A stretch of 64,000 nucleotides of DNA from Acinetobacter sp. ASP199 (GTDB lineage: Bacteria > Pseudomonadota > Gammaproteobacteria > Pseudomonadales > Moraxellaceae): contig NZ_CP062182.1 of assembly GCF_022700675.1 (NCBI RefSeq), positions 1,364,001 to 1,428,000 of the forward strand, read 5' to 3'. This document shows, piece after piece, positions 1 through 64,000 of the stretch; the first letter of the stretch is position 1, and the number at the start of each line of letters is the position of its first letter. The position numbers and the translations under genes are program-made. The notes beneath the pieces were generated by a model. The model was not told the origin of the DNA, did no database searches, and saw only the letters and a list, made by a program, of their open reading frames with translations.

Positions 1-835
1 CAGCATTTTTGTGATCCAACATATTTTCTGAAATTTCTTCACCACGGTGCGCAGGCAAGCAATGCATGAACAAGCAGTCCGGGTGAGCCAGATCCATCAA
101 ACGTTCATTGACTTGATAATCAGCAAATGCTTTCTCACGGATTTTCTGTTCTTCTTCCTGTCCCATACTTGCCCAAACGTCTGTCACGATCAGGTCGGCA
201 TTGACTGCTGCATCTTCAGCTGAGTCTACCAGCTCTACACAGTGCGCAAATTCAGATAAGAATTTTTCTTGTGGTTCATAACCTTTAGGCGCGGCAATTT
301 TTAGCTTAAAGCCCCACATGTGCGCAGCTTCAATATATGAATTACACATGTTGTTGCCATCACCGATCCACGCCACAGTTTTACCTTCGATAGGACCACG
401 ATGTTCCAGGTAAGTTTGCATGTCAGCAAGCAGCTGGCAAGGGTGGTGGTCATCAGTCAGGGCATTAATTACCGGCACTTTAGAATAAGAAGCAAAACGT
501 TCAACAATATCATGACCAAAAGTACGAATCATCACGACATCAAGCATGCTTGAAATTACACGTGCAGAATCTTCGATTGGTTCGCCACGGCCCAATTGAG
601 TGTCACGTGAAGAAAGGAAAATTGCGCTGCCGCCGAATTGGGTCATGCCAGCTTCAAACGAAACACGCGTACGGGTACTGGATTTCTCAAAAATCATCCC
701 CATGACTTTACCAACAAACGGTTGGAAAACTTCATTGTTATGCTGTTTGCGCTTGAGCTCAATGGCGCGTTGCAGAATCTGGTTAAGTTCTAAAGTCGAT
801 AAATCGCGTAAAGTCAGAAAGTGACGGAGAGCCAT
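1..835 (-). CDS. argF: Ornithine carbamoyltransferase (partial, C-terminus beyond window)
   Basis: Transfers the carbamoyl group of carbamoyl phosphate to ornithine to give citrulline in cytosolic arginine synthesis. I translated the minus strand from the ATG at 835; 278 codons are open to the window edge. The carbamoyl-phosphate loop STRTR, the segment [11 protein letters not shown], the HPCQ motif and the [10 protein letters not shown] segment are all present; HPCQ and HCLP separate ornithine from aspartate carbamoyltransferases. The C-terminal part lies outside the window. The gap 836-945 should hold its promoter. Identification by motifs is firm; anabolic rather than catabolic role is inferred because no arc genes are visible. 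Confidence 0.93.
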
Positions 836-945
836 TCGTTACTCCACAATAATTGCTGAAAAAAGAGGTCAACAATTAGTTGTTGGTTAGTTAAAAAAAT
901 ACGGAATCGGCTAATATACTATATGAATAGGAAATTGCAAAAAAA

Positions 946-1599
946 CTAGACTTTTTGATGACCGTCCAGGAAACGATCAACACAATAATTTACATATTTG
1001 ACAGTTTCCTGATCAGTTTCATCGCTTGGCAAGCCCATTAAAATGCGCCACTCCATATTTCTTAAAATACCAAAATACAATTGCGCAGAAAATAACGGAT
1101 TTGGGCAGCTGAGCAGGCCTTTGTCATGTGCCTGTGACAGTACTTCAGCAATAGAGTGCTGGATATGTTTTGGACCCTGTTCATGAATATGCCGGGCAAT
1201 ATCCAGATTACGTCCGCTTTGCTCCACAATTAGTCGCATAAATGCAGCATTTTCCGGCTGCTTAATATGCCAGTAAAAGTTTAGTAAAGTCTTGATCAGA
1301 TAGCTTCTAAAGTCTTCGGAACTGTCTAAAGAAAAAGGCAGACAGATATCTTTAAAGAACTGGGTACGGCGGTAATCACAGATCGCCTTAAACAGGCCTT
1401 CTTTATTGCCAAAGTATTTATAAATTGAAGCTTTGGAGCCACCAGCATGATGGACAATGTCATCAAGAGATACAGCATCATAACCATGTTCCAGGAACAG
1501 CTCTGTCGCACTGATCAAAAGGGCGAGACAACGCTCATGACCACGTTTGGTGGGTGGTACATCTTTGGCTAAGGGTTCCAGTTGAACAAGATCCTGCAT
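946..1599 (-). CDS. TetR/AcrR-family transcriptional regulator
   Basis: 217 residues. An N-terminal TetR-type helix-turn-helix is seen at about residues 25-72 (ELFLEHGYDAVSLDDIVHHA then SKASIYKYFGNKEGLF), followed by a helical ligand and dimer domain. It reads away from prpB, with about 230 bp between the two starts, so it could control prpBC or itself. This is only inference: prp operons of this kind are more often under GntR- or sigma54-type regulators. The start is the ATG at 1599; no strong Shine-Dalgarno is visible. The ligand cannot be told from sequence. Confidence 0.85.
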   Translation of the reverse strand: MQDLVQLEPLAKDVPPTKRGHERCLALLISATELFLEHGYDAVSLDDIVHHAGGSKASIYKYFGNKEGLFKAICDYRRTQFFKDICLPFSLDSSEDFRSYLIKTLLNFYWHIKQPENAAFMRLIVEQSGRNLDIARHIHEQGPKHIQHSIAEVLSQAHDKGLLSCPNPLFSAQLYFGILRNMEWRILMGLPSDETDQETVKYVNYCVDRFLDGHQKV

Positions 1600-1831
1600 A
1601 TTGACGACTAAATCAGCACTTTTTGATTATTTCAGTTGTCATCATAACAAAGTTGTGCACACATTTCATGGAGACTGTTGTATCTATTGTTTTGACTAGG
1701 ATTTATGCTAAATCTATCTGGATTATTTGACTAAAGTTTTAGAGTTTTTATTCTATCAGGCCATGGATTGAGCGTTTTGAATAGGTATACTCGAACTTCA
1801 ATAATTATAGCCAACACTGTGGAAAGGGAAG

Positions 1832-2716
1832 ATGACACAACAAATGTCTGCAGGTTTAAAGTTTAGAGAAGCATTAGAAACTGAGAAACCACTACAAATC
1901 ATTGGAACCGTAAATGCCTATGCAGCCATGATGGCGAAACAGGTCGGATATAAAGCCCTTTATGTCTCTGGTGCCGGTGTGGCCAATTATTCTTATGGAT
2001 TGCCTGACCTGGGCATGACCAGTCTTGATAATGTCCTTGAAGATGTACGCCGTATTACTGAACGTGTGGATACGCCATTATTGGTAGATATTGATACAGG
2101 CTGGGGTGGTGCATTTAATATTGCTCGTAGCATTAAGCAGATGATTGCAGCTGGCGCAGCAGCAGTACATATTGAAGACCAGGTAGCACAAAAGCGTTGC
2201 GGCCACCGTCCAAATAAAGAAATCGTATCGCAACAGGAAATGGTAGACCGGATCAAGGCGGCAGTGGATGCCAAGACTGATTCCAATTTTGTGGTGATGG
2301 CACGTACCGATGCCTTACAAAAAGAAGGCTTACAGGCGGTGATTGATCGTGCTTGTGCCTGTGTCGAAGCGGGTGCCGATGCGATCTTTGCTGAGGCAAT
2401 GACGGACATCACCATGTATAGAACAGTCTGCGATGCAGTGGGTGTACCAGTCTTGGCAAATATCACCGAATTTGGTGATACACCGTATTACACGACAGAG
2501 GAGCTTGCCGAGCAAGGTATCCGTATGGTGCTATATCCATTGTCTGCTACCCGTGCAATGCAAAAGGCAGCTTTAGAAGTGATGCAGTCGATCCGTCAAA
2601 ATGGTACTCAGGTGAATGTACTGGACAAAATGCAACAACGAAAAGAACTCTACGAATTTTTAGATTATCACAGCTTCGAAGACACATTAGATAAACTGTT
2701 TAAGCAGGAGAATTAA
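1832..2716 (+). CDS. prpB: 2-Methylisocitrate lyase
   Basis: Cleaves 2-methylisocitrate to pyruvate and succinate, the last step of the methylcitrate cycle for propionyl-CoA removal. 294 residues, the usual length. The isocitrate-lyase superfamily signature KRCGH is at 121-125 with the catalytic Cys123, and the metal-binding Asp pair lies in [11 protein letters not shown] near residues 86-88. The start has AAAGGGAAG just upstream. prpC follows after four bases, so the two are co-transcribed. Isocitrate lyase proper is longer and is ruled out by length; oxaloacetate decarboxylase-like homologues are less likely given the prpC neighbour. Confidence 0.95.
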
Positions 2717-2720
2717 AACA

Positions 2721-3863
2721 ATGGCTGAAGGAAAAGTACTCACTGGCGCAGGATTGCGTGGACAGGTGGCAGGGAAAACGGCACTTTCAACAGTAGGCAA
2801 AAGCGGTGCAGGACTAACTTATCGTGGTTACGATGTGCAGGATCTGGCTGAACACTGCCAGTTTGAAGAAGTGGCCTATCTGATTTTCTTTGGTGAATTG
2901 CCAACTGCTGAGCAGCTTGCAGCATATAAAGCCAAACTTAAGTCATTACGTCGCCTTCCGCAAGCACTGAAAGAAGTGCTGGAACGTATTCCGGCAGATT
3001 CACATCCGATGGATGTGATGCGTACAGGTGTCTCCATGCTGGGTAATCTGGAAACAGAAAAGTCTTTTGCTGAACAGCAGGATGTAGCAGATCGTATTCT
3101 AGCGACATTACCCGCGATTATCTGTTACTGGTATCGCTATAGCCATGACGGCATTCGTATTGATGAAAATACCGATGATGATTCGATCGGTGCTCAATTC
3201 CTGCATTTACTGCGTGGTGAAAAGCCAAATGCCTTGCATGAACAGGTGATGAACGTATCACTGATTCTGTATGCAGAGCATGAATTCAATGCTTCAACCT
3301 TTACTGCACGTGTATGTGCATCGACATTGTCTGATCTACATTCTTGTATTACCGGTGCGATTGGCTCACTACGTGGTCCCCTGCATGGTGGTGCCAATGA
3401 AGCCGCGATGGATATGATTGAAAACTGGACGTCGCCAGAAGAAGCTGAGCGTGAAATGCTGGGTATGCTGGAACGTAAAGAAAAGATCATGGGCTTCGGT
3501 CATGCAATCTACAAAGACAATGATCCGCGTAACGGTATTATCAAGCAGTGGTCAGAGAAGCTGGCGAAAGATGTGGGTGACACCGTACTTTATCCAGTCT
3601 CAGTCCGTTGTGAAGAAGTCATGTGGCGTGAGAAAAAATTATTCTGTAATGCTGATTTCTTCCATGCATCTGCTTATCACTTTATGGGTATTCCAACCAA
3701 ACTGTTTACGCCGATCTTTGTGATGTCACGCGTTACCGGTTGGGCAGCACATGTAATGGAACAGCGTGCTGATAACCGTATTATTCGTCCAAGTGCAGAC
3801 TATACGGGTCCGGAACTACGTAAAGTGGTTCCGATTGCTGAGCGTGGCGCTGTAACAGTTTAA
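2721..3863 (+). CDS. prpC: 2-Methylcitrate synthase
   Basis: Condenses propionyl-CoA with oxaloacetate to 2-methylcitrate. 380 residues, in the short citrate-synthase subfamily typical of PrpC. The catalytic triad is visible: His222 in GPLHGGANE, His261 in GFGHAIYK and Asp312 in ADFFHAS. It lies four bases after prpB and ends at a strong terminator, so the operon is only prpBC here. The methylcitrate dehydratase step (prpD, or acnD with prpF), which commonly follows prpC, is absent from this locus and must be encoded elsewhere. Confidence 0.95.
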   Translation: MAEGKVLTGAGLRGQVAGKTALSTVGKSGAGLTYRGYDVQDLAEHCQFEEVAYLIFFGELPTAEQLAAYKAKLKSLRRLPQALKEVLERIPADSHPMDVMRTGVSMLGNLETEKSFAEQQDVADRILATLPAIICYWYRYSHDGIRIDENTDDDSIGAQFLHLLRGEKPNALHEQVMNVSLILYAEHEFNASTFTARVCASTLSDLHSCITGAIGSLRGPLHGGANEAAMDMIENWTSPEEAEREMLGMLERKEKIMGFGHAIYKDNDPRNGIIKQWSEKLAKDVGDTVLYPVSVRCEEVMWREKKLFCNADFFHASAYHFMGIPTKLFTPIFVMSRVTGWAAHVMEQRADNRIIRPSADYTGPELRKVVPIAERGAVTV

Positions 3864-3887
3864 GTTACAGATATTGTAAATAAAAAA

Positions 3888-3917
3888 AATAAGGTCTCCA
3901 GTCAGACCTTATTTTTT
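3888..3917 (+). terminator. Terminator after prpBC
   Basis: Stem AATAAGGTCT / AGACCTTATT with a six-base loop and T-runs on either side. It lies between the convergent prpC and the 3960-4574 gene and could serve both strands. Confidence 0.88.
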
Positions 3918-3959
3918 ATGGACTATTTTTATTTAGTTCTGGTTTTATTGAATTTTCGT

Positions 3960-4574
3960 TTAACGGCTGAGCAGGGCTGGATCTTCAATGTGATACCCGG
4001 TTTCAAATGGAATGCCTAAATATTTAACAGTGACCAGTAATTTATCCTGTTTCGGAATTTTATAGGTTTGGTTTAGCCTTAAATCAGGTTTGTAGCTGAC
4101 AGCCTTTTGAGTCGGGCTCTTATAGCGACCCGATTCAATCCGATATTGATAGCTCCATTTCGAAACCCTCTGTTGCGGATCATACCATGCAGATGCAGTG
4201 CCTTTACTGGTCTTTAATACCTTGAGCTGGATATTCTGCTGAGTACGTGGAATCACAGGAGTTAAACGTTTCTTGATTTTGGCAATTTCCTGATCAAACT
4301 TTTTACTGTCCTGATCATAGTCAATTTTCCTAGTTTTAGGATTGATATAAAGAGAATTGACCTGAACCAGTTGGTTTGGTGTCTTGGATTTAAAATTATA
4401 ATAATACAGTTGGGGCAAACGTCCGCGACCATCCAGATAATGGCGCAGCAGATAGAGTTTTTGGTCCTTAACTTCATAACCCAAAACTTCAATGTTTTGC
4501 GGGCCACCCACCGTCGCAAGGCTCAATGGGCTGAGACAAAGACCAAGCAAAAATAAACTAATTTTGATTTTCAT
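3960..4574 (-). CDS. Secreted protein of unknown function
   Basis: About 204 residues with an N-terminal signal peptide (MKIKISLFLLGLCLSPLSLA, cleavage after SLA) and a mature part rich in Tyr, Lys and Gln with YRIESGRYKSPTQ-like stretches. A longer reading starts at 4586 (MRIRM), but AGGATAAGG lies right before the ATG at 4574, so I prefer that start. It ends close to the prpBC terminator and lies directly downstream of the CinA-like gene on the same strand (38 bases apart), so the two may be co-transcribed. I recognise no family. Confidence 0.75.
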   Translation of the reverse strand: MKIKISLFLLGLCLSPLSLATVGGPQNIEVLGYEVKDQKLYLLRHYLDGRGRLPQLYYYNFKSKTPNQLVQVNSLYINPKTRKIDYDQDSKKFDQEIAKIKKRLTPVIPRTQQNIQLKVLKTSKGTASAWYDPQQRVSKWSYQYRIESGRYKSPTQKAVSYKPDLRLNQTYKIPKQDKLLVTVKYLGIPFETGYHIEDPALLSR

Positions 4575-4612
4575 CCTTATCCTCATTCCAGCAACTTTTA
4601 TGAAGTAGTAAA

Positions 4613-5104
4613 TTAAGCAGCTTTGCGATTAATCAATTCAATCATCTGATCAGCAATTTGTTCCGTTAATTTATCCAGACGTTGCTCAGGTGTGCCATCA
4701 ATCAGATAACGATAATCATAGGTTTGACCTTCATAGAAAATCGAGATAAAAAACGTTCCTACCGGCTTTTCTTTACATTCACTACCACCTGGTTTGAGCA
4801 GGCCGGTACAAGCCACAATCAGATCGGCTTCTTTAAACAGTTTTTTTCCTGAAGTGGCGAGGAGTTGAGTAACTTCCATCGATTCAGCAGTATATTTATC
4901 AATCGTTTCTTCGGGTACACCAAGAATTGACATTTTTAATTGCGGATCATAGCAGACCAGACCACCAATCAGGATTTGTGCACCACATTCTTTGTAAATC
5001 GAAAACTGGCTGCTTAAATAACCTGAGCTTGCACTTTCTACAAAAGCAACTTTCAGTTTTTTTTGTTCGAGCAAATCACAACAGTCTTTTAACATGGCTA
5101 TCAT
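4613..5104 (-). CDS. CinA C-terminal-domain protein (PncC-like amidohydrolase, divergent)
   Basis: 163 residues, the length of stand-alone CinA C-terminal domains. The family enzyme (PncC) deamidates nicotinamide mononucleotide to nicotinate mononucleotide in pyridine-nucleotide recycling. The fold pattern is present: VAFVESASSGYLSSQFS near residue 20 where the family has a TAESCTGG-like loop, LIGGLVCYDPQLKMSILGV, and GTFFIS after KPVG. The ESASSG loop and the CTGLLKPGGS loop differ from the usual ESCTGG and TGIAGPGG, so activity is uncertain. The family call is reasonable; the reaction is inferred. Confidence 0.75.
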   Translation of the reverse strand: MIAMLKDCCDLLEQKKLKVAFVESASSGYLSSQFSIYKECGAQILIGGLVCYDPQLKMSILGVPEETIDKYTAESMEVTQLLATSGKKLFKEADLIVACTGLLKPGGSECKEKPVGTFFISIFYEGQTYDYRYLIDGTPEQRLDKLTEQIADQMIELINRKAA

Positions 5105-5347
5105 TTTTATTTGAGGGTGATGTACTAAATGTATAGACGAAATGCGTAGTCTTCAATCCTCCTTACGATTGTATACATTTATACAAAATATGCTGTTAAG
5201 AGCTAAATATTAGATACACGTGCCCAGAGTTCAGCTGCTGAATCTGTTCGTCCAAGAGTTAAACAAAATTTGCATTTAGCAGTATCATCTCAGCTTAAAC
5301 AGTGGTAAAAATAAAAATAAAGTGCTTGATGAAAGTAGGTTGTTACA

Positions 5348-5578
5348 ATGAAAACTACAGTTAAATATGTGGTCCTGAAAAGTTTGGATTATCAGTTGGG
5401 TACCCCTTTATTTCAGGAAGAAATTGATGCAGATGCACAGTATTTTGATCAGATCCCTGCGATTATTAATTACCAGAATTTAACATTAAAGGTGAAAAGC
5501 AAGGAACTAAAACGTCTGCAATTGCCTGATGAAAAAGAAGACACCCAAACGATTATTGTAAAAGTAGTCGCGATTTAA
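5348..5578 (+). CDS. Small protein of unknown function
   Basis: 76 residues, no signal peptide or membrane segment, strongly charged in the middle (KVKSKELKRLQLPDEKEDT). The preceding 240 bases are non-coding. A hairpin terminator follows the stop by about 25 bases, which supports a real single-gene transcript. I do not recognise a family. Confidence 0.6.
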   Translation: MKTTVKYVVLKSLDYQLGTPLFQEEIDADAQYFDQIPAIINYQNLTLKVKSKELKRLQLPDEKEDTQTIIVKVVAI

Positions 5579-5603
5579 TTCATTTTATGAAGCAGATTTG
5601 AAA

Positions 5604-5628
5604 TGAACCTCTCTTGTAGAGGTTTCTT
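5604..5628 (+). terminator. Terminator after the 76-residue gene
   Basis: Perfect seven-base stem AACCTCT / AGAGGTT with loop CTTGT followed by TCTT. Confidence 0.7.
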
Positions 5629-5840
5629 AATAAAATATTAGATAACAAGATATTATAAGATGTTTTTTATGAATATAATTTAATGAAATAGACTTTATTA
5701 AATTATATTTAAACAAAGTGTTTTATATTACCGCAATTAAAATATTGAAAGCATTAGTCTGTTTTATTTTTGTGCATTTTTATATAGTAAATATTAATAA
5801 TTAAAAATAGAATTGTCCTTCATTTTTTAGGGGACATATC

Positions 5841-6128
5841 GTGAAAAAACTTTTAGCAGCAGTACCTTTTGTTTTTATATTCGGTCTTTCTTCACAAGCG
5901 AATGCTTTGGTTAATCTTCATGTCGTGGCAGATTACGGTAATTATGTCGTAGCACATGGAGTTAGCGATTCTGCTTATGTACAAAATTGTAATATGGTAG
6001 AAAGCTATACCAACTGGTTGGGCTATACTCAGAATCGAGTGATAGGTAACTGGATTTTTGCACCATACTCAACCCGAGTATTTAATCTTCCTAAAAATGG
6101 TTCTTATTTTAATTTAGTATGTAACTGA
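5841..6128 (+). CDS. Small secreted protein of unknown function
   Basis: 95 residues from a GTG start preceded by TTAGGGGAC. The signal peptide is clear (MKKLLAAVPFVFIFGLSSQA, cleavage after ANA). The mature part of about 73 residues has two Cys (in VQNCNM and at the end, LVCN) that could form a disulfide, and is rich in Tyr, Asn and Val. Upstream about 210 bases are very AT-rich; a terminator follows 12 bases after the stop. No family recognised. Confidence 0.7.
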   Translation: MKKLLAAVPFVFIFGLSSQANALVNLHVVADYGNYVVAHGVSDSAYVQNCNMVESYTNWLGYTQNRVIGNWIFAPYSTRVFNLPKNGSYFNLVCN

Positions 6129-6139
6129 TTTAACTTTTC

Positions 6140-6178
6140 CCTGTATAAGGTAGCTCAAAGCTTTATACAGGATTTTTA
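6140..6178 (+). terminator. Terminator after the 95-residue secreted protein
   Basis: Nine-base stem CCTGTATAA / TTATACAGG followed by ATTTTTA. Confidence 0.75.
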
Positions 6179-6509
6179 CTTTCTGAAAAAAATATCAAAT
6201 CTAAATTTCATAATTAATAATTTAAAAAAATATATATAGAATATTTATGTTTTACCAGATTGAAATTTTGCATTTTTAAAGATATTGATTTCATCTGCAT
6301 ATATTAGTAGTCATTCTTAATATTTACGCAATGCTTGGGTAAATATTGTAAGTACAAAAATGGATTATCAATGGGTTAAATCAATTTATTTTACATTGAA
6401 TTAGTCTGTAACAGGTTATTACTTGGAGTTTATGCAGAAGGCTGTAGAGTAAATACTGAACTCGTAAAGACCGGTTCATTTACTTATAAAGGAAAAAGGA
6501 GCGTCTCCA
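6179..6509. other. AT-rich intergenic gap
   Basis: About 330 bases without a convincing reading frame. The end carries GGAAAAAGGAGCG, the ribosome binding site of the Gln-rich gene at 6510. A promoter for that gene must lie here, but no single -35/-10 pair stands out. Confidence 0.5.
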
Positions 6510-6794
6510 ATGGCTAACCAAAACCAACAAAATCCGAACCAGAATCAGCAACAGCGTCAGCAAAACCAGCAAGACCAGTGGCAAAATCCAAATCAACAGC
6601 AACAGCAACAGCCTAACCAGCAAAATCAACAAAACCCAAATCAACGTCAGCAAAATCAGCAGAACCAGCAAGATCAACAGAATCAGCAGGATCTGCAACA
6701 ACAGCAGCAACCTAATAAACAAGGTCAGCAGCAGGATTCAACACAACAGTCTCATCAGCGTGATCAACAAAATCAACGTGGACAACAACGTTAA
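6510..6794 (+). CDS. Gln/Asn-rich low-complexity protein
   Basis: 94 residues, of which 51 are Gln and 17 Asn by my count; Pro, Asp and Arg interrupt the Gln runs. No signal peptide, membrane segment or folded-domain pattern. Codons are CAG and CAA mixed with AAC, AAT and AAA, so the DNA is an imperfect CAR/AAY repeat. AAGGAG precedes the ATG at good distance and a strong terminator follows, so the gene is likely expressed. The composition resembles intrinsically disordered, prion-like stretches, but no function is known to me. The Leu-rich frame on the other strand is a shadow. Confidence 0.72.
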   Translation: MANQNQQNPNQNQQQRQQNQQDQWQNPNQQQQQQPNQQNQQNPNQRQQNQQNQQDQQNQQDLQQQQQPNKQGQQQDSTQQSHQRDQQNQRGQQR

Positions 6795-6809
6795 GTGTTG
6801 AAAACTGAA

Positions 6810-6838
6810 GAAAACCGCCATAAGGCGGTTTTCTTTTG
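6810..6838 (+). terminator. Terminator after the Gln-rich gene
   Basis: Perfect stem GAAAACCGCC / GGCGGTTTTC with loop ATAA and a T-rich tail. Confidence 0.9.
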
Positions 6839-7056
6839 GGTATTTATAACTCAATATAACTTCTGAATGAATTTATAATCGGCAAGTTAATTACAAGTTC
6901 TATATCCAAAAATTAAGCTTACTATTTTTCATAAAAGATTATTATAATCAATAAGAAAAAAGCTGTAGTTTCATTGGTGTTATGAGATTCCTCAAACTCA
7001 GCTTGCATTCCAATATAATGGCTTTTTTTGCAGAACTCTTTTGATAATCCTTGAGT

Positions 7057-7317
7057 TTATACCTCTACAATCCAGCGCGGATAAAAGGTATTGTCTGTTT
7101 CTTCAACGGAAATAATATGATCCACATGAAAGTTTCGGATACCATCTCTGCGGATGTCATAACAGAAAAATTTCTCAGTCTTACCTTTACGACGATAACT
7201 ATAGGGTTCCGCCTCACGTGTTTCAATCGAACCATCATCTTCACGGGCAGTGATGATAATGGTATGCAAGTTGCGTCCAGCTGAGGAAATTATCTCTTTG
7301 ATATGCCGAGTATTCAT
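7057..7317 (-). CDS. Short WYL-domain-like protein
   Basis: 86 residues from the ATG at 7317, which has GAGG five bases upstream; a longer frame from 7389 has no such site. The stretch EAEPYSYRRKGKTEKFFCYD then RNFHVDHIISVEETDNTFYP follows the WYL pattern (EPYS ... FxxYD ... IRxFxxDRIxSxxxTxxxFxP). WYL domains usually sit behind a helix-turn-helix in ligand- or nucleic-acid-sensing regulators; here the domain is alone. It may be a remnant or a stand-alone sensor. It is upstream-adjacent to the IS element at 7500. Confidence 0.62.
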   Translation of the reverse strand: MNTRHIKEIISSAGRNLHTIIITAREDDGSIETREAEPYSYRRKGKTEKFFCYDIRRDGIRNFHVDHIISVEETDNTFYPRWIVEV

Positions 7318-7499
7318 ATTAACCTCGATATCAATATAAATGTCGCATGAAATACAACTGATAAAATGATGTTTTAAAAATAATTCCAATCAAAATTTTA
7401 TGATGTAGTATCTCTAGAAGGTTATGGTTTTATTGTGTATTCATTCCTTAATACAATTTCTATTTTAATCAGCTATAACTTGGTTGATTATCCTTAATA

Positions 7500-7522
7500 T
7501 GAACCGTACCGGGTTTGTCGGA
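7500..7522. repeat. Terminal inverted repeat of the IS (orfB end)
   Basis: 23 bases identical to the reverse complement of 8834-8856; begins with TG as usual for IS3-family ends. Confidence 0.92.
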
Positions 7523-7538
7523 AACTTTTTTATTTAAG

Positions 7539-8474
7539 TTAGGCCACCTGACCTAACGGGTTAATCTTATCATAGTACATTGCTTCAAACTCAAAAGGCG
7601 ATACATAACCCAGTGCACTGTGTACACGCTTTTTATTGAACCAATCTACCCAGTTTAGTGTCGCAAGTTGTACATCTGCTAAACCTTGCCAATCTGCTTT
7701 TAGATATTCAATCACCTCTGTTTTGTATAAGCCATTCACTGTTTCAGCCAAAGCATTATCGTATGAATCACCAGTCGTACCGACTGATGCTCGTAAATTT
7801 GCTGCTTCTAAACGATTGGTATGGCGAATAGAAAGATATTGAACACCTCTGTCGGAATGATGAATCACATTCTTTGGCATGCCTCGATCATGCAATGCTT
7901 GCTCTAATGCATCAAGCACCATATCTGTATTCATCCGTGTAGATACTTTCCATCCAACAATTGCTCGTGAGAACACATCAATAATAAAGGCGGTATAGAT
8001 CCAGCCTGAATTTGTTTGAATATACGTAAAGTCACTCACCTGAGAAGCACTGCTTCGCAAGGGTCAGGATGATCAGCATTAAAATTACGTTTCACTAAAT
8101 CATCTGCTCGTTTTTGGTCATCTCGGTTACGAGTAGTTTGTTTATTCTTACCACGCCAAACACCTTGTATACCTAGCTTCTGCATCAATCGAGCAACTGT
8201 ACAACGTGCGATAACATAACCTTCACGTTTCAGTTGGTTGTTGCCAGATCTTACGCACACCGTATCGACCTGAACTTTCTTTCCAAATACGTTTGATTTG
8301 CTCTGCATGATGTAAATCATGCAGAGCACGTTTCGCTCGATGTTCCCTTGCAAAGCGATGCTTTTCATCAGCGAGATCTAGAGTTCGGTAATAGGTTGAA
8401 GCTGCGATCGGTAAAATCCTACAAATCGCATCAACACCATATCGATCTTTATTGTTATGGATGAAATCCACCAT
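7539..8474 (-). pseudogene. IS3-family transposase orfB, two frame disruptions
   Basis: DDE integrase part of the transposase. The reading starts at the ATG at 8474, overlapping the orfA stop. First break: a CAAC tandem duplication (8233-8240, read on the minus strand) shifts the frame after GVRKIWQQ. Second break: at 8041-8062 a 22-bp near-palindrome replaces the codons expected between HPD and VSDFTY, just before the first catalytic Asp. Net +4 and about +14 restore the original frame, so the rest (SDFTYIQTNSGW to the stop at 7539, with HSDRGVQY and the ALAETVNGLYKTE glutamate region) reads on. Conserved codons are lost, so this is a pseudogene. Confidence 0.9.
8041..8062. repeat. 22-bp near-palindromic repeat, copy 1 (inside orfB)
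   Basis: Core GAAGCACTGCTTC on the plus strand. Identical over 22 bases, in opposite orientation, to 8796-8817. It interrupts the transposase. Confidence 0.85.
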
Positions 8475-8791
8475 TATTTGTGTGGGCGGTCGAGCTCCGT
8501 CTGGGCGAAAAAAGCGGCTGCTTTACGTAGAATCTCATTGGCACGCTTTAATTCTTTAATTTCACGTTCCATTTGCTTCATTTTTTCTTGATCAGATATC
8601 TGTTGTACTTTAATAGGATTTTGCTGATCTAAATGCTTTTGATGCCAGGCACGAAGTGTTTCAGGAGTACAACCGATTTTAGGAGCAATAGCGGTGATCG
8701 CAGCCCAATACGATGGATAATCTTTTTCAGATTCAATCAATAATTGAACCGCTCTTTCTCTGATTTCAGGGGTATATTTTAATTTTGTCAT
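8474..8791 (-). CDS. IS3-family transposase orfA
   Basis: 105 residues from the ATG at 8791 (MTKLKYTPEIRERAVQLLIE). N-terminal helix-turn-helix that binds the IS ends (CTPETLRAWHQKH) and a C-terminal leucine-zipper-like coil (KMKQMEREIKELKRANEILR). Its TAA overlaps the orfB ATG, the usual arrangement for frameshift or coupled translation. A GTG-started extension to 8818 reads through the second 22-bp repeat and is unlikely. orfA itself is intact. Confidence 0.9.
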   Translation of the reverse strand: MTKLKYTPEIRERAVQLLIESEKDYPSYWAAITAIAPKIGCTPETLRAWHQKHLDQQNPIKVQQISDQEKMKQMEREIKELKRANEILRKAAAFFAQTELDRPHK

Positions 8792-8795
8792 CGAA

Positions 8796-8817
8796 CCTTG
8801 CGAAGCAGTGCTTCTCA
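8796..8817. repeat. 22-bp near-palindromic repeat, copy 2 (orfA leader)
   Basis: Core GAAGCAGTGCTTC on the plus strand; inverted identical copy of 8041-8062. It lies between the IS end and the orfA start codon. Confidence 0.85.
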
Positions 8818-8833
8818 CTCAGAATATTGACTC

Positions 8834-8856
8834 TCCGACAAACCCGGTACGGTTCA
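8834..8856. repeat. Terminal inverted repeat of the IS (orfA end)
   Basis: Reverse complement of 7500-7522 without mismatch. Confidence 0.92.
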
Positions 8857-8870
8857 AAATGATTAAGGGG

Positions 8871-8897
8871 AAAGCTCACAGAAATGTGAGCTTTTTT
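8871..8897 (+). terminator. Orphan terminator beside the IS
   Basis: Perfect ten-base stem AAAGCTCACA / TGTGAGCTTT with loop GAAA and TTT tail, oriented for plus-strand transcription. No plus-strand gene precedes it except the IS, so it probably belonged to a gene removed when the IS arrived or rearranged. Confidence 0.8.
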
Positions 8898-9013
8898 ATT
8901 TTATACACATAAATTAACCTTTCATTTAAAAAAACTTTCTAAATAGCTTTGGAATGCACTCCATATAAATGATACCTATATAGGTTGTGATTTCTGATAC
9001 ATTGAGGTGAACA

Positions 9014-9154
9014 ATGAAACTATTAACTTTGATTGGTGCAGGTGTATTGGCTGGGTATTGTTATAAGAAGGCCAAATGCAAAAAGGGAAATGCAAAGAAT
9101 TGTTCTCAACATGAAGCTGAAACAGATCCTAAGGCGCAAAATACCACTGTTTAA
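9014..9154 (+). CDS. Small Lys/Cys-rich protein with N-terminal hydrophobic segment
   Basis: 46 residues. Starts MKLLTLIGAGVLAGYCYKKA, a short hydrophobic stretch that could be a membrane anchor or uncleaved signal, then a polar tail with Lys and three Cys in total. GAGGTG stands four bases before the ATG and a GACCTC/GGGGTC hairpin follows the stop, so translation looks real. No family recognised. Confidence 0.6.
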   Translation: MKLLTLIGAGVLAGYCYKKAKCKKGNAKNCSQHEAETDPKAQNTTV

Positions 9155-9163
9155 ATGGATTAA

Positions 9164-9190
9164 AAGACCTCACAAATGAGTGGGGTCTTC
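9164..9190 (+). terminator. Hairpin after the 46-residue gene
   Basis: AAGACCTCAC AAAT GAGTGGGGTCTT, an imperfect stem with a weak T-tail. Confidence 0.5.
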
Positions 9191-9396
9191 AACTATTTAG
9201 AAAAGAAAAAATAATAATCAAATATTAGCTAAATTAATCCTTTGGTTAAGTAGACTGTTTATTGAAAAGAATATTGGTATCTTTCACTCTTAATGAAATT
9301 CACATATTTGAAAATTTCTAGTAACCCTTTATATCTAGGGTTGAATGTTAAGATAAGCTACAATATAAGCAGCAAGAATTCAGGGGGAGTCTTTTA

Positions 9397-9480
9397 ATGA
9401 CTAAGATTGAAATCTTGATCACTTTATTGGCTATCGTAATTATTAGTACATTCATCTACGTCCTAGCCCATACATTGTAA
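9397..9480 (+). CDS. 27-residue single-span membrane protein
   Basis: MTKIEILITLLAIVIISTFI then YVLAHTL: one transmembrane helix and almost nothing else. GGGGGAG stands seven bases before the ATG, a near-perfect ribosome binding site, and a UUCG-loop hairpin follows three bases after the stop. Such miniproteins often modulate a larger membrane complex; the partner is unknown. Confidence 0.6.
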   Translation: MTKIEILITLLAIVIISTFIYVLAHTL

Positions 9481-9483
9481 TCA

Positions 9484-9507
9484 AACCTCCTTCGGGAGGT
9501 TACTTAT
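9484..9507 (+). terminator. UUCG hairpin after the 27-residue membrane protein
   Basis: Stem AACCTCC / GGAGGTT closed by the very stable TTCG loop, followed by TACTTATT. Confidence 0.75.
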
Positions 9508-9862
9508 TGGGTGGTGTATATGAATACTGATAAATATAAAACTCTGATAAACAATCATAAAAAGAAACCAGTATTAGATGTTAACTGATATTTAAGCTTA
9601 GATCTTTCTCTAATCAATTGTTGAATTTTGAGGAAATAAGGTAGTGTTATTCTTAATCTGAAACACGAGACATCAATTGATATGTGAAAATGATTTAATT
9701 AACAAAGAATTGATTAAAATTTTAGAAAAATCATTTATAAGATTTGCAAAACCCACAAAAATAAATTCTGTCGATTTTTGAACTGGAATGAAGATAAACG
9801 AATACAATGTGATTTAGTTTTAAATATTTTAAGTTTATAAATTCTCAGGTAAAGCTCTTTCA
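9508..9862. other. AT-rich intergenic gap before the MFS gene
   Basis: About 355 bases, very AT-rich. It holds a 22-codon frame at 9520 that I do not accept as a gene. The MFS promoter must lie in it, but I see no unambiguous promoter. Confidence 0.45.
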
Positions 9863-11029
9863 ATGCTCAATCTTCCCATCCAGTCACGGCTCGGCGGTTT
9901 CTATTTCTTTTATTATGCCATCGTTGGGGCATTCATGCCGTTTTGGAGCCTGTACCTTGAAGATCAAGGTTTCAGCTATTCAGAGATCGGGATTTTATCT
10001 TCAATTGCCATTGTCACTCGCTTTTTTGCACCACTCATTTGGGGCTGGATTGCAGATAAATCTGGTAAACGCATGCTGCTGGTGCGCATAGCTACATGGA
10101 TGGAAGCCTGTATCTGGTTCATGATTTTTATCGTTCCGAATAGCTTTCAGTCTGTGGCATTGCTGATGCTGATTTTTAGCTTTTTCCAAAATGCCATTCT
10201 GGCACAATTTGAAGGTGTGACGCTTTTCTGGCTCGGAGAAAAACGTGCTGAGCTATATGGCAAAGTACGTAAATGGGGGTCAGTGGGTTTTATTATTGGC
10301 GTCTTTGCTGTTGGTGCAATATTTGAAATTATCCCGGTCAGTATGCTGCCAGTATTATTGCTGTGTATTTCATTTCTCGCTTTTATATGGTCCTTTAGCA
10401 TTAAGGAACCTTCGACGGCGCCCTCAGCACAGAAACAGCTTGAACCGTTATGGCCGATCTTGAAACGACCCGTGGTTTACAGTTTTTTCATCATTGAACT
10501 GATTATGCTGTTTTCCCATGCGCCATTTTATAGTTTCTATAGTAATTTCCTAAGTCAGCATGGCTATAGTACCAGTCAGATTGGGCTGCTATGGTCGGTT
10601 GGTGTTATTGCGGAAATTATCATGTTTGCTTATGCGACTTTATTTTTTAATCGCTGGTCGTGGCGAACACTGGTAATTATCTGTTTGTTGCTGACAGGAT
10701 TACGTTGGCTGATTGCAGGTCTGCTGCCTTCACTATTTATGGCACAGTTTATTGCACAGAGTATTCATGCCTTTAGTTTTGGCCTGTTTCATATGATTGC
10801 GATGCGGGTGATTTTCCAGAACTTTTCGGCAGGACAGCAGGGACGAGGTCAAGCATTATATAGCACCATGTGGGGAATTGGTGTTGCTAGTGGTAGTATT
10901 CTTGCGGGTCAGTACTGGGATCAACTTGGCGGTACGACTATCTTTATATATGCCGCTGCGGCTACATTGATAGGTTTGCTATTTCTATCTGGTTTGCCCA
11001 ATCAGGTGGAGCCTGCAAAGTCCACCTGA
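9863..11029 (+). CDS. MFS transporter (HcaT / nucleoside-type MFS_1-like)
   Basis: 388 residues with about 12 hydrophobic segments. The start MLNLPIQSRLGGFYFFYYAI and the early MPFWSLYLEDQGFSYSEIG resemble the HcaT/LacY-like MFS_1-like family, and the loop between helices 2 and 3 has the GWIADKSGKR form of the MFS signature. It acts as a secondary transporter in the inner membrane. The substrate cannot be read; the family includes 3-phenylpropionate and nucleoside permeases. It converges on the amidase gene with 19 bases between stops. Confidence 0.85.
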   Translation: MLNLPIQSRLGGFYFFYYAIVGAFMPFWSLYLEDQGFSYSEIGILSSIAIVTRFFAPLIWGWIADKSGKRMLLVRIATWMEACIWFMIFIVPNSFQSVALLMLIFSFFQNAILAQFEGVTLFWLGEKRAELYGKVRKWGSVGFIIGVFAVGAIFEIIPVSMLPVLLLCISFLAFIWSFSIKEPSTAPSAQKQLEPLWPILKRPVVYSFFIIELIMLFSHAPFYSFYSNFLSQHGYSTSQIGLLWSVGVIAEIIMFAYATLFFNRWSWRTLVIICLLLTGLRWLIAGLLPSLFMAQFIAQSIHAFSFGLFHMIAMRVIFQNFSAGQQGRGQALYSTMWGIGVASGSILAGQYWDQLGGTTIFIYAAAATLIGLLFLSGLPNQVEPAKST

Positions 11030-11048
11030 AGTCATGATTCTTGAATGA

Positions 11049-12539
11049 TTAGATCTGAATATCTTTATAACGATCAAACCAGGGTTGCGCTTCTTCTAGT
11101 TGTGCAGCCAGCTGTAATAACAGATCTTCACGCGCAAAAGGTGCAATAAACTGAGATCCTAGCGGAAGATTCTGCTCATTCCAGTACAGAGGTACTGACA
11201 TTGCTGGTAGTCCTGTAATATTGGATAACTGGGTAAATGGCACCCATTTCAGGTTCTCTTTGACGATCTGATCAACCAGTTTACCCTGAGCCAATAGATG
11301 TGCCTTACCCATACGGAGTAATGCTTTTATAATCGGTTTTTGCCAAGCGGGTGTTTTTACTTCACCATTGCGTGGTGCCACCGACGCCGTTGCAGGTGTC
11401 AGATATAAATCATAGCGGTCAAAGAAATGATTCATCTGGGAAACATAAATACCCCAGTTGTTTAGGTTCTGAATATATTCAAGCGCGGTAGTTTTGGCAC
11501 CAAAAGCCGATAACACTAGAGAGTCCAGCTCAAAATCAGTTGATTTAGATGGATACTGTCTACGGATTTCCTCAAGCATATAAGAGAACTGACTAAACCA
11601 TGTGGTAATGAAATCCTTGGCCAATTGCATGCCGTCAATCGATGGATGATCCTCAATCACCTCATGACCTAATGATTCCAAAAGTTTCACTGTCTGGTCG
11701 ATGGCCTGAACTGCATCTTTGGAAATTTTGGTGCCAATAGGAGATCTGGAATTAAAAGCAATTTTCAGTTTTTTGAGTGGTTGCTGAATAATCTCAAGAT
11801 AATGTGTATGCGGCCGTTCGATCTTGAACATGGAATGGTGATCTTCACCATGCGTGGCATCTAGCATTGCCGCACTGTCACGGACAGTTTTGGTCAGAAC
11901 ATGCTGAATAGCTGCACCATGCATGGCTTCACTCATTTGTGGCCCCCAAGGTATACGTCCCCGGCTTGGTTTTAGCCCAAACAGACCGCAATAAGAAGCA
12001 GGAATTCGAATCGAACCACCGCCATCACCGGCACCGGCAATCGGCACGATACCACCTGCAACAGCAGAAGCAGAACCACCCGATGAACCGCCACTGTTAT
12101 GACTTAAGTTCCACGGATTTTTACAGCTACCCCAGGCATCTGGCTCGGTAATGCCTTTGATTCCAAATTCAGGAGTATTGGTCCGGCCAAAAGTTACAAT
12201 GCCGGACTTTTCCCAGCGATTCACAATTTCAGCATTGGTATCCGGAATATAGCCAATACGTTTAAAGCCGGTACAGCCATATGAGGTCGGATAACCGGCA
12301 TACTCCTGAAAGAGATCTTTAACCAGGAAAGGCACACCAGCAAAAGGACCCGATAAATTTGCCTCAGTACGTTTTAGGGCATAATCATGCATCGGGATAA
12401 TGATGGCATTTAATTCAGGATTGACCTGATTGCTGCGTTCTAAAGCAATATGCAACAACTCGGAAGCATGGATTTCTTTTTTTGCGACCAGTTCGGCCAG
12501 TCCCAGACCATCATAGCTAAGATATTCCTGATAATTCAT
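11049..12539 (-). CDS. Amidase-signature hydrolase (NylA-like)
   Basis: 496 residues. Hydrolyses amides with the Ser-cisSer-Lys triad. The residues are visible at Lys74 (PFLVKDLF), Ser152 ([10 protein letters not shown]) and Ser176 ([12 protein letters not shown]), exactly two positions after the known Lys72/Ser150/Ser174 of 6-aminohexanoate-cyclic-dimer hydrolase NylA, which suggests the same subfamily. No signal peptide; likely cytosolic. The natural substrate is unknown; GatA is excluded by the lack of gatC/gatB neighbours and by the subfamily pattern. The diguanylate cyclase lies 36 bases upstream on the same strand, so the two may share a transcript. Confidence 0.88.
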
Positions 12540-12575
12540 GACATTCCTTGTTTGAATAAATAAAAGTTAAAAAGC

Positions 12576-14003
12576 TTAAGATGCAAGTACAACCTGATTA
12601 CGCCCCATATGCTTGGCCTGATAAAGCGCCTGATCCGCAATATTAATAAGATCCTGCAATTCTGTCTGTTGTGGTGCTTCCTGATGGGTAATGCCCAAGC
12701 TGACCGTGATATGCACCGATTTGCCGTGTTCCAGATAAATCGGCGTTTGTTGCACCAGATCACGGATGCGTTCAGCCACCCAATGGGCTTCATCGTGTTC
12801 TATATCCCACATTAAGACGACAAACTCTTCACCACCAATCCGAGCAAACAGATCACTACTGCGCAGATTGGTACGCACCAGCTCTGAGAATTGTTTTAAA
12901 ACTGCGTCACCCACATGATGGCCATATTGATCGTTGAGCCGCTTAAAGTAATCAATATCCAGCATAATGAGAGAGAACGATAATTTTCTAGCCTGTTTCA
13001 GTAAATTTTCGCCTTCTTTAAAGAAGTAATGACGATTCATAGTGCGTGTCAAACTGTCATAATTTGCTAGATAAAGCACGTGTTTATATAGCTCATTCCG
13101 GTTTTGACTAATGATACAGAGAATAAGAGGTGCCAGTGCCAGCATAAACAGACCAATACGTAAGGACACAAAAGTTGTAGAATCTGCAAGGCTTTGATCA
13201 GCCAGATAGATCTGTGTCAGGCTGCTGTAAGTGGTAATCAGAACCAATGTATTAATAATCGAAATTGTAAAAATACGGTAAGTGAGTGCTGCCCAGATTA
13301 AAGCTGCCAGAGGATAAATTAACGCACCAGGCCCGGCAAAAAGATGAGTTAAGACCACACAGACCGCTACGGTAATCATTGGTAGGAAATAGCTGAAAGA
13401 ATAAGTTTTTTTTCTACGGTTATTTGCAAAATAACGAATTTGCTTGGCAGTAGGGAAGGCAAGTATCAATGGTAAAATGATGATATAGTTCACCATTTCC
13501 CCCGTCCACCACAGTAAAAAGTCAATTTTCATGTTTTCAGGGGTGATAAAGGAACCTGGGATATTCACCAAGGTAATCACAGCAAATGCTGCACTGACCA
13601 AACATCCTGCAAAAGCGCAAATACCAAACAGGTGAATAAAGGTAAACCCGCTGTTGTAGTATTTATAATTAATCTTGAAATAACGGATACAGAATAGGGA
13701 AACAATAGTACTTAACAGATTTGAAAGTGTCAGGAAAAGGCTTTGTAGAAAAAAGTTGCCTGTGAGTAGGTCTGCAAACATATATGCACTGAATGCCCCT
13801 AACCAGCCGCCTTTATTGTTGAGCTGTGGAAAGCGTAAAAAGAAGGCGAGTAGAGCTGCATTGGCGGGCCATAAAAATGCTAAATAACCTGTTGGTCGCG
13901 TTGCAATGCCAATAAAGCTAAAGATAAGAATTAACAGTGCAATAATGAGATACGCAGAGCTATCCGGATCCAGTTGTTTTTCTTTAAAATCAGCAAATCG
14001 CAA
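12576..14003 (-). CDS. MASE1-GGDEF diguanylate cyclase
   Basis: 475 residues. About residues 15-300 hold eight or so membrane helices of MASE1 type (SFIGIATRPTGYLAFLWPAN near the start), followed by a GGDEF domain. The active-site motif is GGEEF at 390-394 and a product-inhibition I-site RSSD ends five residues before it, so it should make cyclic di-GMP and be feedback-inhibited. Substrate-binding DIDYFKRLNDQYGH is intact. No EAL domain. The start is TTG at 14003 because no ATG occurs in the first 70 residues; AGGTAG lies upstream. The membrane part presumably senses an unknown signal. Confidence 0.92.
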   Translation of the reverse strand: MRFADFKEKQLDPDSSAYLIIALLILIFSFIGIATRPTGYLAFLWPANAALLAFFLRFPQLNNKGGWLGAFSAYMFADLLTGNFFLQSLFLTLSNLLSTIVSLFCIRYFKINYKYYNSGFTFIHLFGICAFAGCLVSAAFAVITLVNIPGSFITPENMKIDFLLWWTGEMVNYIIILPLILAFPTAKQIRYFANNRRKKTYSFSYFLPMITVAVCVVLTHLFAGPGALIYPLAALIWAALTYRIFTISIINTLVLITTYSSLTQIYLADQSLADSTTFVSLRIGLFMLALAPLILCIISQNRNELYKHVLYLANYDSLTRTMNRHYFFKEGENLLKQARKLSFSLIMLDIDYFKRLNDQYGHHVGDAVLKQFSELVRTNLRSSDLFARIGGEEFVVLMWDIEHDEAHWVAERIRDLVQQTPIYLEHGKSVHITVSLGITHQEAPQQTELQDLINIADQALYQAKHMGRNQVVLAS

Positions 14004-14279
14004 AATAAAGCTACCTTAGTATATTTACAATGAAAAATCACATGCTGTTTTTAGTTAAATAAGCTTTGAGATTTTTCTTCTTGTTTTTGATTGTTTGTAA
14101 TTTAATCAATACTTAAAATTGCATAAGTACAAAATATAAACAAATTAATGTGGAAAAGAAATGGCTATTATGTATCTAACTGATATTTTTATCTAAGCAG
14201 ATGAAATAACTTTTCGCCATACTCCCCAATGTTAAAAATATGCTAAGTTAGGGACAATCCAAGGAATACTACTTTTAAT

Positions 14280-14756
14280 ATGAAAAAAACATGTCTAAGC
14301 CTTATGCTGCTTACCTTAACCACTTGGGCGATGGCTGCAGATGTAAATAAAAATACCCAAACAGCAGCACAAGCTCCGGCTGTTGCCAACACATTCCGTG
14401 TCGTGATACGTCCTGAAATTATGGGCTTATGGGGAATGGAAATCCCGAATAATCGCAAATGTGTTGAATACTATAATTTTAAAAGTGATAACAATGTAAT
14501 TATCAAAAGTGGTGATGAATGGTCATCAGGCATTTATGACTATCAGTTACCGCAAGATACCACAGCACAGGTTCCGGCCTTAATTCTCCAGGTGAAGTAT
14601 GACAATAACCAGAAAGACTGTTCTGGAAATCAGCAAGACCAGTCAGGTGAAGTCTCACAGTACTTTGTGAAATGGCAGAATCCACATACGATTAACTTCT
14701 GTGCTACTGAAAAGGCAGAGCAGTGTTTTGCGACGTTAAGACGCATTCTTCCTTAG
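14280..14756 (+). CDS. Secreted protein of unknown function
   Basis: 158 residues with signal peptide (MKKTCLSLMLLTLTTWAMA, cleavage after AMA-A). The mature part has four Cys (in RKCVEYY, KDCSGN, INFCATE, EQCFATL) that could form two disulfides, consistent with a periplasmic place. No family is recognised. It stands alone and ends at a strong bidirectional terminator shared with the accC operon. Confidence 0.75.
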   Translation: MKKTCLSLMLLTLTTWAMAADVNKNTQTAAQAPAVANTFRVVIRPEIMGLWGMEIPNNRKCVEYYNFKSDNNVIIKSGDEWSSGIYDYQLPQDTTAQVPALILQVKYDNNQKDCSGNQQDQSGEVSQYFVKWQNPHTINFCATEKAEQCFATLRRILP

Positions 14757-14774
14757 GGTTGTATGGCAGACAAT

Positions 14775-14804
14775 AAAAAACCGCTGAATGATCAGCGGTT
14801 TTTT
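14775..14804. terminator. Bidirectional terminator
   Basis: Perfect stem AAAAAACCGCTG / CAGCGGTTTTTT with loop AATGAT. It ends both the 14280 gene and the aroQ-accB-accC operon from the other strand. Confidence 0.93.
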
Positions 14805-14825
14805 ATTGAGGATACTGAAAAAGGA

Positions 14826-16190
14826 TTAAACTTTTTCTTCAGCACCTTCAAGTTGCTTAAGCAGATGTTTTTCCAGATAGTGAATATCCATTGCCTGTTC
14901 ACAGAAGTTCTCATCCTGAAGGATCAGATCTTTATGCAGCGGGATATTGGTCTTGATGCCGGTCAGAATCATTTCATCCAGTGCCTGCTTCATACGGGCA
15001 ATCGCCGTTTCACGATCTTTACCATGTGCAATCAGTTTGGCAATCATCGAGTCATAATACGGTGGAATGCTATAACCTGGATAGATGTGCGAATCTAAAC
15101 GGATACCTGCACCACCTGGTGTATAAAACGTCTCAATCATGCCTGGAGATGGCATAAAGGTAGATGGATCTTCCGCATTAATACGGCATTCAATCGCATG
15201 ACCTTTAACAACGACATCTTCTTGCTGAATATCCAGACCCAGACCGGCAGCAACACGAAGCTGTTGTTCAATGATGTCCACACCAGTCACCATTTCAGTG
15301 ACAGGATGTTCTACCTGAACACGGGTATTCATTTCAATAAAGAAGAATTCGCCGTCTTCAAACAGGAATTCAAATGTACCCGCACCGCGGTATTGCATTA
15401 ACTTACATGCATTCACGCAAGCTTCCAGAATGTCAGCACGTGCCTGTTCAGGCAAGTTTGGTGCAGGAGCTTCTTCTAGTACTTTCTGGTGACGGCGCTG
15501 TAAAGAACAGTCACGGTCATACAGATGGATCGCATGGCCATTACCATCGCCCAAGATCTGTACTTCAACATGGCGCGGCTTTTGCAGGAAACGTTCCATA
15601 TAAACCGTATCATCGCCGAACCACATTTCTGCATCACGCTGTGCAGCTTGTACAGACTCGAGCAGGGTGTCAACGCGTTCAACGATACGCATACCACGAC
15701 CACCACCACCCGCAGCAGCTTTTACGATCAGCGGGAAGCCGATTTCTTTGGCTTCAGCGAGGGCATTATGAATGGTTACTGCATGATCACAGCCTGGTAC
15801 TGTTGGTACGCCGGCTTTTTTCATGGCAATAATCGCAGAAACCTTATTCCCCATCAGACGAATATGTTCCGGACGTGGACCAATAAAGATAAAGCCAGAA
15901 CTTTCAACAATTTCAGCAAATTCAGCATTTTCAGACAGGAAGCCGTAACCCGGGTGGATCGCATCCGCACCAGTAATTTCAGCCGCTGTAATAATCGCTG
16001 GAATATTTAGGTAACTGTCACTGCTTGCGCCAGGACCGATACATACTGCTTCATCGCAGAAACGTAGGTGCATCAAGTCCTTGTCAGCGTCTGAATAGAC
16101 ACCGACAGTTTTAATTCCTAAAGTTTTGCAAGCTCGGGTGATGCGCAGGGCAATTTCACCACGGTTTGCAATTAAAACTTTTTGCAACAT
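14826..16190 (-). CDS. accC: Acetyl-CoA carboxylase, biotin carboxylase subunit
   Basis: ATP-dependent carboxylation of biotin on the AccB carrier, first half-reaction of malonyl-CoA synthesis in the cytosol. 454 residues, usual length. ATP-grasp features are visible: start [13 protein letters not shown], the Gly loop [11 protein letters not shown], and [16 protein letters not shown] with the catalytic Glu and Arg. It follows accB by 21 bases in the aroQ-accB-accC operon. Pyruvate or propionyl-CoA carboxylase subunits would be longer, so the call is firm. Confidence 0.97.
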
Positions 16191-16211
16191 TATTATGAAT
16201 CCCCGAGGTGA

Positions 16212-16628
16212 TTAAGCGCGGTAACGGAAAAGTGGCTGACCGAACTGAATCACTTCACCATTTTTCACCAGAATTTCTTCAATCACACCGCTCTGAGTTG
16301 CTTCAATCGGGTTCATGATTTTCATGGCTTCAATAATACCAAGTGTTTCACCAGCAGAAACAGTTTGACCCACTTTCACAAATGGTGCTTCGCCTGGACT
16401 TGGTGCTGCATAGAACACACCAACCATCGGAGATTTTTCCACAGCACCACGTGGAGATTTCGCAGCAGGTACATCAGCTGCAGGTGCGGGCATTGCAGGA
16501 ACAGCTGCTGCAACTACTGGATTGCGACGAGTCAAGGCAATGGATTGATCTCCTTCCTTAACTTCGATCGCCTGTAAGTCAGACTCAATCATCAGGTCGA
16601 TGAGTTTCTTGATTTTACGGATATCCAT
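16212..16628 (-). CDS. accB: Acetyl-CoA carboxylase biotin carboxyl carrier protein
   Basis: Carries biotin between the biotin carboxylase and carboxyltransferase parts of acetyl-CoA carboxylase. 138 residues: N-terminal helix, a flexible Ala/Pro linker (about residues 37-60), then the biotinyl domain. The biotin-accepting Lys103 is in EAMKIMNP (EAMKMMN class) and SPMVGVFYAAPSPGE is the family start of the lipoyl-like fold. It lies 16 bases after aroQ and 21 before accC. Confidence 0.97.
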   Translation of the reverse strand: MDIRKIKKLIDLMIESDLQAIEVKEGDQSIALTRRNPVVAAAVPAMPAPAADVPAAKSPRGAVEKSPMVGVFYAAPSPGEAPFVKVGQTVSAGETLGIIEAMKIMNPIEATQSGVIEEILVKNGEVIQFGQPLFRYRA

Positions 16629-16644
16629 GAGACAGTATTCCTAA

Positions 16645-17100
16645 TTAAGATTGCTTAGAAGATTGAATTTTTTCAATGATGTAATCGAGGGCAGCGGCAT
16701 AGCCTTTTGCACCCAGACCACAGATCACGCCGATCGCTTTATCGGACAGATATGAATTATGTCGAAATGCCTCACGTGCATGAACGTTAGACAAATGGAC
16801 TTCAATAAATGGAATGGCAACGCCAAGAAGTGCATCACGCACTGCAACAGAGGTATGCGTTAAAGCTGCAGGATTAATAATGATGTATTGCACGCCGTCT
16901 TGTTGTGCTTGATGAATTCGGTCGACAATGGCACCTTCCCAGTTGCTTTGGAAAGTGTCTAATTCTAAGGTGGCATTTTTAGCCTGAGCGCTGAGCTGCT
17001 GATTGATGTCATCAAGAGTTAAGTGACCATATACTTCTGGTTCACGCTTTCCCAGCAAATTAAGATTCGGTCCATGAATGACCAAAATGGTCGAACTCAT
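16645..17100 (-). CDS. aroQ: 3-Dehydroquinate dehydratase, type II
   Basis: Removes water from 3-dehydroquinate in the shikimate pathway; a cytosolic dodecamer in this class. 151 residues. The type II pattern is plain: [21 protein letters not shown] with Arg19 and catalytic Tyr24, then [16 protein letters not shown] and catalytic His102 in [11 protein letters not shown]. First gene of the aroQ-accB-accC operon, an order common in gamma-proteobacteria. Confidence 0.97.
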
Positions 17101-17969
17101 TCAGCTTGCTCCAATTCAAAAGTTTCAAAAGAAGTTTGCAAGATGTCAGCAAACTTCCTTCATTATGGCATGAAATTCTACATTTTATAAAAATTTTGTC
17201 TGAATTGGTGTAGAAGTTGCCTGCCTGATAGTGGGCTATATAATGAGAACTTTGCAAGGAATTGGCAATGTTAAAAAATGACATTTATGGGAGTTATGTC
17301 GGATTTTTACATTGTAAGCCTAATTGGCTAAAATAGTTAATAATGTTTATGTAACATTGCCGACAGACAATAAAGAAGTCAACTATTTTTGATCAGATCC
17401 TGCTAGATGTTTGCAGTATTTAAGGTTTAAAGCTTATTCATTTTTAATTTTAATGATAAAAGAGATTTGTTTAAAAAGCCCTCATACTGGTTTTTTATAT
17501 AATCCTTTTAGTTTTATGAATTATTTTTGTATAAATTATTGAATTTAATTAAGTTAATTCATAAAAATATATTAATAAGCTGATATTTTAAAGCAATTGA
17601 ATTTACTGGTAGTCATAGAAAAATATTCATCTCCTGAGCTTAACAATGGAATCAGGCAGTAAGTTAAAGTTGTTGATTCGCCCTATGTTTAATTCCTGTA
17701 CTACGAAATAGTGAGATTGACTGAAATGTTCATAGAATTGTATTCAATGCTGAATATTCAGCCAAAAGATAAAGCATTTAAATTGGCAAAAGGTCGTCTA
17801 ATAAATTGATAAATGGTAACAGCAGGTCAGCTCGATGATAGTCAGCATCTTGTAATAACGCTTTTTGCGGAAACTTTATCCAATAAATATTTTATAGATC
17901 GTTTAGGCATGTTCGCGAGATGTTGGAATTTTATATAATGCAGCTCTCTAGAACAAAATAGTCAATATT
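17101..17969. other. Long AT-rich intergenic region
   Basis: About 870 bases between the divergent aroQ and ybaK starts. No reading frame with coding character is seen. It must hold both promoters; TATAAT near 17934 is a good -10 for ybaK. I see no convincing RNA gene or repeat. Confidence 0.5.
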
Positions 17970-18437
17970 ATGACTCCAGCTTGCAAACTTTTAAAAGCCA
18001 ATAAAATCGAATATAGCATTCACGAATATGAACATGATGCCAATGCCAAAAGCTTTGGTTTGGAAGCGGCAGAAAAACTAGGCCTGGCGGTTGAAGAGGT
18101 TTTTAAAACGTTATTAGTCACAGATGAAAAGCAATATTTTGTGGCAGTATTACCTGTTCATCATCAGCTTAATCTTAAAAAAGTAGCTGCTGCATTTGGT
18201 TGCAAGAAATTGCAGATGGCAGATCCTAAACAGGCAGAGCGATTAACTGGATATCTGGTGGGTGGAATCAGTCCAGTAGGACAAAAGAAACGCCTGAAAA
18301 CTGTAATTGATGCATCAGCAGAAAAGCTGATTAAAATTTATGTCAGTGGCGGCAAGCGCGGTTTGGATATTGGTTTAAAACCGGGTGATTTGGCCAAGGT
18401 TTTGAATGCACCTTTTATTGATCTAGTTGATGAATAA
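17970..18437 (+). CDS. ybaK: Cys-tRNA(Pro)/Cys-tRNA(Cys) deacylase, YbaK/EbsC family
   Basis: 155 residues. Removes cysteine wrongly attached to tRNA(Pro). The family pattern is present: [20 protein letters not shown] at the start, then [20 protein letters not shown] with the conserved Lys, [20 protein letters not shown], and [21 protein letters not shown] near the end. A MITE is inserted 17 bases after the stop codon, separating the gene from its likely terminator at 18599. Confidence 0.92.
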
Positions 18438-18445
18438 TTTAATGT

Positions 18446-18454
18446 ATTACAAAA
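18446..18454 (+). repeat. Target-site duplication, left copy (imperfect)
   Basis: ATTACAAAA; matches 18568-18576 at eight of nine positions. Confidence 0.65.
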
Positions 18455-18567
18455 GGCTTTGTTGCATAAATACCTAAGAATATGATTTTATTAAATTTAC
18501 TCTTAGGTTGAAATTTGCACAAACCTTTAAAAATCAGTGCCTTGCAAAATGTTTATGCAACAAAGCC
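18455..18567. mobile_element. 113-bp MITE with IS903/IS5-type ends
   Basis: Perfect 16-bp terminal inverted repeats GGCTTTGTTGCATAAA (18455-18470) and its complement (18552-18567), resembling IS903-group IS5-family ends. An inner pair ACCTAAGA / TCTTAGGT (18472-18479, 18501-18508) adds a second hairpin. Nine-base flanks match at eight of nine positions, the duplication size known for IS903. No coding capacity, so it would need a transposase from elsewhere. Confidence 0.82.
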
Positions 18568-18576
18568 ATTACAAAG
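18568..18576 (+). repeat. Target-site duplication, right copy (imperfect)
   Basis: ATTACAAAG, directly after the right inverted repeat. Confidence 0.65.
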
Positions 18577-18598
18577 ACATTGATTAGTATTTTAATTA

Positions 18599-18629
18599 AA
18601 CCCGAATAGTAAAATTCGGGTTTTCTTTT
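18599..18629 (+). terminator. Terminator, probably of ybaK
   Basis: Stem AACCCGAAT / ATTCGGGTT with loop AGTAAA and TTCTTTT tail; now downstream of the MITE. Confidence 0.82.
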
Positions 18630-18744
18630 GGTCGGAAAGAGCTACACATTTTTTTTGCATTTGTATATTGTTTTAATGCAAAGGCAACCATGAATTGCTT
18701 ATAAGAATAAGAAATTAAAAGAAAAATAAATTGGAGCATTGCTC

Positions 18745-18837
18745 ATGGATATTGTTATTCAACTTAAACACCGTTGGTCCATTTCTGTCATCTGGGGAAT
18801 CACTTCTGCACGGTTTCAACCGGGAGGTGGCGTATGA
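18745..18837 (+). CDS. Possible 30-residue upstream peptide
   Basis: MDIVIQLKHRWSISVIWGIT then SARFQPGGGV. GGAG lies nine bases before the ATG, and the TGA overlaps the next gene's ATG in an ATGA junction, which suggests translational coupling. The Shine-Dalgarno of the next gene (GGGAGGTGG) is inside this frame. It may be a leader peptide or a small protein; evidence is only the start signal and the overlap. Confidence 0.4.
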   Translation: MDIVIQLKHRWSISVIWGITSARFQPGGGV

Positions 18838-19358
18838 ATGAAAGAGGCGTTTACCTGCTGAGTACCGTAGCTCTATTTTTAATCTTAGGGTTGATTGGTT
18901 ATCAGGTTCATCATGAAATACATCGGGAAGAATTGGGGTTGAACCGCACCAGCGGTTTGGTTTTTTATGGGATGAATACCCATACGCCGCTTCTAGACCG
19001 TCAGGCAGAAAGTTTGAATCAGGCTGTACAGCGTCGGGGAGTGGTGCGGAATCAATCTCAGTCTTTGAACCAACAGCGTGCTCAGTTCGTTTCAGATTTT
19101 GCCAGTATGTTATTTGCAATGCAGGATGGACATAAGCCTGAATATTTGCAGCTGAGAATATTTCTAAACAGGCAACAAGCATTATTGGAAAATAAGGCGC
19201 TTAAACAGGAGGAGGCACTTGCCAATATTAATTTGCTACAGACATTCTTGCCTGAGTACCAACATGAGCTGACACGAGCATCGGCAAAATTGAAAACGCG
19301 CTATTCTTATTATGAAACAAACATATTTTCTAATGAGATGAGTTTAAGCACGGTATGA
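18834..19358 (+). CDS. Membrane-anchored protein of unknown function
   Basis: 174 residues from the ATG at 18834, with GGGAGGTGG before it; the frame also runs upstream to 18774 but lacks a start signal there. One transmembrane helix near the N-terminus (VYLLSTVALFLILGLIGYQV) and then a Gln-, Glu- and Leu-rich, mostly helical part facing the periplasm, probably coiled coil. No family recognised. Together with the 30-residue frame upstream it may form a two-gene unit. Confidence 0.65.
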   Translation: MNERGVYLLSTVALFLILGLIGYQVHHEIHREELGLNRTSGLVFYGMNTHTPLLDRQAESLNQAVQRRGVVRNQSQSLNQQRAQFVSDFASMLFAMQDGHKPEYLQLRIFLNRQQALLENKALKQEEALANINLLQTFLPEYQHELTRASAKLKTRYSYYETNIFSNEMSLSTV

Positions 19359-19476
19359 TCTAGAGGTGAACAATATCAGTGTGATGTATTAAAGTGTTTC
19401 TTCAGAATTAAGCTGAGCGATGAAGGTCTGTATGATTGCAGACTTTACAATCTTAGTTACGGGATATAAAAACTAT

Positions 19477-19521
19477 CTCATGCAAGTTAAGTAAACTGTA
19501 TCGTTTTTAAACTTGCATGAG
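19477..19521 (-). terminator. Inverted repeat, likely terminator of the tus operon
   Basis: Perfect 12-base arms CTCATGCAAGTT (19477-19488) and AACTTGCATGAG (19510-19521) with a 21-base loop. On the minus strand it is followed by ATAGTTTTTAT, so it can end the tusDCB-tusE transcript. Confidence 0.6.
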
Positions 19522-19539
19522 TAGTGATTATATATCTGC

Positions 19540-19851
19540 TTAAAGGCAATTCGCCGGTTTAGGAATGCCTGCCAAACGGCTAAGGTGGCGTGCTACCAAG
19601 CCTGTATTAAATTTTTCCTGAAGTACGGCATTGTTGATTTCAGGCCCTATAGTTTTCATCAGGAATTTGATGAGAGGACGTGTCGCTGGAGAATGACCAA
19701 ACTGTTGATAAAACTGACGTACAGCCTGTAAGACTTTAAAATGCCAAGGGGTCAGTTTTAACTCTAAGCTCTCGGCAAGCACCTGTGCGACGTCTTCATT
19801 CCAGATGGTATAGTCAACTAAATGACCATCTTGGTCTAACTCTAAATTCAT
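19540..19851 (-). CDS. tusE: Sulfur relay protein TusE / DsrC family
   Basis: 103 residues. Last sulfur carrier before MnmA in the 2-thiouridine modification of tRNA wobble position 34. The C-terminal arm ends GIPKPANCL with the conserved penultimate Cys102, and the body has the DsrC features DGHLVDYTIWNEDVAQVLAE and FYQQFGHSPATRPLIKFLMK. It closes the operon tusD-tusC-tusB-tusE, 16 bases after tusB. tusA and mnmA are not in the window. Confidence 0.92.
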   Translation of the reverse strand: MNLELDQDGHLVDYTIWNEDVAQVLAESLELKLTPWHFKVLQAVRQFYQQFGHSPATRPLIKFLMKTIGPEINNAVLQEKFNTGLVARHLSRLAGIPKPANCL

Positions 19852-19867
19852 GATAGATCCGTATGTG

Positions 19868-20152
19868 TTACTTCATAGAAATACAGCGACTAAAGCCTAA
19901 GCATAGTTCTGCAAATTCGGCATAGTTAATAATTTTCAAATTTTTTACTTCTGGTTGAGGCAATAAATCAGCCTCATTTTCCAGAATATAAATCTGTTTC
20001 AGCTGCTGAATAAATGGATGCTCAACTGACAAGACTGCATCGCCCATCAGAATTACCTGATCATTTTCGCTATAGAGTTGGGACAGTTGTTCGATAATCT
20101 GTGCTGTAGCCGCATGGCTGGCTTGAAGCATATAAAGAGTTTTATCAGACAT
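19868..20152 (-). CDS. tusB: Sulfur relay protein TusB / DsrH family
   Basis: 94 residues from the ATG at 20152 (MSDKTLYMLQASHAA); an 18-base extension to a TTG is less likely. It belongs to the TusBCD heterohexamer that passes sulfur from TusA to TusE. The DsrH pattern is weak but visible (VILMGDAVLSVEHPFI near residue 33) and the size fits. The call rests mainly on its place between tusC and tusE. Confidence 0.82.
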   Translation of the reverse strand: MSDKTLYMLQASHAATAQIIEQLSQLYSENDQVILMGDAVLSVEHPFIQQLKQIYILENEADLLPQPEVKNLKIINYAEFAELCLGFSRCISMK

Positions 20153-20163
20153 AGTGAGCAACC

Positions 20164-20514
20164 TTACCAATACAATACATGGTCAAAGCCTTGAATAAAG
20201 GCTGGATTCAATTGGATAAATTCAATTTCTTGCTCAGTATTTTGTATAAAAGGCGAATTTTGGTTTTTGCTTTCGACCAGAATTGGGGTCAGATCATAAA
20301 ATTCAAAACTATCGACCATGTTGGAAGCAATTTTGAACGCATGTTTAAGCTGTTCAAATTGCAGATCTGAACGTAATAGGCTTAAAGCTGCACCTTGTAA
20401 TAAGACTTTCACGTCTGAACCAAAGGTTGCAAGTACCATGGTCGCAGAAAGACTTTCATGAACCTGCAAGGAATTCAGATTCGATTGAGTTAATATAACG
20501 AGTACAGATTTCAC
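20164..20514 (-). CDS. tusC: Sulfur relay protein TusC / DsrF family
   Basis: 116 residues, size of TusC. Starts MKSVLVILTQSNLNSLQVHE and has the DsrE/F-like middle ATFGSDVKVLLQGAALSLLR. A structural member of TusBCD; it lacks a clear catalytic Cys, as expected for TusC. It lies 44 bases after tusD and 11 before tusB. Confidence 0.85.
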   Translation of the reverse strand: MKSVLVILTQSNLNSLQVHESLSATMVLATFGSDVKVLLQGAALSLLRSDLQFEQLKHAFKIASNMVDSFEFYDLTPILVESKNQNSPFIQNTEQEIEFIQLNPAFIQGFDHVLYW

Positions 20515-20558
20515 ACAATATACCTTTTAAAAGCAACATATCCCAAAAAATAGACCGA

Positions 20559-20927
20559 TTAGAATTGAAGCAGACGATGTGCAGACTGAACAGCATCAGC
20601 GAGTTCGCCCAATCCGACCAATTCAAACTGATCTGCAAGATTATGCTGTTGAATATTGTGACGTTGAGCATTCTCCTGATCTGTAATACCACGTGCTAAT
20701 GCCGCACTTACACACACAGGCAGACGTATTTGCAAGGACTGCCACTCACGGGTCAGGTGACGCTGGTCATCCGGTACCCATTGCAGAGCATTGGCAACCG
20801 ACACACCGTCCTGGTAAAAGAAAACCCGAAAGTCTTCCTGCTTTTGCTGAAATGCTTTGGCAATTCCCAAGGCATGCCAAGCATGTATCGACGTCGGGGC
20901 GGAGGTAATAAGAATTAAGGTGCTCAT
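20559..20927 (-). CDS. tusD: Sulfurtransferase TusD / DsrE family
   Basis: 122 residues from the ATG at 20927. It accepts persulfide sulfur from TusA on Cys72, visible in RLPVCVSAALARG. The start MSTLILITSAPTS and the middle FRVFFYQDGVSVANALQ are typical. First gene of the tus operon. Its upstream region runs straight into the prophage attL at 20993; before integration the next gene would have been the divergent galE-like gene now at 55970. Confidence 0.92.
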   Translation of the reverse strand: MSTLILITSAPTSIHAWHALGIAKAFQQKQEDFRVFFYQDGVSVANALQWVPDDQRHLTREWQSLQIRLPVCVSAALARGITDQENAQRHNIQQHNLADQFELVGLGELADAVQSAHRLLQF

Positions 20928-20992
20928 GAAATTCACTACAGGCTTGATCAACCTAAGCAGTTGATCTGGGCTACATAATAAAAAGGTAGTAT

Positions 20993-21005
20993 ACAATGAT
21001 TTTAG
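20993..21005 (+). repeat. attL core
   Basis: ACAATGATTTTAG, identical to 55967-55979. It is 200 bases upstream of the integrase, the usual place of attL. The galE-like gene's original leader (AAAAGGTAGTATACA) remains directly to its left. Confidence 0.78.
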
Positions 21006-21118
21006 ATGATCTTTTCTAAAAATAAGACAAAAATTAAAAGTAAAAATAAAATTAAACTAATAAAAACAATAATTTAAAACCATGTATCAATCAAATACCA
21101 TCACTAAACCTCTGACAT

Positions 21119-21206
21119 ATCTGCACAAAATGCTATCTATTTCCTTTTATTTTTTAACTTTATCGCTAGAATAAAAAGTAATCTGCACCAAATCTGCACC
21201 AACAAT
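21119..21206. promoter_or_regulatory. Integrase arm-type repeats, left end (putative)
   Basis: Three related copies: ATCTGCACAAAA at 21119, ATCTGCACCAAA at 21181 and ATCTGCACCAAC at 21192. Similar copies lie near attR (55908-55932). Their clustering between the att core and int fits arm-type binding sites. Confidence 0.55.
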
Positions 21207-22226
21207 ATGAAAATACCAAAGCCCATCCAGCGGGGTTCCAGCTGGCGGATCATTGTAACTTTTGACAAGAAACGATACTCAGCTACACGCGACACAGAAA
21301 AAGAATGTGAGCAATGGGCCTATAACAAATTGCTTGAGCTTCGCTCCGGTAAAAAAGCAATCGAACAAGGTGAGAAGCCTGCTTATCCATTTAGGGATCT
21401 ATGCGCCAAATACTATCAAGAGCATGGTCGGCACATGCGATCTGCACGGACTATTAATTTCAAAATAAAAAACCTTGATCGAATTGCACCAAATTTAGTA
21501 GACAAGTCTATTTATGACTTTAAGCCTGCCGATATTGCAGAATGGCGAAATAGCCGTAAGAAAGAAGTAAAAGTGGCAACACTCAGGAATGAGCATGCGA
21601 TTTATTCAGCCGTGTTCACCTATGCTATGAAAGAGCTATTTCTGATTGATTCCAATGTGTGGCATTCAGTCACGATGCCAGGCAAAGAAAAATCAAGAAG
21701 TCAGCGTATCACTGAGGAAGATCAGGCGTTAATGCTCAAGGCATTAAGCTGGGATGGAACCACGACACCCGAAACATCACGCCATTATGTAGCCTGGTCA
21801 TTCCTGTTTGCTTTGGAAACTGCAATGCGTCAGGGTGAAATCCTTGCAATGAAAAGACAGGATATTAAAGAAGGCTTTGTACATTTACCGATGACTAAAA
21901 ATGGTGAATCCCGAAACGTTCCATTATCTAAAGAAGCCAAGCGGCTTTTATCATTACTGCCTAAAACCAATAATCAACTTTTGCCAATTGATAAAGATCA
22001 ATGTTGCGCCACATGGGTAAGAGCTAAGAAAAGAGCAGGGCTGCCGCATATCAACTTCCATGACTCGCGGCATGAAGCTATTACAAGAATGGTGAAAGTG
22101 AGGAAATTACCGGTAGAAGTGTTGGCCAAGATTACAGGCCACAAGACGATTTCGATGCTGGTGAATACTTATTACAATCCAGACGCTCAAGATCTGGTGG
22201 AAATGTTCAACGACAGTGAGAGCTAA
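21207..22226 (+). CDS. int: Prophage tyrosine integrase
   Basis: 339 residues. Catalyses site-specific integration and, with a helper, excision. N-terminal arm-binding part, a SAM-like core-binding domain (about 62-160), then the catalytic domain with Arg208 (TAMRQGEILA), Lys231, His285-x-x-Arg288 (FHDSRHE), His312 (TGHKTIS) and the nucleophile Tyr322 or Tyr323 (NTYYNP). It reads inward from attL. Its stop overlaps the convergent gene at 22223 by four bases. Confidence 0.95.
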   Translation: MKIPKPIQRGSSWRIIVTFDKKRYSATRDTEKECEQWAYNKLLELRSGKKAIEQGEKPAYPFRDLCAKYYQEHGRHMRSARTINFKIKNLDRIAPNLVDKSIYDFKPADIAEWRNSRKKEVKVATLRNEHAIYSAVFTYAMKELFLIDSNVWHSVTMPGKEKSRSQRITEEDQALMLKALSWDGTTTPETSRHYVAWSFLFALETAMRQGEILAMKRQDIKEGFVHLPMTKNGESRNVPLSKEAKRLLSLLPKTNNQLLPIDKDQCCATWVRAKKRAGLPHINFHDSRHEAITRMVKVRKLPVEVLAKITGHKTISMLVNTYYNPDAQDLVEMFNDSES

Positions 22227-22501
22227 TTCGCTCTCGGTCTGCCTTTTTTAACTTTCACGGTCAGCAAGTCATGTGCAAGGCGTGGATTGTATAGTGCCTT
22301 GCCTTGTGTACCTTGATTAATCGGGGCTAACTTTTCCCGAATCGTGGTCACTGACAAATTGTATTTTTGAGCCAGGTGAGAAGCTGAAACCAATTCGACT
22401 TCAACTTCCTTTAACTCCTTCACCGTTGCACCGCCAATAGTCTGACCCAACATGATTTGAGGCGGTCTTTCGGCTTCAACAGTGATGGTGTAACGAGCCA
22501 T
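22223..22501 (-). CDS. Small phage protein, possible DNA-binding (excisionase-like)
   Basis: 92 residues. A helix-turn-helix-like stretch (SASHLAQKYNLSVTTIREKL, about 41-60) and a basic tail ending KKGRPRAN suggest DNA binding. It is the last gene of the leftward early operon, next to int, where excisionase genes often lie, but the sequence match is only general. Confidence 0.55.
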   Translation of the reverse strand: MARYTITVEAERPPQIMLGQTIGGATVKELKEVEVELVSASHLAQKYNLSVTTIREKLAPINQGTQGKALYNPRLAHDLLTVKVKKGRPRAN

Positions 22502-22861
22502 TCAAGATACCTCCTTTAAGCTTTTTACTACCGTTTCAGGTAACCCAAACACATCTTTAAAAGCCTTATCAAATTCACCGCTTGCAATGAATTGATCAAT
22601 GCAGTTTTTCGGCTGCTGATGCTTTTCAATAAAAGTGGAAAGTACGTGATAGATCCGGTCAACATTTTTCTCATCAATGCCGATACGTACCTGGTCAGCA
22701 ATATTCTTAACTGAGAAGCCAATATCTATACCTGAGCTTTCCACCATACTAATGAACATGGCGAACTGCTTTTCACTCATGAACAGCTGAAGAGGCTTAT
22801 CTTTATAAAGGTGATCAATCATGAGATTGGCCAGAGCAATTTTTTGTTGAATTTCAGTCAT
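22502..22861 (-). CDS. Phage early protein, unknown function
   Basis: 119 residues, acidic and helical (MTEIQQKIALANLMIDHLYK), no recognised motif. It abuts the 22501 gene and overlaps the next one upstream by eight bases, so it is part of the tightly packed leftward operon. Confidence 0.6.
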   Translation of the reverse strand: MTEIQQKIALANLMIDHLYKDKPLQLFMSEKQFAMFISMVESSGIDIGFSVKNIADQVRIGIDEKNVDRIYHVLSTFIEKHQQPKNCIDQFIASGEFDKAFKDVFGLPETVVKSLKEVS

Positions 22862-23210
22862 TGGCTGGATCCTGAGCTTCGATCAATTCATTGATGTATG
22901 CAGCAAGCTCATTTGCATCAACCGCGTAAACTTCATTTTCATTATCGGCATCCATGGTTAAAAATGATGCTTGCGCGATTTTGGATTGAATATCCTCAAG
23001 GGCTAAAACAACCGGTGTGTGCATGTCCGGCACCGCTTGGGCTTGAGCCTTCTCCCACATTAGCCACATTTGGCGTGTTTGCTCTTTAAACCAAAGCACC
23101 GCATCACCATCCACCACATGCTCAAACAGTTGCTCATCAGAAAGTGTTTGAGAAAGAATGTCATAGACATATGTTTTCTTAAATTCTTCAATAAAATTTT
23201 GAATATCCAT
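22854..23210 (-). CDS. Phage early protein, unknown function
   Basis: 118 residues from the ATG at 23210, which has GAGGTG seven bases upstream. Acidic and helical, rich in Ala, Glu and Asp near the end. No motif recognised. Packed in the leftward operon. Confidence 0.6.
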   Translation of the reverse strand: MDIQNFIEEFKKTYVYDILSQTLSDEQLFEHVVDGDAVLWFKEQTRQMWLMWEKAQAQAVPDMHTPVVLALEDIQSKIAQASFLTMDADNENEVYAVDANELAAYINELIEAQDPAND

Positions 23211-23218
23211 CCCACACC

Positions 23219-23503
23219 TCAACTTTTCTTTATTTTCATCGCTTTCAGGTTTTCAGTTACTTCGTCTACCATCTCATGAAGCAGTTTGGCCATATCATCA
23301 AGCTGGTGATCTGCAACCTGATTCAGCAAACCTGCAATCCCATTACCAGCAACCAGAAAAGCAAAATCTAAGGCTTGAGCTGGATCATTTTTTTGCATTT
23401 TGTCATGCACTTGACCAATGAAGATTTTGAAAATCTGGTTTGCTATATCTTCTGTAGTGCCTTGCAGGACATTGGTTACGTCAATTTTTTGAGCTTTCAT
23501 CAC
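23219..23503 (-). CDS. Phage early protein, unknown function
   Basis: 94 residues, helical, with the Gly-rich turn LVAGNGIAGLLNQV and a Lys-rich end. Its start overlaps the upstream gene by four bases (ATGA type). No family recognised. Confidence 0.6.
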   Translation of the reverse strand: MMKAQKIDVTNVLQGTTEDIANQIFKIFIGQVHDKMQKNDPAQALDFAFLVAGNGIAGLLNQVADHQLDDMAKLLHEMVDEVTENLKAMKIKKS

Positions 23504-23724
23504 GCCAATTCCTCTAAAAATTCTTTACCATGTTCCAGATACTGATTCAGGAACGCTTTAAATACTTGCTGACAGGGCTTGTTCATTTGCAAGCCGATAA
23601 TCTCAACTTGTTTGTGTTTCGGCTTCCAGGCGGTCATGTGGTCGCCACGATTCACACCACGATAGCCATTTTTAACCAACCAGTTTTTAAATGGTGTACG
23701 AAGTGTAAAAGGGATATTTTTCAT
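23500..23724 (-). CDS. Phage early protein, unknown function
   Basis: 74 residues, basic N-terminal half (LRTPFKNWLVKNGYRGVNRG) and an acidic end. No family recognised. It lies between a 28-residue membrane protein and the 23503 gene in the leftward operon. Confidence 0.58.
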   Translation of the reverse strand: MKNIPFTLRTPFKNWLVKNGYRGVNRGDHMTAWKPKHKQVEIIGLQMNKPCQQVFKAFLNQYLEHGKEFLEELA

Positions 23725-23811
23725 TTAACCACCAGTCACCAGAGCTACTATTACTAGGATGCCAATCACGCCTAGCACCGTTAATCCAATAAGTAATTCT
23801 TTCAATCCCAT
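23725..23811 (-). CDS. 28-residue single-span membrane protein
   Basis: MGLKELLIGLTVLGVIGILV then IVALVTGG: one transmembrane helix with almost no loops. AAGGATGAT precedes the ATG and the TAA abuts the ATG of the next gene (TAAATG), a coupled junction. Small phage membrane proteins of this kind sometimes act on host membrane functions; nothing more can be said. Confidence 0.55.
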   Translation of the reverse strand: MGLKELLIGLTVLGVIGILVIVALVTGG

Positions 23812-23857
23812 ATCATCATCCTTATGGACCACACCCGAAGGTGTGGCTATATCCTGT

Positions 23858-25465
23858 TTAGTTGCCTGGGAACATATCCATCTGATCTTCGATCAATTTC
23901 TTTTTTTGCTGGTAGGCTTGCAGCAATTCCTGTTGATGCTCACTGGTCAAGTTCGGCTTCGCTGCATTCATTTGCTGGGCAACTTGTCGAAGATCTTCAC
24001 CGTTCTTGGCATCAGAGATCAGTAGGATAAGACCGCTTTTAACTGACCCACTTTTGAGAGGATCTACAGTTGGGGTTTGTTGTTGTTCAAACTTGGCACG
24101 TACTTGCTCGATGTTGGCTTGTAGGTACTGGAAGTCTGCCTGAGTCAAAGCATTGTCATTTTCGATCTGTTCTTCGATATCCAGAACATCGGCCAGTGAT
24201 TTCGCCGTATTTAAGGCTTTGGCATATTCCTTTTTCATTTCCGCAGAGCTTGGCTGTTTCTTTTGCTGTACCAGTGCTTCAGCTTCTTGTTGAAGGCGCT
24301 TCAATTCATCAACACTCAGGTTGTTATCAGTCGACTCATTTGATGACTCAGTTTCTGAAGCCAAATATTCTTGAGCTCGTTCATTGATCTTTCTCATAAG
24401 ATCTTCTTGCTGGTCGATATTCAGACCATCTTCATTGATGACTTGAATGCGTAAATCAGCAAATTCCGACTCTTTGGTGCACGTTTTTAAGTTCTCAGTA
24501 AATTTTTCAATAAGCTTCGCGTCTTTTGATTTAGTCGTACGCTTTGGCTTGTCTTCCGCTGGTACTTCTTCGACTACCTTAGGCTGGAACTTTTGCGCCT
24601 GAGCATTCACCAGCTTTGTAAGTTCTTTACGTGCCGAGTCATCTGCAATATCGAATACTTTTTCTTCTAAAGCATTCAGTTCGGCAGGTGATTTAACGGC
24701 AAGGATTTCACGCTTTAACTGTGCTGTATCAGCCTTTACTACCAGCTCCTGATCCGGTGTAACGTCAATGATCTGGTCTTGTTCTTCTTCTGCAGATTTC
24801 AAGCCCATCAATAACTCTGGTGCATAGACACGACCAAAGAATGAAGCAGAACGATAGCGCAGCATCTGTTCAGGCATGGTTTGCCATTTAGATCCGTTCT
24901 TCTGATACCAGCCTTCCTTCACGGCCATTTCGATTGTGATCTTGGATGAGTTCAGACGTTCACCTGTTTCACGCTCAATCGCCCAGGCTGTGCATGCAAA
25001 GTTTTGAATTTTAATCTTCTTGGTCACTGTCTGTTTTTGGCGGTTAGACCAGACAGTTTCCTGATACTCGACTTCTTTTTCGCCTAGATCTTCCAGATCA
25101 AAACGCAGGGCAGAGAAGCGACCACAGCTATTGATTGATGCCATGATGAACTGTGATGACCAAGATGGACGACCTTCGATCAGGTAAAGGTTTTGCATGA
25201 TCATTAACGGATCTGCACCCATACGGTTCGCCATGTTCAATGCAATGATGCAGTTAGATAGACCATTCGGGTTTTCTTCATCGCGGTACATCCATTGACC
25301 GCTTTGATCTTTACCAGCTTTAACCTTGATCACAGAGCGATACTGTTCCGGTACCAGGGTAGAACTAGACAGCATTTTGGCCACACGTTGTGACAGTTCA
25401 AAAGCTTCAAGATTTAAAAGGCCAACAGAGTTTGATTGTGGAGCAGTAGAGATTTGAGCATTCAT
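23858..25465 (-). CDS. recT: RecT-family single-strand annealing protein with long C-terminal extension
   Basis: 535 residues. The first 240 or so match the RecT/Bet-like annealing protein pattern (NGLSNCIIALNMANRMGADP, YLIEGRPSWSSQFIMASINS, EQMLRYRSASFFGRVYAPEL). It would anneal complementary strands after exonuclease resection during phage recombination. The remaining 290 residues are charged, helical repeats rich in Glu, Gln and Lys (coiled-coil-like), far beyond the usual RecT length of about 270. The partner exonuclease gene is 23 bases upstream. Confidence 0.82.
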   Translation of the reverse strand: MNAQISTAPQSNSVGLLNLEAFELSQRVAKMLSSSTLVPEQYRSVIKVKAGKDQSGQWMYRDEENPNGLSNCIIALNMANRMGADPLMIMQNLYLIEGRPSWSSQFIMASINSCGRFSALRFDLEDLGEKEVEYQETVWSNRQKQTVTKKIKIQNFACTAWAIERETGERLNSSKITIEMAVKEGWYQKNGSKWQTMPEQMLRYRSASFFGRVYAPELLMGLKSAEEEQDQIIDVTPDQELVVKADTAQLKREILAVKSPAELNALEEKVFDIADDSARKELTKLVNAQAQKFQPKVVEEVPAEDKPKRTTKSKDAKLIEKFTENLKTCTKESEFADLRIQVINEDGLNIDQQEDLMRKINERAQEYLASETESSNESTDNNLSVDELKRLQQEAEALVQQKKQPSSAEMKKEYAKALNTAKSLADVLDIEEQIENDNALTQADFQYLQANIEQVRAKFEQQQTPTVDPLKSGSVKSGLILLISDAKNGEDLRQVAQQMNAAKPNLTSEHQQELLQAYQQKKKLIEDQMDMFPGN

Positions 25466-25488
25466 GATAAAAATTCCTATAAATTAAA

Positions 25489-26367
25489 TTAGTTAAAATC
25501 GTTTTCTAAAGCTTGTTTGGTCATATAAGACGGTAAATAAATTTCTTCCATTTCGGTTGGGTAGCCGTCCCATTCATCAATGAGTAGCGACTCAGCCAGT
25601 CGGGCTTTGGACTTGTTGTATCGAGTTTCACCTACACTTAAAAACAGGTCAGATGCCTTGTACTGTTTGACGTTGAAAGGCAATGCGCTTTCAGCCACAA
25701 GGAAAACAAACGGTGGTTTTTCATCAGTGCTGTAGTACTCTTGGAAGCCTTCGCGGTACATAGCAGCCGACAGGTCATAACCAAAGTCACCGCATTTTTT
25801 AGAGAAGGCATTCGGACGTGCATCGGTTGTAGTTTTAAGGTCAAGGATCAGACCGAACGGAAATGCCTTACATGGGGCAATGTGCCAGTCAGGACGGATA
25901 CGCAGCTGCAAGTCATAGGTTGGATCGGTGAAGAAAAAGCTTGCTTCAGGCATGCCGTAGTTATTTTGCATGTCTGCATAGCTGCTTAACGTACGAAGGT
26001 TGGTAGCCATGCGAGCTGCATTCTCCACATCTTCTTCAGTGACAGCCAATTTCCCAGCGTTTGCCAGCTCCCATGCTTCCGCTTCTGCTTTTCCGTCTTT
26101 GGTACGGCGATTGAATTTAGGCGCAATCACGAATTCATTTTCAAATTGCTCAGGCTCTAAGAACATGGTGTGAACCAATGTGCCGAAGTTCATAGCGGTT
26201 GAAGCTTCTTTCTTTGCTTCTTTGCTAATACTGTTCACATAGAAGTGAGCACCAGAACGCAGCATGTCTTTTAACTGGCTTGAGCTGAATTCAGGGCGTG
26301 CGTGATATTCATCGTTGCTCATTTTCTCAATGAGCTGTGCCGTTGGTAGTTCGATATAAGCATTCAT
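25489..26367 (-). CDS. RecE-like PD-(D/E)xK exonuclease
   Basis: 292 residues. Resembles the C-terminal nuclease domain of RecE: SSSQLKDMLRSGAHFYVN and MNFGTLVHTMFLEPEQF near the start, then PEASFFF, RIRPDWHIAP and ILDLKTTTDARP with the catalytic Asp, acidic residue and Lys in order. It would resect double-stranded ends to give 3' tails for the RecT-like protein encoded just downstream. Confidence 0.87.
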   Translation of the reverse strand: MNAYIELPTAQLIEKMSNDEYHARPEFSSSQLKDMLRSGAHFYVNSISKEAKKEASTAMNFGTLVHTMFLEPEQFENEFVIAPKFNRRTKDGKAEAEAWELANAGKLAVTEEDVENAARMATNLRTLSSYADMQNNYGMPEASFFFTDPTYDLQLRIRPDWHIAPCKAFPFGLILDLKTTTDARPNAFSKKCGDFGYDLSAAMYREGFQEYYSTDEKPPFVFLVAESALPFNVKQYKASDLFLSVGETRYNKSKARLAESLLIDEWDGYPTEMEEIYLPSYMTKQALENDFN

Positions 26368-26371
26368 GAAG

Positions 26372-26659
26372 TTACCCCGCAGTAATCCGGCCAGTTCTTA
26401 AAATAAAGATCAGATGACCAGTTGTTAAAAAATGAAGATTACTTACATCAAGCCCATGCTGTTCTTTAATAGCTTTTATGAGTTCCTGCTTGGTGCTATA
26501 CACACTGTCTACAGAGCCGCTTTCACGCTCAGCAATCATTGCGTCAGCATGTTTATATGAAGCAGATGCAAGCACTTCACTTTCAACCATCCAGTTTTGT
26601 GGATTGGATAAAAGCCCCTGCAATGCTGCACTGGCGAATTGATCGCGTAGATCTATCAT
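26372..26659 (-). CDS. Phage early protein, unknown function
   Basis: 95 residues. The start MIDLRDQFASAALQGLLSNP with ASASYKHADAMIAERE is a sequence type seen in many short phage proteins of unknown role. It lies four bases upstream of the RecE-like gene. Confidence 0.6.
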   Translation of the reverse strand: MIDLRDQFASAALQGLLSNPQNWMVESEVLASASYKHADAMIAERESGSVDSVYSTKQELIKAIKEQHGLDVSNLHFLTTGHLIFILRTGRITAG

Positions 26660-26898
26660 TTAGCACCCCCAACAGACGTGCTAATGGCTTCCACCTGACG
26701 CTCAGATTCTTTGTCTGCCTGATGCACAAACATCAATGCAAGACCACCAAGAATGGTAACGATGAGTGCGATAGAAGCCATGTTGCTTGCAATGTTCGTC
26801 AGCTTGTTGGTTTTAACTGGATGCTGGTACAAACGCTCAGACGTTTGGCTTGATTGGCCGAACTCTGGCAGGTTGCTTTGAATAGGATTTTGTTTCAT
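26656..26898 (-). CDS. Small phage membrane protein
   Basis: 80 residues from the ATG at 26898. One hydrophobic segment (NMASIALIVTILGGLALMFV) with polar ends. First gene of the leftward early operon, directly downstream of the left operators. Its stop overlaps the next start by four bases. Function unknown. Confidence 0.6.
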   Translation of the reverse strand: MKQNPIQSNLPEFGQSSQTSERLYQHPVKTNKLTNIASNMASIALIVTILGGLALMFVHQADKESERQVEAISTSVGGAK

Positions 26899-26917
26899 AC
26901 TTATCTCGCATATTTGC

Positions 26918-26953
26918 AAGCCCGCTAGATTTCCAGTCCCTGCGGGCTTTTTA
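26918..26953 (+). terminator. Hairpin in the leader of the leftward operon
   Basis: AAGCCCGC / GCGGGCTT with a 16-base loop; a good T-tail exists only for the plus strand. It may stop plus-strand read-through or act in antitermination control. Confidence 0.5.
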
Positions 26954-26968
26954 TTGGGTACGAGATAA

Positions 26969-27030
26969 ATATCGCATTAACGATATAAATATGTCAATAG
27001 CGATGGGGTAAAAATATCGCAAAAAAGATA
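26969..27030. promoter_or_regulatory. Left operator region (repressor sites)
   Basis: Two 16-bp sites TATCGCATTAACGATA (26970-26985, with perfect arms ATATCG/CGATAT) and TATCGCAAAAAAGATA (27015-27030), plus a half-site AATAGCGAT at 26996. The same pattern occurs before the Cro-like gene, so these are the probable CI/Cro sites controlling the leftward early promoter. Confidence 0.72.
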
Positions 27031-27049
27031 ATAATTTCTATAGCAATAA

Positions 27050-27074
27050 AAAACCCATCTAGAAGATGGGTTTG
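27050..27074 (-). terminator. Terminator of the repressor transcript
   Basis: Perfect stem AAACCCATCT / AGATGGGTTT with loop AGA and a T-run on the minus strand, just after the 27092 stop. Confidence 0.85.
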
Positions 27075-27091
27075 ACTGAAAGGTTATACGT

Positions 27092-27562
27092 TTAGTCTCT
27101 TAAATAGTTTTCCTTAATCTTAAACCCTTTATTTCTACCCAAGTAAGTCGGCTCTAACTTGGCTATTAAAATATAAGCCCATAGATTGTGGCGCTGATTG
27201 TACAAGGGGAGTACGGCGACAAAATCACCTTTGTTAATATCGGCATTAAGATTATTGCAAACCGCATCTATTTCTAATTTTTCACCATTAGTGATTAGTG
27301 GAACGCGCACACTTAAATGTGGTTTATCCGACACCCATGCCTCAACTAGTGAATCATCTTGATAAACTGAAACAACAAAACCATAAAGCGGAACATTGTT
27401 TTCTAGTTTGCACTCGTAGACAGTTCTTATAAATTTAACTAGCTCAAGTGCATCATCAAAAACTTTTGGCTTTACGTGTCGATAAGTTTGAAAAGCTATC
27501 CAACCCAAACAAGAAACAACAATCAGGCCGATTAAGGATAATACCCCTATAACAAAGTCCAT
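27092..27562 (-). CDS. Membrane protein in the rex position
   Basis: 156 residues from the ATG at 27562, two bases after the repressor stop. One N-terminal membrane helix (FVIGVLSLIGLIVVSCLGWI), then a cytosolic domain with mixed strands and helices. It shares the repressor transcript and ends at its terminator, so it should be made in the lysogen. That is where lambda keeps rexAB, so phage exclusion or another lysogenic role is possible; there is no sequence match to Rex that I can see. Confidence 0.65.
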   Translation of the reverse strand: MDFVIGVLSLIGLIVVSCLGWIAFQTYRHVKPKVFDDALELVKFIRTVYECKLENNVPLYGFVVSVYQDDSLVEAWVSDKPHLSVRVPLITNGEKLEIDAVCNNLNADINKGDFVAVLPLYNQRHNLWAYILIAKLEPTYLGRNKGFKIKENYLRD

Positions 27563-27564
27563 GT

Positions 27565-28305
27565 TTACCAGCTCTCCATCGACTGCCAAGACCAAGCCCA
27601 GCCAATGACTTCAAATTGCTGATCAATAATTTCTTGCGCAGTCAATCTTTCCTCAGGATATTCAGCTGCATTGTCGCTTACGATCCGCACGCCACCCAGT
27701 GGTAATTGATATAAGCGTTTAAATTTAAACAATCCTCCATGACATACGGCGAATACCTTACCATCCTTGATCGTCTTACGTCCCAAATCCACGTAAACGA
27801 TATCCTTGTCTTTAATGGTCGGGAACATTGATTCGCCTATAGCTGGAAGGGCAACACAGTTTTCTCTAAGAATGTTTCTATCTGTCAGTGCATTTTTATT
27901 TACAGTGATTTTCTTTGCGTGCTGCTCCATCACTTCTGCAAATGAGCCGGTTCCACAAGAGATATGAACATCATCAAAATATTTAATTTCAACTTCCTCA
28001 ATACTGTCTAGATTTATTAAGTGGCTATTCGCTTCTAACGCTTCTTTTCTAACTCTTTCCTGACGTTCGAATTCAATGATTTTATCCATAGCATCCATTC
28101 TTTCCGGATGCTCCCCAGTCAATAGATATTCCTGAGAAGTTTTTAAAATCTTGGCAATCGCCATAAGGTTATCTGCAGACGTGCTTTTCTTATCGTTTTC
28201 TAAGTCCGAAATTGTTGATTGTGTTACCCCAGCTTTTTTAGCAAGTGCAGGCTGTGACAGGCCATGCGACTTTCGTAGTGTTCGAATTCTATTACCTAGT
28301 GTCAT
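27565..28305 (-). CDS. CI-type repressor (HTH plus LexA-fold S24 peptidase)
   Basis: 246 residues from the ATG at 28305 (MTLGNRIRTLRKSHGLSQPA); the upstream TTG extension runs into the operators. N-terminal XRE helix-turn-helix at about 5-60, linker, then an S24 domain: cleavage pair Cys-Gly in ISCGTG, nucleophile Ser in GESMFPT and Lys in DGKVFAV. RecA-stimulated self-cleavage is therefore expected, making the prophage SOS-inducible. It holds lysogeny by binding the 16-bp sites on both sides. Confidence 0.92.
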   Translation of the reverse strand: MTLGNRIRTLRKSHGLSQPALAKKAGVTQSTISDLENDKKSTSADNLMAIAKILKTSQEYLLTGEHPERMDAMDKIIEFERQERVRKEALEANSHLINLDSIEEVEIKYFDDVHISCGTGSFAEVMEQHAKKITVNKNALTDRNILRENCVALPAIGESMFPTIKDKDIVYVDLGRKTIKDGKVFAVCHGGLFKFKRLYQLPLGGVRIVSDNAAEYPEERLTAQEIIDQQFEVIGWAWSWQSMESW

Positions 28306-28351
28306 TTGTTTGATTTCCAGTCTCGATACATCGCTATTGTGATTTAAAAAC

Positions 28352-28420
28352 AAATCGCAATGGCGTTAAAAATAGTTGTACAAATATCGCAATAAAGATA
28401 GTATTATCGAGAAAGCGATA
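28352..28420. promoter_or_regulatory. Right operator region before the Cro-like gene
   Basis: Two full sites TATCGCAATAAAGATA (28385-28400) and TATCGAGAAAGCGATA (28405-28420), and weaker half-sites (ATCGCAATGGCG at 28354; ATCGCTATTGTGAT at 28330). A promoter with TTGTAC at 28376 would have the first site between its -35 and -10. The divergent repressor and Cro-like genes start on either side. Confidence 0.75.
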
Positions 28421-28435
28421 AATTGGAGTTAAGTG

Positions 28436-28666
28436 ATGACTAATTGGAGTCAGCTAATTAAGGACCTTCAAGACAAAACGAAGGCAAATATGACCCAGCA
28501 TCAGATCGCTGAGAGTGTTTCTTGTTCCCAGAACTACATAAGTGATCTGAAAACTGGAAAGAAGGGGAAGCGTATTTCTTATGAAATCGCTGAAGGCTTG
28601 AAAAAACTGCATCACGAAAAGGTGCTATCAGGCAGTAATGAGGGCGAGCAATGTCTGAAAAATTAA
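28436..28666 (+). CDS. Cro-like DNA-binding protein
   Basis: 76 residues from the ATG at 28436, with GGAG seven bases upstream. Helix-turn-helix visible (QHQIAESVSCSQNYISDLKT, about 21-40), followed by a basic stretch KKGKRISYE. Divergent to the CI-type repressor and sharing the operators, so it should play the Cro role. Overlaps the next gene by 16 bases. Confidence 0.82.
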   Translation: MTNWSQLIKDLQDKTKANMTQHQIAESVSCSQNYISDLKTGKKGKRISYEIAEGLKKLHHEKVLSGSNEGEQCLKN

Positions 28667-28953
28667 CTGAAAGCATCACTTTCAAATGCACATATGAAGA
28701 AAAACGTGATTTGGAAGCTATTGCTAGATCTGAAAACAAAACGTTGTCTGAGCACGCTAGAAGTTTAGGCATGGCGAATATCTCGGAAGTTCGGGAACGT
28801 TTACAGAATCTCGCATCTCTCATGCGTCTGACCACAGATACCGTAGAAACGTCTTTTGAGCTCACACCAGAGCCACTTCCAAAAATTACAGGCACAAAAA
28901 AAGCCCATCTGTGCGACCAGATGAGCATTTTTGCCGTTCACTCAGACAAGTAA
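28651..28953 (+). CDS. Small phage protein, possible ribbon-helix-helix or CII-like
   Basis: 100 residues. ESITFKCTYEEKRDLEAIAR then ENKTLSEHARSLG resembles the strand-helix-helix of CopG-like regulators. It sits where lambda has cII. Its last 20 codons lie over a terminator-like hairpin (28897-28932), so the true end or expression may be affected. Function unproven. Confidence 0.58.
   Translation: MSEKLTESITFKCTYEEKRDLEAIARSENKTLSEHARSLGMANISEVRERLQNLASLMRLTTDTVETSFELTPEPLPKITGTKKAHLCDQMSIFAVHSDK
28897..28932 (+). terminator. Terminator-like hairpin inside the early gene
   Basis: A-run, stem GCCCATCTG / CAGATGAGC (one mismatch), loop TGCGAC, then ATTTTT. It lies between the Cro-like gene and the replication genes, as tR1 does in lambda. 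Confidence 0.55.
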
Positions 28954-29007
28954 ACGAGGTTGGTAACCAATGTTGAATTTAACACATATCGGGGAGGTTG
29001 TGAAGAA

Positions 29008-29904
29008 ATGAATACTGCACAAGTAATTCCGTTTAAGAAGCCTTCACAACCAGCACAAGGGGCTGGAAAGAACATGTATAGCGATAAGTTCGATCAGGGC
29101 TATGTTATGTCTAGTCGCTTGTATCGAAAAGAAGTGTGGCCATTCCTGAGCGATGCTGCACGTAACGTCTATGCGGAGCTGGAAAACCGCATTAACGGAC
29201 ATAACAAGGAGTCTGATTTTGTCAGCTATTCACAGCTACAGGGTGGAGATCTTCCGGGTGCACGTCAATTGAGTAGAAGAACTGTATCGACTGGCTTAAA
29301 GGAGCTTATAAAGCTAGGCGTTATCACTGTTTTAGCTGACGGGAAACAGGGCATGAAGTCTTATCGATTGAATGAGATTTCCCTGAAAGATCGGTTTACT
29401 AACGAAACTAGTTTACCTAGTACACCAGTTCACTTAGGAAACCAGACTGGTTCACCTAGTACACCAGTAACTAGTGTACCTAGTAAACACACAATAGATA
29501 CACCTATAGAATCTTTAGAAAATAATAAGAATAAAGCGCCGGCAGAATTTGTTCCTCAGGATCGTGGTGCTTTGAATTTTATTGATTACCACTCTGAAGA
29601 CTCAAAGTTGTATTCGCTGAAAGATCTATCCGGGACCTACCCAATCAAACAGGATTTCATGGCGCAAGCAGCTGTGAGTTTTCCAAAGCTGTCACAAGAC
29701 ATCGTACTTGAGCAACTCAAAGAGCTGGCGCAATGGTCAGTTGGTCAACCTGAACGTATTTCTCAAAAGTGGATGACTACCTGGTTGAACTGGCTACGCA
29801 ATTACCAGCCTGCAAAACCGAAGACTGAAGCGAAACAACCTAAGGCTGAACAACCAAAACGCCATCGTTATGGCCAAGGTGTAATTCCACGAGGTGAATC
29901 ATGA
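29008..29904 (+). CDS. Phage replication initiator, O-like
   Basis: 298 residues from the ATG at 29008 with GGGGAGG upstream. The N-terminal winged-helix region (RKEVWPFLSDAARNVYAELE, QLSRRTVSTGLKELIKLGVI) is typical of phage replisome organisers, then a Ser/Thr/Pro-rich linker (about 138-180) and a C-terminal helical part like DnaT or O (ISQKWMTTWLNWLRNYQPAK). The linker is encoded by an iteron array (29415-29491) that probably is the phage origin. It overlaps the P-like gene by four bases. Confidence 0.8.
   Translation: MNTAQVIPFKKPSQPAQGAGKNMYSDKFDQGYVMSSRLYRKEVWPFLSDAARNVYAELENRINGHNKESDFVSYSQLQGGDLPGARQLSRRTVSTGLKELIKLGVITVLADGKQGMKSYRLNEISLKDRFTNETSLPSTPVHLGNQTGSPSTPVTSVPSKHTIDTPIESLENNKNKAPAEFVPQDRGALNFIDYHSEDSKLYSLKDLSGTYPIKQDFMAQAAVSFPKLSQDIVLEQLKELAQWSVGQPERISQKWMTTWLNWLRNYQPAKPKTEAKQPKAEQPKRHRYGQGVIPRGES
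29415..29491 (+). other. Putative prophage replication origin (iterons inside the O-like gene)
   Basis: Four related copies of ACCTAGTACACCAG: exact 15-mers ending CAGT at 29415 and 29454, a copy with 11 of 14 matches at 29432, and ACCTAGTAAACACA at 29478. The outer parts GTTTACCTAG and CTAGTAAAC are also inverted to each other. A very AT-rich stretch (29491-29540) follows, as at lambda ori where four iterons lie inside gene O beside an AT-rich region. Confidence 0.65.
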
Positions 29905-30506
29905 GCAATATTCAATTATTCCAGGACGCATTCGTTGTCGATTTTCCAGCTGAGATTGCAGATCAGGTCTTAGGTCGGATGCAAGCGCTGTACGGTGAAA
30001 TGTTCGATAAAAAATACGGAAATATCAATCCGGCAGAGCTGCAATTCACTGTTTGCACGGTTTTGAACGGCTTGAAACCTGCAGAGTTACGCCGTGGTTT
30101 AGAGCGTATGAATTCTGAAAAATGGTGTCCTTCACTTCCTGAGTTTCGTTCTTGGTGTGTGCATGACGGCGACTGGTGGACGGCTGAACAAGCATGGGCC
30201 AAAGCTTTAAATTTTGAAGCAGATCCGGCCAATAAGATCACGACATTGGCCAAACGTGCACTGGATGAAGTACGCCACATACTCAAAACCGAAGGCCAGA
30301 AAGCAGCTCATTTTGCATTCAGAGATATTTACAGCGATTACCTGGACAAAGCTAAAAAATCCGGACGTGTTCAAGTGATGTATGTACCACCGGTAAAACC
30401 AGTAGCGATTGAGCATAACGAGAAGAATCGTAAAGGCGTGCCATGTCCACCTGAATTGGCGGCAAAAGTGAAAGGTGTTTTTAATCGTACAGGGGGTGCA
30501 GCATGA
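29901..30506 (+). CDS. Phage replication protein, P-like (helicase loader)
   Basis: 201 residues. Conserved features of lambda P-type loaders: an N-terminal helical region, the KWCPSLPEFRSWCVHDGDWW segment like the SPGQFVAWC of P, and a basic C-terminus. It should bring the host DnaB helicase to the O-like initiator. It overlaps the O-like gene by four bases and the next gene by four. Confidence 0.75.
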   Translation: MSNIQLFQDAFVVDFPAEIADQVLGRMQALYGEMFDKKYGNINPAELQFTVCTVLNGLKPAELRRGLERMNSEKWCPSLPEFRSWCVHDGDWWTAEQAWAKALNFEADPANKITTLAKRALDEVRHILKTEGQKAAHFAFRDIYSDYLDKAKKSGRVQVMYVPPVKPVAIEHNEKNRKGVPCPPELAAKVKGVFNRTGGAA

Positions 30507-30953
30507 ACATCAATAAAGCAGAATTTTTAGAACTCGTAAAAGCTGAAAGCGTTGCTCGTAAATCAACAGCGATTCCGGTTGATAAAGAAAAATTACGTGC
30601 AGAGCTTGAAAATGATGTGGAAGCGTTCCTGAAAAATGGCGGTCAGGTTCAAGATCTACCAACAGGTTATTCAGGTGAATTCTCTCAGTTCAATGGTCGT
30701 CCTATGGGTAATGCTCAAAAGGGAATGCGGAATGTAATGGCTGCATCAGTAGCAGCTGCACACGCAAGACGTAATCACTCGGGAGTTATTGCTCGAAACA
30801 AGGCTAGAGATGGGGGGTGCAAGGCATTATCACGGCACTGCATGTCGGTCATGTGGTGGAACGCTTCGCTATACCAGCACTAACGCTTGCTTCTCATGCA
30901 ATAAAGCCTTTGCACTAAGCGCATACCAAAAGAAAAAAGGAGCAGCAGCATGA
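30503..30953 (+). pseudogene. Phage zinc-ribbon protein with a frameshift at a G6 run
   Basis: The frame from 30503 stops at 30883 (126 residues). At GGGGGG (30812-30817), removing one G joins it to a second frame ending TGA at 30951-30953, giving about 149 residues whose end has a zinc-ribbon: TACRSCGGTLRYTSTNACFS then CNKAFALSAYQKKK (Cys-x2-Cys twice). The restored stop overlaps the next ATG in an ATGA junction, like its neighbours. So the gene is either frameshifted, slippage-controlled, or a sequencing error. Confidence 0.75.
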
Positions 30954-31201
30954 ACTTAATCGAAAAGTTGGGATTGGAAAAGTGTAAGCAGATTGTGGAA
31001 AAACATCGCAATCTTGGAACTCATTTTACTAAATTTAAATATTACTCGGTAAAGAAAGACGATTTCTTTTTATCGCAGTTGTTTATTGATTCTATCTGTG
31101 TCGACGACATCCGCACCGCAATTGCCGACCACGACCGCATTGATACGTGTAGTGACATCCGTAATCACATCAGCCCAACTACAGTGGTGATTGAGAGATG
31201 A
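30950..31201 (+). CDS. Small phage protein, paralogue A
   Basis: 83 residues. The first 16 residues (MNLIEKLGLEKCKQIV) and the last 16 (SDIRNHISPTTVVIER) are nearly the same as in the protein at 32200, but the middle differs. No function is recognised. It ends in an ATGA overlap with the RusA gene. Confidence 0.62.
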   Translation: MNLIEKLGLEKCKQIVEKHRNLGTHFTKFKYYSVKKDDFFLSQLFIDSICVDDIRTAIADHDRIDTCSDIRNHISPTTVVIER

Positions 31202-31710
31202 CATTGAGATGGAGTGAAGAGTATCTACAAACACACTTAAAAATCCACCGTAGCAGGGCTAAAACTTCTCAGGAGCGCACTAAACAACAAAACCAAGCAA
31301 AGGTACAGAAGGCAAAGAAAAACGCCGTAGACGCGAAATCAGTGAGAAATACGGACTATGAAGAAGAACTGGTTTTGTCATGTGAAATTGCCACAACGCC
31401 ACCAAGTGTTAATCACTATTGGGAACGTTGCGGGAAGGGTATGAGATTAAGTGACAAAGCTAGAGATTTTCATGCCGTTGTTATTGCCCTGATCCCAGCA
31501 TTACGGCTGACAACACGATTAAAACTGGAAGTGATTTTTCATTTTCCTACTCACCAGAAGCGGGACATCGATAACCACTTGAAAGCAACAATCGATTCCT
31601 TAGTGAAGTGTGGATTCTGTGAAGACGATGAACAGTTTGATGAATTGATTGTGAAACGTGGCGCCGTGGTCAAAGGTGGAATGATCAGTTTAAAAGTCTG
31701 GGAACTTTAA
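31198..31710 (+). CDS. rusA: RusA-family Holliday junction resolvase
   Basis: 170 residues. The catalytic RusA fold is in the last 115: TPPSVNHYWERCGKGMRLSD, then KRDIDNHLKATIDSLVKCGF and EDDEQFDELIVKRG with the three conserved Asp residues. It cuts four-way junctions in phage recombination or packaging. An N-terminal basic extension of about 55 residues (RSRAKTSQERTKQQNQAK) is not part of the usual family. Confidence 0.9.
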   Translation: MTLRWSEEYLQTHLKIHRSRAKTSQERTKQQNQAKVQKAKKNAVDAKSVRNTDYEEELVLSCEIATTPPSVNHYWERCGKGMRLSDKARDFHAVVIALIPALRLTTRLKLEVIFHFPTHQKRDIDNHLKATIDSLVKCGFCEDDEQFDELIVKRGAVVKGGMISLKVWEL

Positions 31711-31750
31711 AAAATTAATAACCGTAGTTTGGGATTAGAAGGGGTTGCAA

Positions 31751-32203
31751 ATGGGAAGTTCAAGTGAGCTGCAGCTGGTCGGGGGAAGTGGAGTAAATGG
31801 GGTTTATACGAACGACCCTCGCGCGCGCGCGCGTTTTATCAATCTCAACACTCAGAAAAAGGTCAAAGAGTTCAAGTTAAAGATGCGCAACTACAAGCGT
31901 CCAGACTTCAATCGCATGATCCTGGATCTGAGCCGTTTAGGTTGGACGCATGAAAAGATAGCATTCCTTCTGCCTGTGTCTGGTGCTTCCACTGTGTCTG
32001 AATGGGCACGTGGTGGCATTCCAAACTACGACAACGGCGCAGCATTTATTGAGTTATGGCGTATGGAGACAGGAATTATGCGTTATCCACTGGAAGGTGA
32101 ATGGATGGAATACAAGTACAAGATCGGGCAGCTGGATATTTTTGAAGATGGCGGCCTGTGTGATCAGGTTATTGATGAGTTGGATCAGGAGATGGGGTTA
32201 TGA
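31751..32203 (+). CDS. Phage protein, possible transcription or antitermination factor
   Basis: 150 residues from the ATG at 31751 with GGGGTTG upstream. The middle (WTHEKIAFLLPVSGASTVSE then WARGGIPNY) looks like a helix-turn-helix, and its place after RusA and before the late genes is that of lambdoid Q-like regulators. A (CG)7 tract at 31820-31833 encodes RARAR. Identity not proven. Overlaps the next gene by four bases. Confidence 0.55.
   Translation: MGSSSELQLVGGSGVNGVYTNDPRARARFINLNTQKKVKEFKLKMRNYKRPDFNRMILDLSRLGWTHEKIAFLLPVSGASTVSEWARGGIPNYDNGAAFIELWRMETGIMRYPLEGEWMEYKYKIGQLDIFEDGGLCDQVIDELDQEMGL
31820..31833. repeat. (CG)7 dinucleotide tract
   Basis: Fourteen bases of strictly alternating C and G inside a coding region of an AT-rich genome; prone to slippage and able to take a left-handed form. 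Confidence 0.9.
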
Positions 32204-32448
32204 ACTTAATCGAAAAATTGGGATTGGAGAAGTGTAAGCGGATTGTGGATGGGGCGCCTGAGTGGGCTGTGTTCTGGATTACACGAAATGAGTATCACAC
32301 TTCAATGTGGAGCTTCCCAAATATGACTGGTCAGCAAAGTTGCTTAATCTCTGATCTCCGCGCAGCCATCGCAGACCACGACCGCACAGACTATGTAAGT
32401 GATATCCGTAACCACATCAGCCCAACTACAGTGGTGATTGAGAGATGA
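32200..32448 (+). CDS. Small phage protein, paralogue B
   Basis: 82 residues. Ends and starts like the protein at 30950: 46 of 49 bases match at the 5' end and 36 bases are identical at the 3' end (31166-31201 versus 32413-32448), while the middle is unrelated. Overlaps the next gene by four bases. Function unknown. Confidence 0.62.
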   Translation: MNLIEKLGLEKCKRIVDGAPEWAVFWITRNEYHTSMWSFPNMTGQQSCLISDLRAAIADHDRTDYVSDIRNHISPTTVVIER

Positions 32449-32774
32449 GTGATTTTGAAAAGTGGTTTGAGGATCAAGACTTCTACACAAACATGCGATT
32501 CATCCATGGTGACAAGCTGTTTGGTAAGGATGGCGATGTATATCGAGTGCTGCCGGTACAGATGACTTATCAGGGTTGGAACACACAACGTCAGCGCTCT
32601 AAGGATGAATTTGTCGCACTCACTCAAGAATGGCACAAAAAAGGATATGAAGCAGGCCAAAAAGATTTAAGAGAAGCATGTTTTCATTTTGAAACATCCA
32701 TGTTTCACAAAGGAACAGCACAATGTTTTAAGTGTGGCGCAATGGTGGATAGAGATAGAAACATTATTGATTAA
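32445..32774 (+). CDS. Phage protein, unknown function
   Basis: 109 residues, last gene of the early/middle operon. Polar, with EWHKKGYEAGQKDLREACFH and a single Cys-x2-Cys (QCFKCGAM) near the end, so it might bind a metal with a partner. The first linker cassette of the late region begins at its stop codon. Confidence 0.6.
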   Translation: MSDFEKWFEDQDFYTNMRFIHGDKLFGKDGDVYRVLPVQMTYQGWNTQRQRSKDEFVALTQEWHKKGYEAGQKDLREACFHFETSMFHKGTAQCFKCGAMVDRDRNIID

Positions 32775-32776
32775 AC

Positions 32777-32846
32777 ACCCAACAAACCCCAACACCCATA
32801 CCCCCACAGTAACCCTATTCAATCAACCACTGAATAGGGTTTTTTT
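32777..32846 (+). promoter_or_regulatory. Linker cassette 1: ACCCAACAAAC box and hairpin abutting ATG
   Basis: Box at 32777-32787, then a perfect 11-base stem AACCCTATTCA / TGAATAGGGTT (32811-32841) and a T-run that touches the ATG at 32847. Looks like an intrinsic terminator with the next start codon fused to its T-tail. One of five such units. Confidence 0.75.
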
Positions 32847-33194
32847 ATGGCAGCTCGCAAAGTAAATACACCAGGTGCAACACCTAAACCTGAAGAAAAA
32901 GAAGTCACTCAACCAACCACAGCAGAACAGGCTGATGCAGCGTTAGAAAGCATTACTGGTGCTGACCCTTCCACTAATGAAAATGCGCCAGAAGTGGCTC
33001 TCGTACCTGTAGAGCAGTTTGATGCCGTAGCGCAAAAGCTCGCTGAAGCAGAAGCGAAAATCAAAGAGCTGGAAGCAAAATCTAAAGCTTCAACTAAATC
33101 CGCAGCACCAGCACAGCCAATTCAATCGCAAACCGAAGTTAAACGTATCCAAAACGTATTGACTGATCGCGGATGGGATTCAGTGGAGGAATAA
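32847..33194 (+). CDS. Phage protein, coiled-coil, unknown function
   Basis: 115 residues, rich in Ala, Glu, Lys and Pro; a coiled coil at about 62-82 (FDAVAQKLAEAEAKIKELEA) between disordered ends. First gene of the late region, starting right at the T-tail of a hairpin with no normal Shine-Dalgarno. Possibly a structural accessory protein. Confidence 0.6.
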   Translation: MAARKVNTPGATPKPEEKEVTQPTTAEQADAALESITGADPSTNENAPEVALVPVEQFDAVAQKLAEAEAKIKELEAKSKASTKSAAPAQPIQSQTEVKRIQNVLTDRGWDSVEE

Positions 33195-33196
33195 GC

Positions 33197-33442
33197 ATGG
33201 GATCAAAACCAAAGGTCGTGCAGCAAGATCCGGAAGGTGATGCACGCCGGGCAGCTGAAAAAGCTACAGCAGAATCAAATGCCAAAAAAGCAATGCGCCG
33301 TACTGGTAGCTCGATGGGTAGTTCAATGAGCGTGTTGGGTGGTGAGGGTGATGACCGAAATCTGAGTAATACTGCTAATGCTTTGGTTAACTCTAAGTAC
33401 GGCGCACTCTTTGAAAAGAAATCAAAACTAGGCGGTGGCTGA
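33197..33442 (+). CDS. Small phage protein before the portal gene
   Basis: 81 residues from the ATG at 33197 with GGAGGAATAA upstream. Polar and low in complexity (RRAAEKATAESNAKKAMRRT, then a Ser/Gly/Met-rich turn). It overlaps the portal gene by one base. Small proteins in this place are common in BPP-1-like phages; function unknown. Confidence 0.62.
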   Translation: MGSKPKVVQQDPEGDARRAAEKATAESNAKKAMRRTGSSMGSSMSVLGGEGDDRNLSNTANALVNSKYGALFEKKSKLGGG

Positions 33443-35085
33443 TGAATAATGACGCTCGTAAATACTGTACCCGTTTGGGACAACTCAAAGCTGCGCGTGC
33501 ACAGTATGAGTCGCATTGGGCTGAATGCTATCGGTTCGGTGCACCTGAGCGTCAGCAGTCTTTTGCTGGAAGTGATGTAAAGAATCAGCGTGAGACTGAG
33601 CGTGCAGATCTGTACGACTCAACCGCTGCCGATTCTGTCCAGGTGCTGGTATCTATGATTATGAACGGCGTTACACCTGCAAATGCAATCTGGTTTAAGG
33701 CACAGCCGGACGGTATCGATGACCTGTCAGAAGTCACTGAGGGTGAGCGCTGGCTTGAGGATGTGTGTCAGTTCATGTGGCGCAATATCCACGGCGCAAA
33801 CTTTGACAGTGAGAACTTCGACACGATCACGGACGTTGTCACCGCTGGATGGGGTGTGATGTATGTCGATATTGATCGTGAGGCAGGTGGCGGTTATGTA
33901 TTTGAGTCGTGGCCAACGGGTAGCTGTTTTATCGGATCAACACGTGCTGACGGCCTGATTGACACCATTTACCGCGAACACGAAATGACAGCCGAAGCCA
34001 TGATCAATACTTATGGTGAAAAGAACTGCCATTACACGGTGGTTGATACTGCCAAGAAGTCACCAGACACCAAACTGAAAATGCTGCACGTGATCCAGCC
34101 ACGCAAACAGGTTGGTGCTGGCCAGATCAATAAAGCCATGCCGTTTGCTTCTTATCATATTGACCAGAGCAATCAGCATATGCTGAAAGAATCTGGTTAT
34201 CACGAATTTCCTTGTTCGGTACCACGTCTGCGCAAGCTGCCGAACTCGGTGTATGGCAATGGACAGATGACTTTGGCTTTGCCGGATGCTAAGTCATTAA
34301 ACGATCTGATGAAGAACACGCTACGTTCTGCGGATCTTCAAATTGGCGGCATGTGGATTGCTCAGGATGACGGCGTTTTAAATCCGCATACTGTGCGTAT
34401 TGGTCCTCGCAAAGTGATTATTGCCAACAGTGTAGATTCAATGAAGCGTCTGGATGATGGCGTGAACTTCCAGCTTTCAGAATACCTATTGACCAACCTG
34501 CAAGGCGGGATTCGTCGCCGTCTTATGGCTGATCAGTTGCCACCGATTGGCACCAGCAACATGACAGCAACAGAAATTAATACACGTGTTGAGCTGATCC
34601 GGCAGCTGCTCGGTCCTATGTATGGTCGTCTGCAAACCGAATACCTGAAATCTATCCTTGATCGCTGTTTTGGTCTGGCATTGCGTTCTGGTGCTTTAGG
34701 TCAGCCACCAGAAGAACTATGGGGTCGCAATCTTTCATTCAAGTTTGTGTCACCACTGGCACGTTCTCAGCGTATGGAAGAAGTGTATGCCACTGAGCAG
34801 TACATCGCGAGCATGGGGAATGCAGCAGCTGTAGAGCCAACCATTCTGGACAATATCGATTTTGATGCAGTAGCAACGATTACAGGTACAGGCCGTGGCG
34901 TTCCTCAATCGATCATGCGTACCGCCGATGAAGTTCAGCAGTTGCGTGAATCGCGTCAAAAGGCACAAGAGGAACAAGCCCAGCAACAACAACAGCAAGC
35001 CATGATGGAAATGGCCGGCGGTGCAGTGGCCAAAGGTATTGAAAAACAGATCGGTTCTGAGCCGGCAACAGGAGTAATGCAGTGA
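33442..35085 (+). CDS. Portal (head-to-tail connector) protein, T7/BPP-1 type
   Basis: 547 residues. Belongs to the podovirus head-tail connector type by its start (KAARAQYESHWAECYRFGAP), ERADLYDSTAADSVQVLVSM and the core RLMADQLPPIGTSNMTATEI. Twelve copies would form the ring through which DNA enters and leaves the capsid. The C-terminal end is Gln-rich (EEQAQQQQQQAMMEMAGG). Followed by a four-base overlap with the next gene. Confidence 0.87.
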   Translation: MNNDARKYCTRLGQLKAARAQYESHWAECYRFGAPERQQSFAGSDVKNQRETERADLYDSTAADSVQVLVSMIMNGVTPANAIWFKAQPDGIDDLSEVTEGERWLEDVCQFMWRNIHGANFDSENFDTITDVVTAGWGVMYVDIDREAGGGYVFESWPTGSCFIGSTRADGLIDTIYREHEMTAEAMINTYGEKNCHYTVVDTAKKSPDTKLKMLHVIQPRKQVGAGQINKAMPFASYHIDQSNQHMLKESGYHEFPCSVPRLRKLPNSVYGNGQMTLALPDAKSLNDLMKNTLRSADLQIGGMWIAQDDGVLNPHTVRIGPRKVIIANSVDSMKRLDDGVNFQLSEYLLTNLQGGIRRRLMADQLPPIGTSNMTATEINTRVELIRQLLGPMYGRLQTEYLKSILDRCFGLALRSGALGQPPEELWGRNLSFKFVSPLARSQRMEEVYATEQYIASMGNAAAVEPTILDNIDFDAVATITGTGRGVPQSIMRTADEVQQLRESRQKAQEEQAQQQQQQAMMEMAGGAVAKGIEKQIGSEPATGVMQ

Positions 35086-35516
35086 TTATTTATCTTGCCG
35101 TGATGCTTGTTGCGGGCCTGATCCTAGCCGTTGGCTGGTGGAATGAGGTCAACAAAAACCAAGAGCTGAAAAGCCAGATTGAAAAATACCAGGATGAACT
35201 TTCTGAACGCCCATTACCTGAAGCGAACAAAGAAAGCGAACCGGATGAAGTCGGCACATTTGTCAAAACACGTATGAGCCGACCAGCCACACCAGAAACC
35301 TACCGCAATGTCTTTGATTTAGATGTGAATGGGCAACGAGTGATTGCACACCTTACGTCCATGTATGCCAATAAATCGACCTATGTGCGCGGTGGCCATG
35401 ATGCAGAGCGCGAGTCATGTTTCCGTGCAGGTCAGGCTGACGTGATTGGCTTTATCTACAAACAAATTAACCGTGCAAACGATCCAGACTATAAAGAGGA
35501 ACAAGTAAATGACTGA
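35082..35516 (+). CDS. Phage protein with N-terminal membrane segment (Bbp19-like end)
   Basis: 144 residues. One N-terminal hydrophobic helix (IIYLAVMLVAGLILAVGWW), a charged coil, then a C-terminal region (MYANKSTYVRGGHDAERESC then FRAGQADVIGFIYKQ) that resembles the Bbp19 type found after portal genes in BPP-1-like phages. Its exact role is unknown. Overlaps both neighbours. Confidence 0.6.
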   Translation: MIIYLAVMLVAGLILAVGWWNEVNKNQELKSQIEKYQDELSERPLPEANKESEPDEVGTFVKTRMSRPATPETYRNVFDLDVNGQRVIAHLTSMYANKSTYVRGGHDAERESCFRAGQADVIGFIYKQINRANDPDYKEEQVND

Positions 35517-36174
35517 TCCAGTAAACAACCCTACAGACCCAGAAAACAATCCAGCGCCAGCACCTAGCGTGATGACTCCACCGGTAACCGATCCTGTGCC
35601 GCCGACCGATCCAGTAGATCCACCGGCTGTGACTGGTGCGCCTGAATCAATCGATGGTTATCAGGTCGAAGTGGAAAACTTCAATTTCGATGAGTTTAAG
35701 GCCATTCCTGAAAATCAGGAGTTCTTGGAACGTGCACGTGAAGCCGGACTGGATAACGGCAGCTTGAACTTCTTGCTCAAGGAATATAACGAGCTGATTC
35801 CGGCACTCATGGAAAATAACGCCGTACTGGACAATGAAACCACGGTTAAAACCATGACTGAAGCATGGGGAGCTGAAGCAGAACAAAACTTCGGTTATGC
35901 CCAAGCAGTGGCAGGCAATCTGATTGCCAACGGCGTACTGACTGCGGAGGAGGTGAACGATCCGTCATTTGGTAACAATCCACTGGTGTTGAAGATGGCA
36001 GCGTACTTTGGTCAGCAGCTGCAGGAAGATACACCGCCTTCTAATACACAACAAAGCGGTGGTGTAGATGTTGAATCATTAATGAAGTCGGAAGCGTATT
36101 TGAACGAAAGCCACCCTGATCATAAGCGTGTCTTTTCTCAAGTCCAAAACTTCTATCAGAAGCAATACAAATAA
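35509..36174 (+). CDS. Capsid assembly scaffolding protein
   Basis: 221 residues, acidic. A Pro/Asp-rich disordered start (about 1-45), a helical middle (FKAIPENQEFLERAREAGLD) and an end with SHPDHKRVFSQVQNFYQKQY. Its composition and its place between portal and capsid fit podovirus scaffolding proteins, which guide procapsid assembly and then leave. Confidence 0.75.
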   Translation: MTDPVNNPTDPENNPAPAPSVMTPPVTDPVPPTDPVDPPAVTGAPESIDGYQVEVENFNFDEFKAIPENQEFLERAREAGLDNGSLNFLLKEYNELIPALMENNAVLDNETTVKTMTEAWGAEAEQNFGYAQAVAGNLIANGVLTAEEVNDPSFGNNPLVLKMAAYFGQQLQEDTPPSNTQQSGGVDVESLMKSEAYLNESHPDHKRVFSQVQNFYQKQYK

Positions 36175-36184
36175 GGGGTAATGT

Positions 36185-37093
36185 ATGCCTATCGTCAATG
36201 AAAACAAAATCACGGCGGCATTTGTTCAGCAGTTCCATGACAACTATGAGTTGGCATCACAGCAAAACGAAAGCCGTCTATTAAAAACCGTAGTGAATCG
36301 CGGGAAAATCGTAGGTGAGTCATTCACCATTAATGATATGGGTCAGGTTGAAATGGCGGCTTCTGGTGCGCGTTTCGGTGATACTAACTGGACGATTCCT
36401 GATGCTGGTACACGTAGCGTCTTGATGAATGACTTTGACCTGTTCATTCCAATCGAATCACGCGACATTCCAAAGCTGAAAGCACATCCAAACGATAAAT
36501 ATATCAAGCTGCTGTATAACGCGAAAAACCGCAAAATCGATGACATCATTTACCAGGCTGCAATCGGTACTATCAGCCGTAAAAGTGTTGCGGATAACGG
36601 CACAGCAACAACCACACCAACCGCATTACCAGCGGGTCAGTTGGTCCTTTCAGGTTTTGGCAGTGGTAGCCTGAAAAGCAAGATCATCAAGGCAAAATCC
36701 ATCTTCCGTGCCAACGAGTGTGATGAGCACAACGGCGAACAGTTATACATCCTGTATACGTCTGCAATGATGGAGGAAATCTTAGGAGATACCACACTGA
36801 CATCTGCTGACTTCATGGCCGGCAAGATGATTCAGGAAGGTGGTGTTGGTGGCAAATGGATGGGCTTCAATTGGATTCCATACGAAAAACTAAGCCAGGG
36901 TGCTGCGGTGGGTGAACTTCGTACCGTTGCTTACTGTGGATCTGCAATTCACTTTGGTGAAGCGGATATCACTGGCTTCGATATCACCACACGTGCAGAC
37001 AAGAAAAACATCAAACAGGTTGGTGGTGTGCATTCTCTTGCTGCAGGTCGTGCAAACGAGAAGAAAGTCGTTGCGATTGACTTCGTTGTCTAA
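36185..37093 (+). CDS. Major capsid protein, podovirus type
   Basis: 302 residues. Pattern of the BPP-1-like capsid family: TAAFVQQFHDNYELASQQNE near the start, RKIDDIIYQAAIGTISRKSV in the middle, and GGVGGKWMGFNWIPYEK then CGSAIHFGEADITGFDITTR near the end. It forms the icosahedral shell (HK97 fold expected). A terminator at 37108-37145 follows. Confidence 0.87.
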   Translation: MPIVNENKITAAFVQQFHDNYELASQQNESRLLKTVVNRGKIVGESFTINDMGQVEMAASGARFGDTNWTIPDAGTRSVLMNDFDLFIPIESRDIPKLKAHPNDKYIKLLYNAKNRKIDDIIYQAAIGTISRKSVADNGTATTTPTALPAGQLVLSGFGSGSLKSKIIKAKSIFRANECDEHNGEQLYILYTSAMMEEILGDTTLTSADFMAGKMIQEGGVGGKWMGFNWIPYEKLSQGAAVGELRTVAYCGSAIHFGEADITGFDITTRADKKNIKQVGGVHSLAAGRANEKKVVAIDFVV

Positions 37094-37107
37094 CTGGTAG
37101 GGGCTTT

Positions 37108-37146
37108 GGCTCGGCATCTTGGGCATGGGGTGTCGGGTCTTTTTTA
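37108..37146 (+). terminator. Terminator after the capsid gene
   Basis: Eleven-pair stem GGCTCGGCATC / GGTGTCGGGTC (with G-T pairs), ten-base loop and TTTTTT. Confidence 0.75.
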
Positions 37147-37147
37147 T

Positions 37148-37204
37148 ACCCAACAAACTACAATTTAAAAGCCTTCAAGATCACTAAAACTTGAGGGCTT
37201 TTTT
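37148..37204 (+). promoter_or_regulatory. Linker cassette 2: ACCCAACAAAC box and hairpin abutting ATG
   Basis: Exact box at 37148-37158, stem GCCTTCAAG / CTTGAGGGC (37171-37198) and six T that touch the ATG at 37205. A second terminator (37108) lies just before it, so this hairpin is not needed to end the capsid transcript. Confidence 0.75.
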
Positions 37205-37768
37205 ATGTCTACTACAGAAGTATCTATCTGCAATGAAGCACTGAGCCAGATCGGCGCTAAATCCATTATTTCATTTGATGAAAATACAGAGAATGCACGC
37301 CGTTGCGCTTCGATCTATGCCAGCACACGCAAGGCACTATTGCGCATGCATCCATGGTCCTTTGCGAAAAAACGAGTGCAGCTTGCCCCAGTGACCACAC
37401 ACCCGACTTTTGGTTATGAGAACTCTTTCCCGTTGCCACGTGATTTCTTGCGCGTGATCAGTGCAGGTGTGGAGGAATATGAAATCGAAGCACGCCATAT
37501 CCTTGCCAATACCAATCTGATCAACCTGCAGTACGTTTCTGATGAAGATAACGAAGAAATGTGGGATTCCCTGTTTTGTGAATGCATGGTGCTGTACATG
37601 GTCCATAAACTGGCCAAGCCGATTACAGGCAGTCAGTCTGAGTCGGATAGTGCATGGCAGAAGCTACAAAACATGCTGAAACAGGCACGTGCAATCAATG
37701 GGCAAGAGCGACCAGCGCAAGACTTTGCAGCAGATTATCAATCTTCACTGATTGGAGTGCGCTACTAA
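37205..37768 (+). CDS. Tail tubular protein A (T7 gp11-like adaptor)
   Basis: 187 residues. Pattern of the family: EVSICNEALSQIGAKSIISF, RRCASIYASTRKALLRMHPW then SFAKKRVQLAP, and FPLPRDFLRVIS. In T7 it forms the ring between portal and nozzle. It starts directly at a hairpin T-run. It overlaps the next gene by one base. Confidence 0.85.
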   Translation: MSTTEVSICNEALSQIGAKSIISFDENTENARRCASIYASTRKALLRMHPWSFAKKRVQLAPVTTHPTFGYENSFPLPRDFLRVISAGVEEYEIEARHILANTNLINLQYVSDEDNEEMWDSLFCECMVLYMVHKLAKPITGSQSESDSAWQKLQNMLKQARAINGQERPAQDFAADYQSSLIGVRY

Positions 37769-39867
37769 TGAAAACCGTTGTCATGAAAAATAACTTTAGT
37801 GCCGGGGAGCTGGCACCAGCGTTATACACCCGGACAGATATTCAGCAGTATTCCAACGGCGCAAAGCGTATTAAAAACTTATTCCCACTGGTTGAAGGTG
37901 GTGTGCGCAAGCGTCCCGGAACATTCAATCGTGGACTGATGGAAGGTGGAGCGATTCGCCTGATTCCATTTATTGTGAACTCGGCCAATGTTTATTTACT
38001 GATTTTCAACCATCAGAGCATTACGGTCTATGACCCACGTAACAGAACAGTCATTACCACGCTTGTTTCACCCTATACGACGGCGCAGATCCGTGACATT
38101 CAATATGTGCAGTATCGCTTTGAAATGTTTCTGACGCATAACGGTGTGCCGATGCAGCGATTGCGTTGTGATGAGCTGTTTAGCAACTGGAATATTTCAG
38201 AGTTTGTATTTACCCATCCACCAATTGATTCAGAAAGTGCACGTTATCCATTCCGTAAAGGTAAGCCATCAGGTAAGGATCTGGGTGCATTTGTTAATTT
38301 CACTCTTGATGTTGTATCTGTCTGGGATGAAACGCAAACCTATTTAACTGGCGATGTGGTGGCCTATTTGCCTGCTGGGTTCTTTACGCCTTATTACTAT
38401 CAGGCAGCAACGGAAAGTACAGGAAAACGACCTGATGCATACCCGGGGGATTGGGTGTGGGTGCCAAATGCGAATGGAGCGGGTTTTACTGCAGCGGATG
38501 TGGGGCGCTATCTTGAGGTCAACGGTGGTCTGATCAAAATCACGAAATTCAACAGCAGCGATAGTGTTAGCGGTGAGATCGTTAAAAAACTGGATGCAGA
38601 TATTTTAGCAATTGAACGTTCATGGGTGATTCAGCCGCATGCTTTCAATGAGTCTGATGGCTATCCACGTTGCTGCACCTATTTCAAACAGCGCCTTGTT
38701 CTGGCCAATACCAAGAAAGCACCGAACAAGATCTGGTTTAGCGCCGTAGGGGATAACGGAAACTTTCTAGAAACCACAGAGGATGCGGATGCATTCAGTA
38801 TTGTTTCAGCGTCTGGTCTGTCTAACAGTATCCTGTTTTTAGAAGCACAGCGCGGGGTGATCTGCCTGACTTCTGGTGGTGAATTCATGGTGGACTCAGA
38901 TGGGGGATTGACACCGACCACAGTAAACATTGTAGAGCACAGCGCATACGGCGCATATTCCGTAACACGTCCTGAGCGGGTCGGGAATGAGCTGTTATTC
39001 GTGCAGCGTGGTGGTGAACGTGTCCGGGCATTGACCTATCGCTATGAGGTGGATGGTCTTGTTTCACCAGAGATCAGTGCATTGTCTTCACATATCGGTG
39101 AGCTGCACCAGGGTGTGAATGAAATTTCATACCAGCAAGAGCCTGAATCAATTGTTTGGTTAGTGCTGGGTGATGGCAAGGTGGCATCAATTACCTTTAA
39201 CCGAGATCAAGAAGTTATGGCTTGGGCACAGCATGACTTTGGTGGATCGGTGAAAAGCATCTGTTCTATGCCGACTCAGTTGGGTTCTGATGATGCATAC
39301 ATGCTGATTGAGCGTAAGGGAAAAATCTATCTTGAGCAGATTTCTTTTGATGCTTTGGTAGATTCTCAGACCAGTATCAAACTGAATACCGGCATTCTTG
39401 TTAAGTCACGCTTCGATCACCTGAAAAATATTGCTGCGTATTGGGTTAAAGACGACACAGTGACTGAAATCGAATACCGGATCAATGGGGATGAGCTGAT
39501 CATTGATGATTCAAGTCTGATCAATGAAACGCTGTACTTTGGTGAGCTGTTTGAATGTGTAGCGGAACTATTCCCACCTGAGCTGAGTCAAAGCCCGATG
39601 TCGAGCATGATGCATAAGGCCAAGGTGGATCGGACAGCATTCTTCTTTAATAAAACTCTAGGTGTGCAGTTGAATGGCCAGCTGGTCGAAACATTCACTT
39701 TTGATGACAACCTGATGGGACCACGTAAACCCTATACCGGCTATCACCTGGAAGAAGGCGGCACATGGGAGGATCTGCACAAAGTGCCTTTAGTTATCTC
39801 ACACAACAAACCGCTACCTTTTCACCTGCAAGCTATCACCATGCAGTTATCAATTAACGAGAAATAA
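37768..39867 (+). CDS. Tail nozzle protein (T7 tail tubular B analogue)
   Basis: 699 residues from the ATG at 37768, which overlaps the previous TAA; the frame extends upstream but lacks a start signal. The start MKNNFSAGELAPALYTRTDI and KNLFPLVEGGVRKRPGTFN is a hallmark of podovirus tail nozzle proteins, followed by beta-rich repeats (TYRYEVDGLVSPEISALSSH). It should form the tail tube end that carries the tailspikes. Confidence 0.85.
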   Translation: MKTVVMKNNFSAGELAPALYTRTDIQQYSNGAKRIKNLFPLVEGGVRKRPGTFNRGLMEGGAIRLIPFIVNSANVYLLIFNHQSITVYDPRNRTVITTLVSPYTTAQIRDIQYVQYRFEMFLTHNGVPMQRLRCDELFSNWNISEFVFTHPPIDSESARYPFRKGKPSGKDLGAFVNFTLDVVSVWDETQTYLTGDVVAYLPAGFFTPYYYQAATESTGKRPDAYPGDWVWVPNANGAGFTAADVGRYLEVNGGLIKITKFNSSDSVSGEIVKKLDADILAIERSWVIQPHAFNESDGYPRCCTYFKQRLVLANTKKAPNKIWFSAVGDNGNFLETTEDADAFSIVSASGLSNSILFLEAQRGVICLTSGGEFMVDSDGGLTPTTVNIVEHSAYGAYSVTRPERVGNELLFVQRGGERVRALTYRYEVDGLVSPEISALSSHIGELHQGVNEISYQQEPESIVWLVLGDGKVASITFNRDQEVMAWAQHDFGGSVKSICSMPTQLGSDDAYMLIERKGKIYLEQISFDALVDSQTSIKLNTGILVKSRFDHLKNIAAYWVKDDTVTEIEYRINGDELIIDDSSLINETLYFGELFECVAELFPPELSQSPMSSMMHKAKVDRTAFFFNKTLGVQLNGQLVETFTFDDNLMGPRKPYTGYHLEEGGTWEDLHKVPLVISHNKPLPFHLQAITMQLSINEK

Positions 39868-39868
39868 A

Positions 39869-40318
39869 ATGATAGTCCGATCAGCCACACTGGATGACGT
39901 GCCGGCACTGATTGAAATAGCCCGGCAATTCATTCATGAAGCACCGAACTATGCCAGCCGTGAACTGGATGAACAGGCACTGAAAGACAACCTGAGCGCC
40001 GTCATTGATGGTATGGGTGCGGTGTTTGTGGCTGAGCAAGGGCAAGAGATTGCTGGCGGTATTGTCTGCCTGACAACTAAGGACTGGTTTAACAATCAGT
40101 TCATTGCCTTTGAGCAGGTCTTTTATGTCAAGCCTGAATATCGCGGCACACGTGCGGCATTGCTGCTTATTGATGTGTTCCTGAACTGGTCACGCCAGAT
40201 GGGTGCAGGTCGTGTGCAATGCGGTACCACAACCGGAATCAATACGGACGGCTGTGTGCGTTTATACAAACATTTTGGCTTTAACGAATACGGCATTCTT
40301 TTGGATCTGGAGCTTTAA
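39869..40318 (+). CDS. GNAT acetyltransferase within the virion operon
   Basis: 149 residues with the GNAT fold: MIVRSATLDDVPALIEIARQ at the start, QVFYVKPEYRGTRAALLLID with the acetyl-CoA loop (RGTRAA), and VRLYKHFGFNEYGILL near the end. It transfers an acetyl group to an unknown substrate. GNAT genes at this place occur in several BPP-1-like phages. It could modify a virion protein or a host target. Confidence 0.82.
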   Translation: MIVRSATLDDVPALIEIARQFIHEAPNYASRELDEQALKDNLSAVIDGMGAVFVAEQGQEIAGGIVCLTTKDWFNNQFIAFEQVFYVKPEYRGTRAALLLIDVFLNWSRQMGAGRVQCGTTTGINTDGCVRLYKHFGFNEYGILLDLEL

Positions 40319-40320
40319 AC

Positions 40321-40803
40321 ATGGAAATTATTGCAGCCGATAACACTGAACTATTGGCCCATATTCTAGGGGATATTCAGCAGCGTGCTTATATCGACAC
40401 GGTACGTGATGTGCAGCAGCAACTGTCAGAAAGTCCGGATCAGATCGATGTGCCTGTTCAACATCATTTTGCACCAGGTGTGTACATGCGCCAGATGGAT
40501 GCAGCAGCCGGAACACTGGTCGTCAGCAAGATGCACCGTACCGAGCACATGAATATTTTGCTGAAAGGCTCACTGACCGTGGCCACCGAGGACGGCATTC
40601 AATTGATGACTGCACCGTGTGTATTGAAATCCATGCCAGGCACCAAACGCATTGGTTATTTCCACGAGGACAGCAGCTGGATCACGATACACCCAACATC
40701 CGATACCGACCTTGAGAAGATCGAACAGCAGGTGATTGTGCCTGACGATGAGATTGATCAATTTCTTGCGTCACTTCCAAACCGATTAAAGGAGATTGAA
40801 TAA
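40321..40803 (+). CDS. Cupin-like phage protein
   Basis: 160 residues. The middle looks like a small cupin barrel: KMHRTEHMNILLKGSLTVAT then PCVLKSMPGTKRIGYFHEDS. Two His and a Glu in the first motif could bind a metal. Paired with the GNAT gene, three bases downstream of it, and overlapping the next gene by one base. Function unknown. Confidence 0.65.
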   Translation: MEIIAADNTELLAHILGDIQQRAYIDTVRDVQQQLSESPDQIDVPVQHHFAPGVYMRQMDAAAGTLVVSKMHRTEHMNILLKGSLTVATEDGIQLMTAPCVLKSMPGTKRIGYFHEDSSWITIHPTSDTDLEKIEQQVIVPDDEIDQFLASLPNRLKEIE

Positions 40804-41237
40804 TGTCATGGGCAGCAGTAGCAGTAGTGGCAACGGTGGCATCCACGGCGTATGCGGGATACACCAAATATCAAAACAATAAACACTTGGGTGAGCAGGC
40901 TGAAGCGGATGCAAAAGCTGAACAGGCACGTGGACGGCTTGAAGCTGAACGAATCCGTAAGGAAAAAGATAAGGCACAGTCACGTGCACGTGCAGCAGCT
41001 GCAGGAAACGGTCTGGATGTACACGAAGGTACAGCCGTTGTAATCAATGATCAGATTGAACTTGACGGCAACTATGATGCCAACATGGCCGAGATTACTG
41101 GCTATAACAGCTCACAACGCTTGAAAGCTGAAGCAAGTGTGCATCGCAATAATGCCAATACAGCGATTGTTTCCGGTGCATTGAATACGGCTGCCGCAGG
41201 CTCATCTGCGTATGGTAATTCTAAGGGGTGGAAATAA
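40803..41237 (+). CDS. Internal virion protein (T7 gp14-like)
   Basis: 144 residues. N-terminal hydrophobic Ala/Val-rich segment (AAVAVVATVASTAYAGYTKY), a charged coil (about 30-65), then RAAAAGNGLDVHEGTAVVIN and an Ala/Asn-rich end. It matches the podovirus internal core protein that forms a pore in the host outer membrane at ejection. Overlaps the next gene by one base. Confidence 0.75.
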   Translation: MSWAAVAVVATVASTAYAGYTKYQNNKHLGEQAEADAKAEQARGRLEAERIRKEKDKAQSRARAAAAGNGLDVHEGTAVVINDQIELDGNYDANMAEITGYNSSQRLKAEASVHRNNANTAIVSGALNTAAAGSSAYGNSKGWK

Positions 41238-43273
41238 TGGCTAGAATCCCGATGGGGAACTTTGGCAATGCAATGCCACAGGTTGAACGTATCCAGATGC
41301 CACAGCGTAACACAGGCCAATTGGCTCAGGCTGTAGGTAATTTAGGGCAAGTATTTCAAAACAAAGCAATAGACCGCAGACAGAAAGAAGATGAAGCCGA
41401 TGTATCTGCCAAAAATGCGGAACTCTATAACAACCAGATGGCCGAGAAAGAAGGCAAGGTCAAACTGGATGATGTTTTGACCACTGAACTGTCAGAACAA
41501 ATCACCCTGTTAAAAAACGATGTGGCCAACGGCGCAATGACCGCAGATGTGGCCAACAAGAATCTACAGACCTGGTCACAGGAACGCTTCAAAGGTCTTG
41601 AAAATGATCTGCCGATGCACGCGCGTCTGGATCTGCAAAACTACTGGTCCCAAAATGTAGCGAAGAATGCCACTTCATTTCTGCCATTGCAGCTGAGTGC
41701 TGACAACAAGAAAGGTGAAGTGCTGGCTGATCGTTATCTTGAGATCGGTACACGTATGGATCGTGAAGCAGGTGCTGAGTATGTCAAATCCAACATTCAA
41801 AGCTTAAATATCCCAGAAGCACAAAAACAGGCGCTGATTTATAAATACCAAGGCGCACGTGATCTGCAAGATATTGATGGACGTATCACCAGTGCCATTG
41901 AAAACAAGGACACGGCCAGCTTGCAGCAGCTTGTCACTGAAATGGATAACGGTGGTTTTGGTTATACAGACGGCCCGACACTGCAACAGAAAAAAGCTCA
42001 GGCGCTGAGCCGGATCGATGCAATCAATAAGCAGGTTGAAGTAGAAGAAAACAAGCGCCTGCAATTGGCCGGAAAGGCATTGACTGAGTTTAAATCTCAG
42101 GTGATGACTGGCCGTGCTTTGGATGATGACTACCTGCAGACCATGGGGGCAGCGGTTCAAGGTACCGAATACGAGGCTGAGTACAATTTTTATAAGTCAC
42201 AGTCCACAAACTTCCAGTCATTTGGGCGATTGTCTACGGCTGAAATGGAAAAGCGTGTAAACCAGCAAAAAGCCAAAATGGCCAACAGCAAGACAGCGGA
42301 TGCAGTCACTGAGGAAAAGGTTCTAGGTGTCTATGAATCCATCCTGAATGAAAAGAAACAAACCATCAAGGACAATCCAAATCAGGCAGTCCGTGAAGCG
42401 GGATTGCAGACACATCAGCTCACAGGCATGGAATTGAAAACCAATCCGGGTGGCTTTGCTGAAAAGGTGGTGGATAACGCCGTCAGTCAGGTTGCATTGA
42501 AAGATCCAAATCTGGTGATCAAGCCTATTGCAGCCGAGGATCTTCCAGAAGCGAAACAGGCTTTTGATGCTATGGGCGTAAATCAGAAACTGGATTTTAT
42601 CGGCAATCTGATTCAGCAAAGCAAAGGTGTACCAAGTGGCAACAAGATCTGGTCGGCTGCGCTAGGTCAGTTAGGCGGTGGTGATCTTTCCTATCTTATG
42701 GCAGGTGTAGCACGCGCCAATAACTACCGTTCACGTGATGGTGAAGATGTTGCAGTTGCTATCGTTTCAGGTACGCAGGCTTTAAAAAATAAAGCACTGG
42801 TGATGCCTAAGGATGATCTGCTCAAGGCCGAATTCAATAAGTATGTTGGTAGTACCGTATCAGGTGCCACGGCGAATATGTCTTTTGCGGCATTTAAATC
42901 GATCTATGCACATCTGTCTGAGCGCAATGGCTACCAGCACAAAGACAAGGACGATATTAGTAAGGAGCTAACCAGTACTGCATTAAGTCTGGCTACTGGT
43001 GGCGTATATGAGCAGGGCGTGAAATACGGTAATCAGAAGACATGGAAAGTATCCAAGCCATACGGAATGGATGATGACCGTTTTGAAAGTATTTTAGATA
43101 CTCGCTATGCGGCGATTGCACAGAAATACCAGACTTCAGAAGCTGAACTTAAAGACTTGCGTTTACGTCGTGAAAGCAAGAATGGCCCTAAAGGCCAGAT
43201 CCGCTATGCACTGATTAATGAGCGTGGCACACCGCTGTTTTACATGAACATGCCTGATGGAGTGACCAAGTAA
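41237..43273 (+). CDS. Internal virion protein (T7 gp15-like)
   Basis: 678 residues from the ATG at 41237. Mostly helical, rich in Gln, Lys and Ala, with no enzymatic motif. The place between the gp14-like and the transglycosylase-bearing protein, and the size, match podovirus ejection protein gp15. The start MARIPMGNFGNAMPQVERIQ is typical of such proteins. Overlaps the next gene by one base. Confidence 0.75.
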   Translation: MARIPMGNFGNAMPQVERIQMPQRNTGQLAQAVGNLGQVFQNKAIDRRQKEDEADVSAKNAELYNNQMAEKEGKVKLDDVLTTELSEQITLLKNDVANGAMTADVANKNLQTWSQERFKGLENDLPMHARLDLQNYWSQNVAKNATSFLPLQLSADNKKGEVLADRYLEIGTRMDREAGAEYVKSNIQSLNIPEAQKQALIYKYQGARDLQDIDGRITSAIENKDTASLQQLVTEMDNGGFGYTDGPTLQQKKAQALSRIDAINKQVEVEENKRLQLAGKALTEFKSQVMTGRALDDDYLQTMGAAVQGTEYEAEYNFYKSQSTNFQSFGRLSTAEMEKRVNQQKAKMANSKTADAVTEEKVLGVYESILNEKKQTIKDNPNQAVREAGLQTHQLTGMELKTNPGGFAEKVVDNAVSQVALKDPNLVIKPIAAEDLPEAKQAFDAMGVNQKLDFIGNLIQQSKGVPSGNKIWSAALGQLGGGDLSYLMAGVARANNYRSRDGEDVAVAIVSGTQALKNKALVMPKDDLLKAEFNKYVGSTVSGATANMSFAAFKSIYAHLSERNGYQHKDKDDISKELTSTALSLATGGVYEQGVKYGNQKTWKVSKPYGMDDDRFESILDTRYAAIAQKYQTSEAELKDLRLRRESKNGPKGQIRYALINERGTPLFYMNMPDGVTK

Positions 43274-46098
43274 TGAGTAACTGGTTATCTGAATATTCAC
43301 CTGAAGAACAGAAACAGGTTGATGCTGTCAACGCCAAAGGACTGGCACACAAGCCAACCGAAACAACGGAAGATTCCAGCGGCCTGTTTAGTCTTGCTGC
43401 ACCGATTCGCGGTATGGGGGCAGGCTTTGCCAAAGTCGGTGATACGATTGCAGCACCTTTTGATGCCGTGACAGATCGTGTGGGCTATGCATTTAAGGAT
43501 GTAGGCACGGAAGAATTTATCGAGCCATATTCTGCCTACAAGGAAAACAAGCAAAAGGCACGTGCCGACCTGGTCTATGAATCGATTGATTATCTGCAAG
43601 ACAAAGAAAATACCGGCACAGTGGGCAATATCGCATTCAGTTTAGGCGACTATGCAACACGTGCGGTGGTCGGTAGCGCTGTTGGTGGTATTGCCGGTGC
43701 TGCGGCTGTCACTGGTGGATCTGAGACTAACTATGTCTATGGTGACTTAACCCGGGATGGCGTGGACGAAGAAACCGCTTTAAAAGTTGCTTTGACTGAT
43801 GGTGCTGTGGCTGCGGTATCAACGGCTTTGCCTATGTCTTATGGTTTTAAAGGCACAGGTGGCGTGATTAAAGATGGCCTGCTTTCCGTCGGTGGTGCAT
43901 CTGGTCTATCCATTGGTGGTCAAGCTGCATCCGGTGCAATTCTTGAGTCTGAAGGCTACGACAAACAGGCCAAAAAATACGAAGTCACAGCCGAATCAGT
44001 CACTACAGATATCTTGCTGAATACCCTGTTTTTTGGTGCAGCACGTGGCGCAGGCAAGTATTTAAATAATCCCGATGTCACACCAGAACAGCAGCAGGCA
44101 GCATTGGTTTTAAATGAATTGGAGTTTGAGGAAACACTGGCACCAGTAAAGCCAGCCAATCCAGTTCAAGCCAATAACCATATTAAAAACTTGGATACAG
44201 CAACTGAAGCAATCCGTATGGGTCGACCGGTAAACGTGGTGCATCCGGTGAAAGGTGAGGACAAGCAGAAGCCAATCAATTACGACACCATGGCCTTACC
44301 AACCAATGCCAAGACCATTGCACGTAAAGCACAGCAAGCCGGGATTCCTCCAAATGTAGCTTTAACCATTGCCCATATTGAAACCGGCGGTTCATTCAGC
44401 CATACAGCCAAGAATCCAACATCATCCGCACATGGTCTGTTTCAGGTGCTGGATAAGTCGTGGAGTAACTTGGGCGGTGGTGATCGATCTAATATTGATG
44501 AGCAGATTCGCATTGGCTTCAAGCACATGAAGCAGGCAGAAAGCCATATCAAGAAAAGTATTGGCCGGGAGCTGCAACCGCATGAGCATTATTTAGGGCA
44601 TTTACTTGGACCAGGTGGTGCGTCAGCCGTATTAAAAGCAGATCCAAATGCAAAGCTGATCGATGTAGTCCGTAAGTACGATCCAAAGAACGCCAATGAC
44701 ATTGTGAAAAACAATGCCATGGAAGGCATGACGGTCGGGCAGGCTATTGGCAAATGGCGTAACAAGTGGAACAGTCTAAGCGCTCGATATGGTGGCAATG
44801 GTACCAGTACTGCAATTGGTATGGATGGCAGCAGCTATGACATGGCCTATGAGGTCAAATCACTGGATGAACTGATTGCATCAAATGATCTAGCCTATGG
44901 GGTCAATCCGCTTTATCCATCTGAATTACAACCGCGTGACCGCACCCGGGAAGCATCACGCCAGCAGATCGAACGTATGGCTGAGAACTTGAAGCCTGAA
45001 TGGTTAGGTGAGTCAAACATGTTATCTAATGGCGCTCCCATTATCGGCATGGATAATGTGGTTGAGTCTGGCAACGGACGCACACTGGCCATTGCAAAGG
45101 CTTATGAGTCGGGCCGTGCTGAAGAATATCGGGCCTTTCTGGAACAGTACGCATCTGAACGCGGCATTGATATAGCGGGTATCAATAATCCTGTTTTAGT
45201 CCGGACACGTTTAACCGATACCGACCGTACGCAATTCGCAAAACTGGCCAATGAATCTGATGTGGCGCAGTACTCCGCAACCGAACGTGCTGTGAGTGAC
45301 TCAGATCGTCTGCCTGATGCTTCTTTGCTGAAGATCAATAATGATGGCTCAATTAACCTTGATGGCTCTATGGACTTTGTACGCGGTTTTGTGGGGTCGT
45401 TGCCAAAGTCAGAACAGGGTACAGTGATTACCGGTGACGGACGTTTAAGCCAGGAAGGGAAACGCCGTATTGAATCTGCAATGATGCAACGCACCTATGA
45501 GGATTCATCACTGATTGGCCGTATGGCTGAGAATCTGGATGATGATAGCAAAACCGTATTAAGCGCCTTGTTGCGTGCAGCGCCGCAGCTGGCCCAGCTG
45601 GATGCCTTGGTCAAACAGGGTGGGCGGCATCAGAACAGTATTGCAAAGGATCTGGCACAGGCTGCGCAAAAGCTTCGTGATCTGAAAGCCAATGGCCAGA
45701 CCGTACCAGATTATTTAAATCAAGGTCAGCTTATTGATGATGGGCTTTCACCTGGTGCGCGTGATTTCCTGAATGTGTTTGACCAGAATAATCGTAGTGC
45801 TAAAGCCATTGGTGAGAACATTCAAGGCAAAATCGATGAGATTGAAGCCATGGGTGATCCGCGTCAGGGTTCGCTCTTTGGTGATGGGCCGGAAGAATCA
45901 GCCGCTTTAGATATCATCATGCAGAATCCAGATCAGCAGATTTCTGTTAGCCGTATGCGTCCAGATGGGGAAATGGAAGAAATCACCATGTCTTTACGTG
46001 AGCGACTGGATGAGTTGGAAGCAGAAGCACGTCAGGCACAAGAAGATACTTTGGCCGCACAAACAGCCATTAGTTGTGCTTTACAGTTTGGGGAATAA
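43273..46098 (+). CDS. Internal virion protein with lytic transglycosylase and DdrB/ParB-like domains
   Basis: 941 residues. Residues 1-340: ejection-protein part with Ala/Gly-rich helices. About 341-500: SLT lytic transglycosylase with catalytic Glu370 (AHIETGG) and HGLFQV (387-392), to open the peptidoglycan. About 530-760: a DdrB-like ParB-fold domain (ELQPRDRTREASRQQIERMA; NVVESGNGRTLAIAKAYESG), a domain known from polyvalent proteins that enter the host with phage DNA. The last part is helical. It seems to join cell-wall entry with an injected effector. Confidence 0.85.
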   Translation: MSNWLSEYSPEEQKQVDAVNAKGLAHKPTETTEDSSGLFSLAAPIRGMGAGFAKVGDTIAAPFDAVTDRVGYAFKDVGTEEFIEPYSAYKENKQKARADLVYESIDYLQDKENTGTVGNIAFSLGDYATRAVVGSAVGGIAGAAAVTGGSETNYVYGDLTRDGVDEETALKVALTDGAVAAVSTALPMSYGFKGTGGVIKDGLLSVGGASGLSIGGQAASGAILESEGYDKQAKKYEVTAESVTTDILLNTLFFGAARGAGKYLNNPDVTPEQQQAALVLNELEFEETLAPVKPANPVQANNHIKNLDTATEAIRMGRPVNVVHPVKGEDKQKPINYDTMALPTNAKTIARKAQQAGIPPNVALTIAHIETGGSFSHTAKNPTSSAHGLFQVLDKSWSNLGGGDRSNIDEQIRIGFKHMKQAESHIKKSIGRELQPHEHYLGHLLGPGGASAVLKADPNAKLIDVVRKYDPKNANDIVKNNAMEGMTVGQAIGKWRNKWNSLSARYGGNGTSTAIGMDGSSYDMAYEVKSLDELIASNDLAYGVNPLYPSELQPRDRTREASRQQIERMAENLKPEWLGESNMLSNGAPIIGMDNVVESGNGRTLAIAKAYESGRAEEYRAFLEQYASERGIDIAGINNPVLVRTRLTDTDRTQFAKLANESDVAQYSATERAVSDSDRLPDASLLKINNDGSINLDGSMDFVRGFVGSLPKSEQGTVITGDGRLSQEGKRRIESAMMQRTYEDSSLIGRMAENLDDDSKTVLSALLRAAPQLAQLDALVKQGGRHQNSIAKDLAQAAQKLRDLKANGQTVPDYLNQGQLIDDGLSPGARDFLNVFDQNNRSAKAIGENIQGKIDEIEAMGDPRQGSLFGDGPEESAALDIIMQNPDQQISVSRMRPDGEMEEITMSLRERLDELEAEARQAQEDTLAAQTAISCALQFGE

Positions 46099-46101
46099 GT
46101 T

Positions 46102-46162
46102 ACCCAACAAACAGAATCTAAAACAATGCTCAGATGATGAAAATTATCTGGGCATTTTTATT
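46102..46162 (+). promoter_or_regulatory. Linker cassette 3: ACCCAACAAAC box and hairpin before ATG
   Basis: Exact box at 46102-46112, four bases after the upstream stop; stem AATGCTCAGAT / ATCTGGGCATT (46125-46156, one G-T pair), T-run, ATG at 46163. Confidence 0.75.
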
Positions 46163-48688
46163 ATGAAAGAACAATGCAAGGCCGCCGTAGCAAAAGCACT
46201 CGGCAAGGCAACTTTAAACCAGCAGGAAGCAACCGACATTGAAAACCGGATTAAGGACGCGATGAAGTCTTTGGCTAAACAGGATATCCAGAACTGGCGT
46301 AATTTATCCGATGCTGAAAAACTGGTGAAGGCTGGTGAATTTGTGGCACAGGATATTCAGGCACAATTAAAACGAAAGCATGCCATTGCAGCACGTGACA
46401 TTCTGACTCAAAACAAAAACCTTGCTGCTCTGGATCATCCGACATTATCAGCCAGTGAAGTCGTAGATCGTATGGTTGCAGCTCATGGTGATATGTCCGG
46501 CATTCAATCGATTGATACTAAAGCGCGTGCGATTGCATCAGTAAACCGCGGTGAGCTGGTGGACTTCTATACCAACATAAAAGGCGGTTTAGGTGTATTT
46601 ACTGATGCAGAACTGGTGCAGAAAATTGTCCGTGAACGCTTCAATGACAGTACCGGCGATCCTTTGGCTAAAAAGATTTCGGACAAGATGGGTGAAGTCT
46701 TTGAAGGCATGCGTGAGCGCTTTAACCGTGCCGGCGGTGATATTGGAAAGCTGGATGATTGGGGTTTACCTCAGACGCATAGCTTGGAAAAGATCGTTAA
46801 GGCTGGGAAACAGGCATGGGTGCAGAAAGCAGAAGGCTTGATCGACACTTCAAAATATGTGCATGAAGATGGAACGTATTATTCACAGCAAGAGATCCGC
46901 GAACTACTTGAATACTCATTCGACACATTGAGCAGCAACGGTGCCAATAAAACTGAAATTGGCCGTCAGTCCTTTGGTGGTAATTCTAAAGTCACCAGCC
47001 GTCATTCTGAAAGCCGGGTGCTGCATTTTAAAGATGCTGAATCGTGGATGGAATACCAGTCTGAGTTTGGCGGCATGCCGTTTGTAGACCTGGTGGAAGC
47101 ACATATTAATGGCTTATCTAAAGATATTGCTATGGTGGAAAATCTTGGCAGTAGTCCTAAAAATGCCATGCGCATCCTGATGGACGCAGCAGAGCAAAAG
47201 GACTGGCAAAAGGGTATTGATGCAAACGATACAGGCAAATCACGTAAACGTGCACAGACCATGTTTGACGAGTTCTCAGGCCAGAATACACCGCAATCCG
47301 AAGTTCTGGCCAATCTCGGTTTAGCGTACCGGTCAATGAATGTGGCATCCATGCTGGGTGGTACCACAATTTCATCCGTTACCGATCAGGCCATGATTGC
47401 CAAGACTGCATCGATCCATGGTATTGCCTACCGTAAAACTTTTGGTGAACTGATCTCACAGCTTAATCCGGCAAATAAAGAAGATCGGCAGCTGGCGCAC
47501 AGCTTAGGTCTGGCCACAGAAGAAATGCTTGGATCTATCGCACGTTGGTCTGATGACGGATTGACTTCAGTGCATGGCAAGTCACAAAAATTGGCTCGGG
47601 TATCCAGTGGTATTGCTTCACAGGTTATGCGTATATCTGGCCTAAATGCACTCACAGCAGCATCAAAGGTCGGTTTTACTAAGATGCTTATGCATAAATA
47701 CGGTACTTTGACTCGCGATAAAGCATGGTCTGATCTGGACGCAATGGATCGTGAGCTCATGGAAAAAACCGGGCTAAAAGAACGAGCATGGGAAGTCATG
47801 CGCTTGGCTGATCCGGTGGTGGATCGTAAAGGTAATCAGTTAATGTCAGCACGTTCAATCTATGAAATTCCAGATAGTGATTTAACTAGGTTTGGCGACC
47901 CGCAAAAGGTACGTGATGAAGTAGCCACACAGTTTCAGGCACATTTACTGGATGAACAGGGAATGGCCGTGGTTGAAGCCGGATTGCGTGAACGTACATG
48001 GATGGCACCAGGTACAAAAAAGGGAACAGCCATGGGTGAGATATTTAAATCCATGCTGCAATTTAAGTCGTTCTCAGCATCATTCCTCATGCGTCACGGT
48101 AGTCGGACAATGGCACAGCAAGGTGTGCAAGGAAAGGCTGCTTATGCAATCCCATTGGTAGCTATGACAACTATTTTAGGTGGCTTGGTAGTGCAGCTTA
48201 AAGAGCTGGCCAACGGTAATGATCCGGCTACGATGTGGGATAGTGAAGATCCGGACAAGACAATTGACTTCATGAAGCGTTCATTTGTCGCTGGTGGTGG
48301 CTTACCGGTGCTAGGGGATATTTTGGTTGCAGGAACTGATACCAGTGGCCGTGATACTGGTGATTTTATTGCTGGTCCTTTTGGTGGTGACTTTAAAACC
48401 ATATTGAGCCTGACAGTGGGTAATGCGACCCAGGCGGCAAATGGAATAGAAAGTAACGCAGGTAATGAAGCCTTTAGATTCTTGAAAGGGAAGATACCAG
48501 CGCAAAACCTGTTCTATACCAAGGCGGCAACCAATCGCATGATCTTTGATGAAATGCAGGACATGATTGCACCGGGTTATAGAGAAAAACTTCTACGCAA
48601 GGCTGAGCGTGATCATGATCGTACGCGCTTCTGGGGTGATGATGTTGGTGATATTCAGATGCCTGATTTTGATCGTGTCGTGGAGTAA
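46163..48688 (+). CDS. Large phage structural/ejection protein
   Basis: 841 residues from the ATG at 46163 just after a hairpin T-run; the frame runs further upstream inside the previous gene but without a start. Helical, with a hydrophobic C-terminal stretch (AAYAIPLVAMTTILGGLVVQ, about 710-730) and an end rich in charged residues (RKAERDHDRTRFWGDD). Large proteins of this type follow the transglycosylase protein in BPP-1-like phages and are thought to be internal virion proteins (T7 gp16-like size). No enzyme motif seen. Confidence 0.7.
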   Translation: MKEQCKAAVAKALGKATLNQQEATDIENRIKDAMKSLAKQDIQNWRNLSDAEKLVKAGEFVAQDIQAQLKRKHAIAARDILTQNKNLAALDHPTLSASEVVDRMVAAHGDMSGIQSIDTKARAIASVNRGELVDFYTNIKGGLGVFTDAELVQKIVRERFNDSTGDPLAKKISDKMGEVFEGMRERFNRAGGDIGKLDDWGLPQTHSLEKIVKAGKQAWVQKAEGLIDTSKYVHEDGTYYSQQEIRELLEYSFDTLSSNGANKTEIGRQSFGGNSKVTSRHSESRVLHFKDAESWMEYQSEFGGMPFVDLVEAHINGLSKDIAMVENLGSSPKNAMRILMDAAEQKDWQKGIDANDTGKSRKRAQTMFDEFSGQNTPQSEVLANLGLAYRSMNVASMLGGTTISSVTDQAMIAKTASIHGIAYRKTFGELISQLNPANKEDRQLAHSLGLATEEMLGSIARWSDDGLTSVHGKSQKLARVSSGIASQVMRISGLNALTAASKVGFTKMLMHKYGTLTRDKAWSDLDAMDRELMEKTGLKERAWEVMRLADPVVDRKGNQLMSARSIYEIPDSDLTRFGDPQKVRDEVATQFQAHLLDEQGMAVVEAGLRERTWMAPGTKKGTAMGEIFKSMLQFKSFSASFLMRHGSRTMAQQGVQGKAAYAIPLVAMTTILGGLVVQLKELANGNDPATMWDSEDPDKTIDFMKRSFVAGGGLPVLGDILVAGTDTSGRDTGDFIAGPFGGDFKTILSLTVGNATQAANGIESNAGNEAFRFLKGKIPAQNLFYTKAATNRMIFDEMQDMIAPGYREKLLRKAERDHDRTRFWGDDVGDIQMPDFDRVVE

Positions 48689-48695
48689 GTAGGAC

Positions 48696-48753
48696 ACCCA
48701 ATTAAGCCCATTCAAACCCCCTGTATATATGGCTTATATACGGGGGATTTTTT
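48696..48753 (+). promoter_or_regulatory. Linker cassette 4: variant box and hairpin abutting ATG
   Basis: ACCCAATTAAG (48696-48706; eight of eleven match the box), then CCCCCTGTATATA / TATATACGGGGG (48717-48746) and a T-run touching the ATG at 48754. Confidence 0.7.
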
Positions 48754-49089
48754 ATGTCGGATGTAAAGAAGTTACGTTTTCTAAAGCCTGAAACAGTAGA
48801 GAAGTTAAAACTCTGTATGGAGATGGCCGGTACGGATGCGGTCGACCTAATGACTGAAGCTTATGGTCAGGACGTTTTTGATAAGAAAGGCCGTGGTGAC
48901 AAAGTGTGGCTATACAAAGGGGCTAAAGAAGCACTGACCTGCATGGAGAAACTGAACCGCGTCTTGCTGGATGATGAATTGTCAGCTGGCGATGGAAGTG
49001 ATCGAAAGGTATCACCAGAAGCACAGGCGGCTGCATTGCTTGAAAGTGTGGCCAAAAAACTGGAAGAACGTAAGCAACGACCGAGCTAA
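48754..49089 (+). CDS. Probable terminase small subunit
   Basis: 111 residues, helical and charged (RFLKPETVEKLKLCMEMAGT; LYKGAKEALTCMEKLNRVLL), ending in a Lys/Glu-rich coil. It directly precedes the large terminase by three bases, the usual place of the DNA-recognising small subunit in T7-like phages. The assignment rests on place and size. Confidence 0.65.
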   Translation: MSDVKKLRFLKPETVEKLKLCMEMAGTDAVDLMTEAYGQDVFDKKGRGDKVWLYKGAKEALTCMEKLNRVLLDDELSAGDGSDRKVSPEAQAAALLESVAKKLEERKQRPS

Positions 49090-49092
49090 TAC

Positions 49093-50745
49093 ATGATCAA
49101 GGTCAGCTTTGCTGCTTTCTTTCTGGTTTATGCGGAAGCCATGAATTGGGAAGTGCCGGATTTTCATTTAGATGTCTGTGATTTCTTAGAGGATTACGGG
49201 CCGCTTGGCTTGTTAATGATGCCTCGTGGTCACGGTAAGTCTACGATTCTGGATATCTATAACGCATGGAAACTATTCATTGATCGCAATCGGTTGATTC
49301 TGCACCAGGGCGCAACTGATGGTGATGCTTCAAAGTGTAGCCGTGGTACTCAGCAAGTCATTGAAAAGCATCCGTTGTGCCAATTGTTTGGCGTATTTAA
49401 AGAACGTGGTGAGCTTCAAAAGTGGTGGGTGACTGGATCGGAAGATGTGCGGCATGGCTCACTACATGCGCGTGGCGTATTGTCCAACGTGACTGGTGCA
49501 CGTGCGCATGAGATTCAAAACGATGACGTTGAAATGCCGGCCAACATCGGCACACCTGAAGCACGTGAAAAGCTGCGCTATCGCCTGTCTGAGCAGACGC
49601 ACATTCTTATTCCTGGTGGACAAAAGCTGTTTGTCGGCACACCGCATACCCATGATTCCCTTTATACACAAGTACAAAAACAGGGTGCAAAATGCATGAT
49701 TCTAAAAATGTTTGAAAAAGAAAAGCGCTTTGAGAATATCAGCGAGTGTTTATCTGACTTCGATCCGGTTTATGTGTTCAGTGGGATCAGTCATACCGCC
49801 AAGCTGCTCACACGTGACGAAGATTATGCGGTTTATAAGATTGGCAACACCTTTAAGATTATTCTAAAAGAAACACACTATCTGATCGACTTGTATAGTG
49901 AATCGCTATGGCCTGAACGCTTTACACCGAAAGTCATGGGAGAGCGCCGTAGAGAGTGCCGGACATTAAACGAATGGGATTCACAGTACCAGATGCATGC
50001 CAAGCCAGTTGGCGAAGTTCGTCTAGATCCAGACAAGATGATTCCTTATGACTGCGAACCAGTTTTAAGACGTGCCAACGGTCAGTACATCATGATGCTG
50101 GGTGATCGTCAGATTGTCGGTATTACCATGCGTTGGGACCCATCGTCTGGAAAGCTGAAGTCTGATATTTCGTCGGTTGCTTTAGTTCTTCATGATGACT
50201 TTGGTGTGAAGTACTGGCATAGATCCGTTGCTCTTACTGGTGATGTAGTCAAACATGATGCACAAGGAAATATCGTCGGTGGTCAGGTATGGCAGCTTTG
50301 CGATCTGATTGAGCAATTCAATGTGCCAAGCCTAACGATTGAAACCAATGGCATTGGTAACTTTGCACCGGCAGCCTTGAAAGGTGCATTGAAGGCACGC
50401 CGTATCCGTTGTGGAGTAAAAGAGCAGCATAGTTCAGGCGCTAAAAATAAACACATTCTTGAAGCATTAGAAGGCCCTTTAATGTCTGGTCTGCTATGGG
50501 TGCATACATCTGTAATTGATACCCCAGAAGAAGGCGAGAATAGCTCAAGACAGTATAAAAATATGCGTATGTTTAACCCTGCAATTACTGAACAGCCCGA
50601 TGATGATCTGGACTCTTTAGCGGGTGCAGTGACTGATTCACCTGAACGCGTAGGCAAAATACACAGAAATAATGAGGTCAATGAAGGCCCTAATTGGAGA
50701 GGGAATAGTGGCGTGATTGAAGCCACTCTAGACTTTGAAAATTAG
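49093..50745 (+). CDS. Terminase large subunit, T7-like
   Basis: 550 residues. Packaging ATPase and nuclease. Walker A is PRGHGKST at 44-51 and the Walker B-like QNDDVE is near 142-147; the C-terminal nuclease part has acidic positions (SLTIETNGIG; PDDDLDSLAGAVTDS). The length and motif form fit gp19-type terminases. The place after the virion genes, not before the portal, is also T7-like. Confidence 0.9.
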   Translation: MIKVSFAAFFLVYAEAMNWEVPDFHLDVCDFLEDYGPLGLLMMPRGHGKSTILDIYNAWKLFIDRNRLILHQGATDGDASKCSRGTQQVIEKHPLCQLFGVFKERGELQKWWVTGSEDVRHGSLHARGVLSNVTGARAHEIQNDDVEMPANIGTPEAREKLRYRLSEQTHILIPGGQKLFVGTPHTHDSLYTQVQKQGAKCMILKMFEKEKRFENISECLSDFDPVYVFSGISHTAKLLTRDEDYAVYKIGNTFKIILKETHYLIDLYSESLWPERFTPKVMGERRRECRTLNEWDSQYQMHAKPVGEVRLDPDKMIPYDCEPVLRRANGQYIMMLGDRQIVGITMRWDPSSGKLKSDISSVALVLHDDFGVKYWHRSVALTGDVVKHDAQGNIVGGQVWQLCDLIEQFNVPSLTIETNGIGNFAPAALKGALKARRIRCGVKEQHSSGAKNKHILEALEGPLMSGLLWVHTSVIDTPEEGENSSRQYKNMRMFNPAITEQPDDDLDSLAGAVTDSPERVGKIHRNNEVNEGPNWRGNSGVIEATLDFEN

Positions 50746-50753
50746 GGGGCATT

Positions 50754-53411
50754 ATGTCTGTACCTGAACAAACGCCGTATAAAGAATATACTGCCAATGG
50801 GAGCACAACCAGTTTCGCGCTGGGCTTTATTTGTGACTCAAAAAATGACTTGATTGTACTGGTTGATAACGTAGCGCCACCAGTTGCAGCATGGAGTCTA
50901 GTTGGTAATAACGCTGTATTTACTACAGCACCAGCTTCAGGCAAGAAGATTGTATTACAGCGTAGTACTGCGATGTCACGTACTACAAACTATCAGGGCA
51001 ATAACAACTCTTTTCGTCCGGAAACAATCAACAAGGATATCGACCGCGTCTGGTTGAAATTGCAGGAGCTTGGTGTAGCAGATATGCTGCTCAAGATCTA
51101 TGTGGATCGGCTGCATGGTGAACTATCTTCAAGTATTAACAACCTGCGAAATCACACAAATCAGATCCACAATGAACAGAAGAATTATATTGATCAGCAG
51201 GACAATAATAGAACTTCTTATTTTGAAAATTTAATTAGTCAGCAGGGTGTGTCGCTTCAGCAGCTAGATAGTTACTACAAACATCTACTGCAGGGTATAG
51301 CAAATATTGCCGCTGACAAGGGGTGGCTTGCTAGTCTAGTAACGGATGCGAGTGGGAAAAGTCAGCAAGAAATAAACGATAGCGCTTTTCGGGTAAATGC
51401 TAAACTATTGGGGATAGTTCCGTTTTTAGATGCTACAGCTCAGCTTGAGCACTACTTGAATGATAGTGTTACGCATGAAATTTATTTGCCAAAAGGTGAG
51501 TATATTCTAAGTCGAAAAATTACGATTAATTCAATCCATCCAAAAAAGATCGTATTAGAACAGGGTGCATACTTTAAGCCGGACACTGCTGCTGGTGTGT
51601 TTTTATTTGATATTTATTCGCATTTAGAATTTGAGAATCTTAATTTTGATTTTGATGGCAAAGGCTGTTTCATTGCTGTGCGTTATAATTCGAACTGCGG
51701 TACAGTTCGCTTAAAAAGCACAACTTTCAAAAACCTCAAAGACATGGATTCCACACGTGGAACAACGCTTTTATCAGTTTCAGCAGTAGGTAATTTTTTA
51801 GATATTGATGGGGTATATTTCGAGAATTGTTTAAAAAAAGGAAATGGATCTATAACTGATTCAGCAGGTTCTTTGAACGGATTATATGTTTACGGCTCAA
51901 GTAATCTTTTGGGTGGAAAAATTGATAATGTATCAGTTGTAAATTTTCACAATATAGACCTGTCTGAAAATATCATTTACGAGGACACAACAGGTATTTA
52001 TGTCGCAACAGGCGGGCTACCGATACCTTTACATATTGGAACAGTGACGGGTAATGAGTTTGGAAAACGTCTAGTAAAGCTTCAGTGTAGTTCTGTCAAA
52101 CTCGATTATGCAGAAGGTATTTCAGAAACAGGGGATTCTCTATCCGTTGTAGGTGTTTTAAGGGAAGTTGGTGCTTTTTCTTCCAACAATAACATCATTG
52201 GTACTGTAATTGCCAAGGGGAATATGGATGCTGCCGTTGCTGATATGGGAGTAGATAATAGTTTCGATCGTATTGAAATTGATGTTTATGGCAGAAATAA
52301 TCTTAATGGTGGGGAAACACATGCAGGGTTATATTTAGGTACTGGAGTACAAGGCTCAAAAATTAAGTATCTAAAATCAAGAGCTAAAAGACCAATTATG
52401 TTTAATCTTGATTTATCTGATATTGATGTATCAGGTGTCGTAATCGATCATGCAGAACTAGAGACAACAGATCAAGGTGGTCAATTTTTAAACATTGCTG
52501 GTAATTCAACAACTTCAGTGGGTAGTCTAAAGAACTTAACGATAAAGCATTTAATGCTTAAAAATGATCCAACTGCATCAATTGCATCAGCGATCATGGT
52601 TACGCATAATGTTGATCGTGGTATCAAAAATTTAAAAATTAACAGTTTAGAAATTTTTGACTATCTTTCTAATACATCACCGATTTATTTAGGATCATAT
52701 AATTTTGTCGATGGACTAGAGATTAATAATGTTATTTATTATCCAATGAATGGAGAGTCTGCAAATACAGGTGATGTCCTATCCTTTGCAAATAGCAAAG
52801 GTCTAAAAATTGATAAGTTTGCTTTTATTAGAAACTCTAACCGTGGAATCTACATCAACAACTCTCATGATATTGAAATTGGTCAAAATGTTAAATTGGG
52901 TAAATCTCAAATTGCGCATGTGGTTGTTGCTGGCTCATCTTCAAATATTACTGTGCATAACAACGATTTATCAATTACTGATGCTTCAAACTTAAGGGAG
53001 ATTATGCGACCATCAGGAACAACAACACAAAGACCTAAACGAGCAAAAATTGGGTTCAATTACTTTGATACAACGATTAATCAGATTTTGGTTTGTACGA
53101 CATCAGCAGTTATAGCTGCTGATGGTAGTGTAACTGCCGATGCAATTTTTAGTGTACTTCCTAAATTAGTTCAAGTTCAGGAAAATTACGTCAGGCCGAT
53201 TTTAGAAACAAACGGTGTTGAAAATGTTTTTGTGAACATTCCCGGAGCAAAAGTAGGAGATGCTGTTGTAGCAACATTCTCTATTTATCACGAAAATATT
53301 GAAGTCAGTGCAGCAGTAAGTGCAGCAAACATGGTTAGAGTTAAATTTAAAAACATCGGCACGGAATCGGTGCCTTCTTCATCCGGTATTTTAAATGTAA
53401 AACTAATCTAA
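50754..53411 (+). CDS. Tailspike with beta-helix (probable capsule depolymerase)
   Basis: 885 residues. The N-terminal 130 (PYKEYTANGSTTSFALGFIC; FRPETINKDIDRVWLKLQEL) is the podovirus tail-fibre head-binding type. A helical neck follows, then from about 220 to 760 a right-handed beta-helix of short Asn/Gly/Ile-rich turns (IYLPKGEYILSRKITINSIH at its start, pectate-lyase-like cap), and a beta-rich C-terminal part. Such spikes in Acinetobacter phages bind and cut capsule sugar chains; the sugar is unknown. The gene is visibly more AT-rich than the virion genes before it, a sign of exchange. Confidence 0.85.
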   Translation: MSVPEQTPYKEYTANGSTTSFALGFICDSKNDLIVLVDNVAPPVAAWSLVGNNAVFTTAPASGKKIVLQRSTAMSRTTNYQGNNNSFRPETINKDIDRVWLKLQELGVADMLLKIYVDRLHGELSSSINNLRNHTNQIHNEQKNYIDQQDNNRTSYFENLISQQGVSLQQLDSYYKHLLQGIANIAADKGWLASLVTDASGKSQQEINDSAFRVNAKLLGIVPFLDATAQLEHYLNDSVTHEIYLPKGEYILSRKITINSIHPKKIVLEQGAYFKPDTAAGVFLFDIYSHLEFENLNFDFDGKGCFIAVRYNSNCGTVRLKSTTFKNLKDMDSTRGTTLLSVSAVGNFLDIDGVYFENCLKKGNGSITDSAGSLNGLYVYGSSNLLGGKIDNVSVVNFHNIDLSENIIYEDTTGIYVATGGLPIPLHIGTVTGNEFGKRLVKLQCSSVKLDYAEGISETGDSLSVVGVLREVGAFSSNNNIIGTVIAKGNMDAAVADMGVDNSFDRIEIDVYGRNNLNGGETHAGLYLGTGVQGSKIKYLKSRAKRPIMFNLDLSDIDVSGVVIDHAELETTDQGGQFLNIAGNSTTSVGSLKNLTIKHLMLKNDPTASIASAIMVTHNVDRGIKNLKINSLEIFDYLSNTSPIYLGSYNFVDGLEINNVIYYPMNGESANTGDVLSFANSKGLKIDKFAFIRNSNRGIYINNSHDIEIGQNVKLGKSQIAHVVVAGSSSNITVHNNDLSITDASNLREIMRPSGTTTQRPKRAKIGFNYFDTTINQILVCTTSAVIAADGSVTADAIFSVLPKLVQVQENYVRPILETNGVENVFVNIPGAKVGDAVVATFSIYHENIEVSAAVSAANMVRVKFKNIGTESVPSSSGILNVKLI

Positions 53412-53417
53412 ATAATT

Positions 53418-53454
53418 AAAATGAAGTACACTAATCATGTACTTCATTTTATTA
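53418..53454 (+). terminator. Terminator after the tailspike gene
   Basis: Perfect 13-base stem AAAATGAAGTACA / TGTACTTCATTTT with loop CTAATCA, flanked by T and A runs; could act on both strands. Confidence 0.88.
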
Positions 53455-53470
53455 AGATTATAGGGATAAT

Positions 53471-54340
53471 ATGTTAAAGAAGATTGCCAGACGTATAGCA
53501 TTTATTGTTATAAAAAAACTACCGCGCAAACATAATATAATGTGGCGGTATTTTATGGAGTATGGGAAATTACCGAATATAAACCATCCTAAGACGTTTA
53601 ATGAAAAAGTTACAAAAAGAATAGTTTTTGATAACAATCCTTTATATGCAGAATTATCAGATAAATATGCGGTAAGAAAATATATAGCCGATAAAGTCGG
53701 CGAGCATGTTCTAATACCTTTACTATTTACTACTAAGAATCCAGAAGATCTTCTGAAAATGGATAAATGGAATGGAATAGTAATTAAGCCGAATCATGGC
53801 GCAAGCTATGTAAAACTTATAGATAATGAGCCAAGTGAGAAGGAAAAGAAGGCGATTATTTTGGAGGCTCATAAGTGGCTATCTATAGACTTTTCAAAAG
53901 TTAATAATGAGCAGCACTATGCCTCAATTGAACCAAGGATAGTTGTTGAGGAAAAAATCACACCTGCTGGCTATGTTCCGAAGGATTATAAATTCCATTG
54001 TTTTAAGCAAAAAGATGGTGAGATAAAATATGTTCTTCAAGTAGTGGATGGCCGTTTCGGCACAGAATCACGAGGATATTATTTAAACTCCTTTGATAAT
54101 TGTGTTTGGCATCATGGCGGAGATAATTATCAGCTTTCAGAAAATGAGAAAAAATCGTTAGTTAAAATTCTTCCATACAATAAAGCTCTTATGGATGATT
54201 TTGATTATGTACGTATCGACTGGTACATCATTGAAGATAATATTTACTTTGGTGAAATGACATTTACACCGGGTTCTGGGAAAAATCCAGAATTTGGAGA
54301 AGAACTAGAAAATATAATGGGAGGTTTTTGGGTTAAATAA
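53471..54340 (+). CDS. TupA-like ATP-grasp enzyme (possible lysogenic conversion gene)
   Basis: 289 residues. The TupA-like ATP-grasp pattern is clear: a basic N-terminal helix, NINHPKTFNEKVTKRIVFDN, the nucleotide-binding IVIKPNHGASYVKL, VVEEKI and DYKFHCF, and the late metal site VRIDWYIIEDNIYFGEMTFT then PGSGKNPEFG. Family members act in synthesis or modification of surface polysaccharides. It is AT-rich, has AGGGATAAT before the ATG, and is enclosed by hairpins on both sides between tailspike and holin: the form of a cargo gene. It may change the host's capsule or LPS; substrate unknown. Confidence 0.82.
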   Translation: MLKKIARRIAFIVIKKLPRKHNIMWRYFMEYGKLPNINHPKTFNEKVTKRIVFDNNPLYAELSDKYAVRKYIADKVGEHVLIPLLFTTKNPEDLLKMDKWNGIVIKPNHGASYVKLIDNEPSEKEKKAIILEAHKWLSIDFSKVNNEQHYASIEPRIVVEEKITPAGYVPKDYKFHCFKQKDGEIKYVLQVVDGRFGTESRGYYLNSFDNCVWHHGGDNYQLSENEKKSLVKILPYNKALMDDFDYVRIDWYIIEDNIYFGEMTFTPGSGKNPEFGEELENIMGGFWVK

Positions 54341-54342
54341 AA

Positions 54343-54392
54343 ACCAATAAACCTCAATGAACCCTGATCTTTAATTAGATCAGGGTTTTTTA
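54343..54392 (+). promoter_or_regulatory. Linker cassette 5: variant box and hairpin before ATG
   Basis: ACCAATAAAC (54343-54352, the box with one base missing), then a perfect 11-base stem AACCCTGATCT / AGATCAGGGTT (54360-54387) and T-run; ATG at 54393 opens only 15 codons that overlap the holin start at 54416. Confidence 0.7.
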
Positions 54393-54415
54393 ATGTCAAA
54401 AATAATGGTGGCGGC

Positions 54416-54679
54416 ATGTCCGATCAGAAATCAGCAGTAATGGAAATGGCAGCGACTGTTTCTTCCGCTGCTTCAAAAACAACTTATGCAGGGGCTGCTT
54501 CTGGTTTTGTGGCATACCTTGCATCAATCGATGTGCTGGCTTGGCTTGGTATTGCTGTTGCACTGGGTGGCTTTGCAGTGAACTGGTACTACAAGCGACT
54601 TGAGAACAAACGAGCCGATGAGATCCATCAGCTGCGTCTGGAGGAATTAAGAAAAGAAAAGGAGCAGTGCCGTGTCTAA
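54416..54679 (+). CDS. Holin
   Basis: 87 residues. Two membrane segments (AAASGFVAYLASIDVLAWLG region and LGIAVALGGFAVNWYY), short loop and a charged cytosolic tail (KRADEIHQLRLEELRKEKEQ), like class II holins. It should time lysis by forming holes or depolarising the membrane, releasing the SAR endolysin encoded next (overlap of eight bases). Confidence 0.85.
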   Translation: MSDQKSAVMEMAATVSSAASKTTYAGAASGFVAYLASIDVLAWLGIAVALGGFAVNWYYKRLENKRADEIHQLRLEELRKEKEQCRV

Positions 54680-55223
54680 AGCAAAATATTACGTCATCGG
54701 TTCTTCTTTAGTTCTAGCTATGGGTATCAGCGGTCAGAGAATAATTACTGGCCCAAGTGAAGAGCAGGTGCAGGCCACTGCAGTAAAAGAAGGTTACACA
54801 CCTAAACCCATCATTCCAGTCAAAGGCGATGTACCGACCATTGGCCACGGCACTACGGTTTATCCGAATGGTGTACGAGTCAAGATGACAGATCCTGCAA
54901 TTGATCGTAAAACAGCGCTTCAATATCTGAAACTTCACATGGATAAAGATGCACAGCGCTTCAATAAAACAGTTCTGAATATTCCAATTTCACAGCCTGA
55001 ATATGATCTTTATCTTGATTTCACATACCAGTACGGCACTGGTGCCTGGTCTGGGTCATCAATGCTTCGTCATTTGAAAGCGCGTGAATATATCCAGGCG
55101 TGTAAATCACTTTTGAAATGGAAGTATGTGGCCAAACGTGACTGCAGTATTCGTTCTAACAATTGTTATGGCGTGTGGACCCGACAAGTTGAGCGCTATA
55201 ACAAATGCATGGGAGTGAACTAG
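54672..55223 (+). CDS. Endolysin, GH24-type lysozyme with SAR-like N-terminus
   Basis: 183 residues. N-terminal segment (YYVIGSSLVLAMGISGQRII) is weakly hydrophobic with Gly/Ser/Ala, as in signal-arrest-release lysozymes. The active site follows: Glu40 in AVKEGYTPKP, Asp53 in KGDVPTIGHG, and Thr near 56-62. Cuts the glycan chains of peptidoglycan. In the holin-endolysin-Rz/Rz1 cassette; the next gene starts one base after its stop. Confidence 0.9.
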   Translation: MSKAKYYVIGSSLVLAMGISGQRIITGPSEEQVQATAVKEGYTPKPIIPVKGDVPTIGHGTTVYPNGVRVKMTDPAIDRKTALQYLKLHMDKDAQRFNKTVLNIPISQPEYDLYLDFTYQYGTGAWSGSSMLRHLKAREYIQACKSLLKWKYVAKRDCSIRSNNCYGVWTRQVERYNKCMGVN

Positions 55224-55595
55224 ATGCCATTTCTATTGCTGATCTGGAATAACAAACGCTGGTCCTTGATTGTGGTGTTGTGCATCGTGATCCTTTGCCA
55301 GTTATTTCAGGCCAATCGTTTAGCCGGTGATTTACGAAAAGCTGAAACGATATGCCAGGACAAAATCAATAAAAAGCTAAAGCCATATCTTGATGCTGAA
55401 AAGGAAGCACAGAAGCTGGCCAACAAAGCGGGTGAAGAATATGAAGAATCAAAAGAAGTTGAGCGCGTCAAAACCGAAGTTATTACACGTGAAGTCCAAA
55501 AGATCGTGGAACGTCCTGTTTATATCCACACTAATTGCTTTGATGACGATGGGGTGTCAGCAGTCAATGCCGCTGGTAATACCGGCCAATCTTAA
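55224..55595 (+). CDS. Inner-membrane spanin (Rz-like)
   Basis: 123 residues. One N-terminal membrane helix (WSLIVVLCIVILCQLFQANR), then a periplasmic coiled coil (AEKEAQKLANKAGEEYEESK) and a Cys near the end. Together with the outer lipoprotein encoded within it, it should fuse inner and outer membranes at lysis. Confidence 0.85.
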   Translation: MPFLLLIWNNKRWSLIVVLCIVILCQLFQANRLAGDLRKAETICQDKINKKLKPYLDAEKEAQKLANKAGEEYEESKEVERVKTEVITREVQKIVERPVYIHTNCFDDDGVSAVNAAGNTGQS

Positions 55596-55740
55596 AACGC
55601 CTTGTCCAGATTTGTTAGAATTGAAGTCTGGCCAAGCAAAAGAAGTACTGCAAGTCATGGTTGATGATCGACGAAAGTATGTAGATTGTAAAAACAGGCA
55701 TAAAGCGATTGTGTCGATTGTAGAAAAGTCCTCCCAGTGA
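55441..55740 (+). CDS. Outer-membrane spanin lipoprotein (Rz1-like), overlapping Rz
   Basis: 99 residues from the ATG at 55441 in the +1 frame of Rz. The lipobox is in VLFISTLIALMTMGC, with the lipid Cys followed by QQSMPLVIPANL, then a Pro- and Cys-containing mature part. It starts inside Rz and runs 145 bases past its end, a partly embedded arrangement. Exact start uncertain; a shorter start is possible. Confidence 0.8.
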   Translation: MKNQKKLSASKPKLLHVKSKRSWNVLFISTLIALMTMGCQQSMPLVIPANLKTPCPDLLELKSGQAKEVLQVMVDDRRKYVDCKNRHKAIVSIVEKSSQ

Positions 55741-55750
55741 GGGCTTTTCA
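55724..55750 (+). terminator. Terminator after the lysis cassette
   Basis: Stem AAAAGTCCTC / GAGGGCTTTT with a five-base loop; overlaps the end of the Rz1-like gene. Confidence 0.75.
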
Positions 55751-55846
55751 TTTAGTGGACAGATTAAGGATACATTAATTATTCACAAGACCAACAATTG
55801 CAGTTTATCCACTCTGTAATATGAATTATACTTATTGAGCAGATTA

Positions 55847-55878
55847 GCCGGCTCAGAAGAAATTTTGAGTCGGTTTTT
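55847..55878 (+). terminator. Second terminator near the right prophage end
   Basis: CCGGCTCA / TGAGTCGG (one G-T pair), then TTTTTAT. It would shield the host gene at 55970 from late phage transcription. Confidence 0.7.
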
Positions 55879-55907
55879 ATGTTTTAGAGTCTGTGGATAA
55901 GTCATTG

Positions 55908-55932
55908 TAAACACCAAATTTGCACCAAACAA
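55908..55932. promoter_or_regulatory. Integrase arm-type repeats, right end (putative)
   Basis: AAACACCAAATTTGCACCAA at 55908-55927 resembles the repeats at 21181-21206; it ends 35 bases before the attR core. Confidence 0.5.
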
Positions 55933-55966
55933 TTATAAGTAATTGATTTGTATATGGAGTTAATAA

Positions 55967-55979
55967 ACAATGATTTTAG
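55967..55979 (+). repeat. attR core overlapping a start codon
   Basis: ACAATGATTTTAG, same as 20993-21005. The ATG inside it is the start of the galE-like gene, so the first codons are common to both att copies. Confidence 0.78.
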
Positions 55980-56977
55980 TGACCGGTGGTTTAGGCTTTA
56001 TAGGCTCTCATATTGCTTTAAGTCTGCTCGCACAAGGGCAACAGGTCATTGTGGTCGATAATCTGGCCAATGCCAGCCTGCAAACGCTAGAGCGTCTTGA
56101 ATTCATTTCCGGCATGTATGTGCCTTTTGTCAAAATCGATATCCGTAATACTCCCGCTTTAAACAAGGTCTTTGAACAGAATTCCATTGACGCCGTAGTA
56201 CATACTGCAAGCTTTAAATCATTAGAAGAATCGGTGCTAAAACCGCTGGAATATTACAATGATAATGTCAGTTGTATTATGAGTCTCCTACGTGCCATGC
56301 AACGGACTGGTGTTCGTCATCTGGTGCATTTGTCTAGTCTTGCTGTTTACGGACAATCTAGTCCTGATCTGACTGAAGAGACACCATTTAATTTCATTTA
56401 TCCAAATCCCTATATCAAGTCTCAGCAGATGGTAGAAGAAATCATCCGTGATACTGCACGAACCGATAATGAATGGAAAACTGCGATCCTCAGATTATGC
56501 AATATCTCCGGTGCTTTTGAGCATGGGGTGCTGGGTGAAGTGGTGTCGCCACTACCGAAAAATATTGTGCCTTTAGCTATGCAGGTTGGAGCCTTACAGC
56601 GAGAAAGTATTGAACTGCGTAAACAGGCCAATACTGAAGATAAAACTGTAGAACGCAGTTTTTTGCATGTATTAGATTGCTGCGATGCAATTATTAAGAG
56701 CCTGCAATGGCTCAGTACACAAAGTTTTGCCTGTGAAGCTTTTGATATAGCAGGTGAATTGATCTCAATTCAGAAATTGCTCGACGAAATTGGTGAAGTG
56801 ACACAAATTAACATCAAGACGGAAGAGGCGCTATATTACACCAATCCGGAATTGGATCAGGTCGGCTCTAAGGCTGAAAAAGCCAGGAATAATTTAAAAT
56901 GGCAACCCCAGCGCTCGATTCGGCAAATGCTTGAAGACGAGTGGCGTTTCTATCAGAACACGTTACGCGGGCAATAG
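55970..56977 (+). CDS. GalE-like NAD-dependent epimerase/dehydratase, active-site Lys missing
   Basis: 335 residues, the size of UDP-glucose 4-epimerase. Extended SDR fold: GGLGFIGSH at 6-14, SSLAVYG at 122-128, Tyr148 in NPYIKSQQMVEE. E. coli GalE has YGKSK here; this protein has YIKSQ, so the catalytic Lys of YxxxK is Gln152. The rest of the GalE pattern is intact (ESVLKPLEYYNDNV). It could be a pseudoenzyme or use another chemistry. The prophage att core covers its start codon, and the present ribosome site (GGAG at 55956) comes from phage DNA. Confidence 0.82.
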   Translation: MILVTGGLGFIGSHIALSLLAQGQQVIVVDNLANASLQTLERLEFISGMYVPFVKIDIRNTPALNKVFEQNSIDAVVHTASFKSLEESVLKPLEYYNDNVSCIMSLLRAMQRTGVRHLVHLSSLAVYGQSSPDLTEETPFNFIYPNPYIKSQQMVEEIIRDTARTDNEWKTAILRLCNISGAFEHGVLGEVVSPLPKNIVPLAMQVGALQRESIELRKQANTEDKTVERSFLHVLDCCDAIIKSLQWLSTQSFACEAFDIAGELISIQKLLDEIGEVTQINIKTEEALYYTNPELDQVGSKAEKARNNLKWQPQRSIRQMLEDEWRFYQNTLRGQ

Positions 56978-57002
56978 CACCGATTCGCATTCTCTTAATT
57001 AT

Positions 57003-57017
57003 TGATAATAATTATCA
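57003..57017. promoter_or_regulatory. Fur box upstream of fumC
   Basis: TGATAATAATTATCA, a perfect 7-1-7 inverted repeat equal to the general Fur consensus TGATAATNATTATCA. It lies 69 bases before the fumC start, so fumC should be repressed by Fur with iron. Confidence 0.82.
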
Positions 57018-57085
57018 TTTACAAAACGTTCCATTTTACCTAGGATGGAATAAGGAAATACCAAAATTTTATAAAGAGGTTAGAT

Positions 57086-58480
57086 ATGCAAACACGTATT
57101 GAACATGACACCATGGGTGAAGTGGCTGTACCTAGCGAAGCACTTTGGGGAGCACAAACGCAGCGTAGTTTGCAGAATTTTAAAATTGGCAATGAACGTC
57201 TGCCGCGTCCAATGATCCGTGCTATGGGGTTAGTGAAAAAGGCCGCAGCGCTGACCAATGCTGAATTGAATCAGATTCCACAGGAACTTTCAGCTTATAT
57301 CGTTGCAGCCGCAGAAGAAGTGATTGCAGGGCAATGGGATAGTCAATTCCCATTGGTGGTCTGGCAGACAGGTTCTGGTACACAGAGCAATATGAACTGT
57401 AATGAAGTCATTGCCAATATTGCGAATCAAAATCTGGGGAATCCTTTAGGTTCGCAAAAACCAGTCCATCCAAATGACCATGTCAATCGTGCTCAATCAA
57501 CGAATGACTCTTTCCCAACAGCAATTCACGTCGCGGCAAGTCTGCAAATCAGTGAGTTACTAATTCCGGCAGTGAAAAAACTGCGCGATACCTTGCATAG
57601 CAAGTCTCAGGAATTCTCAGATATCGTTAAAATCGGCCGTACTCATCTACAGGATGCTACGCCGTTGACACTTGGTCAGGAGTTCAGTGGTTATGTATCG
57701 CAACTCGATCATGGTTTATTGCGTCTGGAACAGGCAATGCATGGTTTATATGAATTGCCTTTAGGTGGTACTGCTGTAGGTACAGGCTTAAATGCTCATC
57801 CTGACTATGCGGTTAAAGCAGCACAAACTTTGGCAAAACTGACTGGTCTGCCATTTGTTACTGCACCAAACAAGTTTGAAGCTTTGGCAGGTCGTGATGC
57901 GGCAGTCTTTGCTTCTGGCGCATTAAAAACATTAGCTGTAAGCCTAAATAAGATAGCGAATGACATCCGCTGGTTAGCCAGTGGTCCACGTTGTGGTTTT
58001 GGTGAGCTACGTATTCCTGAAAATGAACCCGGTTCAAGCATTATGCCTGGTAAGGTCAATCCAACGCAGAGCGAAGCAATGACCATGGTCGTAGCGCAAG
58101 TCTTAGGGAATGACACCACGGTTAATGTGGCAGGTGCATCAGGTAACTTTGAACTGAATGTATTTATGCCTGTGATTGCCTTTAACCTGTTACAGTCAAT
58201 CCAGTTGCTTGGCGATGCCTGTAACAGCTTTAATGATAACTGCGCCGTTGGTATTGAACCAAACCGTGACAAGATTGAGCACTTTTTACATGATTCATTA
58301 ATGCTGGTGACTGCGTTGAACCCGGTGATTGGTTATGAGAATGCAGCGAAAGTGGCGAAAACTGCTTATAAAGAAGGTAAAACTCTAAAACAGGTTGCGG
58401 TAGAACTTGGTTTAGTAACAGCAGAACAGTTTGACGAAGTGGTTCGGCCTGAAAATATGGTTTCACCGAATGTGAAGTGA
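57086..58480 (+). CDS. fumC: Fumarate hydratase, class II (iron-independent)
   Basis: 464 residues, usual length. Interconverts fumarate and malate in the TCA cycle without an iron-sulfur cluster. Family signature [12 protein letters not shown] at about 315, plus [14 protein letters not shown] and [27 protein letters not shown] before the ATG. A Fur box upstream suggests induction under iron shortage, when iron-dependent fumarase would fail; in Pseudomonas the Fur-controlled fumC cluster shows the same logic. Confidence 0.96.
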
Positions 58481-58631
58481 TATCCAGAACTCCGCTACTG
58501 CGGGGGTATCCTTGTCAGAGGATATTGAAAATTAATCTAAATAAGAGAATAATCTATTACTATTGTATTGAAAATTTTTTCTTTAATAGTATTCGATATT
58601 TCAATAATTTAGATTAAAGAACCTTTATTTC

Positions 58632-59334
58632 ATGAAATGTAAATTGTTTGCAAGACTATTTTCGAATGAAGAATTTAAAATAGCTTCTTAGATGGAAAGT
58701 TATGGTTCTCTTCCTTAGGTTACTTTAAAGCCCTTGAAGATGAGTACAATACTAAAGGAGATAGGTTAGAAGGCGTAAGCTCTTATTTGCAGCCTGAGAA
58801 AATAGAGTTGGTATTATCTCATGGTGATGTCAATCATAAAATTACTGGTTTGGTAGGAGCAATTACAATTGAAAATCCTGAATACAGGTCACTCAAAATT
58901 TATTGCCTTTACTCTCCTGAATTAAACATAAGTGACATTGATGGCAATTCATATCAAATATTACCTACAAATCAAATGATTCAAGATTTTGGTAATCAAT
59001 TAATATGGATTCATGACATACAAGAATTTAGAAGAAGAGTTGAGGCCGAAATTGAAAAAAACGCTGATTTAATTAAGCACTATAAAGGGGATAGTGTTGT
59101 TTATTTTGATCATCAACATCATGGGCATTTTGATCAAAATAATGTGCCATTTCGTAAACATCAGAAATTTTCATTCCAAAAGGAATTTAGAATAGTATTA
59201 AAACTATGGATGATTCAGAATCGCCCTTTGTTTTAGATATTGGAGATATAAGAGATATATGTACAGAAATGGATGCATCAGATTTTGATGAAAATAAAAT
59301 GGAAATATCAATTCTACAAAATCCGGTACATTGA
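58632..59334 (+). pseudogene. Unknown-family gene with two frameshifts
   Basis: Three frames join into one protein of about 235 residues: ATG at 58632 (MKCKLFARLFSNEEFKIA), then from about 58685 FLDGKLWFSSLGYFKALEDE and the 58787-59236 part, then from the AAAA at 59200-59203 TMDDSESPFVLDIGDIRDIC to the stop at 59332. Each break fits one missing base. The pattern FLxGKLxFxxLGYFKxxE with RGD/EG resembles a widespread uncharacterised family. Either a true pseudogene or sequencing errors. Confidence 0.72.
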
Positions 59335-59433
59335 ATAACTTTCTATAATTGTTAAAATACTTATTGCTTTTAATTGCTGTTGGATTCGAGTCAGTATCTT
59401 GGACTTCTTACAGCCACTCTACGGAAATTTTCA

Positions 59434-59925
59434 ATGCTTGATGTTTATTTAACAGATGTTCAAAAAAAGGTGCAGTTCAAAGATTATCCAGGTGAGCATC
59501 CTGTTAAATTTATTTTGAATTTTAAAAAGATTTTTCCATCTATCATGGAACTTCTTTTACCTGTTCTTCCTGAGAACGAAAACCTTGAAGAAATGTCTTG
59601 GGAATCAACCACCAATGACTTTGAAACTTTCCAGATGTTCTTGGCTGGTTGGGGAATTATCGAGCTGCGTTTAAACGCAATTACCCAGTTCAAGGACAAA
59701 GCATTCGCAGATCAGCTTGTTAAACAGGCACAGCAAAAGCGTAAGGAATACCAGAAAAATCACATGAAGCTAACAACTGTAGAGTTGGATTATCTGTTTA
59801 TGCATGATATCCACGCTCTAATTGATGCTGAACTGGTGGAGCTGGGCGAGAAGTTCTATCTGCCAGTATTACGTGACCTTTGGAAAAACAAAGTTTCTAA
59901 CAATGTGCTGAATGCAAAATTCTAA
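59434..59925 (+). CDS. Protein of unknown function
   Basis: 163 residues from the ATG at 59434. The same frame is open back to a TTG at 59374, and that part (SSQYLGLLTATLRKFS) looks like protein, so the true start may be earlier or the 5' end may be lost. Helical, acidic and Leu/Phe-rich (FETFQMFLAGWGIIELRLNA). No family recognised. A terminator follows. Confidence 0.6.
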   Translation: MLDVYLTDVQKKVQFKDYPGEHPVKFILNFKKIFPSIMELLLPVLPENENLEEMSWESTTNDFETFQMFLAGWGIIELRLNAITQFKDKAFADQLVKQAQQKRKEYQKNHMKLTTVELDYLFMHDIHALIDAELVELGEKFYLPVLRDLWKNKVSNNVLNAKF

Positions 59926-59950
59926 AGCTTATTAGAAATTACGTATTTCT

Positions 59951-59985
59951 TAAAAAATCTTCCTTCGTGGAGGATTTTTTTATTT
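59951..59985 (+). terminator. Terminator after the 59434 gene
   Basis: AAAAAATCTTCC TTCGT GGAGGATTTTTT with one G-T pair. Confidence 0.85.
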
Positions 59986-60282
59986 CTTAGATTGGCATTT
60001 GAAGTTCATTTTTAGAGCAGAGCTTTAAAAATTCTACACCTGATGATGGATATGTATCGAATCAATCTAATTGCATATTCTCAATATCTATAATAATAAA
60101 CATGCTTATTTACACAATATATAAAGTTATCAATAAAATAGCGTAGCAATTTAAGCTGTTTTTTCATAAGGTATACAGACTTTTTGTAATCTATATTTTG
60201 CTTTTTATTTTCATAAGTAAAACTTAATAAAATTACATGAAGGTTCAAATTTTCTCGAAGATATATCCAAGGATTTTCACTA
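59986..60282. other. AT-rich intergenic gap before the nitroreductase gene
   Basis: About 300 bases without a coding frame; no distinct repeat or RNA is seen. Confidence 0.45.
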
Positions 60283-60885
60283 ATGTCGAATCAGTTTTTA
60301 GATTTAATTACAAAACGCCGTACGATCTACGCTATTGGCAAAAATGTCGCACAATCTCCTGAATTCTTAACTGATTTGATTCAAACTGCTGTTAAACAAA
60401 GTCCTTCATCATTTAACTCACAATCTTCTCGTGCCGTGATCCTGTTTAATGGTGAACATGAGAAATTCTGGGGCCTTGTAGCAGACAAGCTAAAAAGCTA
60501 TGCCAAAGATGAAGTAAGTGCTGCAAAAACTGCTGTGAAAATGGATAGCTTTGCTGCAGGTGTGGGTACGGTTTTATTTTTTGAAGATCAAGATGTGGTA
60601 AAAGGTTTACAAGAGCAGTTTCCATCTTATGCAGAAAACTTCCCGATTTGGGCAGAACATTCTACAGCTATCGCACAGTTTGCGACCTGGACGGCATTGC
60701 ACACCGAAGGTTTAGGTGCATCGCTACAGCATTACAACCCGATTGTAGATGAACAGGTTCATGCAGAATGGGACATTCCAGCAAACTGGAAACTAAGAGC
60801 ACAACTGGTATTTGGTTCAGTGGAAGGCGAGGCAAGTGCCAAAGACTTTATGGCAGATCAAGACCGTTTCAAAGTATTCCAATAA
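60283..60885 (+). CDS. Nitroreductase-family flavoprotein (Frm2/HBN-like)
   Basis: 200 residues. FMN-dependent nitroreductase fold: the start FLDLITKRRTIYAIGKNVAQ, VKQSPSSFNSQSSRAVILF, and LHTEGLGASLQHYNPIVDEQ then VHAEWDIPANW. The Ser-rich PSSFNSQ segment and GLGASLQHYN are typical of the Frm2/HBN-like subgroup that uses NAD(P)H to reduce nitro or quinone compounds. Cytosolic; physiological substrate unknown. Lone gene. Confidence 0.85.
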   Translation: MSNQFLDLITKRRTIYAIGKNVAQSPEFLTDLIQTAVKQSPSSFNSQSSRAVILFNGEHEKFWGLVADKLKSYAKDEVSAAKTAVKMDSFAAGVGTVLFFEDQDVVKGLQEQFPSYAENFPIWAEHSTAIAQFATWTALHTEGLGASLQHYNPIVDEQVHAEWDIPANWKLRAQLVFGSVEGEASAKDFMADQDRFKVFQ

Positions 60886-61011
60886 TTTGAAAAACCGACA
60901 TCTGCCTGAATTTTTATAGGCAGATGTCATGCAATAGGCGATAAAAGCACATTCCGAATAATAAAAATTAGGCTACACTTAGGGCGCATTAAATCTAAGA
61001 GAAATGACGCC

Positions 61012-61380
61012 ATGTCAAAGAACACCCAGAAACTTTCACCCCTTCAAGAGCTCATTGCTGAACAGAAATTGTTATGTGAAGAAGTTGGCTCTGCATATGT
61101 AGAGGTGAGTGGGGATGATGTCATTGCGGTAGCAGTTCATACCTTGAATCAGGATCCAATTGTTGGCATTCGCAAAGCTCCAGAGGCAGCGACAAAAGTC
61201 AGCTGGTATATCTATGGTGGCGAAGAAGTTTCAAGTGATGCTGACTTTGAAATTATGACTGTACGTGAATTGCAGGAGGTTGCCCCAGAAGTTCTTCCTT
61301 ATCTGGCACTGGACCAAGGCTTTCGATTTATGATCGATGCTGATGATTATGAAGATGTATGGAAAGAAGGTCAGGAATGA
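61012..61380 (+). CDS. Conserved small protein, weakly DUF2185/Imm33-like
   Basis: 122 residues, acidic. VSWYIYGGEEVSSDADFEIM and PEVLPYLALDQGFRFMID resemble the W-x-F/Y-GxE and PEIxPxL patterns of DUF2185/Imm33-type proteins, but only loosely. Next to it, in an ATGA overlap, is a small secreted protein gene, so the two are one unit. No toxin gene is visible nearby, so an immunity role is not supported. Confidence 0.6.
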   Translation: MSKNTQKLSPLQELIAEQKLLCEEVGSAYVEVSGDDVIAVAVHTLNQDPIVGIRKAPEAATKVSWYIYGGEEVSSDADFEIMTVRELQEVAPEVLPYLALDQGFRFMIDADDYEDVWKEGQE

Positions 61381-61766
61381 ACCGCTTAGCTTCTGCTATT
61401 TTACTTGGACTCAATGGCGTATTCATAACGAATTACGCCGTGGCCGAGACAATGACTCAAGAGCAATATGATCAGTATATTGCTGAGCAAACAAGCATTG
61501 TAAATGAAACCAAAGCCATTCTAGATAAGCCGCATACGGAATCAGGTAAACCGAGCATTAGCACCGAGCGTCAGGCATTGTGTGACCGAATACAGGCCTA
61601 TCAGAATATTTTGAAAGCCTCACAGGAAAACAGCCAGTTGAATATGGCTTCTATGATGACGATGGTTGCCCAAAATTATCTGGATCGTCAAAATCAAAGT
61701 ATGAATAGTTCAGGAATGACTACAGGTGTATTTTGTAAAAGTAGGGCAGAGCAACCTGCTGAATAA
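61377..61766 (+). CDS. Small secreted protein of unknown function
   Basis: 129 residues from the ATG at 61377, overlapping the previous stop. Signal peptide MNRLASAILLGLNGVFITNY then AVA before ETMTQ. The mature part is helical, Gln/Met/Ser-rich, with two Cys (QALCDRI, GVFCKSR). No family recognised. Confidence 0.7.
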   Translation: MNRLASAILLGLNGVFITNYAVAETMTQEQYDQYIAEQTSIVNETKAILDKPHTESGKPSISTERQALCDRIQAYQNILKASQENSQLNMASMMTMVAQNYLDRQNQSMNSSGMTTGVFCKSRAEQPAE

Positions 61767-62298
61767 GATAAATTAAAGCCGGATTTAGGTTGATTTTCTG
61801 ATTATTAATTTATTAAAACTACACAAAAATAAGATGAATGAGAAATTTTACCGGGTATATATCTAGAAAAATTCATGATTAATTAAAACTATTAAACATA
61901 AGAAAGTGGTGTGAATGAGATAGCTATAACTTCTTTTTTTATTGCTAAAAATAGCCTAAGTAATTTTATATTATTTAGATGGAATGTTAATAAAGCAGGT
62001 GGTTTTTCTACCTCTTTTTCTTAGACTAAAAACATGCAGAAGATATCTCAAAATTCCGTAGCATCATTCATCCAGACATTTCTTGCTCTAATCAATTCTT
62101 CTTATTTTCTTAAGCCTATTCTTTCATTATCTTTAGAATATGACAGAACAAAATTCTCCCATCAAAATACTTAAAATTATATTAACAAATAGCCTAAGAA
62201 AAATGCTCCTATACAGAAATAGCCTAAGCAAAATTTATAATTTTAAGCATTGGCAATTGATTAATTTCCAATAAAATTCCAATATCACTAACTAAACA
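61767..62298. other. AT-rich intergenic region with a repeated AAATAGCCTAAG motif
   Basis: About 530 bases without a gene. AAATAGCCTAAG occurs at 61949, 62187 and 62217 (the last two exactly 30 bases apart), and a related inverted form CTTAAGCCTATT is at 62112. Function unknown; it may be a short dispersed repeat or regulator sites for the esterase gene. Confidence 0.55.
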
Positions 62299-62319
62299 AT
62301 GAAATCACGGAATTCTCAA

Positions 62320-63090
62320 ATGATCCTCAACTACCAGATCACCACTCATGATGACTCAAAACTTGTACCGATGGTCTTCATTCATGGTTTATTCGGCAGC
62401 TTGAGTAATTTAGGGATGCTGGCACGACATTTCGCAAGTCAACGCACCATCATTCAGTTAGATCTGCGCAACCATGGCTTATCCGGACATAGCGATGAGC
62501 ATGATTACTACTTGATGTCAGAAGATGTACTTGAAACATTAGATAGTCTTAACATCACAAAATGTGTTGTAGTAGGGCATTCCATAGGTGGCAAGGTTGC
62601 CATGAAGCTGACAGATATTGCACGTGATCGGGTAGAGCAGCTTGTAGTTCTGGATATAACTCCCTTCCAATATCATGAAAATCATCATGCAGAAATTTTT
62701 ACAGCTTTATTTGCGGTTGAGCGTGCAAATCCAAGTTCTAGATTGGAAGCGACAAAAATCATGCGTGAATATCTGAATGAAGAAATGGTGATTCAATTCC
62801 TGCTGAAATCTTTTAACAAAGGGCAGTGGCTGTTTAATGTTGAGTCACTTTATAACCATTATCCGGATATTCTGCTTTGGGAAGATCTTGCCCCAGTGAA
62901 TACTCCAGCACTTTTCTTAAGGGGTGGCAACTCATTTTATATTTCCAAACCAGAGCATTTCGCTGCCATTGAACGTCAATTTATTCATGCCAAAGTTGAG
63001 CTCATTGAAGATGCAGGTCATTGGCTACATGGTGAAAAGCCAGCACAGGTGCTGGAGCATATCCAAGCATTTCTGGATGCACAACAATAA
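62320..63090 (+). CDS. Alpha/beta-hydrolase esterase, YbfF-like
   Basis: 256 residues from the ATG at 62320 (MILNYQITTH); an ATG at 62299 would add seven residues. Oxyanion segment FIHGLFGSLSNLGMLARHF, nucleophile elbow VVGHSIGGKVAM, and late His in DAGHWLHGEKP. These match the small acyl-CoA/acyl-ester hydrolase YbfF (HGLFGS and DxRNHGLS segments). Cytosolic; substrate unknown. Confidence 0.85.
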   Translation: MILNYQITTHDDSKLVPMVFIHGLFGSLSNLGMLARHFASQRTIIQLDLRNHGLSGHSDEHDYYLMSEDVLETLDSLNITKCVVVGHSIGGKVAMKLTDIARDRVEQLVVLDITPFQYHENHHAEIFTALFAVERANPSSRLEATKIMREYLNEEMVIQFLLKSFNKGQWLFNVESLYNHYPDILLWEDLAPVNTPALFLRGGNSFYISKPEHFAAIERQFIHAKVELIEDAGHWLHGEKPAQVLEHIQAFLDAQQ

Positions 63091-63099
63091 AATTCGATA

Positions 63100-63140
63100 C
63101 AAATTAAAAGGTCAGTATGCAGCTGCTTGTAACTGACCTT
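63100..63140 (-). terminator. Terminator over the 3' end of the M15 peptidase gene
   Basis: Perfect arms AAGGTCAGT / ACTGACCTT (63108-63116, 63132-63140) and TTTTAATTT beyond on the minus strand. The stop codon lies inside the stem. Confidence 0.65.
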
Positions 63141-63975
63141 CATTAATCAATTGATTCGCCATTTCAGCAGTCTTTTTCAGACCCGGCATACGATATTCAG
63201 TATGACCATAATCCTTGATCGATTTCCATCGTCCACCCCAGGTTAATCCGACAGATTCCGCGACCTGTCCATAGAGTTCATAACCACGCATTGCCCAAGG
63301 ATCACGTTCGCTAATTACAACTTTTCCATTTCGTTTAAAAGCCACATCTGCAGCCAAACCAAACTGATGATAACTTTGATAGCCCTTGGCTCGTGTGGTA
63401 TTTGGATTTACAGATAGTGAATTTTGACGTTCTGGACTGCGATAACCTTCTAATAAAACCAGTTCATAGCCATGCTGTTCACGCATGATTTTGAAGACCA
63501 TTAACAAACGCTGTTTATAACGGGGATTAATTTTATTCCATTTCCGGTCAGCTGTGCTGAGATTAGTATGATTGTGAGTTGTAGGGAGATGTACATCTTC
63601 AACAGAGTTCGCTAATGGATTTATGGTTTGAGCAGAAACAACATTGGTATAGTAATTCGCTTCTTCCTGCAAGGCATCTTCAATCAGATACTCTTCTACT
63701 TCTGGTGGTGGAGCTAATACCTGACCATCCAGTAAGGTATAGATCTGTGGATCGACTTCACGTAAATAATTGGCTTCAAAAGTACTGGCAGTAATGGGCC
63801 GGGTTAAAGTAAAAATTACGATACTGCTGAATAACACCAAAGCAGCCAGCAAAATCCACCATTGTTGAATATGCCAATGTGACTGGATTTTCTCTGATGA
63901 AGCTGCCTGATTAAATTCCCAGATAACCTGTCTGGCTGCTAAAATCCGGTTCTTGCCATACGGTAAAATTTGCAT
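63112..63975 (-). CDS. M15-family peptidoglycan peptidase (VanY/L-Ala-D-Glu type), N-terminus uncertain
   Basis: 287 residues if started at the ATG at 63975, but the frame stays open to the window edge, so the true start may lie beyond 64000. One membrane helix (WILLAALVLFSSIVIFTLTR, about 47-66), a variable linker, then the M15 zinc site: YHQFGLAADVAF with the first His and Asp, and YGHTEYR with the last His and Glu. It should trim peptidoglycan peptides in the periplasm. Substrate bond not determined. Confidence 0.82.
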   Translation of the reverse strand: MQILPYGKNRILAARQVIWEFNQAASSEKIQSHWHIQQWWILLAALVLFSSIVIFTLTRPITASTFEANYLREVDPQIYTLLDGQVLAPPPEVEEYLIEDALQEEANYYTNVVSAQTINPLANSVEDVHLPTTHNHTNLSTADRKWNKINPRYKQRLLMVFKIMREQHGYELVLLEGYRSPERQNSLSVNPNTTRAKGYQSYHQFGLAADVAFKRNGKVVISERDPWAMRGYELYGQVAESVGLTWGGRWKSIKDYGHTEYRMPGLKKTAEMANQLINEGQLQAAAY

Positions 63976-64000
63976 AAACAGGCTTATCAACCGGATTCTG

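Follow-up and report, generated by a model that had tools for sequence, protein, structure and literature searches.

Prophage genes that change the capsule of a lysogen have been described in Acinetobacter baumannii. A prophage Wzy has been reported to change capsules of this species (PMC9241936, in excerpt), and a protective pairing of depolymerase and Wzy has been proposed for its prophages (PMC13228068, in excerpt). According to the same excerpt, all but one of the wzy1Ph prophages carried a spike depolymerase domain, with > 80% identity among them. In the wzyPh1 and wzyPh2 systems, as proposed for the locus described here, a prophage gene alters the lysogen capsule and is mostly accompanied by a tailspike depolymerase (PMC9241936, PMC13228068, both in excerpt). 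These genes alter the linkage of K-units by polymerisation, whereas the enzyme considered here is predicted to form an amide on a sugar carboxyl group. Prophage acetyltransferases have also been reported to change A. baumannii capsules; the capsule O-acetyltransferases Atr29 and Atr30 resemble our case in that a capsule sugar is decorated by a gene of a prophage region (PMC6586298, in excerpt), but they form an acetyl ester rather than the ATP-driven amide predicted here. Similar ideas about acetylation have been discussed for Klebsiella (PMC13123978, in excerpt). It is already published, then, that prophage enzymes change capsules and that this may conceal the capsules from the depolymerase of the same phage.

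The TupA-like domain of Cj1438C in Campylobacter jejuni amidates capsule GlcA at its C6 carboxylate (PMC11800379, in excerpt). This C-terminal domain shares the fold name TupA-like ATP-grasp with our protein, a likeness by description and not by alignment, and it is part of a larger chromosomal protein, whereas ours is phage-borne. The K17 capsule of A. baumannii contains a D-alanine amide of a uronic acid, according to the title of a paper cited in other work. Other ATP-grasp enzymes encoded in phage genomes comprise RNA ligases and the R2K peptide ligases of jumbo phages (PMC7824862, PMC5512222, in excerpt); in these excerpts, the targets named for them are RNA or translation factors rather than surface sugars, and the excerpt of PMC9503650 treats DNA ligases. 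Word searches of one open-access literature collection found no phage TupA-like enzyme, and PHROGs contained no family for our protein; for these reasons the amidoligase looks new, as does the slot that it shares with other cargo genes.

The gene was found in a 64,000-nucleotide stretch of the Acinetobacter sp. ASP199 chromosome (hereafter, the window). We consider it moderately probable that the gene serves lysogenic conversion by encoding an amidoligase whose substrate is a capsule uronic acid, the likely gain being a lysogen without the capsule form recognised by the spike. Within this reading, we infer the substrate, the amine, the expression and the masking.

The prophage and its ATP-grasp gene

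The window contained a temperate, podovirus-type and complete-looking prophage of ca. 35 kb with integrase, CI-like repressor, recombination, replication, head, tail and lysis genes. The following features are relevant here.

20993..21005, no strand: probable attL, 13-bp direct repeat with 55967..55979 (repeat search)
21207..22226, + strand: tyrosine integrase (PF00589, phrog_1)
27565..28353, − strand: CI-like repressor, temperate life style (phrog_4, PF00717, HTH_3)
49093..50745, + strand: terminase large subunit, left anchor for finding homologous slots (phrog_38, E 2.6e-73)
50754..53411, + strand: tailspike, 885 aa, conserved N-terminal part (ca. 1–210) and variable beta-helix part (PHROG tail families, AlphaFold2, Foldseek)
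53417..53451, no strand: AT-rich inverted repeat of 15 pairs in the interval between spike and ATP-grasp gene
53471..54340, + strand: predicted TupA-like ATP-grasp amidoligase gene, slot cargo, 289 aa (PF14305, fold, invariant columns)
54359..54388, + strand: terminator-like hairpin before the holin, right edge of the slot, 12 pairs (−18.7 kcal/mol, z −5.5)
54416..54679, + strand: holin (PF16082, E 7.5e-14; phrog_4237)
54672..55223, + strand: lysozyme-type endolysin (PF00959)
55224..55595, + strand: Rz-like spanin (phrog_1152)
55967..55979, no strand: probable attR (13-bp repeat), overlapping the start of a galE-like (PF01370 epimerase) gene

The two copies of the 13-bp repeat (20993 and 55967) are the probable prophage ends; no exact repeat of at least 14 bases was found as ends in the first pair of stretches searched, and a tRNA search at the prophage returned nothing. 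A 20-base pattern of the attR/galE-like junction occurred in six of 328 loci (L102, L113, L133, L144, L194 and L227), two of which (L102 and L133) come from one contig. The prophage apparently integrated at the very start of the galE-like gene (55970–56977), the DNA upstream of which is phage DNA, and the expression of this gene might change through the integration.

The 289-aa protein passed the curated cut-off of PF14305 (ATPgrasp_TupA; E 6.8e-32, 111.3 bits against a cut-off of 25 bits) and possessed all 13 invariant columns of a 43-sequence alignment in which it was itself included. Its AlphaFold2 model had a pLDDT of 94.4, and the nearest solved folds were D-Ala-D-Ala ligases (best E 2.5e-8, TM-score ca. 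0.45). These results uphold the ATP-grasp assignment of 53471–54340, which does not in itself specify the exact reaction. Sequence searches of solved structures with the protein gave nothing significant. The gene was the sole PF14305 match in the whole 3.05 Mb host genome. A relative with 94% identity exists (P0001), and in wider taxa, host aside, relatives with 33%–34% identity were detected in four of 390 genomes of the order and one of 369 of the class (E below 1e-40). A pattern scan of IMG/VR contigs yielded no close relative. In phage records, two of 50,697 matched with ca. 30% identity; the better one, MT835502, was considered as a second phage-borne copy and rejected since its region is a run of polysaccharide-type (glycosyltransferase, rhamnan and flippase-type) genes.

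The initial annotation had described an AT-rich TupA-like gene, tied to surface polysaccharides and enclosed by hairpins, between tailspike and holin. Its position was confirmed as an intact ORF at exactly these coordinates, hairpins were present on both sides, and the enzyme class and its tie to polysaccharide genes agreed with the PF14305 match and with the homologues near wzx and ugd in other loci (see below). The low GC content was also evident (0.33 in the gene), although the low-GC stretch was wider than described, beginning near 51,250–51,500 within the spike gene and ending near 54,400. The gene starts 59 bases past the spike gene on the same strand, with a Shine–Dalgarno-like AGGG directly 5′ of the ATG; a promoter scan of the interval between them gave no match. 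The stretch around the first inverted repeat (53405–53472) folds at −16.9 kcal/mol (z −4.7). The exact pattern of the second hairpin was found in 26 IMG/VR stretches, and it also lies 5′ of the holin in relatives with empty slots (e.g., L060 and L072); it is therefore a feature of the phage backbone. The location is that of a moron, in a temperate genome (integrase, CI repressor) and at a site that is empty in L060, whose terminase is 97% identical; as for a moron's promoter and terminator, the gene has hairpins on both sides and no match in the promoter scan. The N-terminus of the preceding spike matched tail PHROGs, its AlphaFold2 model was a beta-helix (mean pLDDT 77.8), and the best Foldseek matches were the tailspikes of HK620, Sf6, AP22 and APK16, with low TM-scores.

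A variable cargo slot and its relation to the spike

Related prophages were found via the terminase in 18 of 175 genomes of the genus (host included, E below 1e-30) and in two IMG/VR terminase scans; further slot stretches were found through the pre-holin hairpin and the holin. Of 142 loci in which a terminase end was present, 33 were excluded, 10 because of their shortness and 23 because no spike ORF lay within reach; many of these were short copies of loci also represented at greater length. Merging of exact duplicates gave 82 slots, of which 80 were resolved (all except L201 and L202), and the second scan added six after L260 (short) and L272 (without spike) had been dropped. An empty slot was defined as one with no ORF of at least 140 aa between spike and lysis genes. 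Among the 86 resolved slots, which include the window and those from the two IMG/VR scans (the best 80 relatives in each, of 105 and 101, respectively), 45 were empty and 41 carried cargo. The site between spike and holin is a variable cargo slot. The cargo was classified by Pfam using one representative per cargo cluster and several others, as follows.

14 of 41: Acyl_transf_3 (O-acyltransferases); 12 scanned, all over the cut-off, and L209 and L210 by near identity to L213
13 of 41: EpsG or Wzy_C; six over the Pfam cut-off (L156, L165, L180, L192, L273, L073), five below it (L071, L200, L206, L198, L199) and two by identity to these (L220, L221)
1 of 41: hexapeptide transferase (L182)
1 of 41: ATP-grasp (window)
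1 of 41: radical SAM (L275)
1 of 41: AAA ATPase (L197)
3 of 41: a family with one very weak Wzy_C match only (L069, L184, L204)
7 of 41: no Pfam match (L147, L116, L171, L142, L215, L181, L144)

Slots with several genes were classed by the polysaccharide-type or first gene, the second genes of L069, L184, L204 and L197 being outside the Pfam scan; the slot of L180 also contained a transposase, and L209, L210 and L213 were almost identical in DNA. Polysaccharide-modifying classes accounted for 28 of the 41 filled slots; in 21 of the 28, the protein exceeded the cut-off or was nearly identical to one that did. The ATP-grasp cargo was a single case without replicate, which counts against the conversion reading. 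Cargo genes had a median GC of 0.32, whereas the value over the initial 600 bases of the spike genes was 0.38. By strand, 23 of 50 cargo genes followed the spike and 27 were opposite; about half could therefore not be read with the late genes. Five of the seven cargos without a Pfam match began at most 3 bases from the spike stop and may be spike partners. The annotated phage records TPWB-05 and MD-2021a, outside the slot count, also had unnamed genes at this position.

Some slots showed further features. A protein of 316–324 aa adjoined the EpsG-type gene in three of them (L165:13974–14948, L073:6343–7299 and L273:14038–14988), with a weak beta-helix match in both of the two that were scanned and a start resembling a signal peptide by eye; it might be a secreted enzyme that acts on polysaccharide and forms a pair with the polymerase. 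The AAA-ATPase (AAA_15/AAA_21) and the second gene at L197:13009–14908 may serve anti-phage defence rather than surface modification. The radical SAM protein (L275:12984–13946) had 320 aa and a GC of 0.30. To the right of the lysis genes, L062, L154 and L075 had long genes (588–617 aa) whose starts looked acyltransferase-3-like by eye, and the right end of these prophages may be a second cargo place.

All pairwise comparisons were made among the variable parts of the spikes (residue 221 onwards). Whenever two first cargos shared at least 80% identity, their spikes shared at least 77%, and this included pairs with dissimilar surroundings.

L073/L273: terminase 74%, spike 1–200 54%, spike 221–end 77%, first cargo 83%, next lysis gene 22%
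L200/L220: terminase 72%, spike 1–200 98%, spike 221–end 98%, first cargo 98%, next lysis gene 19%
L200/L206: terminase 71%, spike 1–200 48%, spike 221–end 85%, first cargo 99%, next lysis gene 100%

Judged from these identities, the receptor-binding part of the spike and the cargo are conserved jointly on differing backbones in two groups of other prophages, and a simple reading as the same lineage is disfavoured because such pairs often diverge in the terminase, the spike start and the lysis genes. The reported conservation of the wzy1Ph depolymerases fits such a linkage. In a permutation with group members typed from the spike comparison and the near-identical L064, L209 and L210 left out, the cargo state agreed in 10 of 11 spike-related pairs, which shuffled labels reached in 26 of 20,000 trials; within the 39 cargo-bearing slots, seven of eight pairs agreed, which was reached in 0 of 20,000. 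These pairs are not independent, since four prophages contribute six of them, and adjacent genes are in any case inherited together; therefore, the test demonstrates linkage, not function. One pair was discordant (L156/L167, spikes 44% alike and cargos unlike). Thus, the idea in the initial annotation that spike and enzyme are linked, which it had suggested examining over many prophages, is supported in part: spike type went with cargo type in two groups of other prophages on different backbones, with one exception, and for the spike of the window itself the IMG/VR pattern scan found no second prophage. Among the 175 genus genomes, this spike had only a weak match to its C-terminal end in one other genome; proteins with 75%–95% identity to its variable part were P0121–P0125.

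A change of the capsule could also be advantageous irrespective of the phage's own spike, by protecting the lysogen from other phages or threats. Any capsule change would suffice for this, the cargo classes were diverse, and cargos 48%–60% alike occurred with unrelated spikes (L153/L163/L164, L151/L157, L069/L184/L204, L165 versus L073 and L273, and L071 versus L200). The joint retention of receptor-binding part and cargo on different backbones in two groups argues against such indifference to the spike, and we regard this explanation as rather unlikely.

Chromosomal homologues and host polysaccharide loci

Gene names in the host polysaccharide loci were assigned partly from gene order. The K locus of the host (2.94–2.98 Mb) consisted of a wza-wzb-wzc-like set (Wzz profile), then wzx (Polysacc_synt) adjoining ugd, and, in the rest, glycosyltransferases, a protein with a weak Wzy_C match and sugar genes. 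The ugd product, of 389 aa, was a homologue of UDP-glucose 6-dehydrogenase and scored 558.6 bits against NF011631, short of the strict cut-off of 757 for this model. The host chromosome had no copy of the ATP-grasp gene outside the prophage. In three K loci of the Acinetobacter group, the order was wzx, ATP-grasp homologue, ugd, with 44% (L086, recovered by the PF14305 profile), 42% (L277) and 27% (L283, like L277 recovered by protein search) identity to our protein; these homologues are chromosomal and lie within the capsule locus, whereas the window gene lies in a prophage. Four other loci (L320, L321, L322 and L324) had wzx and ugd without a homologue between them, and it is their Wzx proteins that resemble the host Wzx (73%–81% identity), a point against the conversion reading; L323 and L325 had no match to the host Wzx. 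The Wzx proteins of L086, L277 and L283 were only 43%–45% identical to that of the host; it is therefore an assumption that the host Wzx could export an amidated unit.

We fetched 33 stretches around homologues, a subset of the places found (20 from the PF14305 profile search and 13 from the protein search). A UDP-glucose dehydrogenase homologue with at least 68% identity to a host one was present in 19 of these. Among nine genus genomes with a K-type Ugd (at least 76% identity, host included), only two had a chromosomal homologue recovered with the ATP-grasp protein, a further point against the conversion reading. In 13 of the 33 stretches, the homologue adjoined ugd and an epimerase gene, with ilvE and glnE close by, a region which we take to be the outer-core locus; the corresponding host locus had ugd and the epimerase and lacked the ATP-grasp gene. 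These observations raise the alternative that the enzyme amidates an outer-core uronic acid of the lipooligosaccharide and not the capsule. In the tree, the prophage protein and the K-locus copies L086 and L277 shared a clade of 20 rows (support 100/98), in which P0001 and P0002–P0013 were closest to the prophage protein. The outer-core type fell outside this clade and was at most about 32% identical to the prophage protein; the position of L283 was disregarded as its row, translated from over-long coordinates, held two stop signs. Several capsule-locus copies (L084 beside wza/wzc, and L077 and L081 beside capsule-type genes) grouped with the outer-core type, which counts against the capsule reading; locus and enzyme type are therefore not cleanly tied. 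With the prophage protein on the K-locus side, we consider amidation of the outer core improbable.

Possible role of the prophage enzyme

Returning to the capsule amidoligase, the enzyme would use ATP to activate a uronic acid at its carboxyl group, most likely glucuronic acid supplied by the K-locus UDP-glucose 6-dehydrogenase of the host, and the activated carboxyl would then be joined to a common amine, for example an amino acid, to give an amidated capsule on the lysogen. That a prophage enzyme could join an amine to a host capsule uronic acid is suggested by analogy with the amide formed on GlcA by Cj1438 and the D-alanine amide of K17. The likely gain would be that the lysogen no longer displays the form recognised by the spike. 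Expression in the lysogen is uncertain because the promoter scan gave no match and a hairpin lies between spike and gene. The same two features would suit a captured gene that sits silent and without effect in a recombination-prone slot; however, its ORF is intact with the invariant family columns, and a 94% identical relative exists, which makes a mere passenger quite improbable. Late read-through from the spike gene, 59 bases upstream on the same strand, with no promoter match in between and with a lytic role such as reduced rebinding of progeny to debris or an action on a phage protein, is highly improbable, given that 27 of 50 slot cargo genes are on the opposite strand.

A broader form of the capsule amidoligase reading is that the receptor-binding part of the spike and the gene next to it form an exchangeable “use-and-mask” cassette. 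Here, the amidoligase would supply the step encoded in the wzx/ugd interval of other K loci, and the amide that it makes from a charged uronic acid would go unrecognised by the phage's own spike. We put this forward tentatively, with the balance somewhat against it.

If the proposed function is correct, capsule type could not be read from the capsule locus alone, as a prophage can add an amide step. It would also make the pairing of a receptor-binding domain with a receptor-hiding enzyme in temperate phages testable, for which the cargo slot offers a ready set of natural spike/enzyme pairs. Such pairs are relevant to the choice of phages and depolymerases against capsulated bacteria.
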